Positions 1 through 64,000 of a stretch of 64,000 bases of DNA are shown here, in pieces. The stretch's first letter is position 1. Each line of letters opens with the position of its first letter. The notes under the pieces were generated by a model. The model was given only the letters and a program-made list of their open reading frames with translations, had not been told where the DNA came from and did not search any database. Origin of the DNA: Silvibacterium acidisoli (GTDB lineage Bacteria > Acidobacteriota > Terriglobia > Terriglobales > Acidobacteriaceae). The DNA lies in the NCBI GenBank assembly GCA_022870745.1, contig CP085323.1, forward strand, positions 682,001 through 746,000, given 5' to 3'. The translations under genes and the position numbers were made by a program.

Positions 1-1475
1 ACCTTACCGAACTCACGCGTCAGCTCGACGCGATGGGCGAAGAACGTCGCGCCGCTGAGCGCGAAAGCGCGAACCAGAGCGCAGCCCTGCGCCAGATGGA
101 TTCCGAAGTGCAGCGCCTGGAGCGCCGCCTGCAGGACTGGGTTCTGCAGAACGAGCGCAACAAGGATGCACGCGAGACGAAGCAGAACTTCATCGAGCAG
201 AAGCGCGACGAAGCACAACGCGTCGAGGAGCAGCACCAGTCGGCGGAAGCGGGAATCCAGGAACTGCAGCGCGACGTGGAACAGATGCGCGCCTCGCGCG
301 AAGAGGCACAGCAGCAGGCCGCCCAGGTTTCGGCCGAGCTGGCTGGCCTTGAAGAACGCCGCCGGGGAGCCGAAGCGACCTTTGCCCGCATCGACAGAAT
401 GTTCGCTGACCTTACCCAGCGCGTGGCGCAGGTAGAACAGCAGATCACCTCCGCCGAGGCCGAGCAGGAACAGCGCGTAAGGGAGAACGAGCAGCTTGCG
501 GTCAGCCGCGAGCAGCTTGCTGAAACACGTTCCCAGGCACTCGCCGAGGTGGCACAGCTTACCCAGGAAGCCAGCGAACTGCGCACGCAGATCGCCGAGA
601 TCGATCATCAACTCAAGGCAATGCGCGCCCAGGCCAACAGCCTGCGTGAGACTCGCAGCGCGCGCAGCACCCGTTCCGCTACGCTAACCGCGGAGATCGC
701 GCACCTTGAAGAAACCTGCGTCAACGATCTTGGCACCGAGGCGTCCGTTCTGCGCGAAGAGACCGAACTGCCCCGCCTCGAAGGCGACGCACTTACGGAA
801 GAAGACGAAGCATGCCGCGGCCTGAAGCAGAAGCTCGAGGCAATGGGCCCTGTGAACATGATGGCGCTCGAAGAGTACAAGGAAACCGAGCAGCGTCACC
901 AGTTCCTCGAAGGACAGCGCAAGGACCTGCTGGAATCCATCGAAAACACGCAGGCGACCATCCGCGAAATCGATCAGATCTCGCGCACCAAGTTCGACGA
1001 GGCATTTGCGCGCATCAACGAGAACTTCAGCGCGACCTTTTCACGGCTCTTTAACGGTGGACAGGCCTTCATGCGGCTCACCGACGCGGAGAACTCGAAC
1101 GACAGCGGTATCGATATCGTTTCGCAGCCGCCGGGCAAGAAGCTGCAGAACGTGCTGCTGCTGTCGGGCGGCGAGAAGGCTCTGACCGCGCTGTCACTGC
1201 TGATGGGCATCTTCCAATACCAGCCGAGTCCGTTCTGCGTGCTCGACGAAGTCGACGCTCCGCTCGACGAAACCAACGTGGGAAGACTCGCCGATATGCT
1301 GCGCAGCATGGCGATCGATACACAGTTCCTCATCGTCACGCACTCCAAGCGCATGATGACGAACGCCGATCTCATCTATGGCGTCACCATGCAGGAACCG
1401 GGCGTTTCGAAGATCGTCAGCGTGAAGCTAGGCGGCCAGGACCGTACGGGAGAGGCGCGGCGCGCTACGGCGTGA
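1..1475 (+). CDS. smc: Chromosome segregation ATPase SMC, C-terminal part (5' end outside window)
   Basis: The frame is open from base 3, so the gene begins upstream of the window; about 490 C-terminal residues are visible. The first two thirds are a highly charged Glu/Arg/Gln-rich coiled coil. The last part is the C-terminal ABC half-domain: the signature motif LLSGGEKALTA near base 1160 and Walker B CVLDEVDAPLDE near base 1240, followed by the conserved VTHSKRMM segment. In SMC this half pairs with the N-terminal Walker A half to form the ATPase head of the condensin ring. The N-terminal head and the hinge are not visible. A gap of about 215 bases with a promoter-like sequence separates it from purC. 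Confidence 0.96.
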   Translation, partial: LTELTRQLDAMGEERRAAERESANQSAALRQMDSEVQRLERRLQDWVLQNERNKDARETKQNFIEQKRDEAQRVEEQHQSAEAGIQELQRDVEQMRASREEAQQQAAQVSAELAGLEERRRGAEATFARIDRMFADLTQRVAQVEQQITSAEAEQEQRVRENEQLAVSREQLAETRSQALAEVAQLTQEASELRTQIAEIDHQLKAMRAQANSLRETRSARSTRSATLTAEIAHLEETCVNDLGTEASVLREETELPRLEGDALTEEDEACRGLKQKLEAMGPVNMMALEEYKETEQRHQFLEGQRKDLLESIENTQATIREIDQISRTKFDEAFARINENFSATFSRLFNGGQAFMRLTDAENSNDSGIDIVSQPPGKKLQNVLLLSGGEKALTALSLLMGIFQYQPSPFCVLDEVDAPLDETNVGRLADMLRSMAIDTQFLIVTHSKRMMTNADLIYGVTMQEPGVSKIVSVKLGGQDRTGEARRATA

Positions 1476-1628
1476 GCGGCTTCCACTTCACCGCAAAGTC
1501 AATGGTCACGATAGTAATCGAATGTAGCTTTTATTTTGCATTCCAGTGACCTTACTTTGCCTCTTGACGGCGAACGCCGGTCGTGACAGGCACGCGTCAC
1601 ACCGCGTGAATGCTGTGTTTACCACGCG

Positions 1629-1657
1629 TTGACAAAGCATCCCGGGAACCTGAGAAT
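1629..1657 (+). promoter_or_regulatory. Sigma-70-type promoter candidate for purC
   Basis: A perfect -35 hexamer TTGACA (1629-1634) is followed after 17 bases by GAGAAT (1652-1657), which matches 4 of 6 bases of TATAAT. It lies about 35 bases before the likely purC start and is the only strong match in the smc-purC gap. The -10 is weak, so this is a prediction from sequence only. Confidence 0.45.
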
Positions 1658-1692
1658 CGAAATTCAGATTGATTCTCCAGGAAGGCCCCCTT

Positions 1693-2586
1693 TTGCCAGC
1701 TCTCATCGAAACCGACCTAAGCCACCTAGCCCTGCACGCTCGCGGCAAAGTTCGTGACCTCTACAACGTCGGTGAATTTCTTCTGCTGGTAGCAACCGAT
1801 CGCATCTCCGCTTTCGATCACGTGCTTGCTACCGGAATTCCGGGCAAAGGCAAGGTGCTCACGCAGCTTTCGCTTTTCTGGTTCGACTTCCTAAAGAACA
1901 TCGTTCCAAATCACCTGATCACCGCGGATGTGAACAAGTTTCCCGCCGAGTTGCAGGACGACCGCGATCAACTCGAAGGCCGATCCATGCTGGTGAAGCG
2001 CGCGCAGATGTTTCCGGTGGAGTGCGTCGCCCGCGGTTACCTCTCGGGCTCCGGCTGGAAGGAATATCAGGGCACGGGCAAGGTCTGCGGCATTCCTCTG
2101 CCTGCCGGACTCCGCGAGTCGGACAAGCTGCCTGAGCCGATTTTCACACCCGCCACCAAAAGCCTCGATGGCGAGCATGACATCAACATCTCTTTCGACG
2201 AGATGGTTGCACGTGTTGGTGCACCGAGCGCGGAGAAGCTGCGCAGCCTTACACTGGATATCTACAATCAAGCCTCCGCTTATGCCGAAGAGCGCGGGCT
2301 GATTCTGGCTGATACAAAGTTTGAGTTCGGCACCACATCAGAAGGCATCATTCTGGCCGATGAAGTTCTTACCCCGGACTCGTCTCGGTTCTGGCCGAAG
2401 GATCAATACGCGCCCGGCGGCGCGCAGCCATCCTTTGACAAGCAGTTCGTTCGTGATTACCTGGAAAGCATTCACTGGAACAAACAGGCCCCAGCGCCGG
2501 GACTTCCGGATGAGGTCTCCTCGCGCACACAGCAGAAGTATCTCGAGGCTTACCGTCTGCTGACGGGCAAGTCTCTTTCGCTCTAG
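1693..2586 (+). CDS. purC: Phosphoribosylaminoimidazole-succinocarboxamide synthase (SAICAR synthetase)
   Basis: The enzyme condenses CAIR with aspartate using ATP to give SAICAR in de novo purine synthesis (cytosol). The protein of 297 residues has the early GKVRDLYNVG block, the ISAFDHV block and the signature LADEVLTPDSSRFWP near residue 230. I chose the TTG at 1693 because AGGAAGG (1679-1685) lies 7 bases upstream and the product then begins just before the conserved GKVRDLY block; an in-frame TTG at 1669 would add 8 residues but has no ribosome site. The CvpA-family gene follows after only 7 bases, so they are probably co-transcribed. Confidence 0.95.
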   Translation: MPALIETDLSHLALHARGKVRDLYNVGEFLLLVATDRISAFDHVLATGIPGKGKVLTQLSLFWFDFLKNIVPNHLITADVNKFPAELQDDRDQLEGRSMLVKRAQMFPVECVARGYLSGSGWKEYQGTGKVCGIPLPAGLRESDKLPEPIFTPATKSLDGEHDINISFDEMVARVGAPSAEKLRSLTLDIYNQASAYAEERGLILADTKFEFGTTSEGIILADEVLTPDSSRFWPKDQYAPGGAQPSFDKQFVRDYLESIHWNKQAPAPGLPDEVSSRTQQKYLEAYRLLTGKSLSL

Positions 2587-2593
2587 GGTATCG

Positions 2594-3133
2594 ATGGCCG
2601 TTATCGATTGGCTGATCGTTGTCGTTCTCGTTGTCTCAGTCTTGTCGGCGGCCAAAAAGGGTTTTTTTCTCGAAGTCTTTTCGCTTGCCGGCGTGGTTGC
2701 CGGCTTGCTGCTGGCCAGTTGGAACTATCAACGGCTGATGCCGTGGGTTTCGCGCTGGATTCACACCTGGCAGGTCGCCGAGGCGATTTCTTTCCTCGCG
2801 ATTGCGCTGGGAGTGATGATCCTCGCCGGACTTGCAGGACGGATCATCCGCTGGTCGGTGCATTCGATCGGACTGGGCTGGGCAGACAGGCTGATCGGTG
2901 CGGCATTCGGCTTCGTGAAGGGTTGTGTTCTGGTCGTGGTGGCAGTGCTGGCAGTGGCGGCCTTTTTACCGAAGGCCACATGGTTTCAGCAATCGCGGCT
3001 GGTTCCGTATTTTTTGGACGCAGCACATCAGGCTTCGATTGCGACGCCGGTTGAGCTGGGTCAGCGCATCCGGCAGGGCGTAACTACCCTGCGGGAGACG
3101 CAGTTGGACTGGATGAACCGGCGGTCGTTCTAA
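2594..3133 (+). CDS. CvpA family membrane protein
   Basis: This 179-residue protein has four hydrophobic segments: residues 3-20, 25-45, 58-80 and about 105-125. The N-terminal IDWLIVVVLVVSVLSAAKKGFF block is typical of CvpA, a family linked to colicin V production and envelope homeostasis whose molecular role is not settled. It starts 7 bases after purC, which fits the known purine-operon neighbourhood of cvpA in other bacteria. The first ATG after the purC stop is used. Confidence 0.85.
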   Translation: MAVIDWLIVVVLVVSVLSAAKKGFFLEVFSLAGVVAGLLLASWNYQRLMPWVSRWIHTWQVAEAISFLAIALGVMILAGLAGRIIRWSVHSIGLGWADRLIGAAFGFVKGCVLVVVAVLAVAAFLPKATWFQQSRLVPYFLDAAHQASIATPVELGQRIRQGVTTLRETQLDWMNRRSF

Positions 3134-3206
3134 CAATTCGCCGGCTGGAAGATTTGGAATTTATCGACGCGGGTCAACAACCCCGCGCACAGAAAGAGGA
3201 ATTTCT

Positions 3207-3485
3207 TTGAAACGTGAACTGGATGAACTGGTAACAAAGATGCATGACGGGGGAATTACCTACGAAGAGGCCGTTCGCGAGTTCAAAAAGCGATTCCTGA
3301 TCGAAGTCCTTTCGCATCACCGGGGAAACCAGTGCAAGGCTGCCAAGGAGCTTGGCATGCACCGCAACACATTGAGCCGCACCATTGCCGAGCTCGAGAT
3401 CGATTTCGCACAAATTCGCGTCGGGCTCAAGCGTCCGCCCCGCAGCGAACGTCCTGTATTTGCGGTTAAGCAAACGGTCCGCTAA
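3207..3485 (+). CDS. Fis-family helix-turn-helix DNA-binding protein
   Basis: The protein has 92 residues. Residues about 27-62 form a Fis-type HTH: the block RFLIEVLSHHRGNQCKAAK followed by the recognition helix with HRNTLSRTI. This is the domain found at the C-terminus of sigma-54 activators and in stand-alone Fis. No receiver or AAA+ domain is attached, so it is probably a small nucleoid or transcription factor. The AGAGGAA sequence just before the start is a ribosome site. Its target is unknown; Fis-like HTH alone does not prove orthology to E. coli Fis. Confidence 0.85.
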   Translation: MKRELDELVTKMHDGGITYEEAVREFKKRFLIEVLSHHRGNQCKAAKELGMHRNTLSRTIAELEIDFAQIRVGLKRPPRSERPVFAVKQTVR

Positions 3486-3545
3486 GCCAGCTTCTTCGTG
3501 CGTGGCTCGGCCTTGCTTTACTCTAAGTACAAGGCAAAAGGACGA

Positions 3546-4298
3546 GTGAGCACCCAGAATTTACAGAATCAGACGGCAGCCGCCACCCCGAGCCGTCGCG
3601 TTTTCGAGCGCGATGGCTTCGTGTGGGACGCGCAGGATGCCTACCTCTTCGACATTGACGGCACGCTGTTGCGCAGCCGCGATCGCATCCACTACAACTC
3701 CTTCGCTTCGAGCGTGCGCAGCGTGATGGGCCACGAACTTAATCTCGATGGCGTGGTTCTGCATGGCAACACCGACCCCGGCATCCTCTGCGAAGCCTTC
3801 CGCCTGGCCAGGCTCGATGAGCGGCAATGGCAGCCTCAGCTTGAGGCAGTGCTCAAGGCCATGCGCAACGAAGTCGAAGCGCAGCGCGACCGGATGCAGC
3901 TGGTGAAGATGCCGGCTGTCGACGAGACGCTTGATTACCTCCAGCAGAAGGGCGCCGCACTGGGCGTCGCCACGGGCAATCTTGAATCCATTGGCTGGCT
4001 CAAGCTTGAGGTGCTGGGAATTCGCAACTGGTTTACCTTTGGCGGATTCAGTGACGACTACATCCTCCGGTCAGACATGATCGCGCACGCCATCGAGCAG
4101 GCACGGCAACAGTCCAGTCCTGGTGCAAGCGTCTGCGTCGTGGGCGACACTCCCGCGGATATCTCCGCCGCGCGGGCAAACGGCCTGCCCACCATCGCCG
4201 TCGCCACCGGCAACTACACCTTCGATCAGCTGATGGAGCACGAACCCGAGGTCTGCGCCACCACGCTCGCCGATCTGCTGGCCGCGAGGAGCGCCTAG
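3546..4298 (+). CDS. HAD family hydrolase (phosphatase-like)
   Basis: The 250-residue protein has HAD motif I, FDIDGTLLRS, near residue 37 (two catalytic Asp), a cap region rich in helices, the ATGN motif II, and motif IV GDTPADISAARA near residue 199. This pattern suits a phosphoglycolate-phosphatase-like small-molecule phosphatase; the substrate cannot be read from the sequence. I use GTG 3546, which has AAAGGA just upstream, rather than GTG 3498, which would add an unconserved leader. The secretin-like gene follows after 8 bases. Confidence 0.85.
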   Translation: MSTQNLQNQTAAATPSRRVFERDGFVWDAQDAYLFDIDGTLLRSRDRIHYNSFASSVRSVMGHELNLDGVVLHGNTDPGILCEAFRLARLDERQWQPQLEAVLKAMRNEVEAQRDRMQLVKMPAVDETLDYLQQKGAALGVATGNLESIGWLKLEVLGIRNWFTFGGFSDDYILRSDMIAHAIEQARQQSSPGASVCVVGDTPADISAARANGLPTIAVATGNYTFDQLMEHEPEVCATTLADLLAARSA

Positions 4299-4306
4299 CC
4301 GCTGCC

Positions 4307-6196
4307 ATGAACGTCCGAACCAGTGTCGCCGCAGCTCTCGCCGTCATCCTGGCGGCAGGGCCATGCCTTGCCCAGGAGCAATCCACGCAGGGCCCGGCCG
4401 CTGCCACGGCAAAACCCGCCAAACCAATTTCGGAGCGCGACCGCAGCAAGGGCGAGAAGCTTTATTTGAAGGGTGTAAAGGCCCTCGAGGATCATAATCC
4501 CGGCGATGCAGAGAGCTACTTCGAGAAGGCCTCCGCGCTGGTGCCGGATAACGACCGCTATCGGGCCCTTGTCGGAATTGCACGCCAGCACAGGGCGTCG
4601 GAACTGGTCCAATCGGCGGAAAAAGAGCGCATCCTCGGCCAGTCAGAGAAAGCGCGCGCCGACCTGCTGCTTGCCTATCAGCTCGATCCGAAGAACACGA
4701 TCGTCACGCAACACCTCGATGAGCTGGCTCACGACAACGACATCGATACGGAAAAACTCTACCCCGGGCCGGAGATGGCCGCCTCCGCCATCCAGCTTGC
4801 GCCCGCTAAGCGTACGCAAAGCTTCCACCTGCATACCGGCTCGCAGGATCTTATCCGCCGCGTTCTGACCAGCTACGGCCTCTCGGTTTCGATCGACAGC
4901 TCGGTACACAACCAGTCCGTGCGTTTCGATGCCGACGACGTCGACTACAGCCAGGCAGCGAAGATGCTAAAGCTGGTAACCAACACCTTCATCGTGCCGC
5001 TCGACCCCAGCCGGGTGCTGGTGGCAGAAGACACCAAGGACAATCGCGAGCATTTCCAGCGGCTGGTGTACGAAACCGTCTATCTGCCGGGCCTGACCCC
5101 GGCCGAAATGACCGATGTCAGCAACCTGGCAAAGAATCTCTTCGATGCCACGCAGGCCGTGGTTTCGGTGAGCGGCTCTTCCCTGCTGGTACGTGCCCCG
5201 GAAGACCGTATGAGGGCGCTGAACCTGACGTTAAAAGACCTGCTCTCCGGGCATAGCCAGGTTCAGCTGGACGTGAAGCTTTACAGTCTCGCAAAGACCC
5301 GCACTCTGAACATCGGTATCCAGCCTCCGTCGCAAACGACGGTGTTCAATGTTCCGACTGAGTTGAACAGTGTACTCTCCAGCAACCAGAGCCTCGTGCA
5401 GGAGATCATTTCGAGTGGACTGGCCAGCGCAGGCGACGACACAGCCATTGCTGCAATTCTCATCGCCTCCGGCGCATTGACCGGCACCGTATTCAATACG
5501 CCCTTCGCCCTCTTCGGTGGCGGCGATACGCTGAGCGGCCTCGGCATCGGCTCCATCACGGGCAACCTCGCATTGAACTCGAGTGATACGCGCGCCCTGG
5601 ACGACATCAAGGTCAACGTCGAGAATCAGGACGAAGCGACCATCCGCAGCGGCACCCGCTACCCGATCGAAACCTCGAGCTATTCCAGTCTTTCCGGATC
5701 ATCGGTGAGCATTCCCGGACTTTCCACCGCGGGCATTTCAAGCAGCCTGGCATCGTTGGGCATCAGCTCCGCCGCGCTCGCCAGCACCAACGAGACGATT
5801 CCCCAGGTGCAGTATCAGGATCTTGGATTGACGCTGAAGGTAAAGCCATACATCGAGCGGAATCAGGATGTAACCCTGAACATCGACCTAAAAATCACAG
5901 CGCTGCAAGGCACCGAGATCAACGACATTCCTGTGCTCACAAACCAGCAATACACCGCCATCACCACGCTCAAAAACGGAGCCAGCGCGATGGTAGTAAG
6001 CGCGATGAGCAAGTCGCAGTCCGCGGCCGTAAACGGGCTGCCAGGGTTGAGCGAGCTGCCCGGTTTCCAGTCGACGACGAACCAACAAAGTGAAAACGAT
6101 GTCAGCAACCTGCTGATCGTGATCACGCCGCACATCACTCACATTGCCCACCCGCAGGAAGTGGGCAACATGATGATCTTCCCGACCCACCCTTAG
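4307..6196 (+). CDS. Secretin-like outer-membrane protein (type II/III secretion or pilus secretin family)
   Basis: The 629-residue product begins with a signal peptide (cut probably after PCLAQ near residue 23), then a TPR-like helical region (about 40-135) and secretin N-domains (about 165-330). A C-terminal secretin barrel (about 420-620) contains the conserved TLKVKPYIERNQDVTL block and ends in LLIVITPHI. Secretins form large outer-membrane pores for type II secretion, type IV pili or competence. No other secretion or pilus gene lies nearby, so the partner system is unknown. It follows the HAD gene by 8 bases and ends at a strong hairpin. Confidence 0.85.
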   Translation: MNVRTSVAAALAVILAAGPCLAQEQSTQGPAAATAKPAKPISERDRSKGEKLYLKGVKALEDHNPGDAESYFEKASALVPDNDRYRALVGIARQHRASELVQSAEKERILGQSEKARADLLLAYQLDPKNTIVTQHLDELAHDNDIDTEKLYPGPEMAASAIQLAPAKRTQSFHLHTGSQDLIRRVLTSYGLSVSIDSSVHNQSVRFDADDVDYSQAAKMLKLVTNTFIVPLDPSRVLVAEDTKDNREHFQRLVYETVYLPGLTPAEMTDVSNLAKNLFDATQAVVSVSGSSLLVRAPEDRMRALNLTLKDLLSGHSQVQLDVKLYSLAKTRTLNIGIQPPSQTTVFNVPTELNSVLSSNQSLVQEIISSGLASAGDDTAIAAILIASGALTGTVFNTPFALFGGGDTLSGLGIGSITGNLALNSSDTRALDDIKVNVENQDEATIRSGTRYPIETSSYSSLSGSSVSIPGLSTAGISSSLASLGISSAALASTNETIPQVQYQDLGLTLKVKPYIERNQDVTLNIDLKITALQGTEINDIPVLTNQQYTAITTLKNGASAMVVSAMSKSQSAAVNGLPGLSELPGFQSTTNQQSENDVSNLLIVITPHITHIAHPQEVGNMMIFPTHP

Positions 6197-6203
6197 AAAC
6201 ATG

Positions 6204-6234
6204 TTGTCATCCCTCACGAAATGAGGGATGACAA
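6204..6234. terminator. Perfect 13-bp hairpin between convergent genes
   Basis: TTGTCATCCCTCA (6204-6216) and its exact complement (6222-6234) enclose a 5-base loop. It lies between the secretin-like gene (+) and glgA (-) and could end transcription from both sides. There is no clear U-tract on either strand, so it could also be a dispersed palindromic repeat element. Confidence 0.6.
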
Positions 6235-6260
6235 GTCTCTATATCCTCACCTTAGCGAAC

Positions 6261-7718
6261 CTAACTGCGGCGGCGGGCCACTTCCTCATAGAGCGCGGCG
6301 TACTGCCGGGCAGGCTCTTTCCAGGAAAAGTCCTTGCCCATGCCATTGCGCATCAGCGTGGTCCAGGCATTTTTGTCGTCCCGGAAGAGGTCGGCCGCGC
6401 GATGTATTGCGGCCAGAAAACTGTCGGCGTTCTGGTCGTGGAACTTGAAGCCTGTTCCTGTCTTCTCTTCGCCGTTCCACTCTTCGACCGTGTCATCGAG
6501 ACCACCCGTGGCATGGACCACAGGCACCGTACCGTACTTCAGGCTGTAGATCTGGTTCAGGCCGCAGGGCTCATAGCGTGACGGCATCAGGAAGATATCC
6601 GAACCCGCTTCGACCTTGTGCGCCAGGGCATCGTCGTAGCCGATGCGGACGGAAATGCGTCCCGAATACTGCTCATGCAGCGAACGGAACAATCCTTCGT
6701 AATAAGGCTCTCCCGTGCCCAGCGCGACGAGGAAGACATCTTCGTTGAGCAGGCGGTTGGCAATCTGGGCGATCAGGTCGAAGCCCTTCTGAGTCGCGAA
6801 GCGCGACACGATGCCCAGTACCGGCGTTTCGTCCGCAACCTGCGAAGCACCGAAGGCGTGCAGCAGGTCGCGGCGGCATTCAAGCTTGCCTGCCAGCTTC
6901 TTCGGAGTGTAGTGCGCCGCGATGTTGTGATCGGTCTCCGGATTCCACAGGGTGTAATCCACGCCATTGAGAATGCCGTGCAGGTCTGCGCCCCGGCTGC
7001 GAAGCACCGAATCCAGCCCATTGCCGAACTCAGGTGTCGTGATCTCTTCTGCATACCTGCGGCTTACCGTGGTGATGGCATCGGAGTAGACGATGCCGCC
7101 CTTCAGATAATTGAAGGTGTCATACTGCTCCACCTTGTCCATGGTGAAAATGTCCCACGGAAGGAGCAGGCGCTCGATCGTCTGCGGCGGAAACCATCCC
7201 TGGTACCCCGCATTATGGATGGTCAGAACGCATCCCGCATTGCGCAGCGCAGGGTCAAAGTAATAGGTCGTACGCAGGTATACCGGGATCATCGCCGCCT
7301 GCCAGTCATGCACGTGGAAGATGTCCGGCACGCCGAGCTGTTTCGTTGCTTCGAGCACAGCACGGCCGAAGAGCCCGAATCGCTCCCAGTTGTCGAGATA
7401 GTCGCCGGTCGGCGTTGCGTACAGCGATTCCCGGTCAAAGAGCTCGGGACAATCCACGAAGCAGATCTGCACACCCTCGTGCAGGCCGCCATCGAGAATG
7501 GTGACGAAGCGGTTGTAGTACTCAAATGGAATCGTAATGCTGCGGATGACCGGCTTTTTCTCCGGGGCCTTTTCGCGCACCTGGCGATAGTAGGGCAGAT
7601 ACACTGTAACGCGGTGGCCGAGTGCCGCGATCTCCTTCGGCAGCGCGCCAATCACGTCGGCGAGACCTCCGGTTTTAACGTAAGGGATACATTCCGACGC
7701 GGCGAAGACAATGTGCAT
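6261..7718 (-). CDS. glgA: Glycogen synthase (ADP-glucose type, GT5)
   Basis: The enzyme adds glucose from ADP-glucose to growing alpha-1,4-glucan in the cytosol. The 485-residue protein has the family's length. The N-terminal block contains KTGGLADVIGALP (residues 15-27, the nucleotide-sugar-binding KTGGL loop). The second Rossmann half carries the SRYEPCGLNQIYSLKYGTVP block near residue 380. It stands alone on the minus strand; no glgB or glgC is visible. Start is the ATG at 7718, directly before the conserved MHIVFAASECIPYVK block. Confidence 0.95.
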   Translation of the reverse strand: MHIVFAASECIPYVKTGGLADVIGALPKEIAALGHRVTVYLPYYRQVREKAPEKKPVIRSITIPFEYYNRFVTILDGGLHEGVQICFVDCPELFDRESLYATPTGDYLDNWERFGLFGRAVLEATKQLGVPDIFHVHDWQAAMIPVYLRTTYYFDPALRNAGCVLTIHNAGYQGWFPPQTIERLLLPWDIFTMDKVEQYDTFNYLKGGIVYSDAITTVSRRYAEEITTPEFGNGLDSVLRSRGADLHGILNGVDYTLWNPETDHNIAAHYTPKKLAGKLECRRDLLHAFGASQVADETPVLGIVSRFATQKGFDLIAQIANRLLNEDVFLVALGTGEPYYEGLFRSLHEQYSGRISVRIGYDDALAHKVEAGSDIFLMPSRYEPCGLNQIYSLKYGTVPVVHATGGLDDTVEEWNGEEKTGTGFKFHDQNADSFLAAIHRAADLFRDDKNAWTTLMRNGMGKDFSWKEPARQYAALYEEVARRRS

Positions 7719-7832
7719 AGTGATCTGACTCCGGTGTTGTCTTTATGATGCAGGAAAGGATGCTGAGTCGCGAAACCATGCTGAGTCTAACCTTGGCGGC
7801 GACCCAGCGGCAACGCATCGAAGGAGTTCCAA

Positions 7833-8621
7833 CTGAAGCAGAAACCCAAACTGGGGCAGAATTTCCTCGTCGATATGAGCGCCTGCCACAAGATTGCAGA
7901 CGCCCTCGGGGACCTATCGGAAAAAACCGTCATCGAAATCGGCCCGGGCGCTGGCGCCATCACAGAGATTCTCGCCCGCCGTGCGCGGCGGCTGGTGGCA
8001 ATTGAACTGGACCGCGAGCTGGCTCCGCGCCTCCGCGAACAGTTTGCCGGACAGCCTTCCGTTGAGGTCATCGAAGCCGATGTTCTCAAGACCGACCTGA
8101 TGGCGCTCCGCCAGGGCGGCGAGAAAGCCAGCGTCGTCGGCAACCTGCCTTACTACATCACGTCAGACATCCTGCTGAAGCTTTTCGCGGACAATGAAAT
8201 GATCGACCGCGCTGTTGTCATGGTGCAGCGCGAAGTGGCCGACCGTATCGCCGCCGACCCCGGCACGCGCGATTACGGCATGCTCTCTGCCACCTCGCAG
8301 CTCTATGCGCGCGTGGAGCGCATCCTGACACTGCCTCCAACCGCCTTCATGCCACCGCCCGAGGTGCACTCGACCGTACTGCGGCTGACCATGCGGCCGC
8401 GCTTCACCGAGCTTGCAGTGGAACCGGAACCGTTCTTTGCATTCCTGAAGGAGTCTTTCGCACAGAAACGGAAAACGCTCGCAAAGAATCTGCGAGCGTC
8501 CGGTCTTACAGCGGATGTATTGGCTCCGGCATTCGAAGCGGCAGGCGTTGCGCCCATGGCGCGCGCCGAAGAACTGGACCTGGAAGCGATGGCGCGGCTC
8601 TTCCGCGCCCTGCGGAAATAA
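7833..8621 (+). CDS. rsmA: 16S rRNA (adenine1518-N6/adenine1519-N6)-dimethyltransferase, apparent CTG start
   Basis: RsmA (KsgA) dimethylates two adjacent adenines in the 3'-terminal helix of 16S rRNA during late 30S assembly. The SAM-binding glycine loop EIGPGAGAITE and the catalytic NLPYYIT motif are present. The first ATG in frame is at 7875, but it would cut off the conserved KPKLGQNFLVD block encoded just before it. The frame is open back to a TAA at 7788 with no ATG, GTG or TTG. A CTG at 7833 has AAGGAG (7821-7826) at 6 bases. I therefore extend the gene to the CTG (262 residues). Its stop directly abuts the stop of the convergent hydrolase. Confidence 0.88.
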   Translation: MKQKPKLGQNFLVDMSACHKIADALGDLSEKTVIEIGPGAGAITEILARRARRLVAIELDRELAPRLREQFAGQPSVEVIEADVLKTDLMALRQGGEKASVVGNLPYYITSDILLKLFADNEMIDRAVVMVQREVADRIAADPGTRDYGMLSATSQLYARVERILTLPPTAFMPPPEVHSTVLRLTMRPRFTELAVEPEPFFAFLKESFAQKRKTLAKNLRASGLTADVLAPAFEAAGVAPMARAEELDLEAMARLFRALRK

Positions 8622-9470
8622 TCAGTGCGCGGGTGCAGCCAGCCACTCGCGCATCGCGAGGTTGCAGACCTCGGGCATCTCTTCAAATGGAAGATGGCCG
8701 GCTCCCGGCAATACCAGCAACTCCGAGCGTGTGAGCACGCTGCTCAGGCTTTGGCCGGAGGCAAGGTTGACCGCGCGGTCCAGATCTCCCCAGATAAGCA
8801 GGGCAGGCTTCTGAGCCAGCCGCGAAAGCTCGACCTTCAACTGGCGCATGTCCTCAAACCAGCTGCCGAGGATTTCCAGGACATGATCCATCGTGCCCGG
8901 AATATCGAGGCCTTCGGTGTAGGTCTCGAGCGTTCCTTCGGTCACCTTCGAAGGATCTCCATACATGCGGGCCAGGGCCTTTTCGTGAATCGCGCGCGGA
9001 AGCTTCGGCACACGGCGCCCCAGCCATAGGCCGAAGCGTGTCTGGAAGAAGCGAATGACGGGATAGCGCGCCCGGCAGAATGGATTGGCCGGCGCAAAAA
9101 GGATCAGCTTGCGCACGCGGTCTGGATGGCGGGCGGCAAGCATCATGGCAATGGCTCCGCCATGCGAGTGGGCCGCAATGTCCGCCGAGTCGAGACCGAG
9201 CTCGTCCATCAGCATGATCAGTCGATCCGCCGTGGCCTGCAGGCTGGCATCGAGCCCGATGACGCGCTCAGACTTGCCCATGTTGAACAGATCGACGGCA
9301 TAGACCCTGGCTCCGCCGGCGAGGAACTCAATGTTCTGCCGCCAGCTCTGGCCGGAGCCGATAAGACCATGCAACAGGATAAGGGGACTACCGGAACCGG
9401 CAATCTGGAGATGGAGAGACACGCCATCCACGGTCACTGTTTGTTCGACGATCGCCAATTCCCTGCTCAC
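8622..9470 (-). CDS. Alpha/beta hydrolase
   Basis: The 282-residue protein shows the alpha/beta-hydrolase fold: oxyanion segment LILLHGLIGSGQSW (about residues 30-43), nucleophile elbow AHSHGGA (Ser near residue 102), a late acidic residue in WGDLDRAV, and the catalytic His in GAGHLPFEE near residue 265. There is no signal peptide, so it is cytosolic. The substrate is not predictable. The gene ends exactly where rsmA ends on the other strand. Confidence 0.85.
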   Translation of the reverse strand: MSRELAIVEQTVTVDGVSLHLQIAGSGSPLILLHGLIGSGQSWRQNIEFLAGGARVYAVDLFNMGKSERVIGLDASLQATADRLIMLMDELGLDSADIAAHSHGGAIAMMLAARHPDRVRKLILFAPANPFCRARYPVIRFFQTRFGLWLGRRVPKLPRAIHEKALARMYGDPSKVTEGTLETYTEGLDIPGTMDHVLEILGSWFEDMRQLKVELSRLAQKPALLIWGDLDRAVNLASGQSLSSVLTRSELLVLPGAGHLPFEEMPEVCNLAMREWLAAPAH

Positions 9471-9564
9471 ATGAAGAAAAACTCGGCAGCAGAGTGGGGA
9501 GAAACGAGCCCGCAGCCGGAAACTCCAATGTTACAGGAATGTGAATCAAGTCCAAAGAAGTTTT

Positions 9565-10425
9565 TTACCGCGTGAGCAGCGTCGCGCCTCCTGCGGTCAC
9601 CAGGGCGCTCGCCAATGTGGAGAGAAAGTTCACGGCATCGTTGTTCAGCAGTTGGGCGCGCTCGAGCGTGGCGCCGATCAGGCTGTCGAAAAACAGCCCG
9701 AAGATGCCGCCTCCGCAGCACAGGGCGATCTCAACCGGGGTGAGTTGAAAGATCGAGCCGCCGAGCAGGGCGATCACAAGCGCTCCGGCGCATCCAGCCA
9801 GAGTTCCCTTAAGGCTGATCGCTCCGTCGGTCCCGGCTGGAACCTGCCGCATCGTCGTAAGCATACGTGGCGTGCCCCCGAGAACCTGGCCCAGCTCCGA
9901 AGAGAGCGTATCTGCCGTTGCCTCGGCCATGGCAGCGATTGAAGCCATGAGCGCAAACCGGCCGGCAGGAAGCCCGAGCAGTACTTTAGTCGTGCTCAGC
10001 GGAATCCCGGCGGCGACGGCGATTCCCAGGTTTGCGACCACCTGCGCGGCATTGCGCCCGTGTTTCTCCTCGGCGAGCCCCATCTGCTCCTTGCGGCCGC
10101 GCCCAAAGCGGGTGGCGGCAAAGGTCAGCAGGAAAAGCGTCAGCAGTGGCCAGAGCAACGTGTGCAGGCCGGGCGTCCAGAAATAAAGGCAGGCGGTGAA
10201 GAGACCACCAGTCGCGGCGGCTCCCGCTGTAGCCGCCCGTAACGACCATACAAGCAGGGCAAAAAACAGCCCCAGTCCGAGCGCCAGCGCAGTCTGTAGC
10301 GACTCGATAGGCCAGCGCACCAGCGTTTCGAGCGAGGCAAACACCGCCGCCAGGGGCAGGATCAGCAGAACAATGCCCTGCGACTGCCACCGCAGCCCTG
10401 CGAAATTTCTTTCCAAATGCGTCAT
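9565..10425 (-). CDS. DUF92 family integral membrane protein
   Basis: The product of 286 residues has about six to seven hydrophobic segments and the family pattern of AAGIPLSTTKVLL and MAEATADTLSSELGQ blocks, followed by TRQ/RQVPAGTDGAISLKGT. DUF92 relatives include plant VTE6 phytyl-phosphate kinase; a prenyl-phosphate kinase role is possible but not shown here. I place the start at the internal ATG 10425, which has a GGAG site just upstream; a frame-open ATG at 10497 would add 24 non-hydrophobic residues. The gene is monocistronic on the minus strand. Confidence 0.75.
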   Translation of the reverse strand: MTHLERNFAGLRWQSQGIVLLILPLAAVFASLETLVRWPIESLQTALALGLGLFFALLVWSLRAATAGAAATGGLFTACLYFWTPGLHTLLWPLLTLFLLTFAATRFGRGRKEQMGLAEEKHGRNAAQVVANLGIAVAAGIPLSTTKVLLGLPAGRFALMASIAAMAEATADTLSSELGQVLGGTPRMLTTMRQVPAGTDGAISLKGTLAGCAGALVIALLGGSIFQLTPVEIALCCGGGIFGLFFDSLIGATLERAQLLNNDAVNFLSTLASALVTAGGATLLTR

Positions 10426-10577
10426 TATGCTCCAGCCATGGTCTAAAACTGGGTGGGCGACGATGTTTCCCACCCACGGCGGAACTACTCCGCCCACCGT
10501 GATTTACAATCATCTTTTATCAGGATTTGCAGTCTCCAGGCATTTCCCCGTCAGGTTGTGGAGTGAGGTATTTGCGA

Positions 10578-12104
10578 GTGCAGAGCATGAAATGGCTGGC
10601 AGCCGGCGCGCTGCTGGTTTTGGCAGGAACCATTGGCTGTGGAAGCCAGTATCGTCCCGTTATCAATCCTGTAACGCCAACCGGTCCGCCCGCACAGCCT
10701 ACCGGTTACGTTGTAGTTCTCTCGCAACCCGGCCTCGATCCAACTTCGCTTCCTGAGAGCGCGCCTCCGTGCCCGGCGGGCACCGGCGGTGTACCGGGTA
10801 CCTATACAGACGACGGCATCGTCACCATTGTCGATTTCTCGGGTGACAGCGTCATGGCGACCGCCAACCTCGGCAATGGCCCGGTCGGCTTCGCGCTCGA
10901 CTCGACCGGATCGAATGCCTACACCGAGAACTGCGACGGAACTCTCTCCACGATTCCGGTAAGCACCTCGCTCCAGACGAAGAACGTGCTGAGCAGCACC
11001 CTGCTCGACACGCCCATCGCCACCGGCGGATCGGACGTTGCCCCGGTGCCGATCAACGCGCTCGCCATCACCAACGGCCAGTACATCGTGGAACAGGGCC
11101 GCAATGCCATTGCCGCGATGACCGGCTCGCCGACCGCGCTGAAGCAGGAAGTCTTCGTCGCCCCGAGCGTGATCACGGTAACTGGCATTCCAACCTCACA
11201 GCGCGTCTACTCCATCAGCCAGGGCAACAGCGGCACTGGCGGCAACCTTGCCTGGGGCTCCTGCTCGGCCCCCAGCAGCGTGAGCGTGCCGGGTGAAGCT
11301 GACGCAATCGAGGTAGCCACCAACAACATCTCCGCAAAGATTCCCCTGGGTGTCTGCCCGGTCTATGCCCGCACCTCTTCCGACGGCAAGCGCACCTTCG
11401 TCCTGAACAGAACCAGCGGCACGATCACGGTCATCAACAGCCAGTTGAACCAGCTCGACAACACGGCCCAGGCAGCGTCCAGCCTGCATGGCGTCGGGAT
11501 CATCAACCTGTGCGACCCCAAAAGCGCAACGACCGCCTGCGGCGCGGGACCGGTCTTCGCCTCGCTCTATACCAACGGTGGATTGCTGGTGGTTGCAAAC
11601 TACGACAACAGCACGGTCAGTGTGATCGACGTGAACCTCGACGTCTATGGCAATGACGGACCGAACTTCGGCAAGGTGCTGGCGACCATCCCGGTCGGCG
11701 CAAACCCCGCAACCCTTACGGTCCTGCAGGACGGCAGCCGCGCCTACACCGCGAACAAGGGCGATGGCACAGTATCGGTCGTCAACCTGACCAACTACAC
11801 CAACCAGAAGACGATTCAGCTCGGCACCAACACACCCAGCCCGCAGTCGATCACTTCGACCTACAACTACCCGACCGGCAAGGTTTACGTCAGCTCGCAG
11901 TCGAGCCCCTACCTTACTGTCATCCGGACCGACACCGACGTGATCGAATCCACCGTTCTTACTGGCGGCAACATCGTCGATGTTCACACCACCGTACAGT
12001 ATGCCGGCACCGGAACCACCACGACGACCGGTACGACAACAACAACCACGAACGGCACCAATGGACTGACGCAAAGCCGCTCGGTTGGTTCAGGCGCTCC
12101 ATAG
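10578..12104 (+). CDS. Secreted YncE-like beta-propeller lipoprotein
   Basis: The N-terminus is a lipoprotein-like signal, KWLAAGALLVLAGTIGCGS, with Cys as the likely lipidated residue. The body (508 residues from GTG 10578) is made of repeated blades with DNSTVSVIDVN, VGANPATLTV and TANKGDGTVSVVNL segments, typical of YncE/40-residue YVTN beta-propeller surface proteins. The C-terminus is a low-complexity Thr/Gly tail. GTG 10578 has GAGG at 9 bases; ATG 10587 is an alternative and loses only three residues. The ligand is unknown. A strong terminator follows. Confidence 0.75.
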   Translation: MQSMKWLAAGALLVLAGTIGCGSQYRPVINPVTPTGPPAQPTGYVVVLSQPGLDPTSLPESAPPCPAGTGGVPGTYTDDGIVTIVDFSGDSVMATANLGNGPVGFALDSTGSNAYTENCDGTLSTIPVSTSLQTKNVLSSTLLDTPIATGGSDVAPVPINALAITNGQYIVEQGRNAIAAMTGSPTALKQEVFVAPSVITVTGIPTSQRVYSISQGNSGTGGNLAWGSCSAPSSVSVPGEADAIEVATNNISAKIPLGVCPVYARTSSDGKRTFVLNRTSGTITVINSQLNQLDNTAQAASSLHGVGIINLCDPKSATTACGAGPVFASLYTNGGLLVVANYDNSTVSVIDVNLDVYGNDGPNFGKVLATIPVGANPATLTVLQDGSRAYTANKGDGTVSVVNLTNYTNQKTIQLGTNTPSPQSITSTYNYPTGKVYVSSQSSPYLTVIRTDTDVIESTVLTGGNIVDVHTTVQYAGTGTTTTTGTTTTTTNGTNGLTQSRSVGSGAP

Positions 12105-12125
12105 CCGGAATGCACCGCTCAAGCG

Positions 12126-12149
12126 AAAGGCGCCCTTCGGGGCGCCTTT
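12126..12149 (+). terminator. Rho-independent terminator with UUCG loop
   Basis: AAAGGCGCCC (12126-12135), loop TTCG, and GGGCGCCTTT (12140-12149) form a perfect 10-bp stem closed by the very stable C(UUCG)G tetraloop, followed by a T-rich stretch. It lies 21 bases after the beta-propeller gene. Confidence 0.85.
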
Positions 12150-12180
12150 CTTGCTTTCTGCGATTTGCCGGTTCCTGTGT

Positions 12181-12210
12181 TTGTCATGCCGAGCGAAGCG
12201 AGGGACCTGC
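12181..12210. repeat. Dispersed repeat of the GAGCGAAGCGAGG type
   Basis: The intergenic sequence contains GTCATGCCGAGCGAAGCGAG followed by GGACC. It resembles a short repeat that I recall as scattered between genes in many Acidobacteriota genomes. It lies 3' of priA and of the beta-propeller gene. Only one good copy is present in this window, so the assignment rests on recall, not on copies seen here. Confidence 0.4.
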
Positions 12211-12226
12211 ACCTGTGCTCCAGGGC

Positions 12227-14692
12227 CTACATCAGGCTGACGGCGTCGACATCGACAACCAGGTTCCTTCGCGGAATCCCTTTCGCGTCGGCATGAGCCA
12301 GCGCCATTCGCAATGCCCTCGCGAGTTGCTGCCGCTTCTCGGCCTTCAGAACCAGGTGAAAGCGATAGATGCGCTTTACCCGTGATAGAGGAGCCGTCGC
12401 CGGGCCCAGCACACGCACTCCATCGAGTTGCGTCGACTGAAACCAGCGCCCCAGAGTGGACGACCATCCGGCGGCTTCTTCAAGATGCGGGCTCTGGATG
12501 ATCAGGTTCGCCAGCACTGCGTACGGCGGATAGTGCATCCACCTGCGGTACTTCATCTCGCGCTCTACAAATGCGTGAAAATCATGCTTCGCAGCGCACT
12601 GAACCGCGTAGTGGTCGGTGTGGTAAGTCTGCACAAGCACGGTGCCAGGCAGATCGCCGCGACCTGCGCGCCCTGAAACCTGGGTCAGCAGCTGGAAGAC
12701 GCGTTCGGCAGCGCGAAAGTCCGGCAAGCCGAGCGCGTGATCGCAACCGACCACGCCGACCATAGTCACGCCGTGGATGTCGTGCCCCTTGGCGATCATC
12801 TGCGTGCCAACCAGCAGGTTAATCTCCCCCGAATGCAGGCGCATCAGCAGGCGCTCCATGTCGGAGCGGCCCCGTACCGTGTCTCGATCCATGCGGCCGA
12901 TGCGCGCGCCGGGAAACAGCTCCTGCAGGCGCTCTTCGCCCTGCTGCGATCCTGCGCCGAGATAGTAGAGGTGCTCGCTCTCGCACTTGGGGCAGCGCTG
13001 CGGCACCGTCCTTTTGTAACCACAATAGTGGCATTCCAGCCGCTGCCCCACCTGCGCATGACCGTCTTCGCTGGTGACCGGCTTGTGATAGGTCAGCGAG
13101 ATCGAGCAGTTCTCGCATTGCAGCTTTTCTCCGCAGGAGCGGCACATCACCACGAAAGAATAGCCGCGGCGGTTCAGCAGGATGATCGCCTGCTCGCCGC
13201 GCTCGAGCGTGGCCTGCGTCCGCTCAATCAGGGCTCGGGAGAAGAGATGCTCCTGGCCTGTCTCCTGGAACTCCTGCCGCATGTCGACCAGTTCAACCTT
13301 CGGAAGCGGACGCCGGTTTACCCGCTCATGCATCTCGATGCGCGCATATCTGCCCTGCGTAGCGTTATGCCACGATTCAAGCGAAGGCGTAGCGGAACCC
13401 AATACCACAGTCGCATTCGCCAGCTTGGCCCGCATCACCGCCGTATCGCGGGCATGGTAGCGCGGCGTCGACTCCTGCTTGTAACTCGAATCATGCTCTT
13501 CATCGACAATGATCAGTCCCAGGTTTTCTACCGGAGCGAAGACGGCCGAGCGCGTTCCCACCACGACCCGCGCATCACCTTTGCGGATGCGGTGCCACTG
13601 CTCGGAGCGCTCTTCCGGCGTAAGCGCAGAGTGCAGCAGGGCAACCTCAGAGCCGAATGCATGATGCAGCTGCGCTGCCATTGCCGGTGTGAGACCGATC
13701 TCCGGTACAAGAAGAATTGCCGACTTGCCGTGATCGAGTGCCTTCTGCATGGCGGCGAGATACACCGCCGTTTTGCCTGATCCCGTCACGCCGTGCAGCA
13801 GATGCGGACGGAACTCGTTCGTCTCGACCGCCGCCGTAATCGTGTCAAGCGCAGCCTGCTGCGCATCGTTCAGCGTGAAGCCAGTACGATGCATGCCTGC
13901 AAGAGCTGACAGATGAAAATCCGCGGCACGCTCTTCAATCCTGACCAGTTCACGCTTCACGAGTGTTGCAAGGGTAGACGCCGGAACTTCGAGGCGCTTC
14001 AGCTCCACGACCGGCAGCTCGCCGCCTGCTCCTGCAAGTTCGGCGAGAATCGACTGCTGGTTTTCGTTCAGCTTAGGCAGGCGCGTGTCAGGAATCAGCA
14101 CGGCATAACGCACCAGCCTGCGCGCATCGCGCTGCTCTGCGCTGGTCTCGCGTGCGATCCACTTCTTGCGCAGCATGCCGTCGATCAGCTCACGCGTGAC
14201 ACCGGTTGCCGAGCGCAAAGTCGCGGCCTTCACCGGCTCGCCATGCTCGAGATAGTTCAGCGCCTTGTATTCGGCGTCCTGCTCTTCGGGCGTCCGCCGT
14301 GAGCGTCGCGAAGATCCCTGCTCTGCGCCTTCGTACAGGGCCTCCCTGCCCTGCTCGGTGATGCGGTAGAGAACCTGCTTCTTTACCTCCGCCATCAGCG
14401 GCAACATCGACCGCATCACTTCGCCGATGGGCGCGATGTAATACTGCGCGATCCACTCGGCCAGCGCGGTCAATTGCGCGGAGAGAAGCGGCTCTTCATC
14501 CAGAATCGCAAGCACCGGCTTGGCTTCGACCGGCGGCGGATCGTCATGCACACGCATGACCATGCCCGCCATCTTCTCATTGCGAAAAGGCACGAGGACG
14601 CGCGCGCCGACCGTGGGCACAGCATGAGGCAGTGAATAAGTGAATGTCCGGTCGAGCGGCACCGGCAGCGCGACATCGCAGAAGGCAGGCAC
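12227..14692 (-). CDS. priA: Primosomal replication restart helicase PriA
   Basis: PriA binds stalled forks and reloads the replicative helicase. The 821-residue protein has an N-terminal 3'-DNA-binding domain (from FCDVALPVPLDRTFTYSLP), Walker A GVTGSGKT near residue 312, the DEEHDSSYK helicase motif II, a zinc-binding insert with paired cysteines (MCRSCGEKLQCENC then CHYCGYKRTVPQRCPKC) and the GTQMIAKGHD motif. The start ATG lies 4 bases after the glycosylase stop, so coaBC, the glycosylase and priA form one operon. Confidence 0.95.
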   Translation of the reverse strand: MPAFCDVALPVPLDRTFTYSLPHAVPTVGARVLVPFRNEKMAGMVMRVHDDPPPVEAKPVLAILDEEPLLSAQLTALAEWIAQYYIAPIGEVMRSMLPLMAEVKKQVLYRITEQGREALYEGAEQGSSRRSRRTPEEQDAEYKALNYLEHGEPVKAATLRSATGVTRELIDGMLRKKWIARETSAEQRDARRLVRYAVLIPDTRLPKLNENQQSILAELAGAGGELPVVELKRLEVPASTLATLVKRELVRIEERAADFHLSALAGMHRTGFTLNDAQQAALDTITAAVETNEFRPHLLHGVTGSGKTAVYLAAMQKALDHGKSAILLVPEIGLTPAMAAQLHHAFGSEVALLHSALTPEERSEQWHRIRKGDARVVVGTRSAVFAPVENLGLIIVDEEHDSSYKQESTPRYHARDTAVMRAKLANATVVLGSATPSLESWHNATQGRYARIEMHERVNRRPLPKVELVDMRQEFQETGQEHLFSRALIERTQATLERGEQAIILLNRRGYSFVVMCRSCGEKLQCENCSISLTYHKPVTSEDGHAQVGQRLECHYCGYKRTVPQRCPKCESEHLYYLGAGSQQGEERLQELFPGARIGRMDRDTVRGRSDMERLLMRLHSGEINLLVGTQMIAKGHDIHGVTMVGVVGCDHALGLPDFRAAERVFQLLTQVSGRAGRGDLPGTVLVQTYHTDHYAVQCAAKHDFHAFVEREMKYRRWMHYPPYAVLANLIIQSPHLEEAAGWSSTLGRWFQSTQLDGVRVLGPATAPLSRVKRIYRFHLVLKAEKRQQLARALRMALAHADAKGIPRRNLVVDVDAVSLM

Positions 14693-14695
14693 GCG

Positions 14696-15556
14696 TCAGC
14701 CCTTTGCCGCAGGCTTCAGCCCAAGTTCCTTCATCGCGATCTGCAGATCCTTCCACGCTTCCTTCTTCTGCGTGGGATCGCGCAGCAGATACGCCGGATG
14801 ATAGGTCACGATCAGTTTCGAACCGCGCGCTTCGTGCATGTGCCCGCGCAGCGAGCTTAATGAAGACTTGCGCCCGAGCAGATACGTCGCCGCCGTCGAG
14901 CCCAGCGCCACGATGATCTCAGGCCTGATCACATCGATCTGACGGAAGAGAAACGGCGAACAGGTATTCGCTTCCTCGGGCTCAGGCACGCGATTCTGCG
15001 GCGGACGGCACTTCACGATGTTGGCGATGTAGACCTCTTCGCGCTTGAGGCCCATCGCGTTGATCATGTTGTTGAGCAGCTGCCCGGCTTTTCCGACGAA
15101 CGGCAGACCCTGCGCGTCTTCATCCGCACCCGGACCTTCGCCCACGAACATCAGTTTCGCGTTTGGAGTGCCATCGCCGAAAACAATCTTGTGCCTTCCC
15201 AGGAAGGCAAGCGGGCAGCGAGTGCATTCGCCGATCTCGGCGCGAATCGCCTCAAGTGCAGCGGGCTTGTCTGCGGCGGGAATCATCTCCGCAGGCACGG
15301 GCATAGACAACGCTGGAGAGATAGGCTTGCGTGGTGGCATTTCCGGCTCCGGGAGATTCACAGGCACGGGTTCCGCGCTCGCTGCAATCTTTGTAACAGT
15401 TACGGTTTCTTTTTCAGGCTCAACAATGGACGCTGCTTCCGGCAACTGCAGGGAATCAGGTTCACCGTTGCGATAAAAATCGTAGACGCCGAGGTCGCGA
15501 TAGTAGCGCAGCCGCGCGCGTACCGCCTCGGCGAGTTCAGGGTCGAGCTGCGCCAT
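14696..15556 (-). CDS. Family 4 uracil-DNA glycosylase (Fe-S)
   Basis: The enzyme removes uracil from DNA to start base-excision repair. The 286-residue protein has a variable N-terminal 100 residues, then the catalytic family-4 motif GEGPGADEDAQGLPFVG. Four cysteines fit the 4Fe-4S cluster ligands: CTRC (two), KCRPP and NTCSPF. The late motif VTYHPAYLLR carries the family histidine. It sits directly between coaBC (no gap) and priA (3-base gap). Confidence 0.92.
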   Translation of the reverse strand: MAQLDPELAEAVRARLRYYRDLGVYDFYRNGEPDSLQLPEAASIVEPEKETVTVTKIAASAEPVPVNLPEPEMPPRKPISPALSMPVPAEMIPAADKPAALEAIRAEIGECTRCPLAFLGRHKIVFGDGTPNAKLMFVGEGPGADEDAQGLPFVGKAGQLLNNMINAMGLKREEVYIANIVKCRPPQNRVPEPEEANTCSPFLFRQIDVIRPEIIVALGSTAATYLLGRKSSLSSLRGHMHEARGSKLIVTYHPAYLLRDPTQKKEAWKDLQIAMKELGLKPAAKG

Positions 15557-16771
15557 CTATTCTGCGACCAGGCTCTGCGGCCGGCGCAGCGTGAGAATCT
15601 CTTCGAAAATGCGGTCGGCAAGCTGCCGCTTGCTCATCTCCTGGAGATCGAGTGCGATATGTGGCGTAAGAAAAGTCGCGGCGTTGCGGTCGGAGTCGAA
15701 ACCGACGCCTTCACGTGAAACATCGTTCACCACAATGGCATCTGCGCCCTTGCGAAGCAGTTTGTCGCGCCCATGCGCAACGACATTTTCGGTCTCGGCA
15801 GCAAAGCCGATGATCAGCTGCCCTGGATGCTTCCGCGCGGCTACTTCCGACAAAATATCCTCGGTCGGCTCGAACTCGACCGTCAACGGACCGGTGCGCT
15901 TCATCTTCTGGTCGGACTTGATACGCGGGCGATAATCGGCCACCGCCGCCGCCTTGATGATGATGTTCGCCTCATCCATGCGGCGCAGTACCGCGTCCCG
16001 CATTTCACCCGTCGTCACCACCGGAACCAGCTCGCAGTTCGCGGGTGGCCGCAGGGCCGTCGGAGCGCTGATCAGGATCACGCGCGCGCCGCGGCGTTCG
16101 GCTGCTTCCGCCAACGCGTAGCCCATCTTGCCGCTCGAGCGATTGCCAAGAAAACGCACCGGGTCAAGCGCCTCACGGGTTCCGCCGGCGGTAATCAGCA
16201 CCGTCTGCCCCTGCAGGTCGTTGCGATGGTTCAGTACGCCGAGAACCGCTTCCACGATCGCCGGAATCTCCGTCATGCGGCCGCTGCCCTGCATGCCGCA
16301 GGCGAGATATCCATCGCCTGGAGGCACAATCGTGACATTGCGCTGGCCCAGCGTCTCAAGGTTCGCCTGCGTCGCCGGATGATTCCACATGTTCACGTTC
16401 ATCGCAGGGGCGACAATCACAGGCGCGGTCGTTGCAAGGTAGAGCGTGCTCAGGAAGTCATCGGCCAGCCCGTGCGCGAACTTTGCAAGAATGTCCGCAG
16501 TGGCCGGAGCTACGACCAGCGCCTCGGTCGTCTGTGCCGCATCGATGTGCTCAATCGCGGAGGAGAGATTGTCCGAATTATCCTCCGCGGACCACATGTG
16601 AGTAATCACCTTGTGCCCCGTGAGCGATGCGAAGGTAAGAGGCTGCACGAACTTCGTCGCCGCCTCGGTCATGACGACATGAACATCGAGCGCCTGCCGC
16701 TGCAGGGCACGCACCAGCTCCGCTGCTTTATAGGCGGCAATGCCGCCGGAGACGCCGACCGTAACTTTCAT
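15557..16771 (-). CDS. coaBC: Bifunctional phosphopantothenoylcysteine decarboxylase / phosphopantothenate-cysteine ligase
   Basis: The protein carries out two steps of coenzyme A synthesis. The N-terminal flavoprotein half (CoaC) begins VTVGVSGGIAAYKAAELVRAL and has the APAMNVNMW motif and the active-site Cys in ACGMQGSGRM. The C-terminal half (CoaB) has ITAGGTREALDPVRFLGN, the GKMGYALAEAA block and the KMKR nucleotide segment. I use the ATG at 16771 (404 residues); an upstream in-frame ATG at 16981 would add 70 residues unlike the family. The gene is divergent from the phzF-like gene. Confidence 0.94.
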   Translation of the reverse strand: MKVTVGVSGGIAAYKAAELVRALQRQALDVHVVMTEAATKFVQPLTFASLTGHKVITHMWSAEDNSDNLSSAIEHIDAAQTTEALVVAPATADILAKFAHGLADDFLSTLYLATTAPVIVAPAMNVNMWNHPATQANLETLGQRNVTIVPPGDGYLACGMQGSGRMTEIPAIVEAVLGVLNHRNDLQGQTVLITAGGTREALDPVRFLGNRSSGKMGYALAEAAERRGARVILISAPTALRPPANCELVPVVTTGEMRDAVLRRMDEANIIIKAAAVADYRPRIKSDQKMKRTGPLTVEFEPTEDILSEVAARKHPGQLIIGFAAETENVVAHGRDKLLRKGADAIVVNDVSREGVGFDSDRNAATFLTPHIALDLQEMSKRQLADRIFEEILTLRRPQSLVAE

Positions 16772-16870
16772 ATAAAAATTGTACGCCGGCGCCAGGCTCC
16801 GGACGCAGGTGGAAATCGCGTCCCAAATTCCGGCTCTGAACAACTTTCCGGCTTTGGCTAAGATTGAGTC

Positions 16871-17680
16871 ATGGCACACCTCACGCTCGCCACCGTCGAC
16901 GCTTTTACCAGCAAGCCGTTCTCCGGAAACCCCGCGGCCATCTGCCTGCTCGAACAGGCGATGCCCGAGGCCTGGATGCAATCCGTGGCCGCTGAAATGA
17001 ACCTATCGGAGACTGCTTTTCTGCTGGCGCAGGCAGAGGGCTACGGACTGCGCTGGTTCACACCCACAAGCGAAGTCGACCTGTGCGGCCACGCCACACT
17101 GGGCAGCGCGCACTTCCTCTGGGAGTCAGGCATTCTCTCTGCCGATCAGCCTGCGCTCTTCCACACACGCAGCGGACTGCTCACCGCGAAGCGTCTTCCG
17201 GAGGAAGGTAGCTGGATCGAGCTGGATTTCCCCCAGAAGCAGGTCGATCCGGCCGAAGCGCCTGGCGACCTCGAAAAGATTCTCGGCGCGAAGCCGGTCT
17301 TTATCGGCAACAACAAAATGGATTTCCTCGTTGAGGTGGAGAGCGAGGAAACGGTACGGAACCTGAAGCCCGACTTCGCGGCTCTTGCGCAAATCGAGGC
17401 ACGCGGCGTTATTGTCACCGCCCGTTCCGGCGGTGAAGCAGACATCGTTTCACGCTGTTTTTTCCCACGCGTCGGCATCGACGAGGATCCCGTGACCGGC
17501 TCGGCGCACTGCGCGCTCGGCCCGTACTGGGCTGCTCGCCTGGGCAAGAAAGAGCTACTCGCCTTCCAGGCCTCGAAGCGTGGGGGATGGATGCGACTGC
17601 AACTGGTGGGGGACAGGATTCGCCTGATTGGACAGGCAGTCACAGTAACTCGCGGTCAGCTGTTGCACGCGGAGAGGTAG
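16871..17680 (+). CDS. PhzF family isomerase-like protein
   Basis: The 269-residue protein has the PhzF fold signature: DAFTSKPFSGNPAAICLL near the N-terminus, NLSETAFLL with the catalytic Glu near residue 46, LCGHATLGSAHFL, and the second-half repeat GIDEDPVTGSAHCALGPYW. Family members include phenazine isomerase and many enzymes of unknown substrate. No phenazine genes are nearby. It is the only rightward gene between the rpoZ and coaBC blocks. Confidence 0.88.
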   Translation: MAHLTLATVDAFTSKPFSGNPAAICLLEQAMPEAWMQSVAAEMNLSETAFLLAQAEGYGLRWFTPTSEVDLCGHATLGSAHFLWESGILSADQPALFHTRSGLLTAKRLPEEGSWIELDFPQKQVDPAEAPGDLEKILGAKPVFIGNNKMDFLVEVESEETVRNLKPDFAALAQIEARGVIVTARSGGEADIVSRCFFPRVGIDEDPVTGSAHCALGPYWAARLGKKELLAFQASKRGGWMRLQLVGDRIRLIGQAVTVTRGQLLHAER

Positions 17681-17715
17681 AGGAGAAGTGGGGACTTCTC
17701 CCCTGCACGTGTAGC

Positions 17716-17949
17716 TTACGCGATCACGAACTTCGGAATGTCAGGAGCCGCAATCTCCGGCTTGAGCACCGGGGCGTTGGGCTTCACATAGCCAACCTTG
17801 CCTGCCGCAATTTCATCTTGAGCGACCTTGCAGGCTTTGCCGGAGCGGGAAGCTACCAGCGGCTGGGATCCGTTTTGCAGCTGTCGGGCGCGACGTGCAG
17901 CGACCATTACGTAACGAAAGTTGCTGTCGAACTGCTGCTCTACACTCAT
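17716..17949 (-). CDS. rpoZ: DNA-directed RNA polymerase omega subunit
   Basis: This 77-residue protein has the omega core: residues FRYVMVAARRARQLQNGSQP, then ACKVAQDEIAAGKV. Omega clamps the beta' subunit and aids RNA polymerase assembly. It follows gmk by 32 bases on the minus strand, the order seen in many bacteria (yicC, gmk, rpoZ). Confidence 0.88.
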   Translation of the reverse strand: MSVEQQFDSNFRYVMVAARRARQLQNGSQPLVASRSGKACKVAQDEIAAGKVGYVKPNAPVLKPEIAAPDIPKFVIA

Positions 17950-17981
17950 GGCGTCACCTCAGGAAAGTTGCTTCGGCGAGC

Positions 17982-18692
17982 TCAAACGGGAGCTGCCTCC
18001 GCGTTAACGACTCCGAAAGCCTGAAGCACCGGACGGATGCGCGCCTCAGAGTTTCGCTGGCGGCATGACTCCGCCTTGGCTATCAGCTCTTTGTCCTCTT
18101 CCGACACCGCGCCGTGGTTGCGGCTGAGACGTTCGGCAACGACGATGGCTGCCATCTCCTCGACTGCCCGGTCGAGTACATCGTTGACGAGAATATATCC
18201 ATATTCTCGATAATTCTCAATCTCCCGTCGCGCATTTGCGAGGCGACGGGCGATAACTTCATCCTGCACAGAGCCTTCCGCGCGGCTGCGATTTCTGAGC
18301 CGGGTGGCCAGAATGTCCGGCGAGGGAGGCATGATGAAGATGCTCACGGCGTCCGGCATGCGGCTGCGAACCTGCGACGCGCCCTGCACGTCGATATCGA
18401 GCAGCAGGTCCTTCCCCTCGGTGAACGCATGCGCCAGGGAGCCACGGCAGGTGCCGTAATAGTTGCCAAAGACCTCGGCGTGCTCCAGGAATTCGCCTTC
18501 CTGGACCATGTCCTCAAACTTGTCGCGGGAGATGAAGTGGTACTCGCGCCCATCCGTCTCCGAGCCGCGTGGGGCGCGTGTCGTATAAGAGATCGAGAAA
18601 TCCAGATTGCCCACCAGGGAGCGCATCTGGTTCACCAGCGTGGATTTGCCCGAGCCGGAAGGCGCCGAAATCAAAAATAAAATTCCTGCCAA
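17982..18692 (-). CDS. gmk: Guanylate kinase
   Basis: The enzyme phosphorylates GMP to GDP with ATP. The 236-residue protein has the P-loop SAPSGSGKSTL (residues 9-19), the GMP-binding block SYTTRAPRGSETDGREYHFIS and the AEVFGNYYGT segment. It is a little longer than the usual 205 residues because of a C-terminal tail after about residue 205. It lies between yicC and rpoZ. Confidence 0.94.
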   Translation of the reverse strand: MAGILFLISAPSGSGKSTLVNQMRSLVGNLDFSISYTTRAPRGSETDGREYHFISRDKFEDMVQEGEFLEHAEVFGNYYGTCRGSLAHAFTEGKDLLLDIDVQGASQVRSRMPDAVSIFIMPPSPDILATRLRNRSRAEGSVQDEVIARRLANARREIENYREYGYILVNDVLDRAVEEMAAIVVAERLSRNHGAVSEEDKELIAKAESCRQRNSEARIRPVLQAFGVVNAEAAPV

Positions 18693-18749
18693 CGTACCAG
18701 TCTCCCTTTTGCTGTGTAGCTTGCCGCTTTACGATCCCGGCGAGCTTCC

Positions 18750-19658
18750 TTACTCAAGATTCTGCACCTGTTCGCGTGCTTTTTCGATCTCCGATTTCAT
18801 ACCGAGACCAGCTTCGGTGATGCGGGGACCGTTTCCGGCAACCCCTCCGGTCTTCGAAAGCAGGGTGTTCGCCTCGCGATTCATCTCCTGCAGCAGGAAA
18901 TCGAGCTTCTTGCCCACCTCGCCGCCGTTCGCCAGCAGCGAACGGAAATGTTCGATATGCGCGCGCAGCCGCGTAACCTCTTCATCGACGTCGCTGCGTT
19001 CGGCCAGTAGAGCGGCTTCCTGCAGAATGCGATCACGGTCGAAAGCTCCACCGAGCATCGCCGAAAGCTTCTGGCTCACTCGCTCGAAGTACGCCTTCTG
19101 CACATCTTCACGCAGTCCCGCTGCCTCATTGACCAGCTTTTCCAGACGCTCCAGTGCGCTGAGCAGGTCGCGAACCAGCGCAGCGCCTTCCTGCTCTCTC
19201 ATCGTATTCAGCGCGGCAATCGTCGGATCGAGCTCTCGCAATACAGCTGCTTCCAGCGCCGCCGTCTCCTCCGCATCTCGCTCAGACGAGCGGCTCTCGC
19301 TGTTGAAGATGCCCGGCAGCCGGAAGATCGCATTCAGGTCCGGCTCACCCAGAAGCCCGTTCGCCGCGGATGCACTGCGGAACGCGGCGAGATAGTTCGC
19401 CACCTGCGCGGCATCGTAGGCGGCTTCGGCCTTCTGGCTACGGTCAAGGCTCAGTGTGACCTCTACATGCCCTCGCACCAGCTTTTCCTTAAGAGCTCGA
19501 CGCAGCTGCATTTCCAGCGCATCGGTGCCTGCGGGCAGGCGCATGTGCAGGTCCAGAAAGCGATGGTTCACGCTCTTCAGGCTCAGGGTGAAACCGCCTT
19601 TTTCGGAGACGCGTCCTGCCACTCGCGCGAAGCCTGTCATGGAGTAGACCGTTGCCAT
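18750..19658 (-). CDS. YicC/YloC family endoribonuclease
   Basis: The 302-residue protein starts with YSMTGFARV and carries the family blocks SVNHRFLDLHMRLP and DVDEEVTRLRAHIEHF, ending with KLDFLLQEMNREANTLLSK. YicC proteins are reported as endoribonucleases involved in RNA turnover. It starts 2 bases after the msbA-like stop and precedes gmk, a conserved pairing. Confidence 0.9.
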   Translation of the reverse strand: MATVYSMTGFARVAGRVSEKGGFTLSLKSVNHRFLDLHMRLPAGTDALEMQLRRALKEKLVRGHVEVTLSLDRSQKAEAAYDAAQVANYLAAFRSASAANGLLGEPDLNAIFRLPGIFNSESRSSERDAEETAALEAAVLRELDPTIAALNTMREQEGAALVRDLLSALERLEKLVNEAAGLREDVQKAYFERVSQKLSAMLGGAFDRDRILQEAALLAERSDVDEEVTRLRAHIEHFRSLLANGGEVGKKLDFLLQEMNREANTLLSKTGGVAGNGPRITEAGLGMKSEIEKAREQVQNLE

Positions 19659-19660
19659 AG

Positions 19661-21523
19661 TTATCCCTCTGTCTTTCCGAGAACTGCGGGCTCAAGCGGC
19701 TCCACGTACGAAGCATCGGTGAACTGCAGGCGATAAAGCTTTTGATAGGTCGGCGAAATATGCATCAGCTCGTCATGTGAGCCGATGGCCGTGATACGTC
19801 CCTCTTCGATCACCGCAATGCGATTGGCACGGCGTACCGTGGAAAGCCGGTGCGCGATCACCACCACTGTTCTGCCCGTCATCAGGTTGTTCAACGCGGC
19901 CTGCACCAGCGACTCACTCTCGTTATCGAGCGCCGAGGTCGCCTCGTCAAGAATCAGGATCGGAGCGCCCTTCAGAATTGCGCGCGCAATCGCCAGGCGC
20001 TGACGCTCTCCACCGGAGAGGCGAAATCCCTTCTCGCCGATCACTGTATCGTAGCCCTCGGGCATCCGCAGAATAAAATCGTGGGCAAGCGCCGCTTTTG
20101 CGGCCTCCTCGACCTTTGCGTGCGGAACATCCGGCTGACCATACGCGATGTTGTTGCGCACCGTATCGTTGAAGAGAATTGTCTCCTGCGTAACCTTCCC
20201 TATCTGCTCGCGCAGAGAGCGCAGGCTCACATCGCGCAGGTCGTGTCCGTCGATGAGCACCCTGCCCGACGTCGCATCGAAGAAGCGCGGAATCAGGTTC
20301 ACCAGCGTCGACTTGCCGGCACCGCTCGGCCCCACCAGCGCAACCACCTCGCCCTGCCGGATGTCGAGATCGATATTGTGGAGAACGTCCTTATGGTCCT
20401 CTTCCGTGCCATATGCGAAGCTCACATTCTCGAGCTTCAGAGAATCGCGGAAGCCCTTGAGCTGGTACGGGTGTTTCTTCTCAACCACCTCATCCTGATC
20501 TTCCATGAAGTCGAAGATCGCCGACGAAGCTCCAACCGCCTGCTGGAAGCTGTTGTAGTAGGTCGCCGAACGGCGCACCGGGTCATACAGCTTGAAGAGC
20601 GCCACGATGAAGGCGAAAAAGTTGCCTTCCGACATCTTGTGACTGTTGATAATGCCGCGGCCCAGCAGCAACAGCAGCGAAATCGCAACAGCGCCGATAA
20701 AGTCCATCAGCGGCGAGCTGATGGCCTGAGCGCGCACCGAGCTCAGGTTGGCGCGGAAGAGCCTGCGGCCTGCCTGGCGAAAGCGCAGAACCTCCCAGAT
20801 CTCCATGTTGAAGGCCTTCACGATGCGATTGCCTGTGATGGTCTCATGAAGAATGTTCTGGATCTCGGCGAGCTTGTCCTGCCCTTTACGCGTCGTCTGA
20901 CGGACGCCACGCCCGATCTTGCGGATCGAGGTAGCAACCACCGGTACAAAGATCAGCAGGATCCACGCCAGCTTCCCGCCAAGGAAAATCACCACGCCGA
21001 TGGTAAAGAGCATCGTGAAGATCTGCTGCAGGAAATCCGAAAGCACCGAAGCCATCGCGTACTGCACGCGCTCAATATCGTTGATCAGCGCCGAAAGCAG
21101 CGTGCCCGTGGCATGCTTCTGGAAGAACGAGATCGAGCGCCGCAGGATCGCTTCATACAGGTCGTTGCGCAGATCGGTGATCATGCCGAAGCCCGCGTAG
21201 TTCGCAAGGTACGTACCGGCGTAGTCGCAGATCCCCTTCAGCAGCGTGGTAGTGACGAAGGCGAAGGCAATGACCGTCCAGTCATTGTGCAGGTGCGAAG
21301 GGATAAAACTCTGCGGGTCGATGTGAAAGCGTTCACCCAGCCTCGTGAAGATGGAAATGCTTTTATGTTCGTCGCCGGGATGCAGAACGTTGTCGAAGAT
21401 GGGGCCAACGAGCAATACGCGAAAGGCATCGAGAAGGCCAACCGCAGCGGCCAGCACGATCGAAGCAAGCGCCTGCAACCAGTAATGGCGGGCGTAATGC
21501 AGCAGGCGAGCGGCACGCTTCAT
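19661..21523 (-). CDS. MsbA-like ABC exporter (lipid/multidrug type)
   Basis: The protein has 620 residues: six transmembrane segments in the first 340, then an ATPase domain with Walker A GPSGAGKSTL, signature LSGGERQRLAIARA, Walker B ILILDEATSAL and the switch His in IAHRLSTV. It is a homodimeric half-transporter; the neighbouring lpt genes make lipid A/LPS flipping plausible but not proven. ATG 21523 has GGGAG just upstream and is preferred over ATG 21535. It overlaps no gene but leaves only 2 bases before yicC. Confidence 0.88.
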   Translation of the reverse strand: MKRAARLLHYARHYWLQALASIVLAAAVGLLDAFRVLLVGPIFDNVLHPGDEHKSISIFTRLGERFHIDPQSFIPSHLHNDWTVIAFAFVTTTLLKGICDYAGTYLANYAGFGMITDLRNDLYEAILRRSISFFQKHATGTLLSALINDIERVQYAMASVLSDFLQQIFTMLFTIGVVIFLGGKLAWILLIFVPVVATSIRKIGRGVRQTTRKGQDKLAEIQNILHETITGNRIVKAFNMEIWEVLRFRQAGRRLFRANLSSVRAQAISSPLMDFIGAVAISLLLLLGRGIINSHKMSEGNFFAFIVALFKLYDPVRRSATYYNSFQQAVGASSAIFDFMEDQDEVVEKKHPYQLKGFRDSLKLENVSFAYGTEEDHKDVLHNIDLDIRQGEVVALVGPSGAGKSTLVNLIPRFFDATSGRVLIDGHDLRDVSLRSLREQIGKVTQETILFNDTVRNNIAYGQPDVPHAKVEEAAKAALAHDFILRMPEGYDTVIGEKGFRLSGGERQRLAIARAILKGAPILILDEATSALDNESESLVQAALNNLMTGRTVVVIAHRLSTVRRANRIAVIEEGRITAIGSHDELMHISPTYQKLYRLQFTDASYVEPLEPAVLGKTEG

Positions 21524-21629
21524 GCATTCTCCCATCGGGAAATCGTTGGAAGAGCGTTAGCTTGCCATGGCTCCGGATTCATTCAGATATTTTAGAACGC
21601 CGGAGCCATTGAAGGCATCGATTTCACCG

Positions 21630-22409
21630 CTAAGCGATTGATTTTACGATTCCGCCTTCGACCCGGACTGCGGCTCCAGTGGTCGCCGAAGCAGCCTCGC
21701 TGCACAGGTAAACCGCCATGTTGGCAACCTCTTCAATCGTTTCGAACCGCTTGATAAGGCTGGTGGGACGCGCATGCTCGAAGAAAGATTTCTCTACTTC
21801 CTCTTTCGTTTTGCCCTGCTGCTTCGCCAGATCTTCAACGAACACACCGACGCCCTCACTTGCCGTAGGTCCCGGCAACACGGAGTTCACCGTAACGCCG
21901 CTCGCGGGAAAGCTTTCGGCAATGCCGCGCGCGACAGCAATCTGCGCGGTCTTGGTCATGCCGTAATGCACCATCTCTGCCGGAATCTGTAATCCTGACT
22001 CGCTGGAAATGAAGAGCACCCGTCCCCACTTCTTCTCAAGCATGTGCGGCAGGTAGTGACGCGTGACACGAATCCCAGAAAGAACATTCGCCTCAAAGAA
22101 ACGCGTCCACTCCGAATCTTCAATCTCAAGGAAAGGCTTTGCCTCGAAGATGCCCAGGTTGTTCACGAGGATATCGACCTGCGGCACACGCTCGAAGAGC
22201 TTCTTCGCGCCTTCAGCAGTTGTAAGATCGGCGGCAATGCCATCGACCTCGCCTTCGATTTCGCCAACGGCCTTCTTCACGCGCTCTTCCGTGCGGCCGT
22301 TCACATAGACGAATGCACCTTCCTTCGCCAGCAGCTTTGCGATGGCGAAGCCGATACCGGCTGTGGAACCCGTAACGAGTGCGATCTTATCCCTGAGACC
22401 TAAATCCAT
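21630..22409 (-). CDS. Short-chain dehydrogenase/reductase
   Basis: The 259-residue SDR has the cofactor loop VTGSTAGIGFAIAK near residue 12, NNLGIF, the active-site Ser in FISSESGLQ and YGMTK with catalytic Tyr and Lys. The residue after the second strand (NGRTEER) suits NADP(H). The start ATG has GAGGAG 7 bases upstream; a longer start at 22439 has none. The substrate is unknown. It lies between rapZ and the msbA-like gene in a block otherwise made of cell-envelope and RNA genes. Confidence 0.88.
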   Translation of the reverse strand: MDLGLRDKIALVTGSTAGIGFAIAKLLAKEGAFVYVNGRTEERVKKAVGEIEGEVDGIAADLTTAEGAKKLFERVPQVDILVNNLGIFEAKPFLEIEDSEWTRFFEANVLSGIRVTRHYLPHMLEKKWGRVLFISSESGLQIPAEMVHYGMTKTAQIAVARGIAESFPASGVTVNSVLPGPTASEGVGVFVEDLAKQQGKTKEEVEKSFFEHARPTSLIKRFETIEEVANMAVYLCSEAASATTGAAVRVEGGIVKSIA

Positions 22410-22466
22410 GTTTTCTCCTCGCAGTTTGGGGAACAGCAATAAGATTCCCCAAAACTAGCTGAAGAT

Positions 22467-23411
22467 TCAGCGCGGCATATCGCGATGGCCGGTCTTCACC
22501 TTGTATCCCTCTTTGCCCAGCCGCTTGCCTATCTCTTCCGCAATCATCACCGAGCGGTGCTGCCCGCCGGTGCAACCGAAGGCGACCGTCAGGTAGCTCT
22601 TACCCTCGTGAATGTAGTGCGGCAGCAGAAACAGGAGCATCTGGGTCACGCGGTCGAGAAACTCCTGCGTCTGCGGAAACTGGCCGACGTATTCGGCGAC
22701 CTTGGGATCGCGCCCAGTGAGATTGCGGAACTCGGGGATGAAGTGAGGATTGGGCAGAAAGCGCACGTCGAAGACAAGATCGGCTTCAAGCGGAACGCCG
22801 TTCTTATATCCAAAGCTGATCGACGAGACCAGCAGGTTCTTCCCATCCGATTCGCGCTCGAACTTGTTCTGGATATACGCGCGCAGCTCATGCACGTTGA
22901 AGTTCGAGGTGTCGATCAGGATGTCGGCGATGTTGCGCAGTGGGCTGAGCAGTTTGCGCTCCGCCTGGATGGCCGGCCCGACCATCGACTCGCGGCCCAG
23001 CGGATGCGGACGCCGCGTCTCGGAAAAACGACGCAGCAGCGCAGGCTTCGAAGCATCGAGAAAGATCAGCGTCGTCTCAAGATATTTGCGCGCTTCGGTC
23101 AGCATTGCCGGGAAGCGCTCAAGCCCTTGCCCTTCGCGCACGTCCACCACCAGCACGGCGCGCGTCAGCTCAACGGACTGCGAAACCAGTTCGGCGAAGC
23201 GCGGCAGCAATTCGACAGGAAGATTGTCGACCGCATAATAGCCGAGGTCTTCGAAGGCTTTGAGAGCAGAACCCTTACCCGAGCCCGAGAGGCCGGTAAG
23301 AATGACGAGCTGGTGTTTGTCTTCGAGACGAGAGCTGAGGCCCTCGTCCCGAAGTTGTTTCTTAGCAGGTTTGCGCCGGGATGCCTGGGCAGATTTCTTC
23401 GGCCGAGCCAT
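22467..23411 (-). CDS. rapZ: RapZ/YvcJ family nucleotide-binding RNase adapter
   Basis: The protein of 314 residues has Walker A TGLSGSGKGSALKAFED near residue 38, the DNLPVELLP block, and the C-terminal FGCTGGQHRSVMIAE motif typical of RapZ (formerly YvcJ/UPF0042). In enterobacteria RapZ guides sRNA decay that controls GlmS; in this organism only a nucleotide-binding RNA regulator can be inferred. The N-terminal 25 residues are Lys/Arg-rich. Position downstream of rpoN and hpf matches the conserved rpoN cluster. Confidence 0.9.
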   Translation of the reverse strand: MARPKKSAQASRRKPAKKQLRDEGLSSRLEDKHQLVILTGLSGSGKGSALKAFEDLGYYAVDNLPVELLPRFAELVSQSVELTRAVLVVDVREGQGLERFPAMLTEARKYLETTLIFLDASKPALLRRFSETRRPHPLGRESMVGPAIQAERKLLSPLRNIADILIDTSNFNVHELRAYIQNKFERESDGKNLLVSSISFGYKNGVPLEADLVFDVRFLPNPHFIPEFRNLTGRDPKVAEYVGQFPQTQEFLDRVTQMLLFLLPHYIHEGKSYLTVAFGCTGGQHRSVMIAEEIGKRLGKEGYKVKTGHRDMPR

Positions 23412-23456
23412 GCAGAAATCCTAGCATCCAGGCACAGCGGTTTTGGTGACCGCCGT

Positions 23457-24131
23457 TTATGGAACCTCGATAAGTTCCATTTTGCCGTCACGCTTGCGAT
23501 GCAATACCTTCAACGCACCGGCCTTGTCGCGAAATACAAAAACCTCGCGATCACGGAACTCGGCTTCTTTCACCGCCTCTTCCAGGCTCATGGGACGCAT
23601 CGCCACCGAGTCGATCGATCGAACCACGTGCGGCTCGGGGATGGCGGTCTTCGAAGGAAAGCTATGCACTGTAACGGGAATGACCGGCTTCGCGTGACCA
23701 TTTCCGTTGCCATTGCCATTGGTCTTGCCATTGGTCTTTTTGCTCACGACTGGCTCTTCGATATCGGCGGCTAGGCTTGGCGCGGCTTTGCGAGGACGCT
23801 CGAGAGCCGGTTCGGCAGTAAGTTTTTCTTCCTTGGGCTGGCGTTTCTTTGATTGGATTTTCTTTTTGCAGCGGATCGCCTGTGTCTCGGCCTTGTCCAG
23901 CGCTTCTCGAAGCGCTGTCTCCATGCTCGTGGATTCGGAGGCCCCAACGATGTCATGGAAACGAGTCACGATGTTGACCTCAGCCATGTTCCGGTATTTC
24001 TCCACGCTTAAGATCACATGGGCTCCGGTTGCCTTGCCGAGAATCTTGCCGATCCTGTCAATGCCGTCTTCCGCCTGTGTGCGGAGCGCTGCACTGATGA
24101 TCACCTGTCTGCCGGTGTATTCGACCTGCAT
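23457..24131 (-). CDS. hpf: Long-form ribosome hibernation promoting factor
   Basis: The N-terminal domain (1-105) is the S30AE/sigma-54 modulation fold starting MQVEYTGRQVIISAAL. A Lys-rich linker with a GNGNGNG stretch follows. The C-terminal domain (about 165-224) begins VVRSIDSVAMRPMSLEEAV and is the dimerisation domain of long HPF, which joins 70S ribosomes into 100S dimers. At 224 residues it is long HPF, not the short YfiA/HPF type. It follows rpoN by 52 bases, as in the classical rpoN operon. Confidence 0.92.
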   Translation of the reverse strand: MQVEYTGRQVIISAALRTQAEDGIDRIGKILGKATGAHVILSVEKYRNMAEVNIVTRFHDIVGASESTSMETALREALDKAETQAIRCKKKIQSKKRQPKEEKLTAEPALERPRKAAPSLAADIEEPVVSKKTNGKTNGNGNGNGHAKPVIPVTVHSFPSKTAIPEPHVVRSIDSVAMRPMSLEEAVKEAEFRDREVFVFRDKAGALKVLHRKRDGKMELIEVP

Positions 24132-24183
24132 AAAGGAAAGCTCCTTCCGAAAGAAAAATTCTTACAGGACTGCCGATTTTATC

Positions 24184-25902
24184 TCATCCGCGCACTCTCC
24201 GCTGATGCGTGCTGGGAATGCGAAGATCTTCACGATACTTGGCAACAGTCCGTCTGGTTACATTGATGCCTTGACCCTGCAACATGGAAGCTATCTGGTC
24301 GTCAGTCAATGGTTTGCTCGGGTCTTCTTCATCAATGAGCTTCTTCACCTTGCGCTTGAGCAGCATCAAGGGAGTGCCCGCGCCTTCCGGACCGTTCACA
24401 CCTTCAGAGAAAAAGAAGCGCAGCTCGTAAACGCCCTGCGCAGTGTGCACATATTTGTTCGAGACAGCACGGCTCACCGTGGAAGGATGGACACCGATCT
24501 CTTCGGCGACCTCCTTGATCATCATCGGCCGCAGGGCTTCGACGCCTCTCTCGAGAAAATCTCCCTGCCGGCGCACGATTGCCTCGCACGTGCGCAGAAT
24601 CGTGTTCTTGCGCTGCTCGATGTTGCGCATCAGCTGCAGCGCGGAGCGATAACGCTCCTTCACGTAATCCTTGACCTCTTTTTCCGCACCCTCCTGCGTC
24701 AGCATGCGGCGGTATCCCTGGTTCAGGCGCAGGGTAGGCAGATCCTCTTCGTTCATGACGACGACGTACTCATCGCCGCGTTTCACAAAAGCTACGTCTG
24801 GCTCGATCAGCCGCGCGTCCGAGCGGTTGTATCGCTGGCCGGGCCTCGGGTCGAGCGTGCGGATAAACTCAATCGCCTGCTGCGCCGCTTCCACCGGCTT
24901 GCCCAGCGCTCGCGATAACTCACGCGGATCACGCTTCTGCAACAGCTGCAGATGCCTGTCCACCGTGCAGGCCGCAATGTCGAAGATCTCCATCCGGGAG
25001 GTTGCAGCCGGAGCCTTCTCGCTGACCGTGCTCTCTACGGCAGGGGTATCCTCCCCGGGTTCTTCCGAGGGCGCATGAAGCTCAATCGGGCTGTGGCCAT
25101 TGCTGGCGGGGGTGGAGTGGCCGTTTCGTGCCGCCTTTCGCTGGCGGGCAAAGATCAGCTCAAACTCCTTTCGCTGCGCCTCGATCTGGGCCAGGAGGCA
25201 CTCACGCAGGTCGCGCCATGCGATTCCCACCGGATCGAGCTGGCGAACGATCGACAGCGCCGTTTCCAGGTGCGCCTTGGCGCGCGCGACCATGGCTTCG
25301 GGAATCTGCGAAAGCGGTACATGGCCATTGCGCTCAGCCTTGCCGTTCACCGTCTCGGGATCAAGCTGCTCGCGCAGGTAGCCCTCCAGCAACTCTTCCT
25401 CGCTGGCGGTCAGATAGCCGTCCTCGTTCAAATTGCCGATGATGTATTCGGCGGCATCGCGCAGCGCCGGCGAGAGGCTGATAGAGCCGAGTTGCCAGGT
25501 AATGTGATCGGTCAGCGTTCCGGGAGACGAGAGAAAATTCTCAATCGACGGAACTTCGCTGATTTCAAAGTTGCTTGGCGTGCGAAACCCGGGATCGAGG
25601 TAGTCCTGGAAATAAGAGCCGAAGTCGATCTCGTCGAAAGGATCTTTCTTTTCCGGCTCGGCCTCTGCTGCCCGCAGTTCGATGGCGCGATCGTGTTCAA
25701 TCTCCTGCCGGGTCACGTCGTCCAGCAGCGGAACACTCTCCTCCATCTCCTCGAGAATCGGGTTCTCGGTGATCTCAGCGTTGATCATCTCCTTCAGCTC
25801 GAGCTTATTCAACGCCAGCACGCTGACCATCTGCATGAGGCCAGGCGTCAATATCTGCCGTTGAGCTACTTTCAAGCTCAGTTTAGGTTGAAGAAGAGCC
25901 AT
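24184..25902 (-). CDS. rpoN: RNA polymerase sigma-54 factor
   Basis: The 572-residue protein has region I (LKVAQRQILTPGLMQMVSVLALNKLEL, Gln/Leu-rich), a long acidic region II, the core-binding region, the HTH HPSTVSRAVSNKYV and the C-terminal RpoN box TRRTVAKYRE, which contacts the -24 element. Residues 270-300 form an extra low-complexity Pro/Glu linker. It lies between lptB and hpf. Sigma-54 needs AAA+ activators; none is seen in the window, although a stand-alone Fis-type HTH is present at 3.2 kb. Confidence 0.95.
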   Translation of the reverse strand: MALLQPKLSLKVAQRQILTPGLMQMVSVLALNKLELKEMINAEITENPILEEMEESVPLLDDVTRQEIEHDRAIELRAAEAEPEKKDPFDEIDFGSYFQDYLDPGFRTPSNFEISEVPSIENFLSSPGTLTDHITWQLGSISLSPALRDAAEYIIGNLNEDGYLTASEEELLEGYLREQLDPETVNGKAERNGHVPLSQIPEAMVARAKAHLETALSIVRQLDPVGIAWRDLRECLLAQIEAQRKEFELIFARQRKAARNGHSTPASNGHSPIELHAPSEEPGEDTPAVESTVSEKAPAATSRMEIFDIAACTVDRHLQLLQKRDPRELSRALGKPVEAAQQAIEFIRTLDPRPGQRYNRSDARLIEPDVAFVKRGDEYVVVMNEEDLPTLRLNQGYRRMLTQEGAEKEVKDYVKERYRSALQLMRNIEQRKNTILRTCEAIVRRQGDFLERGVEALRPMMIKEVAEEIGVHPSTVSRAVSNKYVHTAQGVYELRFFFSEGVNGPEGAGTPLMLLKRKVKKLIDEEDPSKPLTDDQIASMLQGQGINVTRRTVAKYREDLRIPSTHQRRVRG

Positions 25903-26020
25903 CGTTTCCCAGTTTTCAAAATGCGGAGAGTTGCCTCAGTGTACATCCAGCAAAAGACACCTATGACAACAACTTGCTGCCCGGTTATCTCCTGCGCCTG
26001 CCTGTCCCGTCTGCTGAACC

Positions 26021-26749
26021 TTAATTGAGCGAGAAGCCTTCGCCCAAGTAAATTCTCCTAACCTCTGGATCATTGCCCAACTGCTCCGGAGAGCCGTCGC
26101 GGAAGATCTTTCCCTCGTTGATGATGTACGCGCGGTCCACCACCGAAAGGGTTTCACGGACATTATGGTCCGTAATCAGAACTCCGATACCACTGGCCTT
26201 GAGGTCGAAGATGATTTCCTGCAGGTCGATGACCGCAATGGGATCAATTCCCGAAAAGGGTTCATCGAGCAAAATAAAGGACGGCTGGATACACAAACAG
26301 CGGGCAATCTCGACACGCCGGCGTTCGCCGCCGGAAAGCGCGTAACCACGCGTCTTCCGGATATGTCCGAGATTGAGCTGCTCAATCAGCTTCTCCGTGC
26401 GGGATCGCCGCATTTCCTGGGAGAGATTCTGTACTTCGAGGACGGCGAGAATATTCTCCTCGACCGTGAGCTTGCGAAAAACAGATGGTTCCTGGGGAAG
26501 ATAGCTAATGCCGAACTGGCGGGCACGCATATACATCGGCACCCTTGTTATGTCTTGTCCATCTGCGAGGATGCGGCCGGAATCAGGCGCAACGAGACCT
26601 ACGATCATGTAGAAGCTGGTGGTCTTGCCCGCGCCATTGGGACCGAGGAGACCTACCACCTCACCCTGGCTCACCTGCACGCTTACACCGCGTACTACCT
26701 GACGGCCTTTATACGACTTGCCGATCTCATCGGTCGAAAGCTTCTGCAT
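26021..26749 (-). CDS. lptB: LPS export ABC transporter ATP-binding protein
   Basis: LptB powers removal of LPS from the inner membrane with LptF/LptG. The 242-residue ATPase has Walker [12 protein letters not shown], the Q-loop [12 protein letters not shown], signature [13 protein letters not shown], and Walker [13 protein letters not shown]. Its ATG directly abuts the stop of the LptC/OstA-like gene, so the two are translated from one mRNA. lptFG are not in the window. Confidence 0.94.
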
Positions 26750-29170
26750 TTACTTCGTAGTGCGCGTCTGGGTAACGGCGCTCGACTGCCCCCCGCTTAC
26801 TTCGACGCTATCATCCTGACTGTTGAAAATCAATGCTGCACCTGTTGTCGTTCCCTTGGCCTGGTCTTCCATTCGAGGCGGGTTCGCCCCCGTACCAGTC
26901 AGGACGTATTTTCCGTCGTCCGCGGTATAAACCAGCTTTTCTCCCAATCCCTTACGGCCCGGCTGGGTTACGACAACGTGGCCGGTGGCGATCATGTGGT
27001 CTACGGCAGTCTGCTCCTGCTGCTTGCCCTTCGATGCCGGCGTCAGGAAGACCTGCGCCTGGTCCGAATGAATCGTTCCATCCGGATCCTGCGCAGTCAC
27101 AGAGCCCTTGAAATCAGCGCGACGGTCGTCATCGGAGTAAAAGAGCGTCCGGCTGTGAATCCGCACCGTGGCTGGCTGGTGTTTCGGCCCGAGAGCCGAA
27201 ACCATGTTCGAGCTGACAACCGGCGCAGTGTCGTTCTCCGCTCCATGCGCCTTGAGCGTCTGGGGCTTCTGGGTAAGCTCAACCACCGGCGCCAGGACGG
27301 AGTTCTGCCCCTGCCATAGGCGCGCCGGCGTCGATGGCGAACCGTAGAAGATACTGAGGCCGCTATCGTGATTTAGCTGCGCTCGGGCCGAGGTCAGGTG
27401 CACAGGCCCGTCTCCGCCCAGACCAGGCCCTGAAGGTGAACCTCCCGCTCCCTTTTTCTGCGTGTAGGTCGCCTTGACGCTGCCCTCCTCGGTCGCATCG
27501 CCCGAGTCGCGATGGAAGTCGATCGCCGTTGCCGACATCTGGAGCGACTGGCCATCGTCGAGGCGAGGGCTGCCCGTCAGATGCAGGATCTGGTCAGCTG
27601 AATGGTATTCGGAGTGTGCAGCCCAGGCCGTAAGTGTGGCCGGCTGCGGCTCGTTGTCCTTTTTCAGCGGGGTCTGCGTCAGCACCACGTGACCATCCTG
27701 GATGGCAGTCTCGACCTGCGAGGCTTCAGCCTGATCGGCGGTCTGGGTCTTCGGCTTGGCCTGCCCGGCAGGCGGAGGAGCGAAAGTAACGTGGAGACGG
27801 TCTCCGGAGCTCGTATTCGTCGAGCCATCCTTGGCAAGATCCACGATCTTGGTGTTCCCGGTGCCATCCAGCTGCGTGATCGAGCGGCCGTCCGAGTCGA
27901 GTGTGGCCAGCAACTCGTTGCCGCTTATGTTCGTGAGCTGCTGCGGCCCGTGCGACGGAATCGTATGCAGGTTGGCCTGAGCCGAACCTGTGGCAAGCAG
28001 CTTGTGAGCGATCGCATGCTGGTCCTCGCCCGGAACGAAGTCCACGTCCAGCTTCGAAGCCTGCACCTGTCTCGATGCATTCCCCTTGGGATCGCCGGGC
28101 AGCTGGGCTATCTGCTCGACAAAGCTGACAGCGTTGCGGAACTGGGCATGTTGCAGCATCGAGTCCGGCCCGAGGATCAGGGTGCCCTCGATGGCGGTGC
28201 CATGCATGCTCGAATTGCCCTTGTTCGAGACGAAGTTCACTCCGCCGCCCACGTCCTCGCGGGTCGGCTGGCTCTTGGCATCGAGTTGCGTCTCCGAGCT
28301 CTGCGAGGTCACCATAGTGCCGTCGTCGGAAACGACCTTTACGTGGCCTTTAGACTCGATGCTTTCAACGGACCCATCCTTGCGGAAGTGAAGCAGAGCG
28401 TTATCGGCGGAACTTTTCTCCGACTGGTAATCGACCACCGGACTCAGCAGGCTGCCCTGGTAGGAATCGCGCAGAAACTCCGCGTGAATCGCGTGGACCG
28501 TTGCCTCTTTTCCATTGGAGCTGGTGGTAATCTCCACCTGGTGATCGAGGATCAGCAGGCCGGTCTTCGAGTTGTAGCTCGCCCCCATCGAACTCCCAGC
28601 CGCTTTGGGAAGCTCAAACTCCATGTGCTGGTCGGTGGTCGCATCGCCTGTCTTCGAATTGAACGTCAGGCCGCTTGTCTTTACATGAATGGTGTTGTTC
28701 TCCGGGGCGGGATTCTTATCGTCCGGATTCGTGCTCGACCCGTCATCCTTCGGCGTGCTGGAATCCGACGCTCCAAGCCCGGCGAGATCGATCTGTACCG
28801 TTCCCTTGGCGACCGCGATGCCGCTCTGCTGGTCGTAATCGAACTCGGAGCCGGAGATACGGTCTACGCGGTTCGAGCCCTTCGGGCCGTAAAGCTTGAT
28901 ATCTACGTCATGCAGCGCGGCGTGACCACCCGTTTTGTACTGCACGAGCTTCGAGGCATGGATGGTGTAAAGCGTATGCCCGTCGCTGGATTGCGAATAG
29001 GTAAAGCCGTTCGCCGTCTGCTGAATATCTACGCCCAGCTTGCCGGGCAGATCCTTCTCAAAGCGCCTGAACCGAAAACGGGAATAGAAGAAAAATCCCG
29101 CCAGGGTAAGGACGAGCAAGCAGCCAAGAACAACGATTCCCAGGCGAAGCCTCGCCACCGTAATGCGCAT
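26750..29170 (-). CDS. Large LptC/OstA (LptA)-like LPS transport protein
   Basis: The 806-residue protein has one N-terminal membrane anchor (residues 8-28) followed by a periplasmic region with LptC-type strands (residues 45-130, HASKLVQYKTGGHAAL and AKGTVQIDL). Several further OstA/LptA-like beta-jellyroll blocks follow, with recurring AxGxVxVxxDD and TGSPRLDDGQ-type motifs near residues 260-290, 410-440, 540-570 and 700-790. E. coli LptC has about 190 residues and LptA about 185, so this looks like an LptC fused to extra LptA-like bridge repeats. The Pro/Ser/Asp-rich stretches between blocks suggest linkers. Confidence 0.82.
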   Translation of the reverse strand: MRITVARLRLGIVVLGCLLVLTLAGFFFYSRFRFRRFEKDLPGKLGVDIQQTANGFTYSQSSDGHTLYTIHASKLVQYKTGGHAALHDVDIKLYGPKGSNRVDRISGSEFDYDQQSGIAVAKGTVQIDLAGLGASDSSTPKDDGSSTNPDDKNPAPENNTIHVKTSGLTFNSKTGDATTDQHMEFELPKAAGSSMGASYNSKTGLLILDHQVEITTSSNGKEATVHAIHAEFLRDSYQGSLLSPVVDYQSEKSSADNALLHFRKDGSVESIESKGHVKVVSDDGTMVTSQSSETQLDAKSQPTREDVGGGVNFVSNKGNSSMHGTAIEGTLILGPDSMLQHAQFRNAVSFVEQIAQLPGDPKGNASRQVQASKLDVDFVPGEDQHAIAHKLLATGSAQANLHTIPSHGPQQLTNISGNELLATLDSDGRSITQLDGTGNTKIVDLAKDGSTNTSSGDRLHVTFAPPPAGQAKPKTQTADQAEASQVETAIQDGHVVLTQTPLKKDNEPQPATLTAWAAHSEYHSADQILHLTGSPRLDDGQSLQMSATAIDFHRDSGDATEEGSVKATYTQKKGAGGSPSGPGLGGDGPVHLTSARAQLNHDSGLSIFYGSPSTPARLWQGQNSVLAPVVELTQKPQTLKAHGAENDTAPVVSSNMVSALGPKHQPATVRIHSRTLFYSDDDRRADFKGSVTAQDPDGTIHSDQAQVFLTPASKGKQQEQTAVDHMIATGHVVVTQPGRKGLGEKLVYTADDGKYVLTGTGANPPRMEDQAKGTTTGAALIFNSQDDSVEVSGGQSSAVTQTRTTK

Positions 29171-29230
29171 ATGAGTAGTTTCTCGAAAAGACAGTCAGAG
29201 ATAAGACGATCAGCCGTCCTTTTGGATGCA

Positions 29231-29267
29231 GGCTTTGCTCCACCGGTTCACCCGGTGAAACAAAGCC
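29231..29267 (-). terminator. Two-part hairpin downstream of the 207-residue gene
   Basis: GGCTTTG (29231-29237) pairs with CAAAGCC (29261-29267) and CACCGG (29241-29246) with CCGGTG (29252-29257), with a 3x3 internal loop. It sits 6 bases after the stop of the gene at 29274 (minus strand) and before the lptC-like gene. There is no strong U-tract. Confidence 0.5.
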
Positions 29268-29273
29268 CCGCAG

Positions 29274-29897
29274 CTAGTTCAGGCTCTGCAGGCGGGCAAT
29301 AAGCTTCTCGGCCAGGTTTTCGCCGGATTCAGACCAGAGCAGCCTGGTCGAGATACCGCAGTTCTTCTGTACCGCCTGGGTGAAATCTACGATCTTCTGC
29401 ACATTCTGCTTCACATGCTGCGCGGCCTCTTCGTCGAGGTCGACCTCTTCCTGCAGGAATGGCGTATCCGGCCCAAAGCCGATGCGGATATGGCCGTTCT
29501 GCTCATACGCGCCCTCATCGAACTCAGACCCGAAGCCGACAATGGTCACCCGGCTGGGCTCGAGCCTCCAGATGGGGTCGAGGCTGCCTGCGCTGTCAGG
29601 CGCCCACAGCTCCCACTCCATTTCGAACTCGTAGGCAAAGTCGTCGTGCAGCATCTCGGTAGCCGCCGCCACTGCCTCCCGCGGCTCGGAGTCGATTGCA
29701 TCGGGCTCGTGTTCCCGGTCATAAACGCGCTGGTAAGCGGGAGCCTCATTCCAGCTGAGTGGATAGGCAGCGGCGGCCTTCACGCGGCCGGAGCCGCCCG
29801 AGGCAGTAAACTGCTCCATCACCTTTTCAAGGGCGGCGGGCAAAGCGAAGAGCCGGAAGTTCGGATACCACAGGCTCAAATAAAGCTGATCGGCCAT
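29274..29897 (-). CDS. Conserved hypothetical protein, 207 residues
   Basis: I do not recognise the family. The product starts MADQLYLSLWYPNFRLFALP, has no signal peptide or membrane segment, and is rich in Glu and Asp in the middle and C-terminal thirds. It has an alpha/beta composition with a helical C-terminus (QHVKQNVQKIVDFTQAV). It lies upstream of the lptC/lptB operon, separated by a hairpin, and is divergent from the S10 peptidase. Start ATG is the only upstream candidate that fits. Confidence 0.7.
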   Translation of the reverse strand: MADQLYLSLWYPNFRLFALPAALEKVMEQFTASGGSGRVKAAAAYPLSWNEAPAYQRVYDREHEPDAIDSEPREAVAAATEMLHDDFAYEFEMEWELWAPDSAGSLDPIWRLEPSRVTIVGFGSEFDEGAYEQNGHIRIGFGPDTPFLQEEVDLDEEAAQHVKQNVQKIVDFTQAVQKNCGISTRLLWSESGENLAEKLIARLQSLN

Positions 29898-30072
29898 AAT
29901 TCCATTCTAATTCGTCACAATTATCAGGTGGAATCGTTCCCATCGATGACAAACTCAACAGTCAGGGACCGTTCCGCTGCCGTTCTATACTGCTTACACG
30001 TTTCCTGCAGTGCGACTGACCGCTTCGACGTTCCACATCTTCTGTAGCACCTTTAATTTAAGGATGATCCGC

Positions 30073-31680
30073 ATGGTTAAGCCTTCCCTGCTGCTGGGCG
30101 CAGTTCTCGCCGCAGCTGTATCCGCTTCTGCCTTCGCCGCCGACGACGTGACTCCCGCCATCAGAGTCATGCCTCCCGACTCGACCACCGAAGGCACCGT
30201 GACCACCGCGAGTGGCCAGAAGATCGCCTACCAGGCGACCGCCGGAACCATCATGGTCGGAGCGACCGAAGCCGCAGATGCCCTGCTCAACGCTAATGGC
30301 CAGCCCGATCCCGGCTCGCCCGCCGCGCTGGTAAAGGATCCGAAAGACGCGCCGCCGACCGTCGCCATGTTCTATGTCGCCTACATGAAGAAGGATGCCG
30401 ATCCGCAGACGCGCCCGATCGCGTTCTTCTACAACGGAGGCCCCGGCAGCTCGACCGTCTGGCTGCACATGGGCTCCTTCGGACCCAAGCGCGTATCGAC
30501 ACCGGAGGATCAGCATCTGCCCGCTGCTCCATATAAGCTGCTCGATAACCCGGAGACCCTGCTCGACACCACCGACGTGGTTTTCATCGACATGCCGGGC
30601 ACCGGCTTCGGCCGGTTCTACGGCAAGGACCCCGAGAAGGCCTTCTGGGGCATCGACGAGGACGCGCACGCCTTCGCCCGCTTCATCGCCCGATTCATCA
30701 GCAAGAACAATCGCTGGAATTCGCCCAAGTATCTCTTCGGCGAGAGCTACGGCACCACGCGCTCGGCTGTGTTGTCGAACATTCTCGAAAATGAGAAGTC
30801 GATCGACCTGAATGGCGTCATCCTGCTATCGCAGATCTTCAACTTCACATCGGACATCGACGGCGCCCGCACCAACCCCGGTATCGACCTGCCTTTCGAA
30901 ACCGGCCTGCCCACCTACGCCGCAACCGCCTGGTATCACCACAAGCTACCTAACCAGCCGGCCCAGCTCGAGCCATTCCTGAAAGAAGTGGAAACCTTTG
31001 CCATGGGCGACTACGCCCGCGCACTGGCTCAGGGCACCGATCTCTCCGCCAGCGACAAGCAGGCCATTGCCGAAAAGCTGCACAACTACACCGGCCTTCC
31101 CGTGGATTACCTGATCCGCGCCGATCTCCGTGTGAGCGGTGGCGGCTTTACCAAGAACCTTCAGTTAGACAATGGCCTCACGACAGGACGCCTCGATACA
31201 CGCTTCTCCGGACCGGTACTCAATCCGCTCAGCGAAGAATCAGAGTACGATCCGCAGAGCTCGGCCATCTCGTCGGCTTATGTTTCGACCTTCAACGACT
31301 ACGTCCGGCGCGACCTGAAGTACGGTGACGGCGCAACCTACCTGCCCATGGCCAACATAGGCATCGGCAGCCCGCAGTGGGATTTCAAGCACAACGACAA
31401 CCCGATCAATGCCAACGTGAGCGCCGACCTTGCCCAGGCCATGAAGACCAATCCGCGCCTCAAGGTGATGGTGAACGGCGGCTACTATGACCTGGCGACG
31501 CCGTTCTACGCGGCCTTTTACGAGGACAAGCACCTGCCCATCTCGTCCGATCTTGCAAAGAACATTGAGTATGACTGGTACGAGTCCGGCCACATGGTCT
31601 ATGTCCGCGATGAGTCGCTCAAGCAATTGCATGAGCGAGTGGCTGCCTTCATTCGCAAGACAGAAGCCGGAAACAAGTAG
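30073..31680 (+). CDS. Secreted S10 serine carboxypeptidase
   Basis: This 535-residue exported protein has a signal peptide (SLLLGAVLAAAVSASAFA, cut near residue 22). The S10 hallmarks follow: oxyanion block YNGGPGSSTVWLHMG (residues 120-134), catalytic Ser225 in GESYGTTR, the late Asp in GGYYDLATP and the His in SGHMVYVRD. S10 enzymes release C-terminal residues at acidic pH, fitting peptide scavenging in the periplasm or outside. ATG 30073 has AAGGA at 9 bases and directly precedes the signal; the longer frame begins with unlikely residues. A terminator follows. Confidence 0.9.
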   Translation: MVKPSLLLGAVLAAAVSASAFAADDVTPAIRVMPPDSTTEGTVTTASGQKIAYQATAGTIMVGATEAADALLNANGQPDPGSPAALVKDPKDAPPTVAMFYVAYMKKDADPQTRPIAFFYNGGPGSSTVWLHMGSFGPKRVSTPEDQHLPAAPYKLLDNPETLLDTTDVVFIDMPGTGFGRFYGKDPEKAFWGIDEDAHAFARFIARFISKNNRWNSPKYLFGESYGTTRSAVLSNILENEKSIDLNGVILLSQIFNFTSDIDGARTNPGIDLPFETGLPTYAATAWYHHKLPNQPAQLEPFLKEVETFAMGDYARALAQGTDLSASDKQAIAEKLHNYTGLPVDYLIRADLRVSGGGFTKNLQLDNGLTTGRLDTRFSGPVLNPLSEESEYDPQSSAISSAYVSTFNDYVRRDLKYGDGATYLPMANIGIGSPQWDFKHNDNPINANVSADLAQAMKTNPRLKVMVNGGYYDLATPFYAAFYEDKHLPISSDLAKNIEYDWYESGHMVYVRDESLKQLHERVAAFIRKTEAGNK

Positions 31681-31710
31681 AGAGTGTCCCAACCATAAGG
31701 GATAGCCTTC

Positions 31711-31740
31711 AAGGGGATGGTCAGGGTACCATCCCCTTTT
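31711..31740 (+). terminator. Rho-independent terminator after the S10 peptidase
   Basis: AAGGGGATGGT (31711-31721) and its exact complement (31728-31738) form an 11-bp stem with a 6-base loop, followed by TTTT. It lies 31 bases after the peptidase stop. Confidence 0.85.
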
Positions 31741-31795
31741 CTGCGTTTATGATGGGTAGCCGAAGCGAATCCCAGCTCGAAAAGGCTCCAAACGC

Positions 31796-32905
31796 ATGAC
31801 GCGCTATGCACGCCGGATCTCTTCTTCACTGCTTGCCATCGCCTCTGTTCTCAGCGCCGCCGCGCAAAGCGCCCGTCCCGCGCTGCCTCCATTGCCTGCA
31901 CCGCAGGGTGTTCCGCAGGCCGGTCCCGCGACAGACGCTCCATACAATCCCACCGCGATTCTTCCCGGCGGCGTGGTGGTTCGGCTTTATGCATCGAACT
32001 CGCCGTTCCTCGACCACCGGCGCATTCGCGAGCCGGAAAGCTATGCTCTGAGCACGAGCGTACCGGGACGCATCCAGTCCATCGTCAACATTCATATTCC
32101 TTCTATCGAGTTTCATCCTGCCGACGCGGGCATGAATACCGGCACCACCGTCATCCTGATTCCCGGCGGCGGCCATCGCTTCCTGAACGTGGGCACCGAG
32201 GGCGCGGACTTCGTGCCGTTCTTCTACCAGTACGGCGTGAACACGGTTATTCTTCGCAACCGCCTCCACAGCGACGGATACGATGTGGACAAGGACGAGG
32301 TCCGCGACACGCTGCAGGCAATCCGCCTGGTGCGCGCGCACGCGGCGGATTGGCATCTCGATCCCAATCGCATTGGAGTCATGGGCTTCTCCGCTGGCGG
32401 CGAGCTGGCAGCGAATGCCGCGGTTCGCTACGACGATTTCGACAAGCAGAACAACGGCGCGGACGACCCGCTTGCAGGAACTTCCTCGCGGCCCGATTTC
32501 GTGACGCTTATCTATCCGGGACCGTCACCGTTTGCGCCGGGCAAGACGCCTCCCAGTCCTCTGCCACATAACCTGCCGCCTTCTTTCATCACCTCTGCCG
32601 GCTCAGACGACCAGGTCCATGCGGTATGGGCCGACCAGTACTTCGCCGCCATGCTGGCGCAGCATGTTCCGAATCTCGAAATGCACATCTACGCTGCAGG
32701 ACGCCACCCTGGCGAGGTCCTGCGCGACGGCAGCCACATGACCGGCGGACTCTCGGACAAGCAGGGCACGCCCTTCGGCACCTGGCAGCTCCGCTTCATC
32801 GACTGGTTTCGCGAGCTGGGCTTTCTCGACAAACCAGGTGTAAAGACGAAAGCCGCCAGCGATCTCGATTACTATCTGAGCCATCCTGCACAGGAAAACA
32901 AATAA
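31796..32905 (+). CDS. Secreted alpha/beta hydrolase (esterase/lipase-like)
   Basis: The 369-residue protein has a signal peptide (to about SAAAQ, residue 24) and a Pro-rich spacer. The hydrolase core has IPGGGH (oxyanion), nucleophile elbow GFSAGGELAA (Ser near residue 200), an Asp in SAGSDDQVHAVWAD and the His in AGRHPGEVL. This arrangement resembles dienelactone-hydrolase/acetyl-esterase type enzymes of polysaccharide degraders. The substrate is not clear. The DUF4239 gene follows after 3 bases. Confidence 0.85.
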   Translation: MTRYARRISSSLLAIASVLSAAAQSARPALPPLPAPQGVPQAGPATDAPYNPTAILPGGVVVRLYASNSPFLDHRRIREPESYALSTSVPGRIQSIVNIHIPSIEFHPADAGMNTGTTVILIPGGGHRFLNVGTEGADFVPFFYQYGVNTVILRNRLHSDGYDVDKDEVRDTLQAIRLVRAHAADWHLDPNRIGVMGFSAGGELAANAAVRYDDFDKQNNGADDPLAGTSSRPDFVTLIYPGPSPFAPGKTPPSPLPHNLPPSFITSAGSDDQVHAVWADQYFAAMLAQHVPNLEMHIYAAGRHPGEVLRDGSHMTGGLSDKQGTPFGTWQLRFIDWFRELGFLDKPGVKTKAASDLDYYLSHPAQENK

Positions 32906-32908
32906 ACG

Positions 32909-33670
32909 ATGGGCATCTTCCTGGAAGTGATACTCACGCTCATGGTCGCGATCGTGGCCTGCATCGAGATCGGCCGCCATCTGCGGCGGCATGTAAGAAC
33001 GGACAAGACCAGCTCCGAACTGACCGTGATCGATGGCGCAATCTTCGGCCTGCTGGGCCTGCTGCTGGCGTTTGCTTTCGCCGGCGCGGATTCGCGCTTC
33101 GAGGCCAGAAGGCAACTCATCGTGCAGGAAGCGAACGATATCGGAACAGCCTATCAACGTCTCGACCTGCTGTCCGAGGAAGCGCAGCCCCAGCTTCGCC
33201 AGGACATGCGTGATTACACCGATGCCCGCATCCGCTATTTCCAGGCATTGAATATAGATCAGGAAGCGACACGGGAAGCGTCCCGGCAGATAGAACGGTT
33301 GCAGCAGAAGATGTGGAAAGAAGCAGTGATTGCGGCCAAAGCCACCGCCTCGCCTGGCGTTCTCACGCTTGTGCTAGGTTCCATCGGAGACATGACGAGC
33401 ACGGCCACCAAACGTTCCGCGGCACTGCAGACCCATCCTCCGCCAACCATCTACCTGCTCCTGTTGATACTGGCGCTGGCAAGCGCGCTGGTCGCAGGTC
33501 ACGGCATGGGCGATACGGTGAGGCGGCCATTTCTGCACACCATCGTGTATGCGCTTGCCCTGACAATCACGATTTCCGTGATTGTTGACCTTGAGTATCC
33601 TCGCGCCGGCCTCATTCGTGTAGACCGCTACGACCAGATGCTGATACAGCAGAGATCGAGCATGAATTAG
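32909..33670 (+). CDS. DUF4239 (bestrophin-like) membrane protein
   Basis: The protein of 253 residues has four hydrophobic segments (about 3-20, 44-62, 180-200 and 212-232) around a helical, charged middle. The DGAIFGLLGLLLAFAFAGAD and RRQLIVQEANDIGTAYQRLD blocks are the family signature. The molecular role of DUF4239 is unsettled; an ion-channel-like role is only suggested by fold similarity. It follows the hydrolase by 3 bases. Confidence 0.75.
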   Translation: MGIFLEVILTLMVAIVACIEIGRHLRRHVRTDKTSSELTVIDGAIFGLLGLLLAFAFAGADSRFEARRQLIVQEANDIGTAYQRLDLLSEEAQPQLRQDMRDYTDARIRYFQALNIDQEATREASRQIERLQQKMWKEAVIAAKATASPGVLTLVLGSIGDMTSTATKRSAALQTHPPPTIYLLLLILALASALVAGHGMGDTVRRPFLHTIVYALALTITISVIVDLEYPRAGLIRVDRYDQMLIQQRSSMN

Positions 33671-33820
33671 GCGGAAGCATCCACGATCCTGAACCGGCAA
33701 TCGTGACATGGTGAGACCCTGGCAGGTGCGGATTTTAGCCTGCACCTCTGTCACGCCAATAAAAACCGGCTTCATCCCCTGAGGGAAACCCCTAGTTTCG
33801 CAACCAGCAGCATCGGCGAA

Positions 33821-34555
33821 CTAATCCTTTTTGTGCAGAAGTGCCCGCTGCATCTTCCCGAGCATGCCCGTCCATGTTTCCGCATCGGACGAATCCAGCC
33901 CCATACGCAGGATCATGCGGCGGACCTTCTCCGCGGCAGCTGCCTCCGTTTGCGGCTGAGTGTAACCGCTGGCCTTCAACGCCTCGAGCAGACTTTGATT
34001 GAGCCGCTCTAACTCCGCTCCTGTTGCCGCAGCGGAATTCTGCGGCGGCACGGAAAGAGCGCCGCCGCGAATCAGTTCGTACAAGCAAACGGCGACCGCC
34101 TGCCCCAGGTTCATCGAACCATGCTCCTCACGCGTGGGGATGCGCATCAGCCAATGGCAGTGGTTGAGATCCTGGTTCGAGAGGCCGCGCTTCTCCGATC
34201 CGAAGAGAATGGCCGCCTTGCCTGCGCCGAGATGCCCTGCCAGCAAGGGCCCTCCTTCGTCGAGTGGATGTACCGCCTGCTCAACCTGCCGCGATTCGAG
34301 CGCCGAGGTCCCGACGACCAACCTACAGTCGGCAATAGCTTCGGCCAGGCTCGAGAACTCCTCCGCCTGCTGCAAAAGCTGAGGCGCGCCCACAGCGGAG
34401 CGCGCCTCGCGAAATGACAGTTCGTATGTATTGACCACGCGCAGATGGGTGAAGCCGAAATTACTCATCGCCCGTGCTGCCGCGCCGATGTTGAGCGGGT
34501 TGCGTGCCGCCACCAGCACCACCCGCAGATTGCTCCGTTGTTCTAGTGTCAGCAA
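33821..34555 (-). CDS. trmJ: TrmJ-like tRNA/rRNA 2'-O-methyltransferase (SPOUT)
   Basis: The 244-residue protein has SPOUT signatures: VVLVAARNPLNIGAAARAM (residues 12-30, motif 1 Asn and Arg), FGSEKRGLSN near residue 117, and the knot motif TREEHGSMNLGQAVAVCLYE near residue 137. TrmJ methylates position 32 of tRNA. The N-terminal half alone defines the family; target site is inferred. The mscL gene lies upstream on the same strand after a 32-base gap. Confidence 0.85.
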   Translation of the reverse strand: MLTLEQRSNLRVVLVAARNPLNIGAAARAMSNFGFTHLRVVNTYELSFREARSAVGAPQLLQQAEEFSSLAEAIADCRLVVGTSALESRQVEQAVHPLDEGGPLLAGHLGAGKAAILFGSEKRGLSNQDLNHCHWLMRIPTREEHGSMNLGQAVAVCLYELIRGGALSVPPQNSAAATGAELERLNQSLLEALKASGYTQPQTEAAAAEKVRRMILRMGLDSSDAETWTGMLGKMQRALLHKKD

Positions 34556-34587
34556 GTCTGCATTTTACGGCAGAACCTGCGCAGCGA

Positions 34588-35037
34588 CTAAGCCGCTACT
34601 GCCGGAATCGGTTCGGCACAATGCGCGCAACGTGTGGCCGCGATGGGGCAATCGCTGAGGCACTGCGGGCAGGGGCGCGTCTTCGGCGGCTCCGCCTTGG
34701 CCGGGTGGAACTTCGCAAGCAGCTTCTGCATCGGCAGCACGATGAAGAAGTAGATAACCGCCGCATTCAGGAGGAAGCTGATCAGATTATTGAGGAAGAG
34801 TCCGTACTTGATGACACCGGCGTTCTTGCCGGGATCGCCAAGAACGGAGGGATGGAAATTCAGATTCCACACCAGGGCGGAGAAATCCGGTTTACCGATA
34901 ATCGCGGCGACGAAGGGTGTGATGATGTCAGTGACGAGGGAATTCGTGATCGCTGCGAAGGCTGCACCGATGATCACGGCGACCGCCAGATCGACAACGT
35001 TTCCACGAAGAATAAAATCCCGGAATCCCTTCAGCAT
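34588..35037 (-). CDS. mscL: Large-conductance mechanosensitive channel with C-terminal zinc ribbon
   Basis: The 149-residue protein has MscL blocks: FRDFILRGNVVDLAVAVIIGAAF (TM1, residues 5-27) and FLLNAAVIYFFIVLPMQKL (TM2). The channel opens under high membrane tension to release solutes during osmotic downshock. The C-terminus (residues 118-149) carries CPQC and CAHC pairs, a zinc-ribbon-like tail absent from E. coli MscL. The start ATG is preceded by AGGAGCGAGCC. Confidence 0.93.
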   Translation of the reverse strand: MLKGFRDFILRGNVVDLAVAVIIGAAFAAITNSLVTDIITPFVAAIIGKPDFSALVWNLNFHPSVLGDPGKNAGVIKYGLFLNNLISFLLNAAVIYFFIVLPMQKLLAKFHPAKAEPPKTRPCPQCLSDCPIAATRCAHCAEPIPAVAA

Positions 35038-35171
35038 AGGCTCGCTCCTTGGGGTTTTTTAAGTTTGAAAATAAAACAAGACGCACCGTAACGATGCCAT
35101 CCTACCGCACATCGATGGTCTCAACGAGCAATTTATGGGGCGAAATTTATTTCATTTCTATGAGATGCGAA

Positions 35172-35194
35172 GATCTTCAACGCCGTTGAAGATC
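35172..35194 (-). terminator. Hairpin downstream of the 107-residue membrane gene
   Basis: GATCTTCAAC (35172-35181) and its exact complement (35185-35194) form a 10-bp stem with a 3-base loop. It lies 8 bases after the stop of the minus-strand gene at 35203. The U-tract is weak. Confidence 0.45.
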
Positions 35195-35202
35195 GGCCAG
35201 CG

Positions 35203-35526
35203 CTATCGCGATCTGATCTGCGTCCCCAGCGAATCGCAGATGTCGCGGTACCGCCGCACGTAGCGGAAGTCTGTAAAGAGCGTCGCCGCGGCAATCAACA
35301 GGCAGAAGAAAAGAAACCATCGCTGCGACTTTTCCTTATGACGCGCCATAAGCCGGAAGCAGATCGAGATGAGGAATGCGGCAACGGTCGCCAGCACAGT
35401 AAGCGGAGCCAGCTTGTTACAGTCAATGCCCGCTGACGGCTTCATGTACCAGACGGAGCCTGCCGCGACTCCCAATGCCAGCACAGCGACCGATACAAGA
35501 CGAAATGGAAAATGCGGACGATCCAG
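35203..35526 (-). CDS. Small membrane protein, apparent CTG start
   Basis: I do not recognise the family. The 107-residue product has hydrophobic segments near residues 13-28, 44-60 and 70-86 and a C-terminal basic/aromatic tail. The frame has a GTG at 35484 with no ribosome site. A CTG at 35526 (minus strand, coordinates 35524-35526) has AAGGAG 7 bases upstream and directly follows an in-frame TGA. It is the only start candidate with a ribosome site and gives residues fitting an N-terminal membrane segment. Divergent from the next small membrane gene. Confidence 0.55.
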   Translation of the reverse strand: MDRPHFPFRLVSVAVLALGVAAGSVWYMKPSAGIDCNKLAPLTVLATVAAFLISICFRLMARHKEKSQRWFLFFCLLIAAATLFTDFRYVRRYRDICDSLGTQIRSR

Positions 35527-35668
35527 GGCACGGCTCCTTCAAGCAGCTTCTTTGCGTGATTGTCTCATCTGCCCGGCGGTGTCCTCTCGAAGACAACCAC
35601 CCGGCCAGGCCTGCCCTCGATTGGGTAAAGTGGTACGGACAGCCACCACGCAGCGCTGCCGACTCCGG

Positions 35669-35965
35669 ATGCTCCATCCAGTTCTCAATCTCCGTGCACG
35701 CTCTCTGGTTCGAGGAACCGTGATGGTGCTCTTCGCTCTGGGTATCGCTTTTCCGCTCGCGGGCTTTCCGCACACGCACGCATCGCTGCTGCTCGTCATC
35801 CCCGCTGTACTGGGCCTATGGGGAACCTACGAGACTTCGCGATGCCTGCGCCTGCGTTGGAGCTTCTACCATGGGGGCGTGCTGCTGCTGCTCTACATGG
35901 ATGTCATGGCGCTGGCCATGATTTTTTTCCTGCTGCTCTACCCTTATGCCGGCTGGCTGCAATGA
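35669..35965 (+). CDS. Small multi-pass membrane protein
   Basis: This 98-residue product has three hydrophobic segments (about 17-32, 38-54 and 71-93) with FALGIAFPLAGFPHTHA and YMDVMALAMIFFLLLYPYAG. The frame is open further upstream but those residues look unlike a protein; ATG 35669 is the best start, although it lacks a clear ribosome site. No family is recognised. It ends at a hairpin shared with mtnA. Confidence 0.5.
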   Translation: MLHPVLNLRARSLVRGTVMVLFALGIAFPLAGFPHTHASLLLVIPAVLGLWGTYETSRCLRLRWSFYHGGVLLLLYMDVMALAMIFFLLLYPYAGWLQ

Positions 35966-36008
35966 ACCGGACGGCCGCTCCTAAAGATGACTAAAGAGCG
36001 GCCGGTTC
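35964..36008. terminator. Hairpin between convergent genes
   Basis: GGCCGCTC (35973-35980) pairs with GAGCGGCC (35996-36003), extended by GAACC/GGTTC with a bulge. The right arm includes the end of mtnA and its stop codon. No U-tract is present. Confidence 0.4.
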
Positions 36009-37043
36009 CAGCTCACGCAGGGATTCCGCGTAAGGCGCGCGCAGCACACCGCGCTCTGTAATGATGGCGGTGACGTATTTGGCAGGCGTGACGTCGAATG
36101 CCGGGTTGACGATGCCTACACCCTGAGGCGTCAATTGCTTGCCGCCATGATGTGTCACCTCGACCTGCGCCCGCTCTTCGATCGGAATGTCCTCACCGGT
36201 CGCGGTCTGCACATCGATCGTCGACCAGGGCGCTGCGACATAGAACGGAATGCCATGTTCCTTCGCCAGCACGGCAACGCCGTAGGTTCCAATTTTGTTC
36301 GCGACATCCCCGTTTGCGGCGATGCGGTCCGCACCTACGATCACGGCGCTGATCTGCCCTTTGCGCATCAGGCTGGCAGCCATGTTGTCGCAAAGCACTG
36401 TGGTTGGAATATCGTCATGCATCAGTTCCCATGCCGTCAGGCGCGCGCCCTGCAGGAAGGGCCGCGTCTCATCGGCAAAAACACGCAGGCGGCTTCCCTG
36501 CTCGACCGCAGCGCGGATGACACCAAGTGCCGTTCCGTAGCCGCAGGTAGCAAGCGCTCCGGCATTACAGTGCGTAAGCACGCCGCCGTCAGTTGGCATG
36601 AGCGAAGCGCCATGAGCGCCCATCTCACGGCAGGCCTGGATATCTTCGTCGTACATGCGAAGCGATTCTTCCTTCAGGCCCTGCGCTACTGACTGAACAG
36701 TCGCACCCGGCTCTGCCGCCAGCGCAAGGTAACGCTGGCGCATGCGTTCGATCGCCCAGAAGAGATTCACCGCAGTGGGCCGCGTCCCGGCCAGAGTGTT
36801 GCAGATCTGTTCAAACTCCGGCTTCAGGGCATTGAGATCGGCCGCTTTGCTCTGCCTTACTCCCAGAGCGACACCCATCGCGGCTGAAACACCAATCGCC
36901 GGTGCGCCCCTAACGACCATGGTTGTAATGACTTCGGCAACCTGGTTGTAATCTTTCGCCAGTACGTACGTTTCTTCGAGCGGCAATACACGCTGATCGA
37001 GAAAGCGCACCCCTTCATCGGTCCATTCGAGGGTCAGTATCAT
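35991..37043 (-). CDS. mtnA: S-methyl-5-thioribose-1-phosphate isomerase
   Basis: The enzyme converts methylthioribose-1-phosphate to methylthioribulose-1-phosphate in the methionine salvage pathway. The 350-residue protein has the [14 protein letters not shown] block (residues 44-57), the active-site Cys in [17 protein letters not shown], the catalytic Asp in [19 protein letters not shown] and APWSTID. It is a stand-alone gene; mtnB, mtnC and mtnK are not in the window. Confidence 0.94.
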
Positions 37044-37298
37044 CTTGGGAATAGTTTAAATGGTCTGAGTGAAATATTTTTGAGCCTGGCTAACCCGAGC
37101 CAATGTGACGGCATCAAAATTGTGTACAGTAAATTTGTAACATATCAAGGTAACTTCCGAGTAAGTTAGTGTATAAGTGACTGCATGTGACCACCGGCTC
37201 GGAACATTAGGGTACCGTGGTATTTACCTTTAAAATGTCCCTGTCCGGATTAATTCTCAGCAGTGCATCTCTGAAATAGGTAGTAAGCTTAGTCGCCC

Positions 37299-37499
37299 AT
37301 GAGTAAACAGAAAAAAAACTGTCCAAACTGCAGCGAAGTTGAATTGACACGCGTCGGCCGGCACGGCTTCCTTCAGGAGCATGTCTACCCACGCTTTGGC
37401 ATGTTTCCATGGGAGTGTGGGCAGTGCCGCCAGGTCTTTCTGCTGAAATCGCGAGGCCGCAGTTATCGAAAAGCCGGGCCGGTCGGCTCCTCTAAGTAA
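37299..37499 (+). CDS. Zinc-ribbon mini-protein, 66 residues
   Basis: The product has two Cys pairs, CPNC (residues 8-11) and CGQC (about 40-43), in a basic protein with an aromatic patch (EHVYPRFGMFPWE). It probably binds one zinc. It stands in a 470-base gap between mtnA and a minus-strand gene, with about 250 bases of promoter space before it and a strong terminator after it. The family is unknown to me; the pattern is common in small regulatory or structural proteins. Confidence 0.65.
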   Translation: MSKQKKNCPNCSEVELTRVGRHGFLQEHVYPRFGMFPWECGQCRQVFLLKSRGRSYRKAGPVGSSK

Positions 37500-37526
37500 A
37501 CCCGGTACTCTTCCCAAGTAATGAAG

Positions 37527-37557
37527 AAAGGCCTGATGCATCGGCATCAGGCCTTTT
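37527..37557. terminator. Strong bidirectional terminator
   Basis: AAAGGCCTGATGC (37527-37539) and its exact complement (37544-37556) form a 13-bp stem with loop ATCG, flanked by A-rich and T-rich arms on both strands. It separates the zinc-ribbon gene (+) from the WxxGxW gene (-). Confidence 0.85.
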
Positions 37558-37562
37558 CGTCT

Positions 37563-37853
37563 CTAGCGCCAGTGTCCTTCGATCCAGACCCAGCCACCGC
37601 CACGCTCACGCCAGTGCCCCGGTACCCAGACAACACCCGGACGCGGAGGTGCGACCCATGCACCGGGCATCCAGACATAGCGATGTCCGTCCCAGCGATG
37701 ATAACCATCATGCCAGGCATAGCGAGGGCCGGGAGCCGGAGGGCGATGCTCGTAGATCGGGGCCGGAGGCCTTACGTGCACGATCACCTGTGAAAACGCC
37801 GCGCCGGTGCTGAAGAGCGCCGCAGCGGCCAGGATCAGAAGGTTCTTCTTCAT
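37563..37853 (-). CDS. Secreted WxxGxW-repeat protein
   Basis: The 96-residue protein has a signal peptide (NLLILAAAALFSTGAAFSQ, cut near residue 21). The remainder holds a Pro/His-rich stretch and repeats such as YVWMPGAWV, VVWVPGHWR and WVWIEGHWR, the YXWGXW/WxxGxW motif family. These are envelope-associated proteins of unknown role, common in Acidobacteriota and Proteobacteria. GGAGAACCC just before the start is a ribosome site. Confidence 0.8.
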   Translation of the reverse strand: MKKNLLILAAAALFSTGAAFSQVIVHVRPPAPIYEHRPPAPGPRYAWHDGYHRWDGHRYVWMPGAWVAPPRPGVVWVPGHWRERGGGWVWIEGHWR

Positions 37854-38015
37854 GGGTTCTCCTTGATTCGTTCAGAGTTCAATCGACCTGGGAAGCTCAT
37901 TGGCCCAGGTCTTTTCTACTGAACACGGATGCGCCAAGAACGTCGCGCGGAAATCTCTTTTCTTCGAACACAATTCTTAAAGATCGCTATTGGTAATGTA
38001 TTCCGCTACAGAAAA

Positions 38016-38045
38016 CAATAGCCCCGCTCAGAGGCGGGGCTATTG
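38016..38045 (-). terminator. Terminator of the bacilliredoxin gene
   Basis: CAATAGCCCCGC (38016-38027) and its exact complement (38034-38045) form a 12-bp stem with a 6-base loop. On the minus strand it is followed by TTTTC. It lies 19 bases downstream of the bacilliredoxin stop. Confidence 0.85.
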
Positions 38046-38064
38046 CAGCTACAAAAGAACAAAA

Positions 38065-38490
38065 TTAGGCGGTAGCAGGCGTGCAGATCTCGTTGAAGGC
38101 CCGTGCAAGTTCCTGCGCGATAGCCTGTGCGGGATTCGATTCGATGACGAAGCGCTGCATCAGGTAAACCATCTTGCCGTCACGCATGATTGCGATAGCG
38201 GGAGATGTGGGGGGCTGGCCTTCGAAATAGGAGCGGGCGCGTTCGGTGGCTTCACGGTCCTGGCCGGCAAACACGGTGATCGCCTGATCGGGCGTGACGG
38301 CATTCTGCAGAGCGAGACGAACACCAGGGCGCATCTTGCCTGCTGCGCATCCGCAGATCGAGTTCACAACTACGAGGGTAGTGCCGGGCTTGGCCAACGC
38401 TGCATCGACCTCTTCCGCGGTGCGGGCTTCCTTGATGCCAGCGCGGACCAGCTCTTCGCGCATCGGGATCACCATAATTTCTGGATACAT
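38065..38490 (-). CDS. Bacilliredoxin (BrxA/BrxB, YphP/YqiW family)
   Basis: The 141-residue protein has a thioredoxin-like fold with the family CGC motif in VVNSICGCAAGKMRPG (residues 49-64). Bacilliredoxins remove bacillithiol (or a related low-molecular-weight thiol) from mixed disulphides. GAGGAG stands 7 bases before ATG 38490; an upstream frame start at 38586 would run into the integrase leader and is rejected. It is the last host gene before the prophage integrase. Confidence 0.88.
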   Translation of the reverse strand: MYPEIMVIPMREELVRAGIKEARTAEEVDAALAKPGTTLVVVNSICGCAAGKMRPGVRLALQNAVTPDQAITVFAGQDREATERARSYFEGQPPTSPAIAIMRDGKMVYLMQRFVIESNPAQAIAQELARAFNEICTPATA

Positions 38491-38536
38491 GCTAAATCTC
38501 CTCAAAACAAAAGGTTTATATCGTATTGAATTAACT

Positions 38537-38554
38537 TGTACGACCAATGTACGA
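38537..38554. promoter_or_regulatory. Direct repeat TGTACGA, 11 bases apart, before the integrase
   Basis: TGTACGA occurs at 38537-38543 and 38548-38554, one helical turn apart, immediately before the integrase start. Such spacing suits binding of a dimeric protein on one DNA face (integrase arm site, excisionase or repressor). Function is not shown. Confidence 0.3.
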
Positions 38555-39669
38555 TGGTGTGCATGCTGACGCTCTACCGGCGCCATTCTGCCGATTGCCC
38601 CAAGAAGTCTGACCGTTTTTGGAAACGTTGCTCATGCGCTATGTGGGTCGAAGGTACAACTGATAATGGTAAGTATATTCGCCGTTCTCTTAAGACCTCA
38701 AGCTGGGAAAAGGCTACCCTTCGACAGCGAGAGATCGAAGATGCCGGCTCGGATGTGGCTAACCGCGCAAAGCGGGTTACCGTGCACGAGGCCGTTAGCG
38801 ATTATCTAAAAGATGCGGAAGTCCGCGGAATGGTTCCAAGTTCCATTCGTCAGTTCCGGGCCGTCTACGAGTCTCAATTTCTCGCCTGGTGCAACCAGGA
38901 GAACTACCGACTGATCGCCGAAATTGACCTCGCAGCGCTTCGCGCCTTCCGGAACACATGGGAAGATCAGTCATCCCGCACCCGGCACACCAAGCAGATC
39001 CGGATGAAGCAATTCTTTCGCTTTTGCGTTGCGAATGGATGGATCAAGGAAAACCCAGCGATGGGCCTCACGAGAATTAAGGTCGCGCAGTCCCAGACGA
39101 ACTACTTCCGACCAAAGGAGATGGAGAAGCTGCTTAATGCTGCATTGGCCAGCGATGCCCGCAATGATCACCGTGGCGGGAAGCGTCTCCATGCGCTGAT
39201 TCTGCTGATGCGGTGGAGCGGCCTGCGAATCACGGACGCTGTCACGCTGGAGCGATCGCGTGTCATTAATGGCCAACTGATGCTCTACCAGATGAAGACG
39301 GGTACACCTGTCCGTGTTCCGCTTCCATCGAAGGTTCTCGAGGCCCTCGAAAACGTTCCGCCCGGCATGGCGTCTCATCCCGATTATTACTTCTGGAGCG
39401 GCAACGGAAAGAAAGAGACTGCAGCCGATGTCTTCCATAAAGCATTCCGCAGGCTCGCATCTAAGCACTTCGCGGGCAAGCGAGCCCACCCTCACATGCT
39501 GCGCGATACATTTGCAGTCGAGCTGCTGCTCGCGGGCGTTCCGCTGGATCAAGTTTCAAAACTGCTCGGCCATTCCAATGTGTCAATGACGGAGAAGCAC
39601 TACGCGCCCTGGGTTGAGGCTCGAATGACTCAGCTCGAAAATAGTGTGCGCGCATCCTGGTCAGCGTGA
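38554..39669 (+). CDS. Prophage tyrosine recombinase / integrase
   Basis: The protein (371 residues) has an N-terminal zinc-ribbon-like region with CPKKSDRFWKRCSC, a SAM-like core-binding domain (about 70-165) and the catalytic domain: Arg in SGLRITDAVTL, a Lys in the beta-hairpin, HMLRDTF (His-x-x-Arg), GHSNVSMTEKHYAPW with the second His and the nucleophile Tyr. It catalyses integration and excision of the prophage. Start could be ATG 38554 or ATG 38563. It overlaps the opposite HTH gene by 9 bases at the stops. Confidence 0.92.
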   Translation: MVCMLTLYRRHSADCPKKSDRFWKRCSCAMWVEGTTDNGKYIRRSLKTSSWEKATLRQREIEDAGSDVANRAKRVTVHEAVSDYLKDAEVRGMVPSSIRQFRAVYESQFLAWCNQENYRLIAEIDLAALRAFRNTWEDQSSRTRHTKQIRMKQFFRFCVANGWIKENPAMGLTRIKVAQSQTNYFRPKEMEKLLNAALASDARNDHRGGKRLHALILLMRWSGLRITDAVTLERSRVINGQLMLYQMKTGTPVRVPLPSKVLEALENVPPGMASHPDYYFWSGNGKKETAADVFHKAFRRLASKHFAGKRAHPHMLRDTFAVELLLAGVPLDQVSKLLGHSNVSMTEKHYAPWVEARMTQLENSVRASWSA

Positions 39670-39912
39670 GCGCATGCGCTGGTGGACCCGGATCAGGACG
39701 CTCTCCGGGATCCGCATCGACATGTAACCAGTCCTACCAACCTTCCCCTCCCTGCCCCACGTCAGCACGCCCGGTTCTTTCCCGAATACCCTCCTCACGG
39801 TCTGCTCGCTGACCGCCCAGATCTTCGCCACTTCCAGTGCTGTGTAGTGCTTCTCCAGCGCTGCCACAGGAAAATCATGGTGTGATACTTCGCCTCTTTG
39901 CAGGTTCGCCAT
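39661..39912 (-). CDS. HTH protein, excisionase- or repressor-like
   Basis: The 83-residue protein has a MerR/excisionase-type helix-turn-helix (HYTALEVAKIWAVSEQTVRRVF, residues 21-42) and a basic wing-like C-terminus (REGKVGRTGYMSMRIPESVL). Its position next to the integrase on the opposite strand is typical of excisionases or of a control gene. ATG 39912 has no strong ribosome site; a GTG at 39921 would add three residues. The dyad at 39979 lies just upstream and may be its target. Confidence 0.6.
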   Translation of the reverse strand: MANLQRGEVSHHDFPVAALEKHYTALEVAKIWAVSEQTVRRVFGKEPGVLTWGREGKVGRTGYMSMRIPESVLIRVHQRMRSR

Positions 39913-39978
39913 AGTTTTCACCAATACCTGAAATTTTCGGTTGACATCGGGAATAAACAGCCTTAATGTCCCTCTCAG

Positions 39979-39997
39979 TGTCACACCTACTGTGACA
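39979..39997. promoter_or_regulatory. Dyad operator candidate TGTCACA-N5-TGTGACA
   Basis: A perfect 7-bp inverted repeat with a 5-base spacer lies between the divergent HTH gene and the early prophage operon. A further TATGACA half-site occurs at 40004-40010. A TTGACA (39941-39946) lies before it. The same TGTCACA/TGTGA half-site recurs at 53623 before the late operon. Confidence 0.45.
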
Positions 39998-40037
39998 GTA
40001 CGGTATGACAGTAATCCGAATACTGCAAGGGAAATTT

Positions 40038-40910
40038 ATGGCGATTAAGGTCAGCTCCCAACGAGCGTTTTCTACCGGAATAGCGAAGAAGCGGACAAAG
40101 AAGACGGCAGTGAAGGCTGCCGAGGTGGCACCGGAAATGGTGCTGGCATTACGTACCTGCGACAAAGACATGAAGGCCTATGGTGGCTTTCAATGGCCGA
40201 AGACTGGTCGTGTAGAAGCTCCGGACTGGAAGAAGACGAAGGAATGCGGTCACGGACTGCACGGTCTACTTCGTGGCCAGGGTGATGGGGGCCTTCTGAG
40301 CTGGGAAGTGGACGCTGTCTGGATGGCTGTTTGGGTTCAGGCGGACCTTGTCGTTGAGCTCGACGGCAAAGTGAAATTCCCCTGGTGCGAGATCGCCCTC
40401 GTCGGTGACCGGAAAACTGTTACAGATTTTCTGGTTGCTAACGGCTGCACTGGCGTTGTCGGAGGCACGGCGACCGCAGGCCACTCCGGCACGGCGACCG
40501 CAGGCTACAAGGGCACGGCGACCGCAGGCCACTCCGGCACGGCGACCGCAGGCTACAAGGGCACGGCGACCGCAGGCGACTACGGCACGGCGACCGCAGG
40601 CTACAAGGGCACGGCGACCGCAGGCGACTACGGCACGGCGACCGCAGGCCACTCCGGCACGGCGACCGCAGGCTACAAGGGCACGGCGACCGCAGGCGAC
40701 TACGGCACGGCGACCGCAGGCTACAAGGGCACGGCGACCGCAGGCCACTCCGGCACGGCGACCGCAGGCGACTACGGCATTCTCAATATCCGCTATTGGG
40801 ACGGAAATCGTGAGCGCATTGCCACGTTCTATGTCGGCGAAGATGGCATCGAGCCAAACGTGCCGTATCGCGTGGATGGCGTTGGCGCTGCCGTGAAGGC
40901 GGTGAAATGA
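40038..40910 (+). CDS. Octapeptide-repeat prophage protein with ice-nucleation-like TxT repeats
   Basis: The N-terminal 25 residues are basic. Residues about 37-140 form a folded domain (FQWPKTGRVEAPDW, CGHGLHGLL, WCEIALVGDRKTVTDFL) of a type seen in small phage proteins (DUF7666-like; low certainty). Residues 143-246 are 13 consecutive octads GTATAGxx, where xx is HS, YK or DY. Read as AGxxGTAT, this matches the ice-nucleation protein octad AGYGSTxT, including the TxT ladder. A short C-terminal cap follows. AAGGG stands 7 bases before ATG 40038. Its stop overlaps the next start. Confidence 0.75.
   Translation: MAIKVSSQRAFSTGIAKKRTKKTAVKAAEVAPEMVLALRTCDKDMKAYGGFQWPKTGRVEAPDWKKTKECGHGLHGLLRGQGDGGLLSWEVDAVWMAVWVQADLVVELDGKVKFPWCEIALVGDRKTVTDFLVANGCTGVVGGTATAGHSGTATAGYKGTATAGHSGTATAGYKGTATAGDYGTATAGYKGTATAGDYGTATAGHSGTATAGYKGTATAGDYGTATAGYKGTATAGHSGTATAGDYGILNIRYWDGNRERIATFYVGEDGIEPNVPYRVDGVGAAVKAVK
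40464..40775 (+). repeat. 13 tandem 24-bp coding repeats
   Basis: Each unit starts GGCACGGCGACCGCAGGC and ends in six variable bases encoding HS (CACTCC), YK (TACAAG) or DY (GACTAC). The order is HS YK HS YK DY YK DY HS YK DY YK HS DY. The first 18 bases are identical in all units, which shows recent expansion or gene conversion; repeat number may vary between strains. Confidence 0.97.
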
Positions 40911-41287
40911 TGCCGACTTCTTCCATCTTTGTTTTCGGATCCAATCTCGTGGGTGCGCACGGCGGAGGGGCTGCTGCGCACGCATTTCACCACTATGGGG
41001 CTGAACTGGGCGTCGGAGAAGGCCCCACTGGTCAGTCCTATGCTCTTCCGACAATGGACGAGCAGATCTCTCCCCGGAATCTCGTTGACATACGCGCGAG
41101 CGTTGAGCGCTTCCTACGCTACGCGGCAGAAAACCCCGGCAACGTGTTTCGGGTGACCCGAGTTGGATGCGGCATAGCGGGTTTCACGGACGCCGAGATC
41201 GCCCCGATGTTCTCAGGCGCTCCTCAAAATTGCGAGTTCGACCCGGCGTGGGCTTCGTTTGGGTTGAAGACATGGAGGTCGGAATGA
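40907..41287 (+). CDS. A1S_2505-like phage non-structural protein
   Basis: The 126-residue protein begins IFVFGSNLVGAHGGGAAAHAF, has GPTGQSYALPTMD, and ends with VTRVGCGIAGFTDAEIAPMF. This set of blocks occurs in a phage-associated family resembling macrodomains (ADP-ribose binding). The role is unknown. Starts overlap the previous stop (ATGATG) and its own stop overlaps the next start (ATGA), so translation is coupled. Confidence 0.7.
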   Translation: MMPTSSIFVFGSNLVGAHGGGAAAHAFHHYGAELGVGEGPTGQSYALPTMDEQISPRNLVDIRASVERFLRYAAENPGNVFRVTRVGCGIAGFTDAEIAPMFSGAPQNCEFDPAWASFGLKTWRSE

Positions 41288-41703
41288 GCATTCGGCATCG
41301 TGCTCTCAATCTGGCCGGTGTAACTCCCTACCGGTTCCGTGTGCTCGACTGCGGCCGTGCCGTAATTGAGCGATTTGACTTCCGCGAGAGAGAGTGGCTC
41401 GCGCTGCACTTCGATGACTCCCTTGTCCATGGTTTCGGGGAGATGTTCCACCTGATGTCGCGCTTCCATAGCAAGCCGGCAAAGGTGGTGTGCTCTCACT
41501 GCGAGCAGGTGCTCGACCAGCCGCAGATGCGCCGGGGCAAGGTGCTCTGTGATGAGTGCGACGCCTTCTGGCAAAAGGCCAATGCTCCCTATAGAAAGCA
41601 CGGCACCGCAGCCACGTTCTTCATGCTGGGAGTGGTCGTTGCTGTGCTTCTTTGCGCTGTTTCGTGGGTCTACGCGATATCTCAGGCAGGGGGTACGAAG
41701 TAG
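41284..41703 (+). CDS. Zinc-ribbon membrane protein of prophage
   Basis: The 139-residue protein has two Cys pairs (CSHC and CDEC) near residues 64-87, typical of a zinc ribbon, and a C-terminal transmembrane segment (FFMLGVVVAVLLCAVSWVY, residues 112-130). It overlaps the previous stop by ATGA. I do not recognise the family. Confidence 0.6.
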   Translation: MSIRHRALNLAGVTPYRFRVLDCGRAVIERFDFREREWLALHFDDSLVHGFGEMFHLMSRFHSKPAKVVCSHCEQVLDQPQMRRGKVLCDECDAFWQKANAPYRKHGTAATFFMLGVVVAVLLCAVSWVYAISQAGGTK

Positions 41704-41705
41704 CG

Positions 41706-42035
41706 ATGCAAGGACAGATTGCTCTCTTCTCCGAAGCGGTTCCGCTGGCGCAGTTCGACGGCGAAACCTATGAGCCGATGCTTGATCAGCGGCGGCTATC
41801 AACCCAGCTCGAGGCTATCCGTGAGCTGATGCTCGACAACGTGTGGCGTACGCTCCCGCAGATCGTCCTGGCTCTGCGTTCGCGTAAGGGCATCCATGCA
41901 ACCGAGCCCGGCGTATCAGCTCGCCTGCGGGATCTGCGTAAGTCGAAGTTCGGCGCTTACAACGTCGAGCGGCGCCGGCAATCTGATCACTTCTTCGAAT
42001 ACCGGATCGCTCCCTCTGCGGAGGTGCAGGATTGA
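41706..42035 (+). CDS. Small prophage protein, winged-helix-like
   Basis: The 109-residue product starts MQGQIALFSEAVPLAQF. The middle has a helical pattern (LSTQLEAIRELMLDNVWRTL) and a basic segment (SARLRDLRKSKFGAYNVERR) that could be a winged helix for DNA binding. No family is recognised. It begins 3 bases after the previous gene and its stop overlaps the next mini-ORF. Confidence 0.5.
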   Translation: MQGQIALFSEAVPLAQFDGETYEPMLDQRRLSTQLEAIRELMLDNVWRTLPQIVLALRSRKGIHATEPGVSARLRDLRKSKFGAYNVERRRQSDHFFEYRIAPSAEVQD

Positions 42036-42172
42036 AGCCGCACATCCACCGCATAGCAACCGGCTGGGTTTTGAACGCCCAACTTGAATCCGGCAGTGTG
42101 TCGTTCTGCCGGAGCACCTTCCCCGCGATTCTTAATTGCCTTCGCGCTCTTCGCTACTCGGAGGCACGGTAA
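42032..42172 (+). CDS. Small prophage ORF, 46 residues, TTG start
   Basis: GGAGG at 42020-42024 lies 7 bases before TTG 42032, whose TGA overlaps the previous stop. The product begins (M)KPHIHRIATGWVLNAQ and ends SEAR. It contains one hydrophobic stretch and two cysteines. The HNH gene starts right after its stop, so the ORF continues the coupled operon. No homologue is known to me. Confidence 0.5.
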   Translation: MKPHIHRIATGWVLNAQLESGSVSFCRSTFPAILNCLRALRYSEAR

Positions 42173-42592
42173 ATGATTTACCCATACCCGAAACCGCCAA
42201 AGGGCCTCAGGCCTGGTCGGGTGAGCCGCTGGAACAAGTCAGACGGCAAGCATGTCGAGATCTGCAGGGACTCGGAAGAGTGGCTGAAGCAGCGTGAAGC
42301 GGTAGGAGCGCGGGCTGGCTGGTGCTGTGAGAACTGCGGGGAACCGGCTCCGCTCCACGACCAGGAGATACAGCGCGAAGAGGGCGTGATGTCTTCGATC
42401 CTTCGCGCAGGCCAGGCAGCTCACATCAATGCTCGCAAGATGGGCGGCGGTTCACGCAACGACAAGACGGAAAACCTGGGATGGCTCTGCTTTATGTGCC
42501 ACCACCTCGAAACCATCGGAAAGCTGAAGATCAAATGGGAATTACTGATAAGCCGCCGGTCCAGCAATACACCCGCGGCCTCTACGAAGTAA
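42173..42592 (+). CDS. HNH-type endonuclease-like protein
   Basis: The 139-residue protein has the HNH zinc fold: CENCGEPAPL, AAHINARKMGGGSRNDKTENL with the histidines and asparagine, and LCFMCHHLE. HNH proteins of phages nick DNA and can assist packaging or act as homing-type nucleases. GGAGG stands 8 bases before ATG 42173. It overlaps the next start region by about 58 bases in another frame. Confidence 0.75.
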   Translation: MIYPYPKPPKGLRPGRVSRWNKSDGKHVEICRDSEEWLKQREAVGARAGWCCENCGEPAPLHDQEIQREEGVMSSILRAGQAAHINARKMGGGSRNDKTENLGWLCFMCHHLETIGKLKIKWELLISRRSSNTPAASTK

Positions 42593-42870
42593 CCGATACA
42601 CCGGTAGCCTTTCGCGTGAGTTCCCGCGCTGTGTGGCGCTCCTACGAGCCCGGCAATCCTCGCTACGCTCCCGACTACGCGAAGCACAACTATACGGTGC
42701 GGCTGACTCCGGATCGCCGCTCTGATGTGCTTTGCCTCTCTGAGTCGAAGTTTGTCGGTATCGAGTACCAGACGAACTGCTCTGCCTGCGGCGGCTACAC
42801 CATTCTCCATTTCCCTGCAGATTGGACACCCAGGCCGGTTTCCGCGCGCTGCGGTGTCTGCGGACTCTAG
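42535..42870 (+). CDS. Zinc-ribbon prophage protein
   Basis: The 111-residue product has Cys pairs CSACGG and CGVCGL in its second half, typical of a zinc ribbon, and an aromatic-rich N-terminal half. It overlaps the end of the HNH gene in another frame. I do not recognise the family; the reading frame extends upstream but ATG 42535 is the first sensible start. Confidence 0.5.
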   Translation: MGITDKPPVQQYTRGLYEVTDTPVAFRVSSRAVWRSYEPGNPRYAPDYAKHNYTVRLTPDRRSDVLCLSESKFVGIEYQTNCSACGGYTILHFPADWTPRPVSARCGVCGL

Positions 42871-42873
42871 CCC

Positions 42874-44395
42874 GTGAAATATCTCGACGTTTGCTCTGGA
42901 ATCTCCGCGCCCACTGCTGCATGGAAGCCTCTCGGCTGGAAGGCTGTTGCCTTCGCTGAGATCGAGAAGGCTCCTTCGGCAGTCATCGCGCACCATTACG
43001 CCGATACGCCCAACCTGGGCGACATGACCAAGTTTGAGGAATGGCCCGATTATGCAGATCTCGATGTTCTCGTCGGAGGAACTCCCTGTCAGTCATACAG
43101 CATCGCCGGAAAGCGCAAGGGGCTGGCTGATCCACGCGGCAGGCTCATGCTCTCGTATCTGGGAATCGCTCGTCGCTATCGGCCCCGCTGGGTGGTGTGG
43201 GAGAACGTCCCCGGTGTTTTGTCATCGAACGGAGGCCGGGATTTTGGAACCTTCCTCGGGGCGCTGGGCGAGCTCGGGTATAGCTTCGCCTACCGAGTGC
43301 TTGACGCTCAGTACTTCGGAGTGGCTCAGCGACGCGAGCGTGTGTTCGTTGTCGGACATCTTGGAGATTGGCGACGTGCCGCAGAAGTACTTTTTGAGCG
43401 CGAAAGCCTGCGGTGGCATCCTGCGCCGCGCCGCGAAGCGCGGGAAGACGTTGCCCCAACTCTTAGCGCTCGCACTTCGGGCGGTGGTGGACTCGGCACG
43501 GACTTCGACTGCGACGGCGGACTGATCGTAGGGGGGGGGCAGTCAGATTGCGAACTGCCTCACCACGCATCAGGTGAAGGGCGGCGATCCCACCACGGAC
43601 AACTATGTGGTGACTGGGGGTTTCTTTGACCAGCCAGCGCATACTCTTCGCGCGGACGGCTTCGACGCCAGCGAAGACGGCACTGGACGCGGTACGCCGC
43701 TTGTTCCTATTCCATTCGACACCACGCACATTACCAGCCCCACGAATCGCAGCAATCCGCAGATTGGAGATCCTTGTCACCATCTCGCGGCGCAGGCGCA
43801 TGTTCCCGCAATCGCCTTCTCCTGCAAGGACTACGGAGCGGACGCAGGCGATATCTCGCCGACGCTTCGCAGCATGGGTCACGACAAGAGCCATGCGAAT
43901 GCTGGTGGTCAGGTCGCCGTGGCGATGAATCTGCGCGGCCGTGACGGCGGAGCGATGCCGGAGCTTTCAGACCTGGCAAGTCTTCGCGCAGCCGATGGGG
44001 GCTCCTCACGCAGCTATGTTTTGCAGGATGTCGCAGACACGCTCACTTCGTCTTGGCATGAAAGCAACGGAGCTACCCCCGGAAACAACGTCGGATTGGT
44101 AAACGCCGTACTCAGCGGCTGGCGCGTGCGCCGCATAACGCCCCGCGAAGCGGAGCGCCTGCAGGGATTTCCGGACGACTTCACGCTGGTTCCCTATCGC
44201 GGCAGGATGATGGCCGACGGGCCGCGCTACAAGATGCTCGGCAACAGCATGGCCGTGCCGGTCGTGCGCAAGATCGGTGAGCGCATCGCCATGGTGGACC
44301 GACTGACGCGCAGTGCCTGCATTCCTTGCGAGGGGTGGGGAGACTACCTCGGCAAGACGTGTGAGCAGTGCGATGGTGCTGGGGTGATCGCATGA
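42874..44395 (+). CDS. DNA (cytosine-5)-methyltransferase, split by a G9-tract frameshift
   Basis: The first part (42874-43629, GTG start) has motif I DVCSGISAPTAAWKPLGW, catalytic PCQ (residues 71-73, GGTPCQSYSIAGK), ENV (WENVPGVL) and QRRERVF. The second part (about 43531-44395, next frame) has a target-recognition-like region, motif IX RRITPREAERLQGFPDDF and motif X GNSMAVPVV, then a zinc-ribbon tail with CIPC and CEQC. The parts join if the run of nine G at 43531-43539 were eight: the downstream residues then read SQIANCLTTHQVKGGDP. So it is a phase-variable gene or a sequencing indel. The stop overlaps the resolvase start. Confidence 0.88.
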
Positions 44396-44769
44396 TCAGG
44401 CTCACCGTCCGCGGCATCCCGCCCAGCGTGAATCACTACCGCGGCCTCAATCGCCGTACGGGTCGCTTCTATGTGCGCCCCGCTGCGATCGGCTTCAAGG
44501 CTGATGTTGCGCACGTGCTCGCCGGTCGCCAGATGCCGAAGGCGAAAGCTTACCTGGTCGAGTCGGTGATCTATCTGCCCAAGGGTAAGCGTGGAGACGC
44601 TGACAACTTCAACAAGGTCATTCTCGATGCCCTGCAGACAGCAGGCGCATTCACTAACGATTCGCGCGCCAAGCGGGTAGAGACAGAAGTCCGTCGCGAT
44701 TGGCTCAATCCTCGCACTGAGATCACTATCTCGGTGTTCGACCCAACCCCTAACCCGAAGTCCAGGTGA
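44392..44769 (+). CDS. RusA-type Holliday junction resolvase
   Basis: The 125-residue protein begins RLTVRGIPPSVNHYRG and has the acidic catalytic block GDADNFNKVILDAL with Asp residues and the late TNDSRAKRVE motif. RusA-like enzymes resolve four-way junctions during phage recombination or replication. It overlaps the methyltransferase stop by ATGA and the DnaN start by GTGA. Confidence 0.88.
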   Translation: MIRLTVRGIPPSVNHYRGLNRRTGRFYVRPAAIGFKADVAHVLAGRQMPKAKAYLVESVIYLPKGKRGDADNFNKVILDALQTAGAFTNDSRAKRVETEVRRDWLNPRTEITISVFDPTPNPKSR

Positions 44770-45959
44770 ATATGGCTACTGCCGAGGTTCTTCCCGTAAC
44801 TGAAACTGCTGTGAGTGCGCAGAGCGCGACGCAGCTTGAGATTGTCGTTGGCCGTGCCGAGCTGATGTCAGAGCTCTCCGTCCTGGTGCGCGTCGTAGAG
44901 CGCAATACGACCATCCCCATCCTCGCCAACCTTCTGCTCGATGCCAGTGAGCCGGGTGAAGACCCAATCCTGCAGGCTACGAATCTTGACCAGAGCATTA
45001 CGACAAGCCTAAAGGCTCAGGTGCGTCACTGTGGAAAGTGCGCTATCCCGGCCCGCAAGCTCCACGACTACGTAAAGCTACTGAATGGCCCAGAGGTAAC
45101 GATCCGGCAGGAAGACAACGGATGGGTTAGCATCCGCTGCGGCCGCGCAAAAACGAAGATGGTCGCGCTCGCCGCATCGAACTTCCCGCAGTTGCCCGAG
45201 ATGCCGCAGGACGATTTAGTTCGGCTCGGTGGCTCGATGGTTCAGGACTTTATCAAGAAGGTCTCTCCGTCGATCAGCAATGTGGAATCGCGGTACGTCC
45301 TCAACGGCGCCCTGGTGAAGATCGATGGTACATCGCTAGAGATGGTCGCTACCGATGGTCACCGTCTCACTATCGTTCGTAATGTCGGCGCTCAACTGCC
45401 GCATCATCCCTTCCAGCTTCTGGTGCACGTAGACGCACTTGCGGAGCTTCAATACCTCGCCCAGCACAGCACCGCGGAGGTGGTACTGGTCGCCGAAACG
45501 CCCGAGACAATCTTCTTCCGCACCGGCCACCGCACGCTGAGCACCCGCAAGCTCGCCGGCCAGTTTCCCAATTACTCCGCAGTGATTCCGAAGGGCGAAG
45601 GCGCATCGGTTCATATCGATGTGACCACGGTGCTCGAATCCGTGAAACGCTGCCTGGTGTTCACGGACAAGGAAGCGACCGCCCTCGCGCTGCACATCGA
45701 AGAGGAGACTCTGCGTATCTCGAGCGCGGCGAAGGATCTTGGCCAGACAGAAGAGCAGATCGACATCCTCGGCGGCCCCGCGGAAAAGGTCAGCGTGGGC
45801 TTCAATGGCGAATACATCCGCGACTTCCTTGAACTGGTGGACGGAAGCGTCGAGTTCCGGTTCGGCGACGGTAGGAGTGCGGCATTGTTTACCTACCGCA
45901 CGGATGCCGGTGTCGAGATGCTGCACGTTGTTATGCCGATGCGACTGGGGGGCAAGTGA
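44766..45959 (+). CDS. Prophage-encoded DNA polymerase III beta clamp (DnaN)
   Basis: The 397-residue protein is full-length DnaN: an N-terminal extension of about 20 residues, then VVGRAELMSELSVLVRVVERNTTIPIL, the second-domain YVLNGALVKI and LEMVATDGHRL blocks (about 175-210), and the C-terminal VVMPMRLGGK end. The clamp forms a ring on DNA and tethers polymerases. GTG 44766 overlaps the resolvase stop; ATG 44772 is an alternative. Phages rarely carry their own bacterial-type clamp, which suggests it replaces or competes with the host clamp. Confidence 0.85.
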   Translation: MNMATAEVLPVTETAVSAQSATQLEIVVGRAELMSELSVLVRVVERNTTIPILANLLLDASEPGEDPILQATNLDQSITTSLKAQVRHCGKCAIPARKLHDYVKLLNGPEVTIRQEDNGWVSIRCGRAKTKMVALAASNFPQLPEMPQDDLVRLGGSMVQDFIKKVSPSISNVESRYVLNGALVKIDGTSLEMVATDGHRLTIVRNVGAQLPHHPFQLLVHVDALAELQYLAQHSTAEVVLVAETPETIFFRTGHRTLSTRKLAGQFPNYSAVIPKGEGASVHIDVTTVLESVKRCLVFTDKEATALALHIEEETLRISSAAKDLGQTEEQIDILGGPAEKVSVGFNGEYIRDFLELVDGSVEFRFGDGRSAALFTYRTDAGVEMLHVVMPMRLGGK

Positions 45960-46477
45960 GACCGGCCAAGCGCATCATTGTCCACTCTCTAATCGAGGCG
46001 GAACGCTCCCTGGTGGCGTTCCTGCTTCGCACGCGGTTGATTGCCAACGTTGTCGAAACCGACAGCGCTGTATCAGTCATTCGACACCTCAACGACGGCT
46101 GGGACCTGCAGTTGGACGAAAACTCCTATCGCTGCGTAGTGGTTATCCATGAGGGGCGCACTGCATCGGCCAAGGCTGCGACGGATGCCCTTCTGGACGC
46201 CATAGACCTTGGGCATCCCACGGTTCCGGTGATGCTGCTAGATCTGCCGGTGATTTACGACAACTCAGCACTCGCTGATCGGGTAGTCCATGGTGCATAC
46301 GATGCGACCCTTGTCCTCGAAGGGGTGCGGGACATCTGGACGCGGAAGACTGGTCCGAAGCTCGCGCCGCGGAAGAGCAATGCAGGGCGACCGGAAAGTG
46401 AAGATGAGGACCGCGTTGAACACCTCATGTCTCTGGCCGCCGGGAATAAACCTCAAACCGCTGGAGTTTCGCTGTGA
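45956..46477 (+). CDS. Receiver-like prophage protein of unknown role
   Basis: The 173-residue protein has an alpha/beta pattern like a response-regulator receiver: RIIVHSLIEAERSLVAFLLRTR, then RCVVVIHEGRT where the phosphorylatable Asp would be, then VPVMLLDLPV. The Asp position holds His or Glu instead, so it would be a phosphate-independent pseudo-receiver. This is inferred from the pattern only. A charged tail follows. It overlaps DnaN and the sigma factor gene by GTGA junctions. Confidence 0.45.
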   Translation: MRPAKRIIVHSLIEAERSLVAFLLRTRLIANVVETDSAVSVIRHLNDGWDLQLDENSYRCVVVIHEGRTASAKAATDALLDAIDLGHPTVPVMLLDLPVIYDNSALADRVVHGAYDATLVLEGVRDIWTRKTGPKLAPRKSNAGRPESEDEDRVEHLMSLAAGNKPQTAGVSL

Positions 46478-47037
46478 ATGAATGCCCTGAGAAGTACCTG
46501 AATGTTGTTCGCAAGATCGCCTGGTCCCTGTACGTAACGCTACCCAGCGGCATCGAGATGGACGATCTGGTCGGTGACGGATGCGTGGGCCTCATGAAGG
46601 CATATCGCTCTTATAGGGCCGACAGGGAGATTCCCTTCATAGCCTACGCGTATCCCCGGATCAAGTCGGAGATGCTGCAGGGGCTTCGTAACCGCGGTGA
46701 CTGGCGTACGGCTGTCGGCCGGCTCAAGTCGGCTCCGCAACTCTCCCTGGATGAGCCAGTGGGAGACGGGCCGCCGGCAGTCAGCACCCTTGTGGACAGG
46801 AACGGGCTCGATCCAGAAGAGTCGCTCCTGCGCATGGAGCAGTATGCCGGCCTGCGCTCCATGGTGAATGCACTTCCATCTCGCCAGAGAGCGATGATCG
46901 AGGACCTTTATTTCCGTGAGCTGGACTATGCGGAAGTGGTTCGCAACACAGGATTGACCAAGCAGGGAGCATACACGGCGCGCAAGCGGGCCATCAGTGC
47001 TCTTCGGCAGCAGTCGCCCAGTTTGAAGCAGCTTTGA
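46474..47037 (+). CDS. Prophage sigma-70 family sigma factor
   Basis: The 187-residue protein has sigma region 2 (DLVGDGCVGLMKAYRSYRADREIPFIAYAYPRIKSEML, residues about 31-68) and region 4 HTH near the end (LPSRQRAMIEDLYFRELDYAEVVRNTGLTKQGAYTARKRAI). Region 3 is short. It resembles FliA/SigF-like group 3 factors. A phage sigma of this type would direct host RNA polymerase to phage late promoters; targets are not identified. Its GTG overlaps the previous stop. Confidence 0.82.
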   Translation: MNECPEKYLNVVRKIAWSLYVTLPSGIEMDDLVGDGCVGLMKAYRSYRADREIPFIAYAYPRIKSEMLQGLRNRGDWRTAVGRLKSAPQLSLDEPVGDGPPAVSTLVDRNGLDPEESLLRMEQYAGLRSMVNALPSRQRAMIEDLYFRELDYAEVVRNTGLTKQGAYTARKRAISALRQQSPSLKQL

Positions 47038-47097
47038 GTTTGGGCTAACGCAGCCCCAGCTCCTGAATCCAGGCACCACAAGCAGAAGGAATCACCT

Positions 47098-47154
47098 ATG
47101 GATTACAAGAGAGAGCGCCCATCGCAATCCCCCAGAACGCGGGGTGTACGGTGA
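47098..47154 (+). CDS. 18-codon leader ORF before the replication-like gene
   Basis: ATG 47098 has AAGGA 7 bases upstream and encodes MDYKRERPSQSPRTRGVR. Its TGA overlaps the GTG of the next gene (GTGATC). The arrangement is a coupling leader: ribosomes finishing it would restart at the downstream GTG, which has no ribosome site of its own. Confidence 0.35.
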   Translation: MDYKRERPSQSPRTRGVR

Positions 47155-48170
47155 TCATCAACGAAGCTGGCCTTTTCAGTGGCGAGCGGCTTGCTAACTG
47201 CTCAGACGAAGCACAGCTACACTGGCCGCGCCTGATGCTGTTGTCGAATGGCTTTGGGCGAGTCGAGCTGAATGCCGCCGGGATTCTCCGTAAGGCGTAT
47301 GCATCGCTCCGAAAGAAGCCCACGCCACAGCAGCTCTCTGCGTGGATCAAGGAATATCAGGATAACTTCCTGCTGTTTGTCTACCGCGCGCCGAATGGTG
47401 CAATGTGGGGCCAGTGGATGACGCCCCAGAAGGCGTTGAAGCGCTTCAAGACCCAGGCTGATCGCGAAAGTCCTGCGCCCGACGAGGCCGCCCTTCAACG
47501 GTATCAGGCGCTCTATGTTGAAACGATCCGCAGTAATTCTTTGGCAATTGACTCATTCCATGAGATTTCCGAAACATGCGGAAATCTTCAGAAGGATTCT
47601 GAAGAGCGCGAAACAGTTCAGAACACTTCTGAAGAGTGCGGAAAATTTCCGCTAGGTGTAGGTGTTGGTGTAGGTGTTGGTGTAGGTAAGAACAAAGACA
47701 ACTACGTTTGCGCAGAGGCAAGCTCTGCGCCGACCGCTCCTAAGCCGAAAATCGCCGGTACTCTTCCTGTAATCGACGGATCTGACTTCGAAATCACCGT
47801 AGACGATCTCGTGCAGTGGCGTGGCTTCTATCCTGCCCTCGACATTGACCAGCAGTTTCGCAGCATGAAGAGCTGGCTGATCAGCAATCCCAAAAACAGA
47901 AAAACGCGCTCGGGAATGACGCGTTTCATCGACAACTGGCTCCGCCGGGAGCAGGACCGTGCGCCTCGTGCAGGCGCGAATGGAGGGTATTCGCATGGAA
48001 GCGGCAATCGTGCCCAGGACAGAACCAACGGCAATCGCGCTGCAGCAGAAGCGGCACTCGCTGGGCTTATGGCTGAGCTTGATGGTGGGACTGGCGGAAG
48101 CGCGACAGGCTTCGGTGAGCGAGGAGACACAGAAGCTCTACGTGAAACACCTGCAGGAGTTCCCAATTGA
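47151..48170 (+). CDS. Putative prophage replication initiator / helicase-loader-like protein
   Basis: The 339-residue protein has a helical N-terminal domain (HWPRLMLLSNGFGRVELNA, AWIKEYQDNFLLFVYRAPNG), a Glu/Ser-rich middle with a perfect Gly-Val repeat (47655-47690), and a DnaT-like C-terminal block (WRGFYPALDIDQQFRSMKSWLISNPKNRKTRSG) typical of phage replisome organisers. Gly/Asn-rich tail. Start GTG 47151 is coupled to the leader ORF. The downstream gene overlaps its 3' end by about 176 bases. Confidence 0.6.
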   Translation: MIINEAGLFSGERLANCSDEAQLHWPRLMLLSNGFGRVELNAAGILRKAYASLRKKPTPQQLSAWIKEYQDNFLLFVYRAPNGAMWGQWMTPQKALKRFKTQADRESPAPDEAALQRYQALYVETIRSNSLAIDSFHEISETCGNLQKDSEERETVQNTSEECGKFPLGVGVGVGVGVGKNKDNYVCAEASSAPTAPKPKIAGTLPVIDGSDFEITVDDLVQWRGFYPALDIDQQFRSMKSWLISNPKNRKTRSGMTRFIDNWLRREQDRAPRAGANGGYSHGSGNRAQDRTNGNRAAAEAALAGLMAELDGGTGGSATGFGERGDTEALRETPAGVPN

Positions 48171-48444
48171 AGTCGTCAAGGAAGCAGTGAAGCGGATTGC
48201 GCTGGAGCCCCGTAGAGACGGCGAGACGGCCTTTCCGCCCCTGGCAGTCGTCCACGCACGAGCGAGGGCCGTAAAGGCCGAATTTAAGCGAAGAGAGCTG
48301 GTCGAGGAGGAGAGGCGCAAGGACGAAGAAGAGTTTCTGAAATGTGTGAGTGAGTGGATGGAGGATTTCGGCTGGTCAGTGGCAGAGATAGCGAGCCGGT
48401 TCCCATCCAGGGCGAGGTTGCTGAGAGAGCGATGGCAGGCGTGA
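47995..48444 (+). CDS. Prophage helical protein overlapping the replication gene
   Basis: The 149-residue product is mostly helical and charged (KLYVKHLQEFPIEVVKEAVKRI, then RRELVEEERRKDEEEF). It has no membrane segment. GGAGGGT stands 7 bases before ATG 47995; the overlap with the previous gene in another frame is about 176 bases, unusually long. No family is recognised; a loader partner role is possible. Confidence 0.55.
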   Translation: MEAAIVPRTEPTAIALQQKRHSLGLWLSLMVGLAEARQASVSEETQKLYVKHLQEFPIEVVKEAVKRIALEPRRDGETAFPPLAVVHARARAVKAEFKRRELVEEERRKDEEEFLKCVSEWMEDFGWSVAEIASRFPSRARLLRERWQA

Positions 48445-48512
48445 TCTATCTCGGGATGTTGGCAGTGGTGATTTGGTCGGCGCACAACGGCGCCAGGAAG
48501 GCAGGTAAGTGA
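48441..48512 (+). CDS. Mini membrane peptide ORF, 23 residues
   Basis: GTG 48441 overlaps the previous stop (GTGA). It encodes (M)IYLGMLAVVIWSAHNGA followed by a short basic tail, i.e. one short transmembrane segment with positive C-terminus. The next ATG comes 1 base after its stop. Too short for confident calling; the coupling is the main support. Confidence 0.35.
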   Translation: MIYLGMLAVVIWSAHNGARKAGK

Positions 48513-48513
48513 G

Positions 48514-49104
48514 ATGGAAGAGAAAAAGGCAATCCACTTCGATAGTCCGGAAGCTGCGACATATCGGACTGATGTTAAAGGCTGGGTTTCGTCGAAGGGT
48601 CGCTTCTTCGGAACCGACGAGCGGACAGCGCGGTATGACGGCTCGACTGAACGGACTTGCGATGGGTGTGGGGCAATCTACCCAACACAGTCCTATTGCA
48701 GTGCCTGCCAACATCGCCGGCGTCAGGATAAGTTCAACTCCTTTCCCGTGGAGAAGTGGGACGGTGAAACTCCGCTCGTAATTTTCGACGATGACCGATT
48801 CTTCTTCGATGAAGACGATCTGATGGATTACATGGCGGATTCGGAAGACCCGCGAAGCCTTCAGCTCTGCAAATGCAAGCCTGGGTATCTTCGTCAAATC
48901 GAACCGGGTGACTGGGCAGACGACTTGCCGGAGGATCATGAGCTTCCGGACGCAGTGCAGGAGTCCTTGGATAGCCTCAACGCTGCGATCAAGTCGGCCG
49001 GCCCTGTTGCCTGGTGGGAAGACGATATTGCGGTGGATGTATCGGATTGGATTGAGAGAGTCGAGAGGGCAAAGCAGGCGCGCATTGACGGAGGTGTCGC
49101 ATGA
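48514..49104 (+). CDS. Prophage protein with zinc ribbon, 196 residues
   Basis: The protein has a block WVSSKGRFFGTDERTARYDG (residues 24-43), then two Cys pairs (CDGCG and CSAC) and a C-terminal acidic region (FFFDEDDLMDYM). This is a phage protein family I have seen only as hypothetical. AGGTAAG precedes the ATG. It overlaps the next start. Confidence 0.65.
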   Translation: MEEKKAIHFDSPEAATYRTDVKGWVSSKGRFFGTDERTARYDGSTERTCDGCGAIYPTQSYCSACQHRRRQDKFNSFPVEKWDGETPLVIFDDDRFFFDEDDLMDYMADSEDPRSLQLCKCKPGYLRQIEPGDWADDLPEDHELPDAVQESLDSLNAAIKSAGPVAWWEDDIAVDVSDWIERVERAKQARIDGGVA

Positions 49105-49796
49105 GCGACTATAAAGGCCGACCGGGAATAACCATGTCCGCTCTGGAGGTGGATGAGATTCGCGCCAACAATGCCGAGCTTGTCGTTGACAGGGAGGGTT
49201 CAATGCTTGTGTGGTTCGACAGCGCGATGGTCTTTCACAACCCGATGAACGCGACACTCGAAGAATACTTGCGCCTGAAGATGGGGCAACGCGTTCCGAG
49301 GCTGCATCGCGCTTCAAACGAGGAGCTCACCTCGTGTCGCATGAGCGACTACAGAGAGCAGCGCGGCGACGAATTGGTGGAACGCGCAACTATTTTACTG
49401 GCCGACTACCTGGAGGCGCGCGGCTGGAGCTGCTGGACCACACAGCGCGAAGATCTTAATAATCTTCGGACCATCGAGCAAACTGCTTACAACGAAGCGA
49501 AGCACGGGCCGACAGGCTTTACCGGGGCACGCATCGCCGGAAACAGGGCAGTAATCCGGGCAGTCCTCGAAACCCTACGCAACGCCAAGCAGGTAGATGA
49601 AGACCTTCTCGCGAAGAGCGCTGAGGTGGTCGCGGGCCTGCGGGCTGAGATCGAGCAGCTAAAAGGAGACCGCGCGCGCCTGCTTGGGGGGCTGTTCGAC
49701 AGAGTAGACATGGCCCCGAACGACGACCCGCTGCCGTACATCAGGGAATACCTGGAACGTTTTCTCCCCGAGCCGCAGAAGGTCGAGGTGCTGTGA
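49101..49796 (+). CDS. Prophage protein with two MSDY starts, possible fusion
   Basis: The 231-residue product has two similar segments beginning MSDYKGRPG (residue 1) and MSDYREQRG (residue 81). The corresponding 18-bp DNA is identical (see findings). The first half is an alpha/beta region, the second half is helical and coiled-coil-like (QVDEDLLAKSAEVVAGLRAEIEQLKGDRARLL). Function unknown. The start overlaps the previous stop. Confidence 0.6.
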   Translation: MSDYKGRPGITMSALEVDEIRANNAELVVDREGSMLVWFDSAMVFHNPMNATLEEYLRLKMGQRVPRLHRASNEELTSCRMSDYREQRGDELVERATILLADYLEARGWSCWTTQREDLNNLRTIEQTAYNEAKHGPTGFTGARIAGNRAVIRAVLETLRNAKQVDEDLLAKSAEVVAGLRAEIEQLKGDRARLLGGLFDRVDMAPNDDPLPYIREYLERFLPEPQKVEVL

Positions 49797-50350
49797 TGGC
49801 ACACGATCCTGGCGGCAAGGTGTTGCTGCCGCTACCTCTCTGGGTCAAGGGCTCTGCGATCTTTGGCGGCATGAACGATGAGTACCGCTATCAGCTCAAG
49901 AGGGTCTGGGATGAGGCGCTTCCTTCTGTGCTGTTCGTAATGATGAATCCGAGCACGGCTGATCCGATGTTCGATGATCCTACTGTCGCGAAATGTAGGC
50001 GTTACGCCACCGACTGGGGATTCGGCACACTCCTGGTGGGCAACACCTTTGCTTACCGGGCCACCGATCAACGAGAGCTTGCATCAGTTGACCCTTTCGG
50101 CCCAGATAACCTAAATCACCTTCTCGATATGGCGGAGATGTCGGCGGTGATTATCTTCGCCTATGGCTTGCCACACCGTTCTATCCGTAATCTCGGTGCC
50201 GAGTATGCGCTGCGAGTGCGTGACGCCTATCCAGAGAAGGCACACGTACTCAAGCTCTGTGCAGACGGAACCCCTTCTCATCCCCTCTATCTCAAGGGCG
50301 ACCTAAGGCCGATACCGTGGAGAATCGATGTCCCTACTGAACAGGCATGA
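49793..50350 (+). CDS. DUF1643 family protein
   Basis: The 185-residue protein has the DUF1643 signature: LFVMMNPSTADPMFDDPTVAKCRRYATDWGFG, GNTFAYRATDQRELA, and a C-terminal HVLKLCADGTPSHPLYLKGD block. The function is unknown; it is frequent in phages and near restriction or repair genes. It could start at GTG 49793 or ATG 49796. Its end overlaps the opposite SRAP gene by 17 bases. Confidence 0.82.
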   Translation: MMAHDPGGKVLLPLPLWVKGSAIFGGMNDEYRYQLKRVWDEALPSVLFVMMNPSTADPMFDDPTVAKCRRYATDWGFGTLLVGNTFAYRATDQRELASVDPFGPDNLNHLLDMAEMSAVIIFAYGLPHRSIRNLGAEYALRVRDAYPEKAHVLKLCADGTPSHPLYLKGDLRPIPWRIDVPTEQA

Positions 50351-51017
50351 TCAATTCGGGCCGGTTGTTGTTCACGTTGCCGACATCCCGACTGACCGGC
50401 CAGAGTTTCATCTCGTCAGCAGGAAACGGCCTCAAAAGGTCTGTCGGCGGTTGCTGCGGATCTCCTGGTTCCATCCATCGCTGATAATCCTTGGGGGACA
50501 CAATCACCGGCATTCGGTCATGGACATCCACGGAGATCTCGTTCGGCTCGGTGGTAACGATCGAGTAGGTTTCGAGCGCCCGGCTGGTCGCCTTGTCGAT
50601 CCAGCGATCCCAGATGCCTGCGAAGGCCCACCCGCCGCCACGGATGGGGCCAAAAGCAAAGGGCTGCTTATTCTTGGCATCAAGTTTCTTCCATTCAAAG
50701 AATCCGTCAGCGGGGATGAGGCAGCGCCGGCGTCTGAACGGTTCTTTGTAGAGAGGGCTGGTCGCTACGGTCTCGGCACGCGCATTGATAGTCGCATAGC
50801 TTGGCTTCGAGTCTTTCGACCAGTACGGCACAAGTCCCCAGCGCATGACGGCGAGTTCGCGATAGCCCTGGTCATTAAGGCGGATGACGGGCTGCCTGGT
50901 GGCCGGTGCGATGTTGTAGCTGGGCGAAAGCTCGAGATCGAAGACGTCCAGGTCACGCACCTGGAAAGCCTCAGCGATGCGTTGCTTATCGCTTCTTCGG
51001 TAGTACCTTCCGCACAT
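50334..51017 (-). CDS. SRAP-domain (HMCES/YedK) abasic-site DNA-protein crosslinker
   Basis: The 227-residue protein has the SRAP active site: Cys2 in MCGRYY, Asn78 in INARAE, Glu108 in FFEWKK and His166 in DVHDRMPVI. In HMCES/YedK, Cys2 forms a thiazolidine link to abasic sites in single-stranded DNA to shield them. It is the last gene of a leftward block of five that interrupts the rightward prophage genes, so it is probably cargo. Confidence 0.9.
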   Translation of the reverse strand: MCGRYYRRSDKQRIAEAFQVRDLDVFDLELSPSYNIAPATRQPVIRLNDQGYRELAVMRWGLVPYWSKDSKPSYATINARAETVATSPLYKEPFRRRRCLIPADGFFEWKKLDAKNKQPFAFGPIRGGGWAFAGIWDRWIDKATSRALETYSIVTTEPNEISVDVHDRMPVIVSPKDYQRWMEPGDPQQPPTDLLRPFPADEMKLWPVSRDVGNVNNNRPELIMPVQ

Positions 51018-51023
51018 AGGCCC

Positions 51024-51596
51024 TCAGTGAACTGCTTTGTGGTGCGCGCAGGTGCAACGCGAGATGACGTAGCGCCCCTCGTTGACGATGCCGGGGCAAT
51101 CGACGTGTCCCAGATAGCTGCAATGGTCATACGGTATTTCGCGCACTTCAGGCGTGCCATCGAATGGGCCGTCGTCGGGCACCTGGCCGGTTCCGTAAAC
51201 GTAGAGTTCGAACGGAGTCGAGCTTTCGATATTTTCCTGTGTCCATCGGGCCCACAGCGCCTTCCTGTAAGCACGCTCTTCTCTGGGGCTCATTTGGTCG
51301 TAAGGTTTTGGCGGCTGCGGCGGCAATTCGACCTTGAAGCCGAGCTTTTTCAGTTGGTCGCGAGTCACCGAATGGACGACTTGGTCGTCCAGGCCCAGAT
51401 CGATGGGAAGCTTGACCCACTTCAGCTTCAGTTCGAGGTCTTCCAGGCTCGCGAAGTTGCGATCCTTTTCGCCGGGGACCGCGCTCTTGGGCCAAGCAAT
51501 GCCTTCCTCTCCGAGGATTACGTAGTGGAGTTGTACAGGTGCGTAGGGCAGGAACGACGTTCGCCAAAATCGGATTTGGAAGCTTTCGGGATCCAC
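51024..51596 (-). CDS. Prophage cargo protein, 190 residues, GTG start
   Basis: The N-terminus is an aromatic-rich FRIWRTSFLPYAP-type segment; the C-terminal third holds several Cys/His residues (HCSYLGHVDCPGIVNEG and CTCAHHK). AGGAGG, which lies inside the end of the upstream gene, is 10 bases before GTG 51596, suggesting translational coupling. Family unknown. Confidence 0.6.
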   Translation of the reverse strand: MDPESFQIRFWRTSFLPYAPVQLHYVILGEEGIAWPKSAVPGEKDRNFASLEDLELKLKWVKLPIDLGLDDQVVHSVTRDQLKKLGFKVELPPQPPKPYDQMSPREERAYRKALWARWTQENIESSTPFELYVYGTGQVPDDGPFDGTPEVREIPYDHCSYLGHVDCPGIVNEGRYVISRCTCAHHKAVH

Positions 51597-51601
51597 GATG
51601 C

Positions 51602-51814
51602 TCAGTCCTCCTGGCAGTTCGGACAGTTGGCGAAGTGGAAGTATAACTTCCGGAGCGGAGTGTTTGTTGCAGTTTCCGCCTCGGCTAGAGTTTGCGCGCC
51701 CATGGCGCCGAGGATCGCTCCCTGGGCCGCGGCTATAAAGTCCAGTGCGAACCTGTTCCCCACCTCACAGAACATAATTTCACTGTTGTATCTCAGTGCT
51801 TCAGTCAGTTCCAT
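51602..51814 (-). CDS. Prophage cargo protein, 70 residues
   Basis: A small protein with a hydrophobic middle (ALDFIAAAQGAILGAMGAQ) and a C-terminal CPNC pair. The AGGAGG ribosome site for the next gene sits in its last codons. Its start overlaps the upstream stop by 14 bases. Family unknown. Confidence 0.5.
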   Translation of the reverse strand: MELTEALRYNSEIMFCEVGNRFALDFIAAAQGAILGAMGAQTLAEAETATNTPLRKLYFHFANCPNCQED

Positions 51815-52025
51815 GATTGTCCCCCATCTGTGCGGGGACCCTTCGAAAGATGCGGTTGAAGATCTCGTGCGACAGCTCCACGGATTCGTTGATCGCCGCG
51901 ATGGTCGGGAGTACCCGCGTATTCACCTGCGTTGCTCGCGCAAGACGCATGCCAGCTATGATGCAGGCGCCGTAGTAGATCAGCGTCTTATTCGGCTTCG
52001 GGATGTGCGCGTCCGGATCAAACAC
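51801..52025 (-). CDS. Prophage cargo protein, 74 residues, GTG start
   Basis: AGGAG stands 5 bases before GTG 52025; the GTG overlaps the end of the upstream zinc-ribbon gene. The product begins FDPDAHIPKPNKTLIYYGA and is mainly helical at the C-terminus (TIAAINESVELSHEIF). A longer in-frame start at 52295 is rejected because it covers the zinc-ribbon gene. Family unknown. Confidence 0.5.
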   Translation of the reverse strand: MFDPDAHIPKPNKTLIYYGACIIAGMRLARATQVNTRVLPTIAAINESVELSHEIFNRIFRRVPAQMGDNHGTD

Positions 52026-52230
52026 GCGGGCTCCTGGTGCGCTGAATTTGATAGGAAAGCCTGCCTTGGAATATCTCTGCGGGTAGATAGCGGCGGTGGT
52101 CGCCGCACAGCGGACACTTCGCGGCGATCCAAGTGTCGGGGATGGTTTGCACGGGCGCCGGGATGTTTGCCTGGCAGCCCTTACAGCAAACCACAAAGTC
52201 ATGCGGGCGGCTTGATGGGCTGTGAAACAT
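52018..52230 (-). CDS. Zinc-ribbon cargo protein, 70 residues
   Basis: First gene of the leftward block. The protein has Cys pairs CKGC and CPLC near residues 16-37, i.e. a typical zinc ribbon, in the order VVCCKGCQANIPAPVQ then AAKCPLCGDH. A start at 52251 would add seven residues. Divergent from the next rightward gene across a 125-base gap. Confidence 0.6.
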   Translation of the reverse strand: MFHSPSSRPHDFVVCCKGCQANIPAPVQTIPDTWIAAKCPLCGDHRRYLPAEIFQGRLSYQIQRTRSPRV

Positions 52231-52355
52231 GAAAGCAGTGTAGGCGAACACAAAGCGAAAGTCACTGTGTAAATTCGCGATGCTTCACATTTCAAAGTGT
52301 CGCAATTAGCTCAATCTTAAGGGTTTGTGGCAATAACGAGCATAGGAGACAAAAG

Positions 52356-52811
52356 ATGGCGATGAGGGCGAAAACGATCGATGTCAACCGCTGGCAGCAA
52401 GGCCGGCCCGAGTGGAACTATCACCCGGCAATGCAGTTCTACTTCCGTTTCATCACGGTCACATTGCACGAAGCGCTCCAAGTGGATGCGTTCAGTAAGC
52501 CGACTGACGAAGCGCTGCTTGCGCGTGACTGGTTTGCTACGTCAGAACCGATAGATTTGACAGGTGGAAATCGCGAGTATGTGGGCTTCGATGCATGCTG
52601 CCACTGGCTCGGCATCGACGCAGACACTCATCGCGTCGCTTTCCTCGATCGCATCGACAAGAACGCTGACTTCGATACGGATGAAGCGTTCGAGCGGCTC
52701 GAATTTCTATCGCATCAGGAGCCGGAAGACACCGAAGCGCTGTTCGAGGTGCCAGAGATGTTCCGCGTGGTGGCTGTGCGCGATCAGATGGCGATGTTTG
52801 CGGTGAATTAG
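52356..52811 (+). CDS. Prophage hypothetical protein, 151 residues
   Basis: The protein is rich in Asp, Glu and aromatic residues (FDACCHWLGIDADTHRV, DKNADFDTDEAFERLEF), acidic overall and without membrane segments. GGAGAC precedes ATG 52356. I do not recognise the family. Confidence 0.6.
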   Translation: MAMRAKTIDVNRWQQGRPEWNYHPAMQFYFRFITVTLHEALQVDAFSKPTDEALLARDWFATSEPIDLTGGNREYVGFDACCHWLGIDADTHRVAFLDRIDKNADFDTDEAFERLEFLSHQEPEDTEALFEVPEMFRVVAVRDQMAMFAVN

Positions 52812-52959
52812 CTTCCAAGCTGCATGGATGAACTTCCGACCTGAGGATCAAAGGAGCCGAAGGCGGATTCCATGCGGGGCTACCGGTGCCGACTCCGGGT
52901 GACAGCACAAGACGTGCCAGCCGGGTGCGATGCCCGGCGATTCCCGCATCGTATTTTTA

Positions 52960-53139
52960 ATGAAGCTTTGGATTGTACTTGTGAGCAAAAACTGGTACGA
53001 CGACGGGATCGTGGGAGTCTACTCTTCCAAAGCTCTAGCTTTGGCCGTGCTTCGAACCCGGCGGCCGGCAATTCCCGAGTCTGAGCTGGAAGCATTCATC
53101 GACGAACGCGACCTCGATCGACCCTGGAGCGCAGAATGA
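52960..53139 (+). CDS. Small prophage protein, 59 residues
   Basis: MKLWIVLVSKNWYDDGIVGV and the rest give a compact alpha/beta protein with an acidic C-terminus. The frame is open to ATG 52930, 30 bases upstream. No clear ribosome site stands before ATG 52960. The stop overlaps the next start (ATGA), which supports coding. Family unknown. Confidence 0.5.
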   Translation: MKLWIVLVSKNWYDDGIVGVYSSKALALAVLRTRRPAIPESELEAFIDERDLDRPWSAE

Positions 53140-53360
53140 ATTCGACACAGCATGTAGGCCAGATGCCGGTTCGCCCGCTTCCGCCATTTGAGAAGAGCTG
53201 CGCCGGCAAGGATCAGTATCCATCCGAAAACTCAGCCATCGCCGCGCTCGACATGATGAAGCGCGGCGAGATCTGTCATCCGCGCAATAATGGACGCTGG
53301 GATACGCTAGCGGTGTACGAGTGCCACTACTGTGGCTGCTGGCATCATGGGCACCCCTGA
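53136..53360 (+). CDS. Zinc-ribbon prophage protein, 74 residues
   Basis: The product has KSCAGKDQYPSENSAIAALD and a C-terminal CHYCGCWHHGH cluster, so a metal-binding (zinc) site is likely. It overlaps the previous stop by ATGA and is followed by a strong terminator that ends the early operon here. Confidence 0.65.
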   Translation: MNSTQHVGQMPVRPLPPFEKSCAGKDQYPSENSAIAALDMMKRGEICHPRNNGRWDTLAVYECHYCGCWHHGHP

Positions 53361-53382
53361 AGTTCTTCATGTGATTGCGACG

Positions 53383-53410
53383 AAGGCCAGAGTCAAATGC
53401 TCTGGCCTTT
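53383..53410 (+). terminator. Terminator between early and late modules
   Basis: AAGGCCAGAG (53383-53392) and its exact complement (53400-53409) form a 10-bp stem with a 7-base loop, followed by a short T-run. Confidence 0.8.
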
Positions 53411-53538
53411 GCTGCGTTTTGCCTAGATCGCATACAAACCACATCAAGGGCAGACGCAGACCGCATCCGCTGGCGCATGAGCGTCGAGCATCGAGTAAGA
53501 CGGCTTGGTCAGCTGCCCAACCTTTTGGAGGTGCATCA

Positions 53539-53607
53539 ATGGCGTGCGCACTGGCCTATCTGTTGGGGTGTGTGCTCATCTTTGCGATGCAGCGTCGTCG
53601 CAGGTGA
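53539..53607 (+). CDS. Mini membrane peptide ORF, 22 residues
   Basis: GGAGGTG (53527-53533) lies 5 bases before ATG 53539. The peptide MACALAYLLGCVLIFAMQ with four Arg at its end is one transmembrane segment with a positive tail, the shape of small phage membrane peptides. Function unknown. Confidence 0.4.
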   Translation: MACALAYLLGCVLIFAMQRRRR

Positions 53608-53622
53608 TGTGAACTCACGACG

Positions 53623-53636
53623 TGTCACATGTGAAA
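53623..53636. promoter_or_regulatory. Palindrome TGTCACA-TGTGAAA, operator candidate
   Basis: TCACATGTGA (53625-53634) is a perfect 10-bp palindrome. Its TGTCACA half-site equals the left arm of the dyad at 39979, so the same prophage repressor may bind both sites. Confidence 0.4.
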
Positions 53637-53761
53637 GACGGACCTTAACGTTGACATCAAAGGGGTTAGGGTCCTTCCCCGGCCGACGCTTTTGGGGGTG
53701 TCGCGCCAGCGCTTGAGCCGCCTAGCGACAGAACTTTTGGGAGTCGTTTCCGTTTCCGCCT

Positions 53762-54331
53762 ATGCCGAAGGGTGATCAGCCGAAAAATTTCGACGTGATG
53801 ACTGCTCCGGACGTCGCGGAGCTACTCGGCGTTTCGGAAAAGACTGTTCGTAACTGGATGAATAAAAACGGCTTACCTTTTCAGGAGGCTGGCCGTGGCC
53901 GCTTGCTCAATTGGCACGAAGCACTCAAGTGGTACGTCAATTACCGCATCGCCGAGAGCGGAAATGACGGAAACGGAGTGTCAAATAAGGACGCGGAAAC
54001 GGAAATTAAGCCGCGCGAGACGCTCGAACAGGCAATTCAACGAAAAACAATCGCCGAAGCCGACCGGTTAGAGCTGAAATTGGCCCAGGAACGTGGCTAT
54101 GTAGTCGCCGTGTCCGATGTCGAGAAGAGTGTGGCCGCAGTCGCCACCGCCCTGAAACAAGCGATTCTTGGAATGCCCTCGAAGCTCATCACGCGGCTGT
54201 ACGGTGTTCGGGACAAAAACGCGATTCGGGCAATTCTCGATGCTGAGGCCCGTGATCTCTGTGTGAAGCTCGCCACGATCGGGCAGAAGTCGGCGCCCGC
54301 GCCGACGGCGGGGGCTGTCGATGAACTTTGA
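53762..54331 (+). CDS. Terminase small subunit, Nu1-like
   Basis: The 189-residue protein has a Nu1-type winged HTH (TAPDVAELLGVSEKTVRNWMNKNGLPFQEAGRG, residues 15-47), then an acidic linker and a helical C-terminus for partner binding. The small subunit recognises the cos or pac site and recruits the large subunit. Overlaps the next gene by 11 bases. Confidence 0.9.
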   Translation: MPKGDQPKNFDVMTAPDVAELLGVSEKTVRNWMNKNGLPFQEAGRGRLLNWHEALKWYVNYRIAESGNDGNGVSNKDAETEIKPRETLEQAIQRKTIAEADRLELKLAQERGYVVAVSDVEKSVAAVATALKQAILGMPSKLITRLYGVRDKNAIRAILDAEARDLCVKLATIGQKSAPAPTAGAVDEL

Positions 54332-56291
54332 GAGCTCTGTTGAGAGTCTCGAGGCCCTCGGGTCGGCAGTGTCTGCCGGCCTTGCGCTATTCGTTCCGCC
54401 TCCGGACCTGCAGGTGTCCGAGTGGGCCGACCGCTTCGCGGTCCTGCCGAAAGAGTCGTCTGCCCAGCCTGGTAAGTGGATTACGGCGACCGCGGAATAC
54501 CAGCGCGGCTTCATGAATGCGGTGAATGATCCACTGATTGAGACGATCGTGGTCATCTGGCCGGCTCAGAGTGGGAAGTCTGCTGGCCTGCTGAATGTCG
54601 TCGGGTACTTCTGCCACCAAGATCCTTCACCGATTCTCTTTGTGCAGCCTACCCTCGAGGCCGCTGAGAATTTCTCCAAAGACCGCATCGCCCCAATGAT
54701 TCGCGATACGCCATCGCTCAAGCCTCTGTTCGGCGATCCGCGGGCAAGGGACTCCGGCAACACGCTCCTGCACAAGCAGTTCCCTGGCGGCTATCTGGCG
54801 CTCTCTGGGGCCAACTCGCCATCATCGCTGGCGTCTCGCCCCATCCGCATCGTCCTATGCGATGAGGTGGATAAGTACGACGTTTCCGCCGGCACTGAAG
54901 GCGATCCGGTTAAGCTGGCGGTCGCACGTACCACCACCTTCTGGAACCGGAAGATCATCCTCACCTCGACGCCGAATATCAAAGGCACGTCGAGAATAGA
55001 GCGCGCATTTCTGAAAAGCGATCAGCGCCGATACTTCGTGACCTGCCCCCACTGTGGAGAAAAGCAGACTCTTGAGTGGGGTATGCTCCGCTGGCCATCG
55101 CCGCGCAGCAATCCGGAACTGACGGAGCACCGGCCCGACGAATGCTATTACGTATGCAGCGGTGCTGGCTGCGAGATTACCGAAGCCGACAAGCCTGAGA
55201 TGATCCGCAACGGCTCATGGGAGCAGACTGCCGTCAGCGACGATGGAAAGACCGCAGGCTTTCATCTGAATGCGCTGTACTCCCCCTGGTCTACTTGGCC
55301 AGATCTCATCCGCGAATGGCTGGATGCGCAAGGCTCGGTCGAAGAACTGAAGACGTTTGTAAATAGCAAGCTTGCTGAGACATTCGAGCCAAAGGGCGAT
55401 CGAGTCGAAAAGGATCTCTTCCGCGATCGACAACATGACTACCTCGCCCATTGCCAGGCACCCGAGGGCGTGATCATTGTCACCGCCTCGGTGGACGTGC
55501 AGGACAATCGCCTCGAGGCCGCGGCTATAGGATGGGGCCTCGGTGAAGAAAGTTGGGCACTCGACCACCGAATCTTCAACGGTTCGCCTGGTGAGAATGG
55601 AGTATGGGAAGAGCTTGAAGAATGGCTGCAGCGGACATTCAAGCGTGAAGACGGGGTGACACTTCGCATTCGCTGCACGATGATGGACTCTGCCGGCCAC
55701 CACACGAAGCAGGCTTATGCGTTCGCGAAGCGGAATGAGAAGCGCCGGGTCTATGCCTGCGTCGGTCGCGCGAACAGTGCTGGCGTGGCGCGTCCGCTGC
55801 TCAGCCGTCCCACAACTTCGAATGAGCTGGGCGTTGCGCTCTATACGGTCGGAGTAGATACCGCGAAGGAGTCGTTCTACAACCGTTTAAAGATTGAGGC
55901 GGAAGGCCCAGGCTATTGCCACTTCCCTGTGGCTGATTGGGCCGACGAAGAGTATTTCCTGCAGCTCGCTTCCGAAGAGCTTGCGACCGTCTACAAGGGC
56001 AACATGGCCGTCGGAAAGCGCTGGAAAAAGCGTCGAGATAGAAATGAAGCGCTGGATCTTCGCGTATATGCGATGGCTGCACTGGAACGACTGAAGCCAA
56101 ATTTCGATCGCTGGGCTGACCACCTGAAGAGGCAGGCGACTGCAGCGGCTGTGGTTCCTGATCCCGTGAAGGAGATCTTGGGCGCTTCAAGCGAGCAACT
56201 CGCGGATTTGCCCGAGCAGCTTAAGCAGAAGATCGCAATCAATCGGCCGTCGCGACCTTCTGCCGGAGGGTGGGTTAACGCTTGGCGTTAA
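54321..56291 (+). CDS. Terminase large subunit, lambda GpA family
   Basis: The 656-residue protein is the packaging motor and endonuclease. The ATPase domain has WPAQSGKS (residues 80-87) and LCDEVDKYD with Walker B Asp181/Glu182. A zinc-binding segment (CPHCGEKQTLEWG) and the C-terminal nuclease domain follow (VSVDVQDNRLEAAAIGWG-type block near residue 388). It fills and cuts DNA into proheads. Confidence 0.94.
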   Translation: MNFESSVESLEALGSAVSAGLALFVPPPDLQVSEWADRFAVLPKESSAQPGKWITATAEYQRGFMNAVNDPLIETIVVIWPAQSGKSAGLLNVVGYFCHQDPSPILFVQPTLEAAENFSKDRIAPMIRDTPSLKPLFGDPRARDSGNTLLHKQFPGGYLALSGANSPSSLASRPIRIVLCDEVDKYDVSAGTEGDPVKLAVARTTTFWNRKIILTSTPNIKGTSRIERAFLKSDQRRYFVTCPHCGEKQTLEWGMLRWPSPRSNPELTEHRPDECYYVCSGAGCEITEADKPEMIRNGSWEQTAVSDDGKTAGFHLNALYSPWSTWPDLIREWLDAQGSVEELKTFVNSKLAETFEPKGDRVEKDLFRDRQHDYLAHCQAPEGVIIVTASVDVQDNRLEAAAIGWGLGEESWALDHRIFNGSPGENGVWEELEEWLQRTFKREDGVTLRIRCTMMDSAGHHTKQAYAFAKRNEKRRVYACVGRANSAGVARPLLSRPTTSNELGVALYTVGVDTAKESFYNRLKIEAEGPGYCHFPVADWADEEYFLQLASEELATVYKGNMAVGKRWKKRRDRNEALDLRVYAMAALERLKPNFDRWADHLKRQATAAAVVPDPVKEILGASSEQLADLPEQLKQKIAINRPSRPSAGGWVNAWR

Positions 56292-56545
56292 AGTTGACGA
56301 GGGCTATCCCCGAATTGGGCTATCAAGCTCTCAATTGCCTCTTTGTTGTCCGACTTCCAAGTGACATCGAGTCTTTTCTTTATATCCTTGGCGCCAATAT
56401 TCCAGGTTTCTTCCCATCGCGTTGTCATCACCCTGTCAGGCGGAGGCTCGACGTTCGTCTTTCCAGTGCCGTCCTCTCTATGTGAACCGTTCTCCCAGCC
56501 GCGTGGCGTTAAATGGTAATCCTGGTATTCGTAGCTTGCGCTCAT
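56288..56545 (-). CDS. Prophage antisense-strand protein, 85 residues
   Basis: The only minus-strand gene in the late module. GAGGAG lies 6 bases before ATG 56545. The product has a hydrophilic SYEYQDYHLTPRGWENGSHR segment and a helical C-terminus; no family is recognised. It overlaps the terminase stop by 4 bases. It may be a moron gene. Confidence 0.6.
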   Translation of the reverse strand: MSASYEYQDYHLTPRGWENGSHREDGTGKTNVEPPPDRVMTTRWEETWNIGAKDIKKRLDVTWKSDNKEAIESLIAQFGDSPRQL

Positions 56546-56627
56546 TTGCACTCCTCAAAGAGCCGATCATAACAGGCACCATGTCGTTGGTTTGCTGGTT
56601 TTTGACGAGTTGACATATGTCTAAATC

Positions 56628-57233
56628 GTGAGCGATTTCCCGATAAACCTCGACCCGCAAGCGCTGCCGCAAGTGCCCGTACCGGAGCCGGATGAGATCC
56701 GGGCTGGTGATACGGTTTCGTGGCAGCGGCAATTTGACAGGTACCCGCCGGGAAGTGGGTTCTCCCTCTCATACATCTTCCTGGGGCAGTCGGCTGGGTA
56801 CCCGGTCGGCGGCTCGATGGTCGCAAATGGACCGAATAACTTCGTCGTGACGGTGCCGGCAGCGACTACCGCCGCATGGCAGCCCGGGTCGTACCGCTGG
56901 CAGGCCTACATCCATGATGCGAACGGGAACCGCTACACCGTCGCCGAGGGCATCACAGAGATCCTTCCAAACCTCGAAAATCAGACCAGCGGCCTCGATG
57001 ACCGCGAACCTGACGAGAAGATTCTCGACGCTATCATTTCCATGCTCAGCGGTAAGGCATCGCAGGACGCCCAGGAGTATGAGATCGCCGGTCGCCGCCT
57101 CAATCGCTACTCGTGGACGGAGTTGATGCGCATGCGGTCCACGTATGAGAAGCGTGTACGTGCCATCCGGATCCGCCGTGGCGAAATTCCACCAACGCAG
57201 ACGATAGGAGTCCTTTTCAGAAATGGCTATTAG
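56628..57233 (+). CDS. gpW-position head-tail protein with Ig-like domain
   Basis: The GTG start gives 201 residues. Residues 25-115 look like an Ig-like/beta-sandwich region (GDTVSWQRQFDRYPPGSGFSLSY, PGSYRWQAYIHDANGNRYTV). Residues 140-195 hold the EYEIAGRRLNRYSWTELMRMR block common to gpW-type head-tail joining proteins. Position between terminase and portal matches lambda gene W. Confidence 0.75.
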   Translation: MSDFPINLDPQALPQVPVPEPDEIRAGDTVSWQRQFDRYPPGSGFSLSYIFLGQSAGYPVGGSMVANGPNNFVVTVPAATTAAWQPGSYRWQAYIHDANGNRYTVAEGITEILPNLENQTSGLDDREPDEKILDAIISMLSGKASQDAQEYEIAGRRLNRYSWTELMRMRSTYEKRVRAIRIRRGEIPPTQTIGVLFRNGY

Positions 57234-58773
57234 TGTTCTCGACCTATCGGAAGCGAAGGCCTCGATCGCCGAACGCCAGAAGCAGGAAGCGCGCGAACTG
57301 GCACTGGTGCGACGTGAGGAGCGCGTCTCGGCGCAGCGAAACTTCGCGGCTGCTCAAGTCGGCCGGCTCACACTTGACTGGGCGACCTCAATTCTCAGTC
57401 GCGATCAGAAGCTATGGACCGATCTCCGGAAACTTCGCTCGCGCTCTCGCGAGCTCGCCGATAACGACTCAACCATGACGAAGTTCTTAGACCTATGCTC
57501 CGTGAACATCATCGGCAAACATGGTGTCCGGATGCAGGCGAAAGTGAAGAACCTGCGCGGTGACGGTCTTGCCGACTCATTGAACACGGTGATCTCGGAC
57601 GAATGGAAGGCTTGGTGCGAACGCGGCAACTGTACGGTCGATGGGTTGCTCAGTTTCGATGAGCTTGAAAGGCTCCTGGTGCGTACAGCGGCGATGGATG
57701 GCGAGTTTGTCGTGCTAATGCGCCCAGCCGATAACCCGTGGGGGTTTGCGCTTCAGTTCGTGGATGTCGATCAGCTCGACCATACATTCTTTGATGAGAA
57801 CCTGGGCGGTGGCCGTGAGGTCCGAATGGGCGTCGAGGTCGATAAGTACCGGCGGCCGCTCGCCTATTGGCTCTTCACGCGTCATCCGAACGAGTGGAGC
57901 AATAGCCCTCTGGCGCGCGTGCGTGTACCTGCCGAAGGCTGCATTCATGCATATCTGCCGGACTCTGCTCTGCAGACCCGCGGTAAGCCATGGGCAGCGC
58001 CGGCGATGTTTAAGATGAACATGCTCCGCGGCTATATGGAGGCGGAGGTTACTGCAGCGCGCGTTGGTGCGTGCCAGATGGGTGTGCTCATCAACAAGAG
58101 CACGGAGGAGTTTGAGGGCGACGGGCAGAATGCCGACGGCACCGTGAAGTTCGAGGCGCAGCCTGGTGGATTCATGCAGATCCAGGGCGACCAGGATTTT
58201 AAGCAGTTCAGCCCGGAGCACCCTTCCACCGCTTTCAATGCGTTCGTGAAGGAATGCAAACGTGACATCGCGGCAGCTCTGGGGGTGTCTTATACATCGT
58301 TAACGAGCGACCTGGGCGAGGTTAACTTCTCCTCGATCCGCGCTGGGCTGCTTGATGAGCGTGACATGTGGCGAGTGCGGCAGAAGTGGATAATCGAAAG
58401 CTTCCACAAGCGCGTCTTCAAGATGTGGCTCCAGCAGGCAATCCTTTCTGGGCGGCTGAGTTTGAGTGTGCGGGACGAAGACACCGTTTGCTCGCAGATC
58501 GAATGGCATCCGCGCGGATGGCCCTGGGTCGATCCGCAAAAAGACATGCAGGCAAACATCGAGGGTGTACAGAATGGCTTCACAACCCGATCAAGGGTGC
58601 TGACGGCGCAAGGCTATGACCTCGAGGACACGCTGGCCGAGCTAGCCGAGGAAGAGAAGCTGATCGAGAAGTATGGTCTCAAGCTCGGTACGGATACGAA
58701 GGGCGTGGCAGATGCCCCCGAAGACGCCGTTGAAGGCGATAGCACTACCGCCAAAAGCGGTTCGAGCTCCTGA
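57223..58773 (+). CDS. Portal protein, lambda family
   Basis: The 516-residue protein is the dodecameric ring through which DNA enters the head. Its blocks are WATSILSRDQKLWTDLRKLRSRSRELADN near residue 50, the conserved YLPDSALQTRGKPWAAPAMFK region, SYTSLTSDLGEVNFSSIRAGL and the C-terminal acidic tail. Portals also define the packaging vertex. A terminator follows before the capsid gene. Confidence 0.93.
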   Translation: MAISVLDLSEAKASIAERQKQEARELALVRREERVSAQRNFAAAQVGRLTLDWATSILSRDQKLWTDLRKLRSRSRELADNDSTMTKFLDLCSVNIIGKHGVRMQAKVKNLRGDGLADSLNTVISDEWKAWCERGNCTVDGLLSFDELERLLVRTAAMDGEFVVLMRPADNPWGFALQFVDVDQLDHTFFDENLGGGREVRMGVEVDKYRRPLAYWLFTRHPNEWSNSPLARVRVPAEGCIHAYLPDSALQTRGKPWAAPAMFKMNMLRGYMEAEVTAARVGACQMGVLINKSTEEFEGDGQNADGTVKFEAQPGGFMQIQGDQDFKQFSPEHPSTAFNAFVKECKRDIAAALGVSYTSLTSDLGEVNFSSIRAGLLDERDMWRVRQKWIIESFHKRVFKMWLQQAILSGRLSLSVRDEDTVCSQIEWHPRGWPWVDPQKDMQANIEGVQNGFTTRSRVLTAQGYDLEDTLAELAEEEKLIEKYGLKLGTDTKGVADAPEDAVEGDSTTAKSGSSS

Positions 58774-58795
58774 GGGAGATTTCATTTCCGAATAG

Positions 58796-58819
58796 AGCCC
58801 GCTAATTTGCGGGCTTTTT
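58796..58819 (+). terminator. Terminator between portal and capsid genes
   Basis: AGCCCGC (58796-58802) and its exact complement GCGGGCT (58809-58815) form a 7-bp stem with loop TAATTT, followed by TTTT. It splits the head operon; read-through would be expected from an upstream promoter. Confidence 0.75.
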
Positions 58820-58842
58820 CGTTTCTGCGGCAATGTCGCCTT

Positions 58843-60789
58843 GTGAGCGAGAAAACGAAACTCGAACAGCTTCCCGTACAGCATCGCGCGGCCAAGGTGG
58901 AGCTTGCAGGGTACGACCCTGAAAAGCGCACTGTTGAGTTTGCGCTTTCTTCGGAGGAGCCGGTCCAGCGCTATTACGGCGCCGAGGTCCTGGATCACTC
59001 GAAGGAGTCGATTGACCCATCCCGGCTGAAGCGCGGAATTCCGCTGCTCTACAATCACGACCCCAACAAGCACATTGGCACCGTTACCGATTACAGGGTC
59101 GAAGACAAGCGGCTCATCGTTACGGCCAGGTTTGGCAATAGCGCACTCGCCAAAGAGAAAGAGCAGGATGTCGCCGACGGCATTCTGAAAGATGCCAGCG
59201 CGGGTTATCGCCCCATGGAATACAAGCGCGACGGCGGCGACAAGAGCGGCGATACCTACCGATGGACCAAGTGGATGCCGATGGAAGCGTCCTTGTGCCC
59301 TATTCCAGCCGATCCGACGGTTGGAACTCGTTCAGAAGATTCTGAGGCTAGCGGCGCCCAGTATGCAGTCCGCTGTCTCGATGAAGTTGATGTACCGGCT
59401 GTTGCCGATCCCAAAACAGAGGTGAGAAGTATGGAACCGAACGCCACTCCGGCAATTGATCCGGTACAGGTGGGCGCGGACGCAGCCAAGGCGGAGCGTA
59501 CTCGCGTCAGTGAAATCCACGCACTGGGCCAGCGCCATGGCCGCGAGCTATCGCGTGAGCAGATCGAGAAGTTTGTGAACGAGGGTAGCTCGGTGGACGC
59601 TGTGCGTAGCCATATCCTCGACAAGCAGATCGAGATGGCGCAGAAGAACGAGGTGCGCAACCTCAACGTGCTGAATCTCTCCGACAAGGAAAAGCAGTCG
59701 TACAGCGTGACTGCCGCCCTGCGCGCCGCTTCCGGCGAGAAGCTCGGCTCGAAGGATGGTGAATTCGAGCGCGAAGTGAGCGATGCCTACATCAAGAAGA
59801 CCGGCTTCTCGGCGCGCGATGGCTCGATCGTTATCCCGATGGATATCTCGATGGCCGCGAACGCCATCGATCGCGCACGCGGTCTCCGTAAGATGGAAAC
59901 CCGCGCCGGCCTGGACACGAACAGCAACGCGAACGGCGAGTACACCATCTTCACTGAGTACGTCAGCCTGATCGAGCTGCTTCGCAACCAGATGAAGGTC
60001 CGCGCTCTCGGTGCGACTTTCCTGTCGGGCCTGTCTGACAACATCGCATTCCCGAAACAGGCGACGGCGGGCTCTACCTCGTGGGTGGCCGACAACCCGG
60101 GTGCCGACGTTGCAGACTCCAACCTGACGTTCTCGCAGATCTCCATGAGTCCGAAGATCCTGCAGAGCACGACCAGCTTCTCCCGCAAGCTGCTCCTGCA
60201 GTCCTCGGTGGACGTGGAAGCGCTGGTGCGCAATGACCTGATGGCCATCATGGCTTTGGCGATCGACCTGGCTGCCCTGACCGGCACTGGTGCGAACAAT
60301 CAGCCGAAGGGCATCCTGAATCAGACCGGTATTGGCTCGGTGGCCACGGGCGGTGCGACGCTGACCTACGATGACTTCCTGGCGCTGGAAGAGCTCATCG
60401 CGGACGCGAACGCAGATCAGCTCGGCCCGATCGCGCAGCTCACCACGCCGAAGGTGCGTCGCAAGCTGAAGAACCTGCCGCAGCTCGCCAATACCATCGC
60501 GCTGCCCATCTGGCAGGACAACGAAGTGAACGGCTATCGTGCCGAGGTGACGAATCAGTTGCCGACGCCGATGAGCACCGGCGGCACGCCCTACGCCCAG
60601 CACACCTTCATTGCCGGCGTCTGGAATCAGCTCTTGATCGGCGAGTGGGGCGCGCTCGAGATCATCACTGACCCGTATCGCCTGAAGAAGCAGGGCATGA
60701 TCGAGGTCACGACCTACGAGACCTGCGATGTCAACGTGCGCAATGCCCCCGCATTCGCCGCGATGACCGACATCAACCCGACGGCCTAA
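58843..60789 (+). CDS. Fused prohead protease and HK97-type major capsid protein
   Basis: The first part (about residues 1-195) is an S78-like prohead protease with VEFALSSEEPVQRYYG and DGILKDASAGYRPMEY; a Ser and a His segment of that family are visible. The second part (about 260-648) is the HK97-fold capsid with FTEYVSLIELLRNQMKVRALG, FPKQATAGSTSWVADNPGADV and the P-domain ending EVTTYETCDV. The two are separate genes in HK97 and lambda. An AGGTGAG site and ATG at 59431 could also start the capsid part separately. Confidence 0.88.
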   Translation: MSEKTKLEQLPVQHRAAKVELAGYDPEKRTVEFALSSEEPVQRYYGAEVLDHSKESIDPSRLKRGIPLLYNHDPNKHIGTVTDYRVEDKRLIVTARFGNSALAKEKEQDVADGILKDASAGYRPMEYKRDGGDKSGDTYRWTKWMPMEASLCPIPADPTVGTRSEDSEASGAQYAVRCLDEVDVPAVADPKTEVRSMEPNATPAIDPVQVGADAAKAERTRVSEIHALGQRHGRELSREQIEKFVNEGSSVDAVRSHILDKQIEMAQKNEVRNLNVLNLSDKEKQSYSVTAALRAASGEKLGSKDGEFEREVSDAYIKKTGFSARDGSIVIPMDISMAANAIDRARGLRKMETRAGLDTNSNANGEYTIFTEYVSLIELLRNQMKVRALGATFLSGLSDNIAFPKQATAGSTSWVADNPGADVADSNLTFSQISMSPKILQSTTSFSRKLLLQSSVDVEALVRNDLMAIMALAIDLAALTGTGANNQPKGILNQTGIGSVATGGATLTYDDFLALEELIADANADQLGPIAQLTTPKVRRKLKNLPQLANTIALPIWQDNEVNGYRAEVTNQLPTPMSTGGTPYAQHTFIAGVWNQLLIGEWGALEIITDPYRLKKQGMIEVTTYETCDVNVRNAPAFAAMTDINPTA

Positions 60790-60805
60790 GAACCGAACAC
60801 GAAGA

Positions 60806-60835
60806 CCCGCCGGTAGCTAACCGGCCGCCGGCGGG
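60806..60835 (+). terminator. GC-rich hairpin after the capsid gene
   Basis: CCCGCCGG (60806-60813) pairs with CCGGCGGG (60828-60835). An alternative inner pairing is CCGGT (60810-60814) with ACCGG (60820-60824). There is no U-tract; it may be an mRNA stability or attenuator structure. Confidence 0.4.
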
Positions 60836-60851
60836 GCAATTCAGGAGGGCC

Positions 60852-61043
60852 ATGATGGCCGGAGTTGAATTTCTGAAGTACACGCCAGGCAGGACGATGA
60901 GAGTGAAGATCACCTCACCGACCCGCGTGAGCGGAAAGCATTTCGATGAGGGAACCCTTGTCGATCTGTCCGAGCAGGATGGCCTCGAGTTGATCATTGC
61001 CGGCAAAGCCGTCAAGGTCGCTGCGCCACCGAAGGACAAATAA
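60852..61043 (+). CDS. Small head protein, 63 residues
   Basis: GGAGG lies 5 bases before ATG 60852. The compact protein has VKITSPTRVSGKHFDEGTLVDL and LELIIAGKAVKVA, an SH3-like beta-barrel pattern. Its position after the capsid suggests a decoration or head-completion protein, but the family is not recognised. The region 61044-61221 after it holds no clear gene. Confidence 0.55.
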   Translation: MMAGVEFLKYTPGRTMRVKITSPTRVSGKHFDEGTLVDLSEQDGLELIIAGKAVKVAAPPKDK

Positions 61044-61221
61044 AGCTTCCCCTGCGCGAATACCCGCCTGTAGGCGTGACGCGCAGGTGAGAGATACAAC
61101 CCAAAACGACGGGGCCCGTGGGCTGAGAGCGATAGGAAGCGTCATCCGTGGATCGCCAACTCACATTCGGACTACAGGCGGGCAGCAGTGGGGCGGTAGA
61201 TGACGACCGCCCCCGTCTCAG

Positions 61222-61602
61222 ATGGACATGGCGAAGAGCGTAAACAAGGCGATTCTGGTGGGTAACGTGGGGCGGGACCCCGATTACAAGATGACACGCG
61301 GCGGCACAGCCGTGGTCGAGTTTGCGATCTGCACGACGGAGCGTGTGAAGGAGGGCTCTGGCTGGAAGGATCGTCCCGAGTGGCACAACGTAGTCGCCCT
61401 CGGGAAGCTGGCCGACCTCATTCGCGAGTACGTGCAGAAGGGCTCAAAGCTTTACGTTGAAGGCAAGCTGCAAACGCGAAGCTGGGAGAAAGACGGCGTG
61501 AAGCGGTACAAGACGGAGATCCTGGTGGCGGAGTTTACTTTGCTCGGATCACGGCCCAACGCTGACGGTGATCCGGACGAAGAATATGCGGGGTCGTTCT
61601 GA
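61222..61602 (+). CDS. ssb: Prophage single-stranded DNA-binding protein
   Basis: The 126-residue protein has the OB-fold blocks NKAILVGNVGRDPDYKMTRGG, CTTERVKEGSGWKDRPEWHNVVALGKLA and the beta-strand end KLQTRSWEKDGVKRYKTEI. It has a short linker and an acidic C-terminus (DPDEEYAGSF), here less canonical than the usual DDDIPF. It is located in the head-tail module. Start may be ATG 61222 or ATG 61228. Confidence 0.9.
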   Translation: MDMAKSVNKAILVGNVGRDPDYKMTRGGTAVVEFAICTTERVKEGSGWKDRPEWHNVVALGKLADLIREYVQKGSKLYVEGKLQTRSWEKDGVKRYKTEILVAEFTLLGSRPNADGDPDEEYAGSF

Positions 61603-61892
61603 TGGCATTCGGCGATCAAGACTTCGCGACTTTCTTCAGCGACTTCACGGAGCCCGCAGTTGTGGGGGGATCGACTGTGCAGGTCTTTGTCGATATGCCG
61701 GCGTCTCCGTTCGAGCATGGCTTTGGCTCCATGGAAGAAGCACTCGTGAAGCTTACCGCGCCGATCACGGCGTTCACTGTTCTCCCGGTGCCAGGCACTG
61801 CTGTCTCTGTTCGTGGCGTGTCGTATTCGATAGCGCGTCGGTGTCAGCCTGGTGATGGTCGCATCGTTGAACTTGAGTTAAAGAGGGCATAG
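61602..61892 (+). CDS. Head-tail joining protein (gpFII-like)
   Basis: The 96-residue protein is at the position of lambda gene FII and has the short beta-barrel pattern of that family (VPGTAVSVRGVSYSIAR near residue 62). Such proteins close the portal neck for tail attachment. The ATG overlaps the ssb stop (TGATG). Confidence 0.7.
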   Translation: MAFGDQDFATFFSDFTEPAVVGGSTVQVFVDMPASPFEHGFGSMEEALVKLTAPITAFTVLPVPGTAVSVRGVSYSIARRCQPGDGRIVELELKRA

Positions 61893-62347
61893 TGAGCATT
61901 CCCACGAGCGTTGGCCAATTGGCTGTCCGAAAAATTGCAGAGGTGATCGAAGCGACCGGCGTCGCCTCGGTCGCTCGTACTGATACAACGGAATACACCC
62001 CAGAGCGCCTGCCGGCCATCAACGTTTTTCGGCAGAAAGATCAATTCACGCGGCGGGGCGTGGCTTTTGACGCCGCTGAAGCTACATTCCATGTGACCGT
62101 GCGTGCGATGGTGAAAGCCACCTCGGAATCGGATGAAGCCGTAGATCCGCTTCTGGTATCCGCGTGGCAAGCAATCATGGCGGATGAATCCCTTGGCAGC
62201 CTTGTGACGGATACCGAGATCACGGGCGTTGAGTACACGTACGTTCCGAAGGGTGAATGGGACATGCTGGCTGCAGATCTAACGGTTGCGGTAACTGTAC
62301 AGGTGGGTCGGACGGATCCCTCGCAAAACAAAATCTATCTGAGCTGA
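61892..62347 (+). CDS. Tail terminator-like protein (gpU/gpZ type)
   Basis: The GTG start overlaps the previous stop (TAGTG). The 151-residue alpha/beta protein has the pattern of tail-terminator proteins (VFRQKDQFTRRGVAFDAAEATFHVTV, VTVQVGRTDPSQN). Position between the FII-like and tail tube genes suits lambda Z/U. The assignment is by position and length. Confidence 0.6.
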   Translation: MSIPTSVGQLAVRKIAEVIEATGVASVARTDTTEYTPERLPAINVFRQKDQFTRRGVAFDAAEATFHVTVRAMVKATSESDEAVDPLLVSAWQAIMADESLGSLVTDTEITGVEYTYVPKGEWDMLAADLTVAVTVQVGRTDPSQNKIYLS

Positions 62348-62397
62348 AAGGAGTAGGCGTAGCGAACAACAAGGACTGGTAAGAGGAGGATTTCACT

Positions 62398-62835
62398 ATG
62401 CCAACGCCCGTAGCCCAGAAGCTCCAGGGGTATAAAGGCCAGCTCCAGTACACGCCATCGGGCGGGGGCGCGGCCGCTCTCATTCTTGGGATCAAAGAGA
62501 TTGAGATCGACATTAAGTCCGACAAGATCGACGATACAGACCACTCCACTCAGGGTTGGAAATCGAGTCTTCCGGGTCTTAAGGAGTGGTCGGGTACAGC
62601 GAAACTCGACTACATCACTGGCGACACGTCCCAGCAAGCTCTCCGCACTGCGATCCTGACGGATGAGTTCATGACGCTTGCCTTCCTGCCTGTAGTGCAG
62701 ACCGGATCCGGCATTGATGAATATACCGGGACATGTATCATCACCGATTTCAAAACGAGCGCGAACAATAACGACCTCCAGCCGATCGACATCAGCTTCT
62801 CTGGCCGCGGCGCCCTGACTCTCGGGGTGCAATAA
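62398..62835 (+). CDS. Tail tube protein (gpV-like)
   Basis: The 145-residue protein has the tube-protein pattern with IEIDIKSDKIDDTDHSTQGWKSSLPGLKEWSG near residues 33-64, which is typical of siphophage tail tubes. It polymerises into the tail shaft. Ends with a strong terminator. Confidence 0.82.
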   Translation: MPTPVAQKLQGYKGQLQYTPSGGGAAALILGIKEIEIDIKSDKIDDTDHSTQGWKSSLPGLKEWSGTAKLDYITGDTSQQALRTAILTDEFMTLAFLPVVQTGSGIDEYTGTCIITDFKTSANNNDLQPIDISFSGRGALTLGVQ

Positions 62836-62857
62836 TCGCACCACGTGATCTTTGCTT

Positions 62858-62887
62858 GGGCCGCCGCGAGCGGCCCCTTTCTTTTTT
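62858..62887 (+). terminator. Terminator after the tail tube gene
   Basis: GGGCCGC (62858-62864) and its exact complement (62870-62876) form a 7-bp stem with loop CGCGA, followed by TTTCTTTTTT. It may be partly leaky, as downstream tail genes follow after 30 bases. Confidence 0.8.
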
Positions 62888-62921
62888 GCCGCAAACTTCC
62901 GGATGGCTGTACAGGTAAGCC

Positions 62922-63305
62922 ATGCCGATCCTGAAGAAGCCCATCTTTCTGAACCTCGACCGTCGCCGCGAGGTGATCTTTGACCTGAACACAGAGAAGC
63001 GTATACAGAGCCAGAGGAAGCTGGGCGTATCGCTGTGGGAAGAGGTTGGCGAATACGTTGACGCAGAGACCGGCGAGATCAAGAAGAAGCTGAATCTCAA
63101 CCTCGAGAACTTCGGCATTTACCTGTGGGCCGCGCTCTACGATGACGCGCACAAGCATGGCGAGTTGCTGACCGTGGCGGAAGTTGGTGCCCTGGTGGAC
63201 AAGAAGAAGAAGTTCGAGGCTGCATACGATGCGCTGAGCAGCGCTCTGCTCGTCTATTACGGGGATGACGAGGATGAACCGGGGGAAGACATCGCCCACG
63301 CGTAA
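62922..63305 (+). CDS. Tail assembly chaperone, G-like (short form)
   Basis: The 127-residue protein has LKKPIFLNLDRRREVIFDLNTEKR and LNLENFGIYLWAALYDDA. It sits between tube and tape-measure genes, the lambda G position. The last codons hold CCG-GGG-GAA-GAC, a G-run that would allow a -1 slip into the next frame, giving a fused G-T protein (see next entry). A binding role on the tape measure is known for G/GT-type proteins. Confidence 0.75.
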   Translation: MPILKKPIFLNLDRRREVIFDLNTEKRIQSQRKLGVSLWEEVGEYVDAETGEIKKKLNLNLENFGIYLWAALYDDAHKHGELLTVAEVGALVDKKKKFEAAYDALSSALLVYYGDDEDEPGEDIAHA

Positions 63306-63337
63306 GGCGCGGCAGCGGGGGGCGGAAGAAGCGCAAG

Positions 63338-63664
63338 GTGATTACCTGGGATGACCTATACCGCATTGCATGCGGTGAAATGGGGTTGTCCCCAGACGTG
63401 TTTGGTCGAATGACCTATGCCGAGCTTCGCGTGTTTCTCGACGGCTGCTACGAGCGCCAGAAGCGCGAGATCAAGGTGCAGCGCGAGCTCGATGCTTGCC
63501 TGGCGGCTACGCTGATCAACCATCTCGGGATGTACAAAGAGCCCATCACGGCTGCTATGCTGCTCGGCCGCAAGTCGCGGCGCAAGGTGAAATCTCGCGA
63601 AGAGCAGATGGACGATGCGCTGAATGTGGCATTCAGCAAGTATGTGAGGACCGATGCCGAATAA
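63338..63664 (+). CDS. Tail assembly chaperone, T-like extension (reached by -1 frameshift)
   Basis: The frame is open without stops from the G-run at 63281 through to this ORF, so a -1 slip in gene G would produce a G-T fusion. The isolated GTG at 63338 has GCGCAAG before it and could be a weak independent start. The 108-residue segment begins ITWDDLYRIACGEMGLSPDVF and is helical, as in lambda T. Confidence 0.65.
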   Translation: MITWDDLYRIACGEMGLSPDVFGRMTYAELRVFLDGCYERQKREIKVQRELDACLAATLINHLGMYKEPITAAMLLGRKSRRKVKSREEQMDDALNVAFSKYVRTDAE

Positions 63665-64000
63665 TTCAGTAACGATCGTTGTCGCCGGCGAGGACCGCAG
63701 CGGCCAGGTACTCGATGTAGTTCAGAAGCACCTCGAGGATGTGCGCAAGAAGGCAGAGGCTACGGATCGGGCGCTATCCGGTATCGGCTCCCACATGGTT
63801 CCGCAGATGGCCGCGGCCAGCGCGTCGGTGCGGCTGCTTGATGGAGACTTCAGCCATCTGATGCGCGCCGAGGAGCGTTTCCTGTCGATGCTCCCTGGCG
63901 CCTCGGCGCTCTTCCAGGCAGCCTTCCCGGTTATCGGCGTTATCGCGGTGGCCACCGGAATCTATAAGGCGGCTGAAGCCACTGAGCAATACATCCAGAA
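63654..64000 (+). CDS. Tape-measure protein, N-terminal part (cut by window end)
   Basis: ATG 63654 overlaps the previous stop by 11 bases. The visible 115 residues have no stop and read (M)PNNSVTIVVAGEDRSG, then VVQKHLEDVRKKAEATDRAL. Near the end comes a hydrophobic stretch (FPVIGVIAVATGIY). These are typical of the start of long tail tape-measure proteins, which set tail length and act in DNA ejection. The rest lies outside the window. Confidence 0.75.
   Translation, partial: MPNNSVTIVVAGEDRSGQVLDVVQKHLEDVRKKAEATDRALSGIGSHMVPQMAAASASVRLLDGDFSHLMRAEERFLSMLPGASALFQAAFPVIGVIAVATGIYKAAEATEQYIQ

Follow-up and report, generated by a model that had tools for sequence, protein, structure and literature searches.

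Bordetella phages carry a gene, bbp36, whose repeat array is annotated in BPP-1 as 'variable region 2; VR2'. As recounted from Liu et al. 2004 in the accessible part of PMC2884959, VR2 is built from a 24-bp element, a 19-bp repeat plus one of three 5-bp spacers, present in 9-20 copies depending on the isolate, and bbp36 of BMP-1 is not essential and has no apparent link to tropism. The same part of that paper describes gp54 of mycobacteriophage Tweety, in which the tetrapeptide AAxx units of another short repeat vary in two residues while their third positions are invariant; its authors suggested selection for variation for Tweety's own repeat and linked such repeats to unstructured proteins. 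A different phage system, RII of T4, lets the phage grow on lambda lysogens against RexAB exclusion, according to the portions available of PMC9391042 and PMC8594841. The latter, a 2021 study, calls the rII system long known yet poorly understood, and rIIB is treated as a transcription factor in the consulted part of a jumbo-phage survey (PMC7824862).

The window, by which we mean the whole 64,000-nucleotide stretch of DNA analysed, encodes a new member of the Bbp36/VR2 family, a literature counterpart that the first-pass annotation did not contain. The gene specifies a prophage protein of 290 residues when its start is taken as the ATG at 40038 (an in-frame ATG at 40005 would yield 301 residues), and inside it thirteen 24-bp units run head to tail (Table 1). 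All 13 units share one 18-mer encoding GTATAG, and their last 6 bp come in three variants that encode HS (CACTCC, n = 4), YK (TACAAG, n = 5) or DY (GACTAC, n = 4), exactly the number of units and the residue pairs previously annotated. TRF returned 13.2 copies with a score of 478, against 52-66 for its other three rows in the window. The protein matches PF24703 (DUF7666) with 31 bits at a cut-off of 27 and falls into phrog_18079 of PHROGs (E 8.2e-76). PADLOC returned no match to it, searching PDB sequences with either the whole protein or the profile of its head gave nothing significant, and hydropathy revealed no strongly hydrophobic segment. A DUF4774 match on the repeats (34.7 bits, over the cut-off of 25) was taken as a match of composition, and ORFs running through the array on both strands as by-products of the repeat.

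Table 1. Features of the repeat gene and its prophage surroundings
Feature	Position	Strand	Evidence or remark
Phage integrase, upstream of repeat gene	38536..39669	+	PF00589 3.4e-25
DUF7666 + GTATAGxx repeat protein, Bbp36/VR2 family, 290 aa	40038..40910	+	PF24703, phrog_18079, Bbp36 homology
Residues 1-29, basic tail	40038..40124	+	low model confidence (block means 48, 54, 69 over residues 1-30)
Residues 30-142, DUF7666 head, predicted ADP-ribosyltransferase-like fold	40125..40463	+	alignments and models
13 x 24-bp array, GTATAG + HS/YK/DY; predicted strands on TATA, turns on GxxG	40464..40775	+	
Residues 247-290, conserved C-terminal cap	40776..40907	+	26-protein alignment; strands in model
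A1S_2505-family gene	40907..41287	+	NF049995 142.6 bits; overlaps repeat gene end by 4 nt
C5 methylase	42874		Pfam scan
Terminase large subunit	54321		
Portal	57223		

The repeat gene starts about 370 nt past the integrase gene, with a small, weakly HTH-like ORF between them on the opposite strand, and the genes downstream also include a polymerase processivity-factor-like and a sigma-factor-like gene. The prophage origin proposed earlier is supported because the window holds an integrase, a C5 methylase, an A1S_2505-family gene, a terminase and a portal. We regard the repeat protein as an accessory protein of this phage that is probably expressed early. Elsewhere in the window, a short 6-bp/12-bp tandem repeat occupies 47653-47687 within ORF 47151-48170, for which PHROGs gave no match at E<=0.001.

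The window protein shares with Bbp36 a DUF7666-type head, a 24-bp GTATAGxx array with few spacer types, the same cap and the same downstream gene, bbp37 (the A1S_2505-family counterpart, 56% identical over 116 aa). The two differ in that head identity is 42% across 68% of the query, the N-terminal tail is longer in the window protein than from the annotated start of Bbp36, and the spacers are HS, YK and DY in the window and YR, ES, NY and EK in the Bordetella phages. A search of 50,697 phage records with the head (E<=10) matched eight, of which five are Bordetella phages, some of them duplicates. One scan of viral contigs yielded 56 family loci, to which VR2, an unexplained hypervariable phage locus, is now tied; in a scan of genome contigs, 104 pattern matches reduced to 4 loci. 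DUF7666 was matched by 28 of 29 head sequences at E<=10; for alignment, the start of each homologue was chosen as the last Met before the head. Among 399 genomes of the class, heads occur in the window's own genome and one other, and among 257 genomes of that other genome's order in the same one and as one weak match (E 0.0026). Array variation between close relatives is seen family-wide; no near relative of the window's own phage was found. The literature searched yielded no mention of DUF7666, nor of GTATAG together with phage. One relative, gp48 of Burkholderia phage Mica, is labelled 'ice nucleation protein' in GenBank on the basis of SwissProt BLASTP, and the Bbp36/VR2 assignment replaces this misleading label.

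The units of the family combine a constant scaffold with a variable pair of residues. In 707 octads from 60 ORFs, selected for G at both ends and at position 6 and for at least two of T-A-T-A, the T/A/T/A residues are kept in 684/698/685/687, so the TxT positions highlighted in the first-pass annotation are indeed conserved in relatives. The xx pair takes dozens of forms in the same set. The pattern used to collect whole arrays required G at positions 1 and 6, A at position 3, and A or T at position 5, which makes the zero entropy at the three fixed positions a matter of construction. It gave 78 arrays, among them fragments of a single gene, and 74 hold an exact GTATAG unit. The two xx positions have entropies of 2.70 and 3.35 bits; charged residues make up 39% of xx and are rare at the TATA positions. 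A single 18-mer is found in 38 of the 53 arrays with at least six exact units, and xx types outnumber 18-mers in all 53. Between arrays, the constant 18-mer takes 33 modes among the 74, which differ in silent sites; these differences are silent by construction, because the counts use exact GTATAG units only. Silent differences between arrays and uniformity within them indicate that the peptide recurs with different codons and that arrays are homogenised from within. The same codon differences disfavour a function of the array at the DNA level.

We then compared changes in the variable and constant parts on minimum spanning trees of 32 arrays, namely the longest array of each constant mode with at least three exact units, one of which has a single xx type. 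The trees contain 222 changes at the six xx sites and 21 at the fourfold sites of the constant block, where changes are again silent by construction because only exact units enter. Of their 111 steps, 50 are single-base changes, and none of the 50 is synonymous; random changes that avoid stops would be expected to give 8.0. Not one of 342 xx types uses more than one codon pair within an array. When phages of one constant mode are pooled, 4 of 168 types use two codon pairs, so synonymous xx variants do exist between phages. The codon pattern at xx points to diversifying selection for amino-acid change. Localised hypermutation, as by a diversity-generating element, was not favoured: it should leave more synonymous variants within arrays than the none seen there, and selection is the simpler account. 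This codon-level test of selection across many lineages is new, going beyond what the Tweety authors suggested for their own repeat, and the signature makes a role in an arms race directly testable.

The arrays also change quickly relative to their surroundings. We found 36 pairs of loci whose 360-bp upstream flanks are at least 97% identical (19 at 100%), and no pair has the same array. The flanks were compared without gaps, leaving out the window, arrays shorter than six units and loci with less than 360 bp of flank; the pairs are not independent, five involve arrays cut by contig ends (L030 and L031), one reflects a single-unit difference, the pattern stops short of the end of the L064 array, and one unit of L011 is ambiguous. 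BPP-1, BMP-1 and BIP-1 have identical upstream flanks and carry 14, 18 (as the pattern reads it) and 20 units, and the cassette NY is present in BIP-1 and absent from BPP-1. Across the family, phages whose upstream flanks are identical differ in the number and order of units and in which cassettes they hold. Judged from these comparisons of DNA, the repeated part of the family is rewritten much faster than the adjoining sequence. Arrays vary freely in length, the longest having 26 octads, and of 49 arrays 28 have an even and 21 an odd number of units. In the window array no two adjacent units are equal (P 0.020 by shuffling); this is not a family rule, because equal neighbours across 49 arrays are slightly commoner than in shuffles (0.289 vs 0.245). 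A 16-residue super-period was rejected, identity at lag 2 being without excess (z 0.7). The net charge of xx ranges from -14 to +13 between arrays, which disfavours a single charge-based target and led us to reject an acidic DNA mimic as a rule for the family.

AlphaFold2, run with 26 sequences, modelled the whole protein with a mean pLDDT of 90.9 and the repeat region at about 94-98. Each TATA forms a four-residue strand (three residues in the last), with turns on the GxxG between them. The repeat region is thus predicted by the model to be a beta-solenoid with xx in the turns, as the first-pass annotation had anticipated, and not to be disordered. Foldseek with the whole protein found nothing significant in the PDB (best E 2.5). 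A second-look aligner returned mostly beta-solenoids for the repeat region, led by antigen 43b (Z 6.0, rmsd 3.1, 128 aligned), with cyclase-associated protein and MinC C-domains in lower rows, all three of which we take to be beta-solenoids, and the CsgA fibril among the weak rows (Z 4.2). The solenoid stays a prediction, since AlphaFold2 yields confident yet unrealistic solenoids for perfect repeats, as stated in the accessible part of PMC11795689; stacks of buried charge, a fault described there, need not arise in this family because charge is rare at the TATA positions, which speaks for a genuine solenoid.

The N-terminal part bears out the earlier proposal of a folded domain in front of the repeats, for the head modelled alone reached a mean pLDDT of 95.6. 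W64, CxxGLH (C70-H75), W95 and K111xK113 are conserved in it, and R39 is present in at least 90% of a 26-row alignment and below that in the 29-row alignment. Foldseek of the head against the PDB gave nothing significant (best E 0.56). In a second look at its candidates, 12 of 458 aligned chains reached Z 2, and all nine solved structures among the matches listed for the head, at Z 3.7-4.9, are ART-superfamily folds: TreTu, Tpt1 and Arr twice each, PARP13, PARP16, and residues 589-694 of CNFy. This set is coherent and its scores are low; on such structural models we predict an ADP-ribosyltransferase-like fold for the head. ART catalytic motifs are of the H-Y-E or R-S-E type, and inspection of the 29-row alignment by eye showed no conserved acid where motif III would be expected. 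hhalign with a two-sequence Arr alignment gave E 0.28, with 42 of 100 decoys as good, a comparison of RIIB with Arr gave nothing, and PF01885 (the Tpt1 family) was found in 0 of 81 genomes.

A distant relationship of the DUF7666 head to the C-terminal domain of T4 RIIB is weakly suggested by several comparisons. A BFVD search with the whole protein placed DUF7666 proteins first and returned five RIIB or 'lysis inhibitor' rows with a probability of 1.00 and E 0.016-0.053, which lie outside the eight matches with E<=0.001 and, in rows without target ranges, would match through the head; many unrelated-looking rows, giant-virus proteins among them, also have a probability of 1.00. When hhalign compared 29 heads with 13 RIIB C-domains, it gave E 0.0016 and a probability of 16% over 75 columns, a score attained by none of 200 column-shuffled decoys and by 1 of a further 100 (1 of 300 higher overall). 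DUF7666 was detected below threshold in 2 of the 13 RIIB C-domains (best E 0.023). The two domains share CxxGLH, followed by a V-rich strand pair with DVV and by KxR/KxK. Their sequence similarity is very weak, and the proteins differ in that T4 RIIB has an N-terminal HTH-like region (HTH just under the cut-offs) and no GTATAGxx array, whereas the Pfam scan found no HTH in the window protein. In the parts of the papers that the literature search covered, we came across nothing that describes RIIB as having an ART-like domain. If true, the link would supply a first hypothesis of a biochemical kind for one part of rII. Pfam assigned no family at E<=10 to the T4 rIIB C-terminal domain (L078:3469-3852, minus strand).

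The A1S_2505-family neighbour is found beside the repeat gene in 2 of 66 loci, both of the BPP-1 type (several loci are cut short), and is therefore not established as a general partner. Conserved gene partners were lacking more widely, the most widespread neighbour cluster occurring in 5 of 33 array lineages, a count based on rough gene calls and, at most loci, on no more than 5 kb of flank. When the A1S_2505 profile was compared with the PDB, six of eight rows were macrodomain proteins at non-significant E-values of 0.57-1.1, a single human protein, which we take to be a macrodomain, accounting for five of the six, and hhalign against eight Macro proteins failed, with 33 of 100 decoys as good. 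From these profile comparisons the neighbour may have a distant macrodomain likeness, which gives a lead towards an ADP-ribose theme.

The repeat part looks like an arms-race surface and not like an ice-binding protein. The explanation we prefer, in which our confidence is evenly poised, is that the protein is an accessory phage protein with a recombining, diversifying binding surface that acts in phage-host or phage-phage conflict. Such a role fits diversifying selection in a protein that probably stays in the cytoplasm and is reportedly dispensable; the host-interaction or superinfection role named in the first-pass annotation is plausible to this extent, while the partnership with the A1S_2505 gene on which it leaned was found at the two loci mentioned. 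The protein consists of a small DUF7666 head, a stack of GTATAGxx octads and a conserved cap. We infer that the identical 18-bp block is where slippage or unequal recombination duplicates and shuffles the 24-bp cassettes and that selection keeps the amino-acid diversity at xx, which in the predicted solenoid turns would form a changeable binding or escape surface. In the working model the protein would remain in the cytoplasm, the head would have a conserved task, carried out through a pocket whose basic residues are conserved, and the stack would give fast-changing specificity for, or evasion of, a variable partner; a host defence or the exclusion system of a rival prophage is a candidate. 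TAL effectors likewise combine near-identical repeats with a hypervariable diresidue, although theirs are long helical repeats that read DNA. A TAL-effector-like beta-solenoid, in which the GTATAG scaffold shows along its edges a per-phage xx recognition string, reshuffled by recombination inside the 18-bp block, on a RIIB/ART-like head, is a doubtful elaboration. If true, it would be a naturally evolving modular device by which phages in conflict recognise or evade a partner, and sharing the head with T4 RIIB would open the old problem of rII exclusion to biochemistry.

Several other explanations compete with a conflict surface. The array might be a neutral minisatellite, an unstable repeat tolerated without specific use whose variation is mutational noise; the dispensability of BMP-1 bbp36 (in the accessible part of PMC2884959), the free variation of unit number in both parities and the few synonymous xx variants between phages agree with this, but there is little variation at the fourfold sites of these units, synonymous single-base steps are missing within arrays and the GTATAG peptide recurs across arrays with differing codons, and we find it improbable. 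Somewhat less so, yet still unlikely, is a RIIB-like regulator or anti-exclusion factor, with the stack as a module for oligomerisation or filament formation and xx preventing mixing between phages. The possible kinship of the head with the RIIB C-domain, the need for RIIA/RIIB against RexAB (the accessible parts of PMC9391042 and PMC8594841) and the CsgA row speak for it; none of 17 window proteins scanned was named RIIA, however, and the protein lacks the HTH of T4 RIIB. A catalytic ART and macrodomain pair would follow DarT/DarG-like logic, the repeats selecting a target for the head to ADP-ribosylate and the neighbouring A1S_2505 protein binding or removing ADP-ribose. An ART-like head, a next gene that overlaps by 4 nt and has the same place in BPP-1, and macrodomain proteins among the PDB rows would suit such a pair; set against the lack, as judged by eye, of a conserved acid at the motif III place, the non-significant E-values with the failed hhalign, and a gene pair seen in one Bordetella phage type, they leave it a quite remote prospect.

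Hardly credible, in our judgement, is the ice-binding protein of ice-nucleation or antifreeze type to which the octads had been likened in the first-pass annotation, with TxT ladders on a beta-solenoid ordering water. Read as AGxxGTAT, the unit does agree at A, G, T and T with the octad AGYGSTQT of ice-nucleation proteins (INPs), a consensus given in the accessible part of PMC9418140; both share the octad form AGxxxTxT and a predicted beta-solenoid with TxT positions, and the conserved threonines and the strands on TATA are in keeping with the idea. The INP profile PF00818, however, has no match to the window gene at E<=10, and the head is DUF7666 and unrelated, the Pfam scan of the window protein finding no INP N-domain. 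The INP repeat of the PbINP type, AGYGSTQTAGEESSLT, has 16 residues with an SLT octad and a conserved tyrosine; the unit here has eight residues and no SLT, and the position of that tyrosine is hypervariable in the GTATAGxx family. Thirteen octads also compare with 65 sixteen-residue repeats in PbINP (as given in the accessible part of PMC9418140), hydropathy gives no sign of export, array length varies freely, and the BMP-1 gene is reported not to be essential in the part of PMC2884959 cited above.

Some loci depart from the regular array. Two GTATAGxx ORFs lie close together on each of three contigs (L034, L013 and L038), each ORF with a different array. VR2 of BMP-1 (L064:1894-2391) contains near its 3' end one unit without xx, GTATAG followed by GTATAGES, an irregular in-frame rearrangement. 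In Acinetobacter sp. KCTC 92772 (L069:8001-9119) many units have GTATAADY in place of GTATAGDY, which means that loss of the turn glycine is possible, and a protein of an Eisenbergiella MAG (L071:7629-8972) has similar ATAGDxG repeats behind another N-terminal part.
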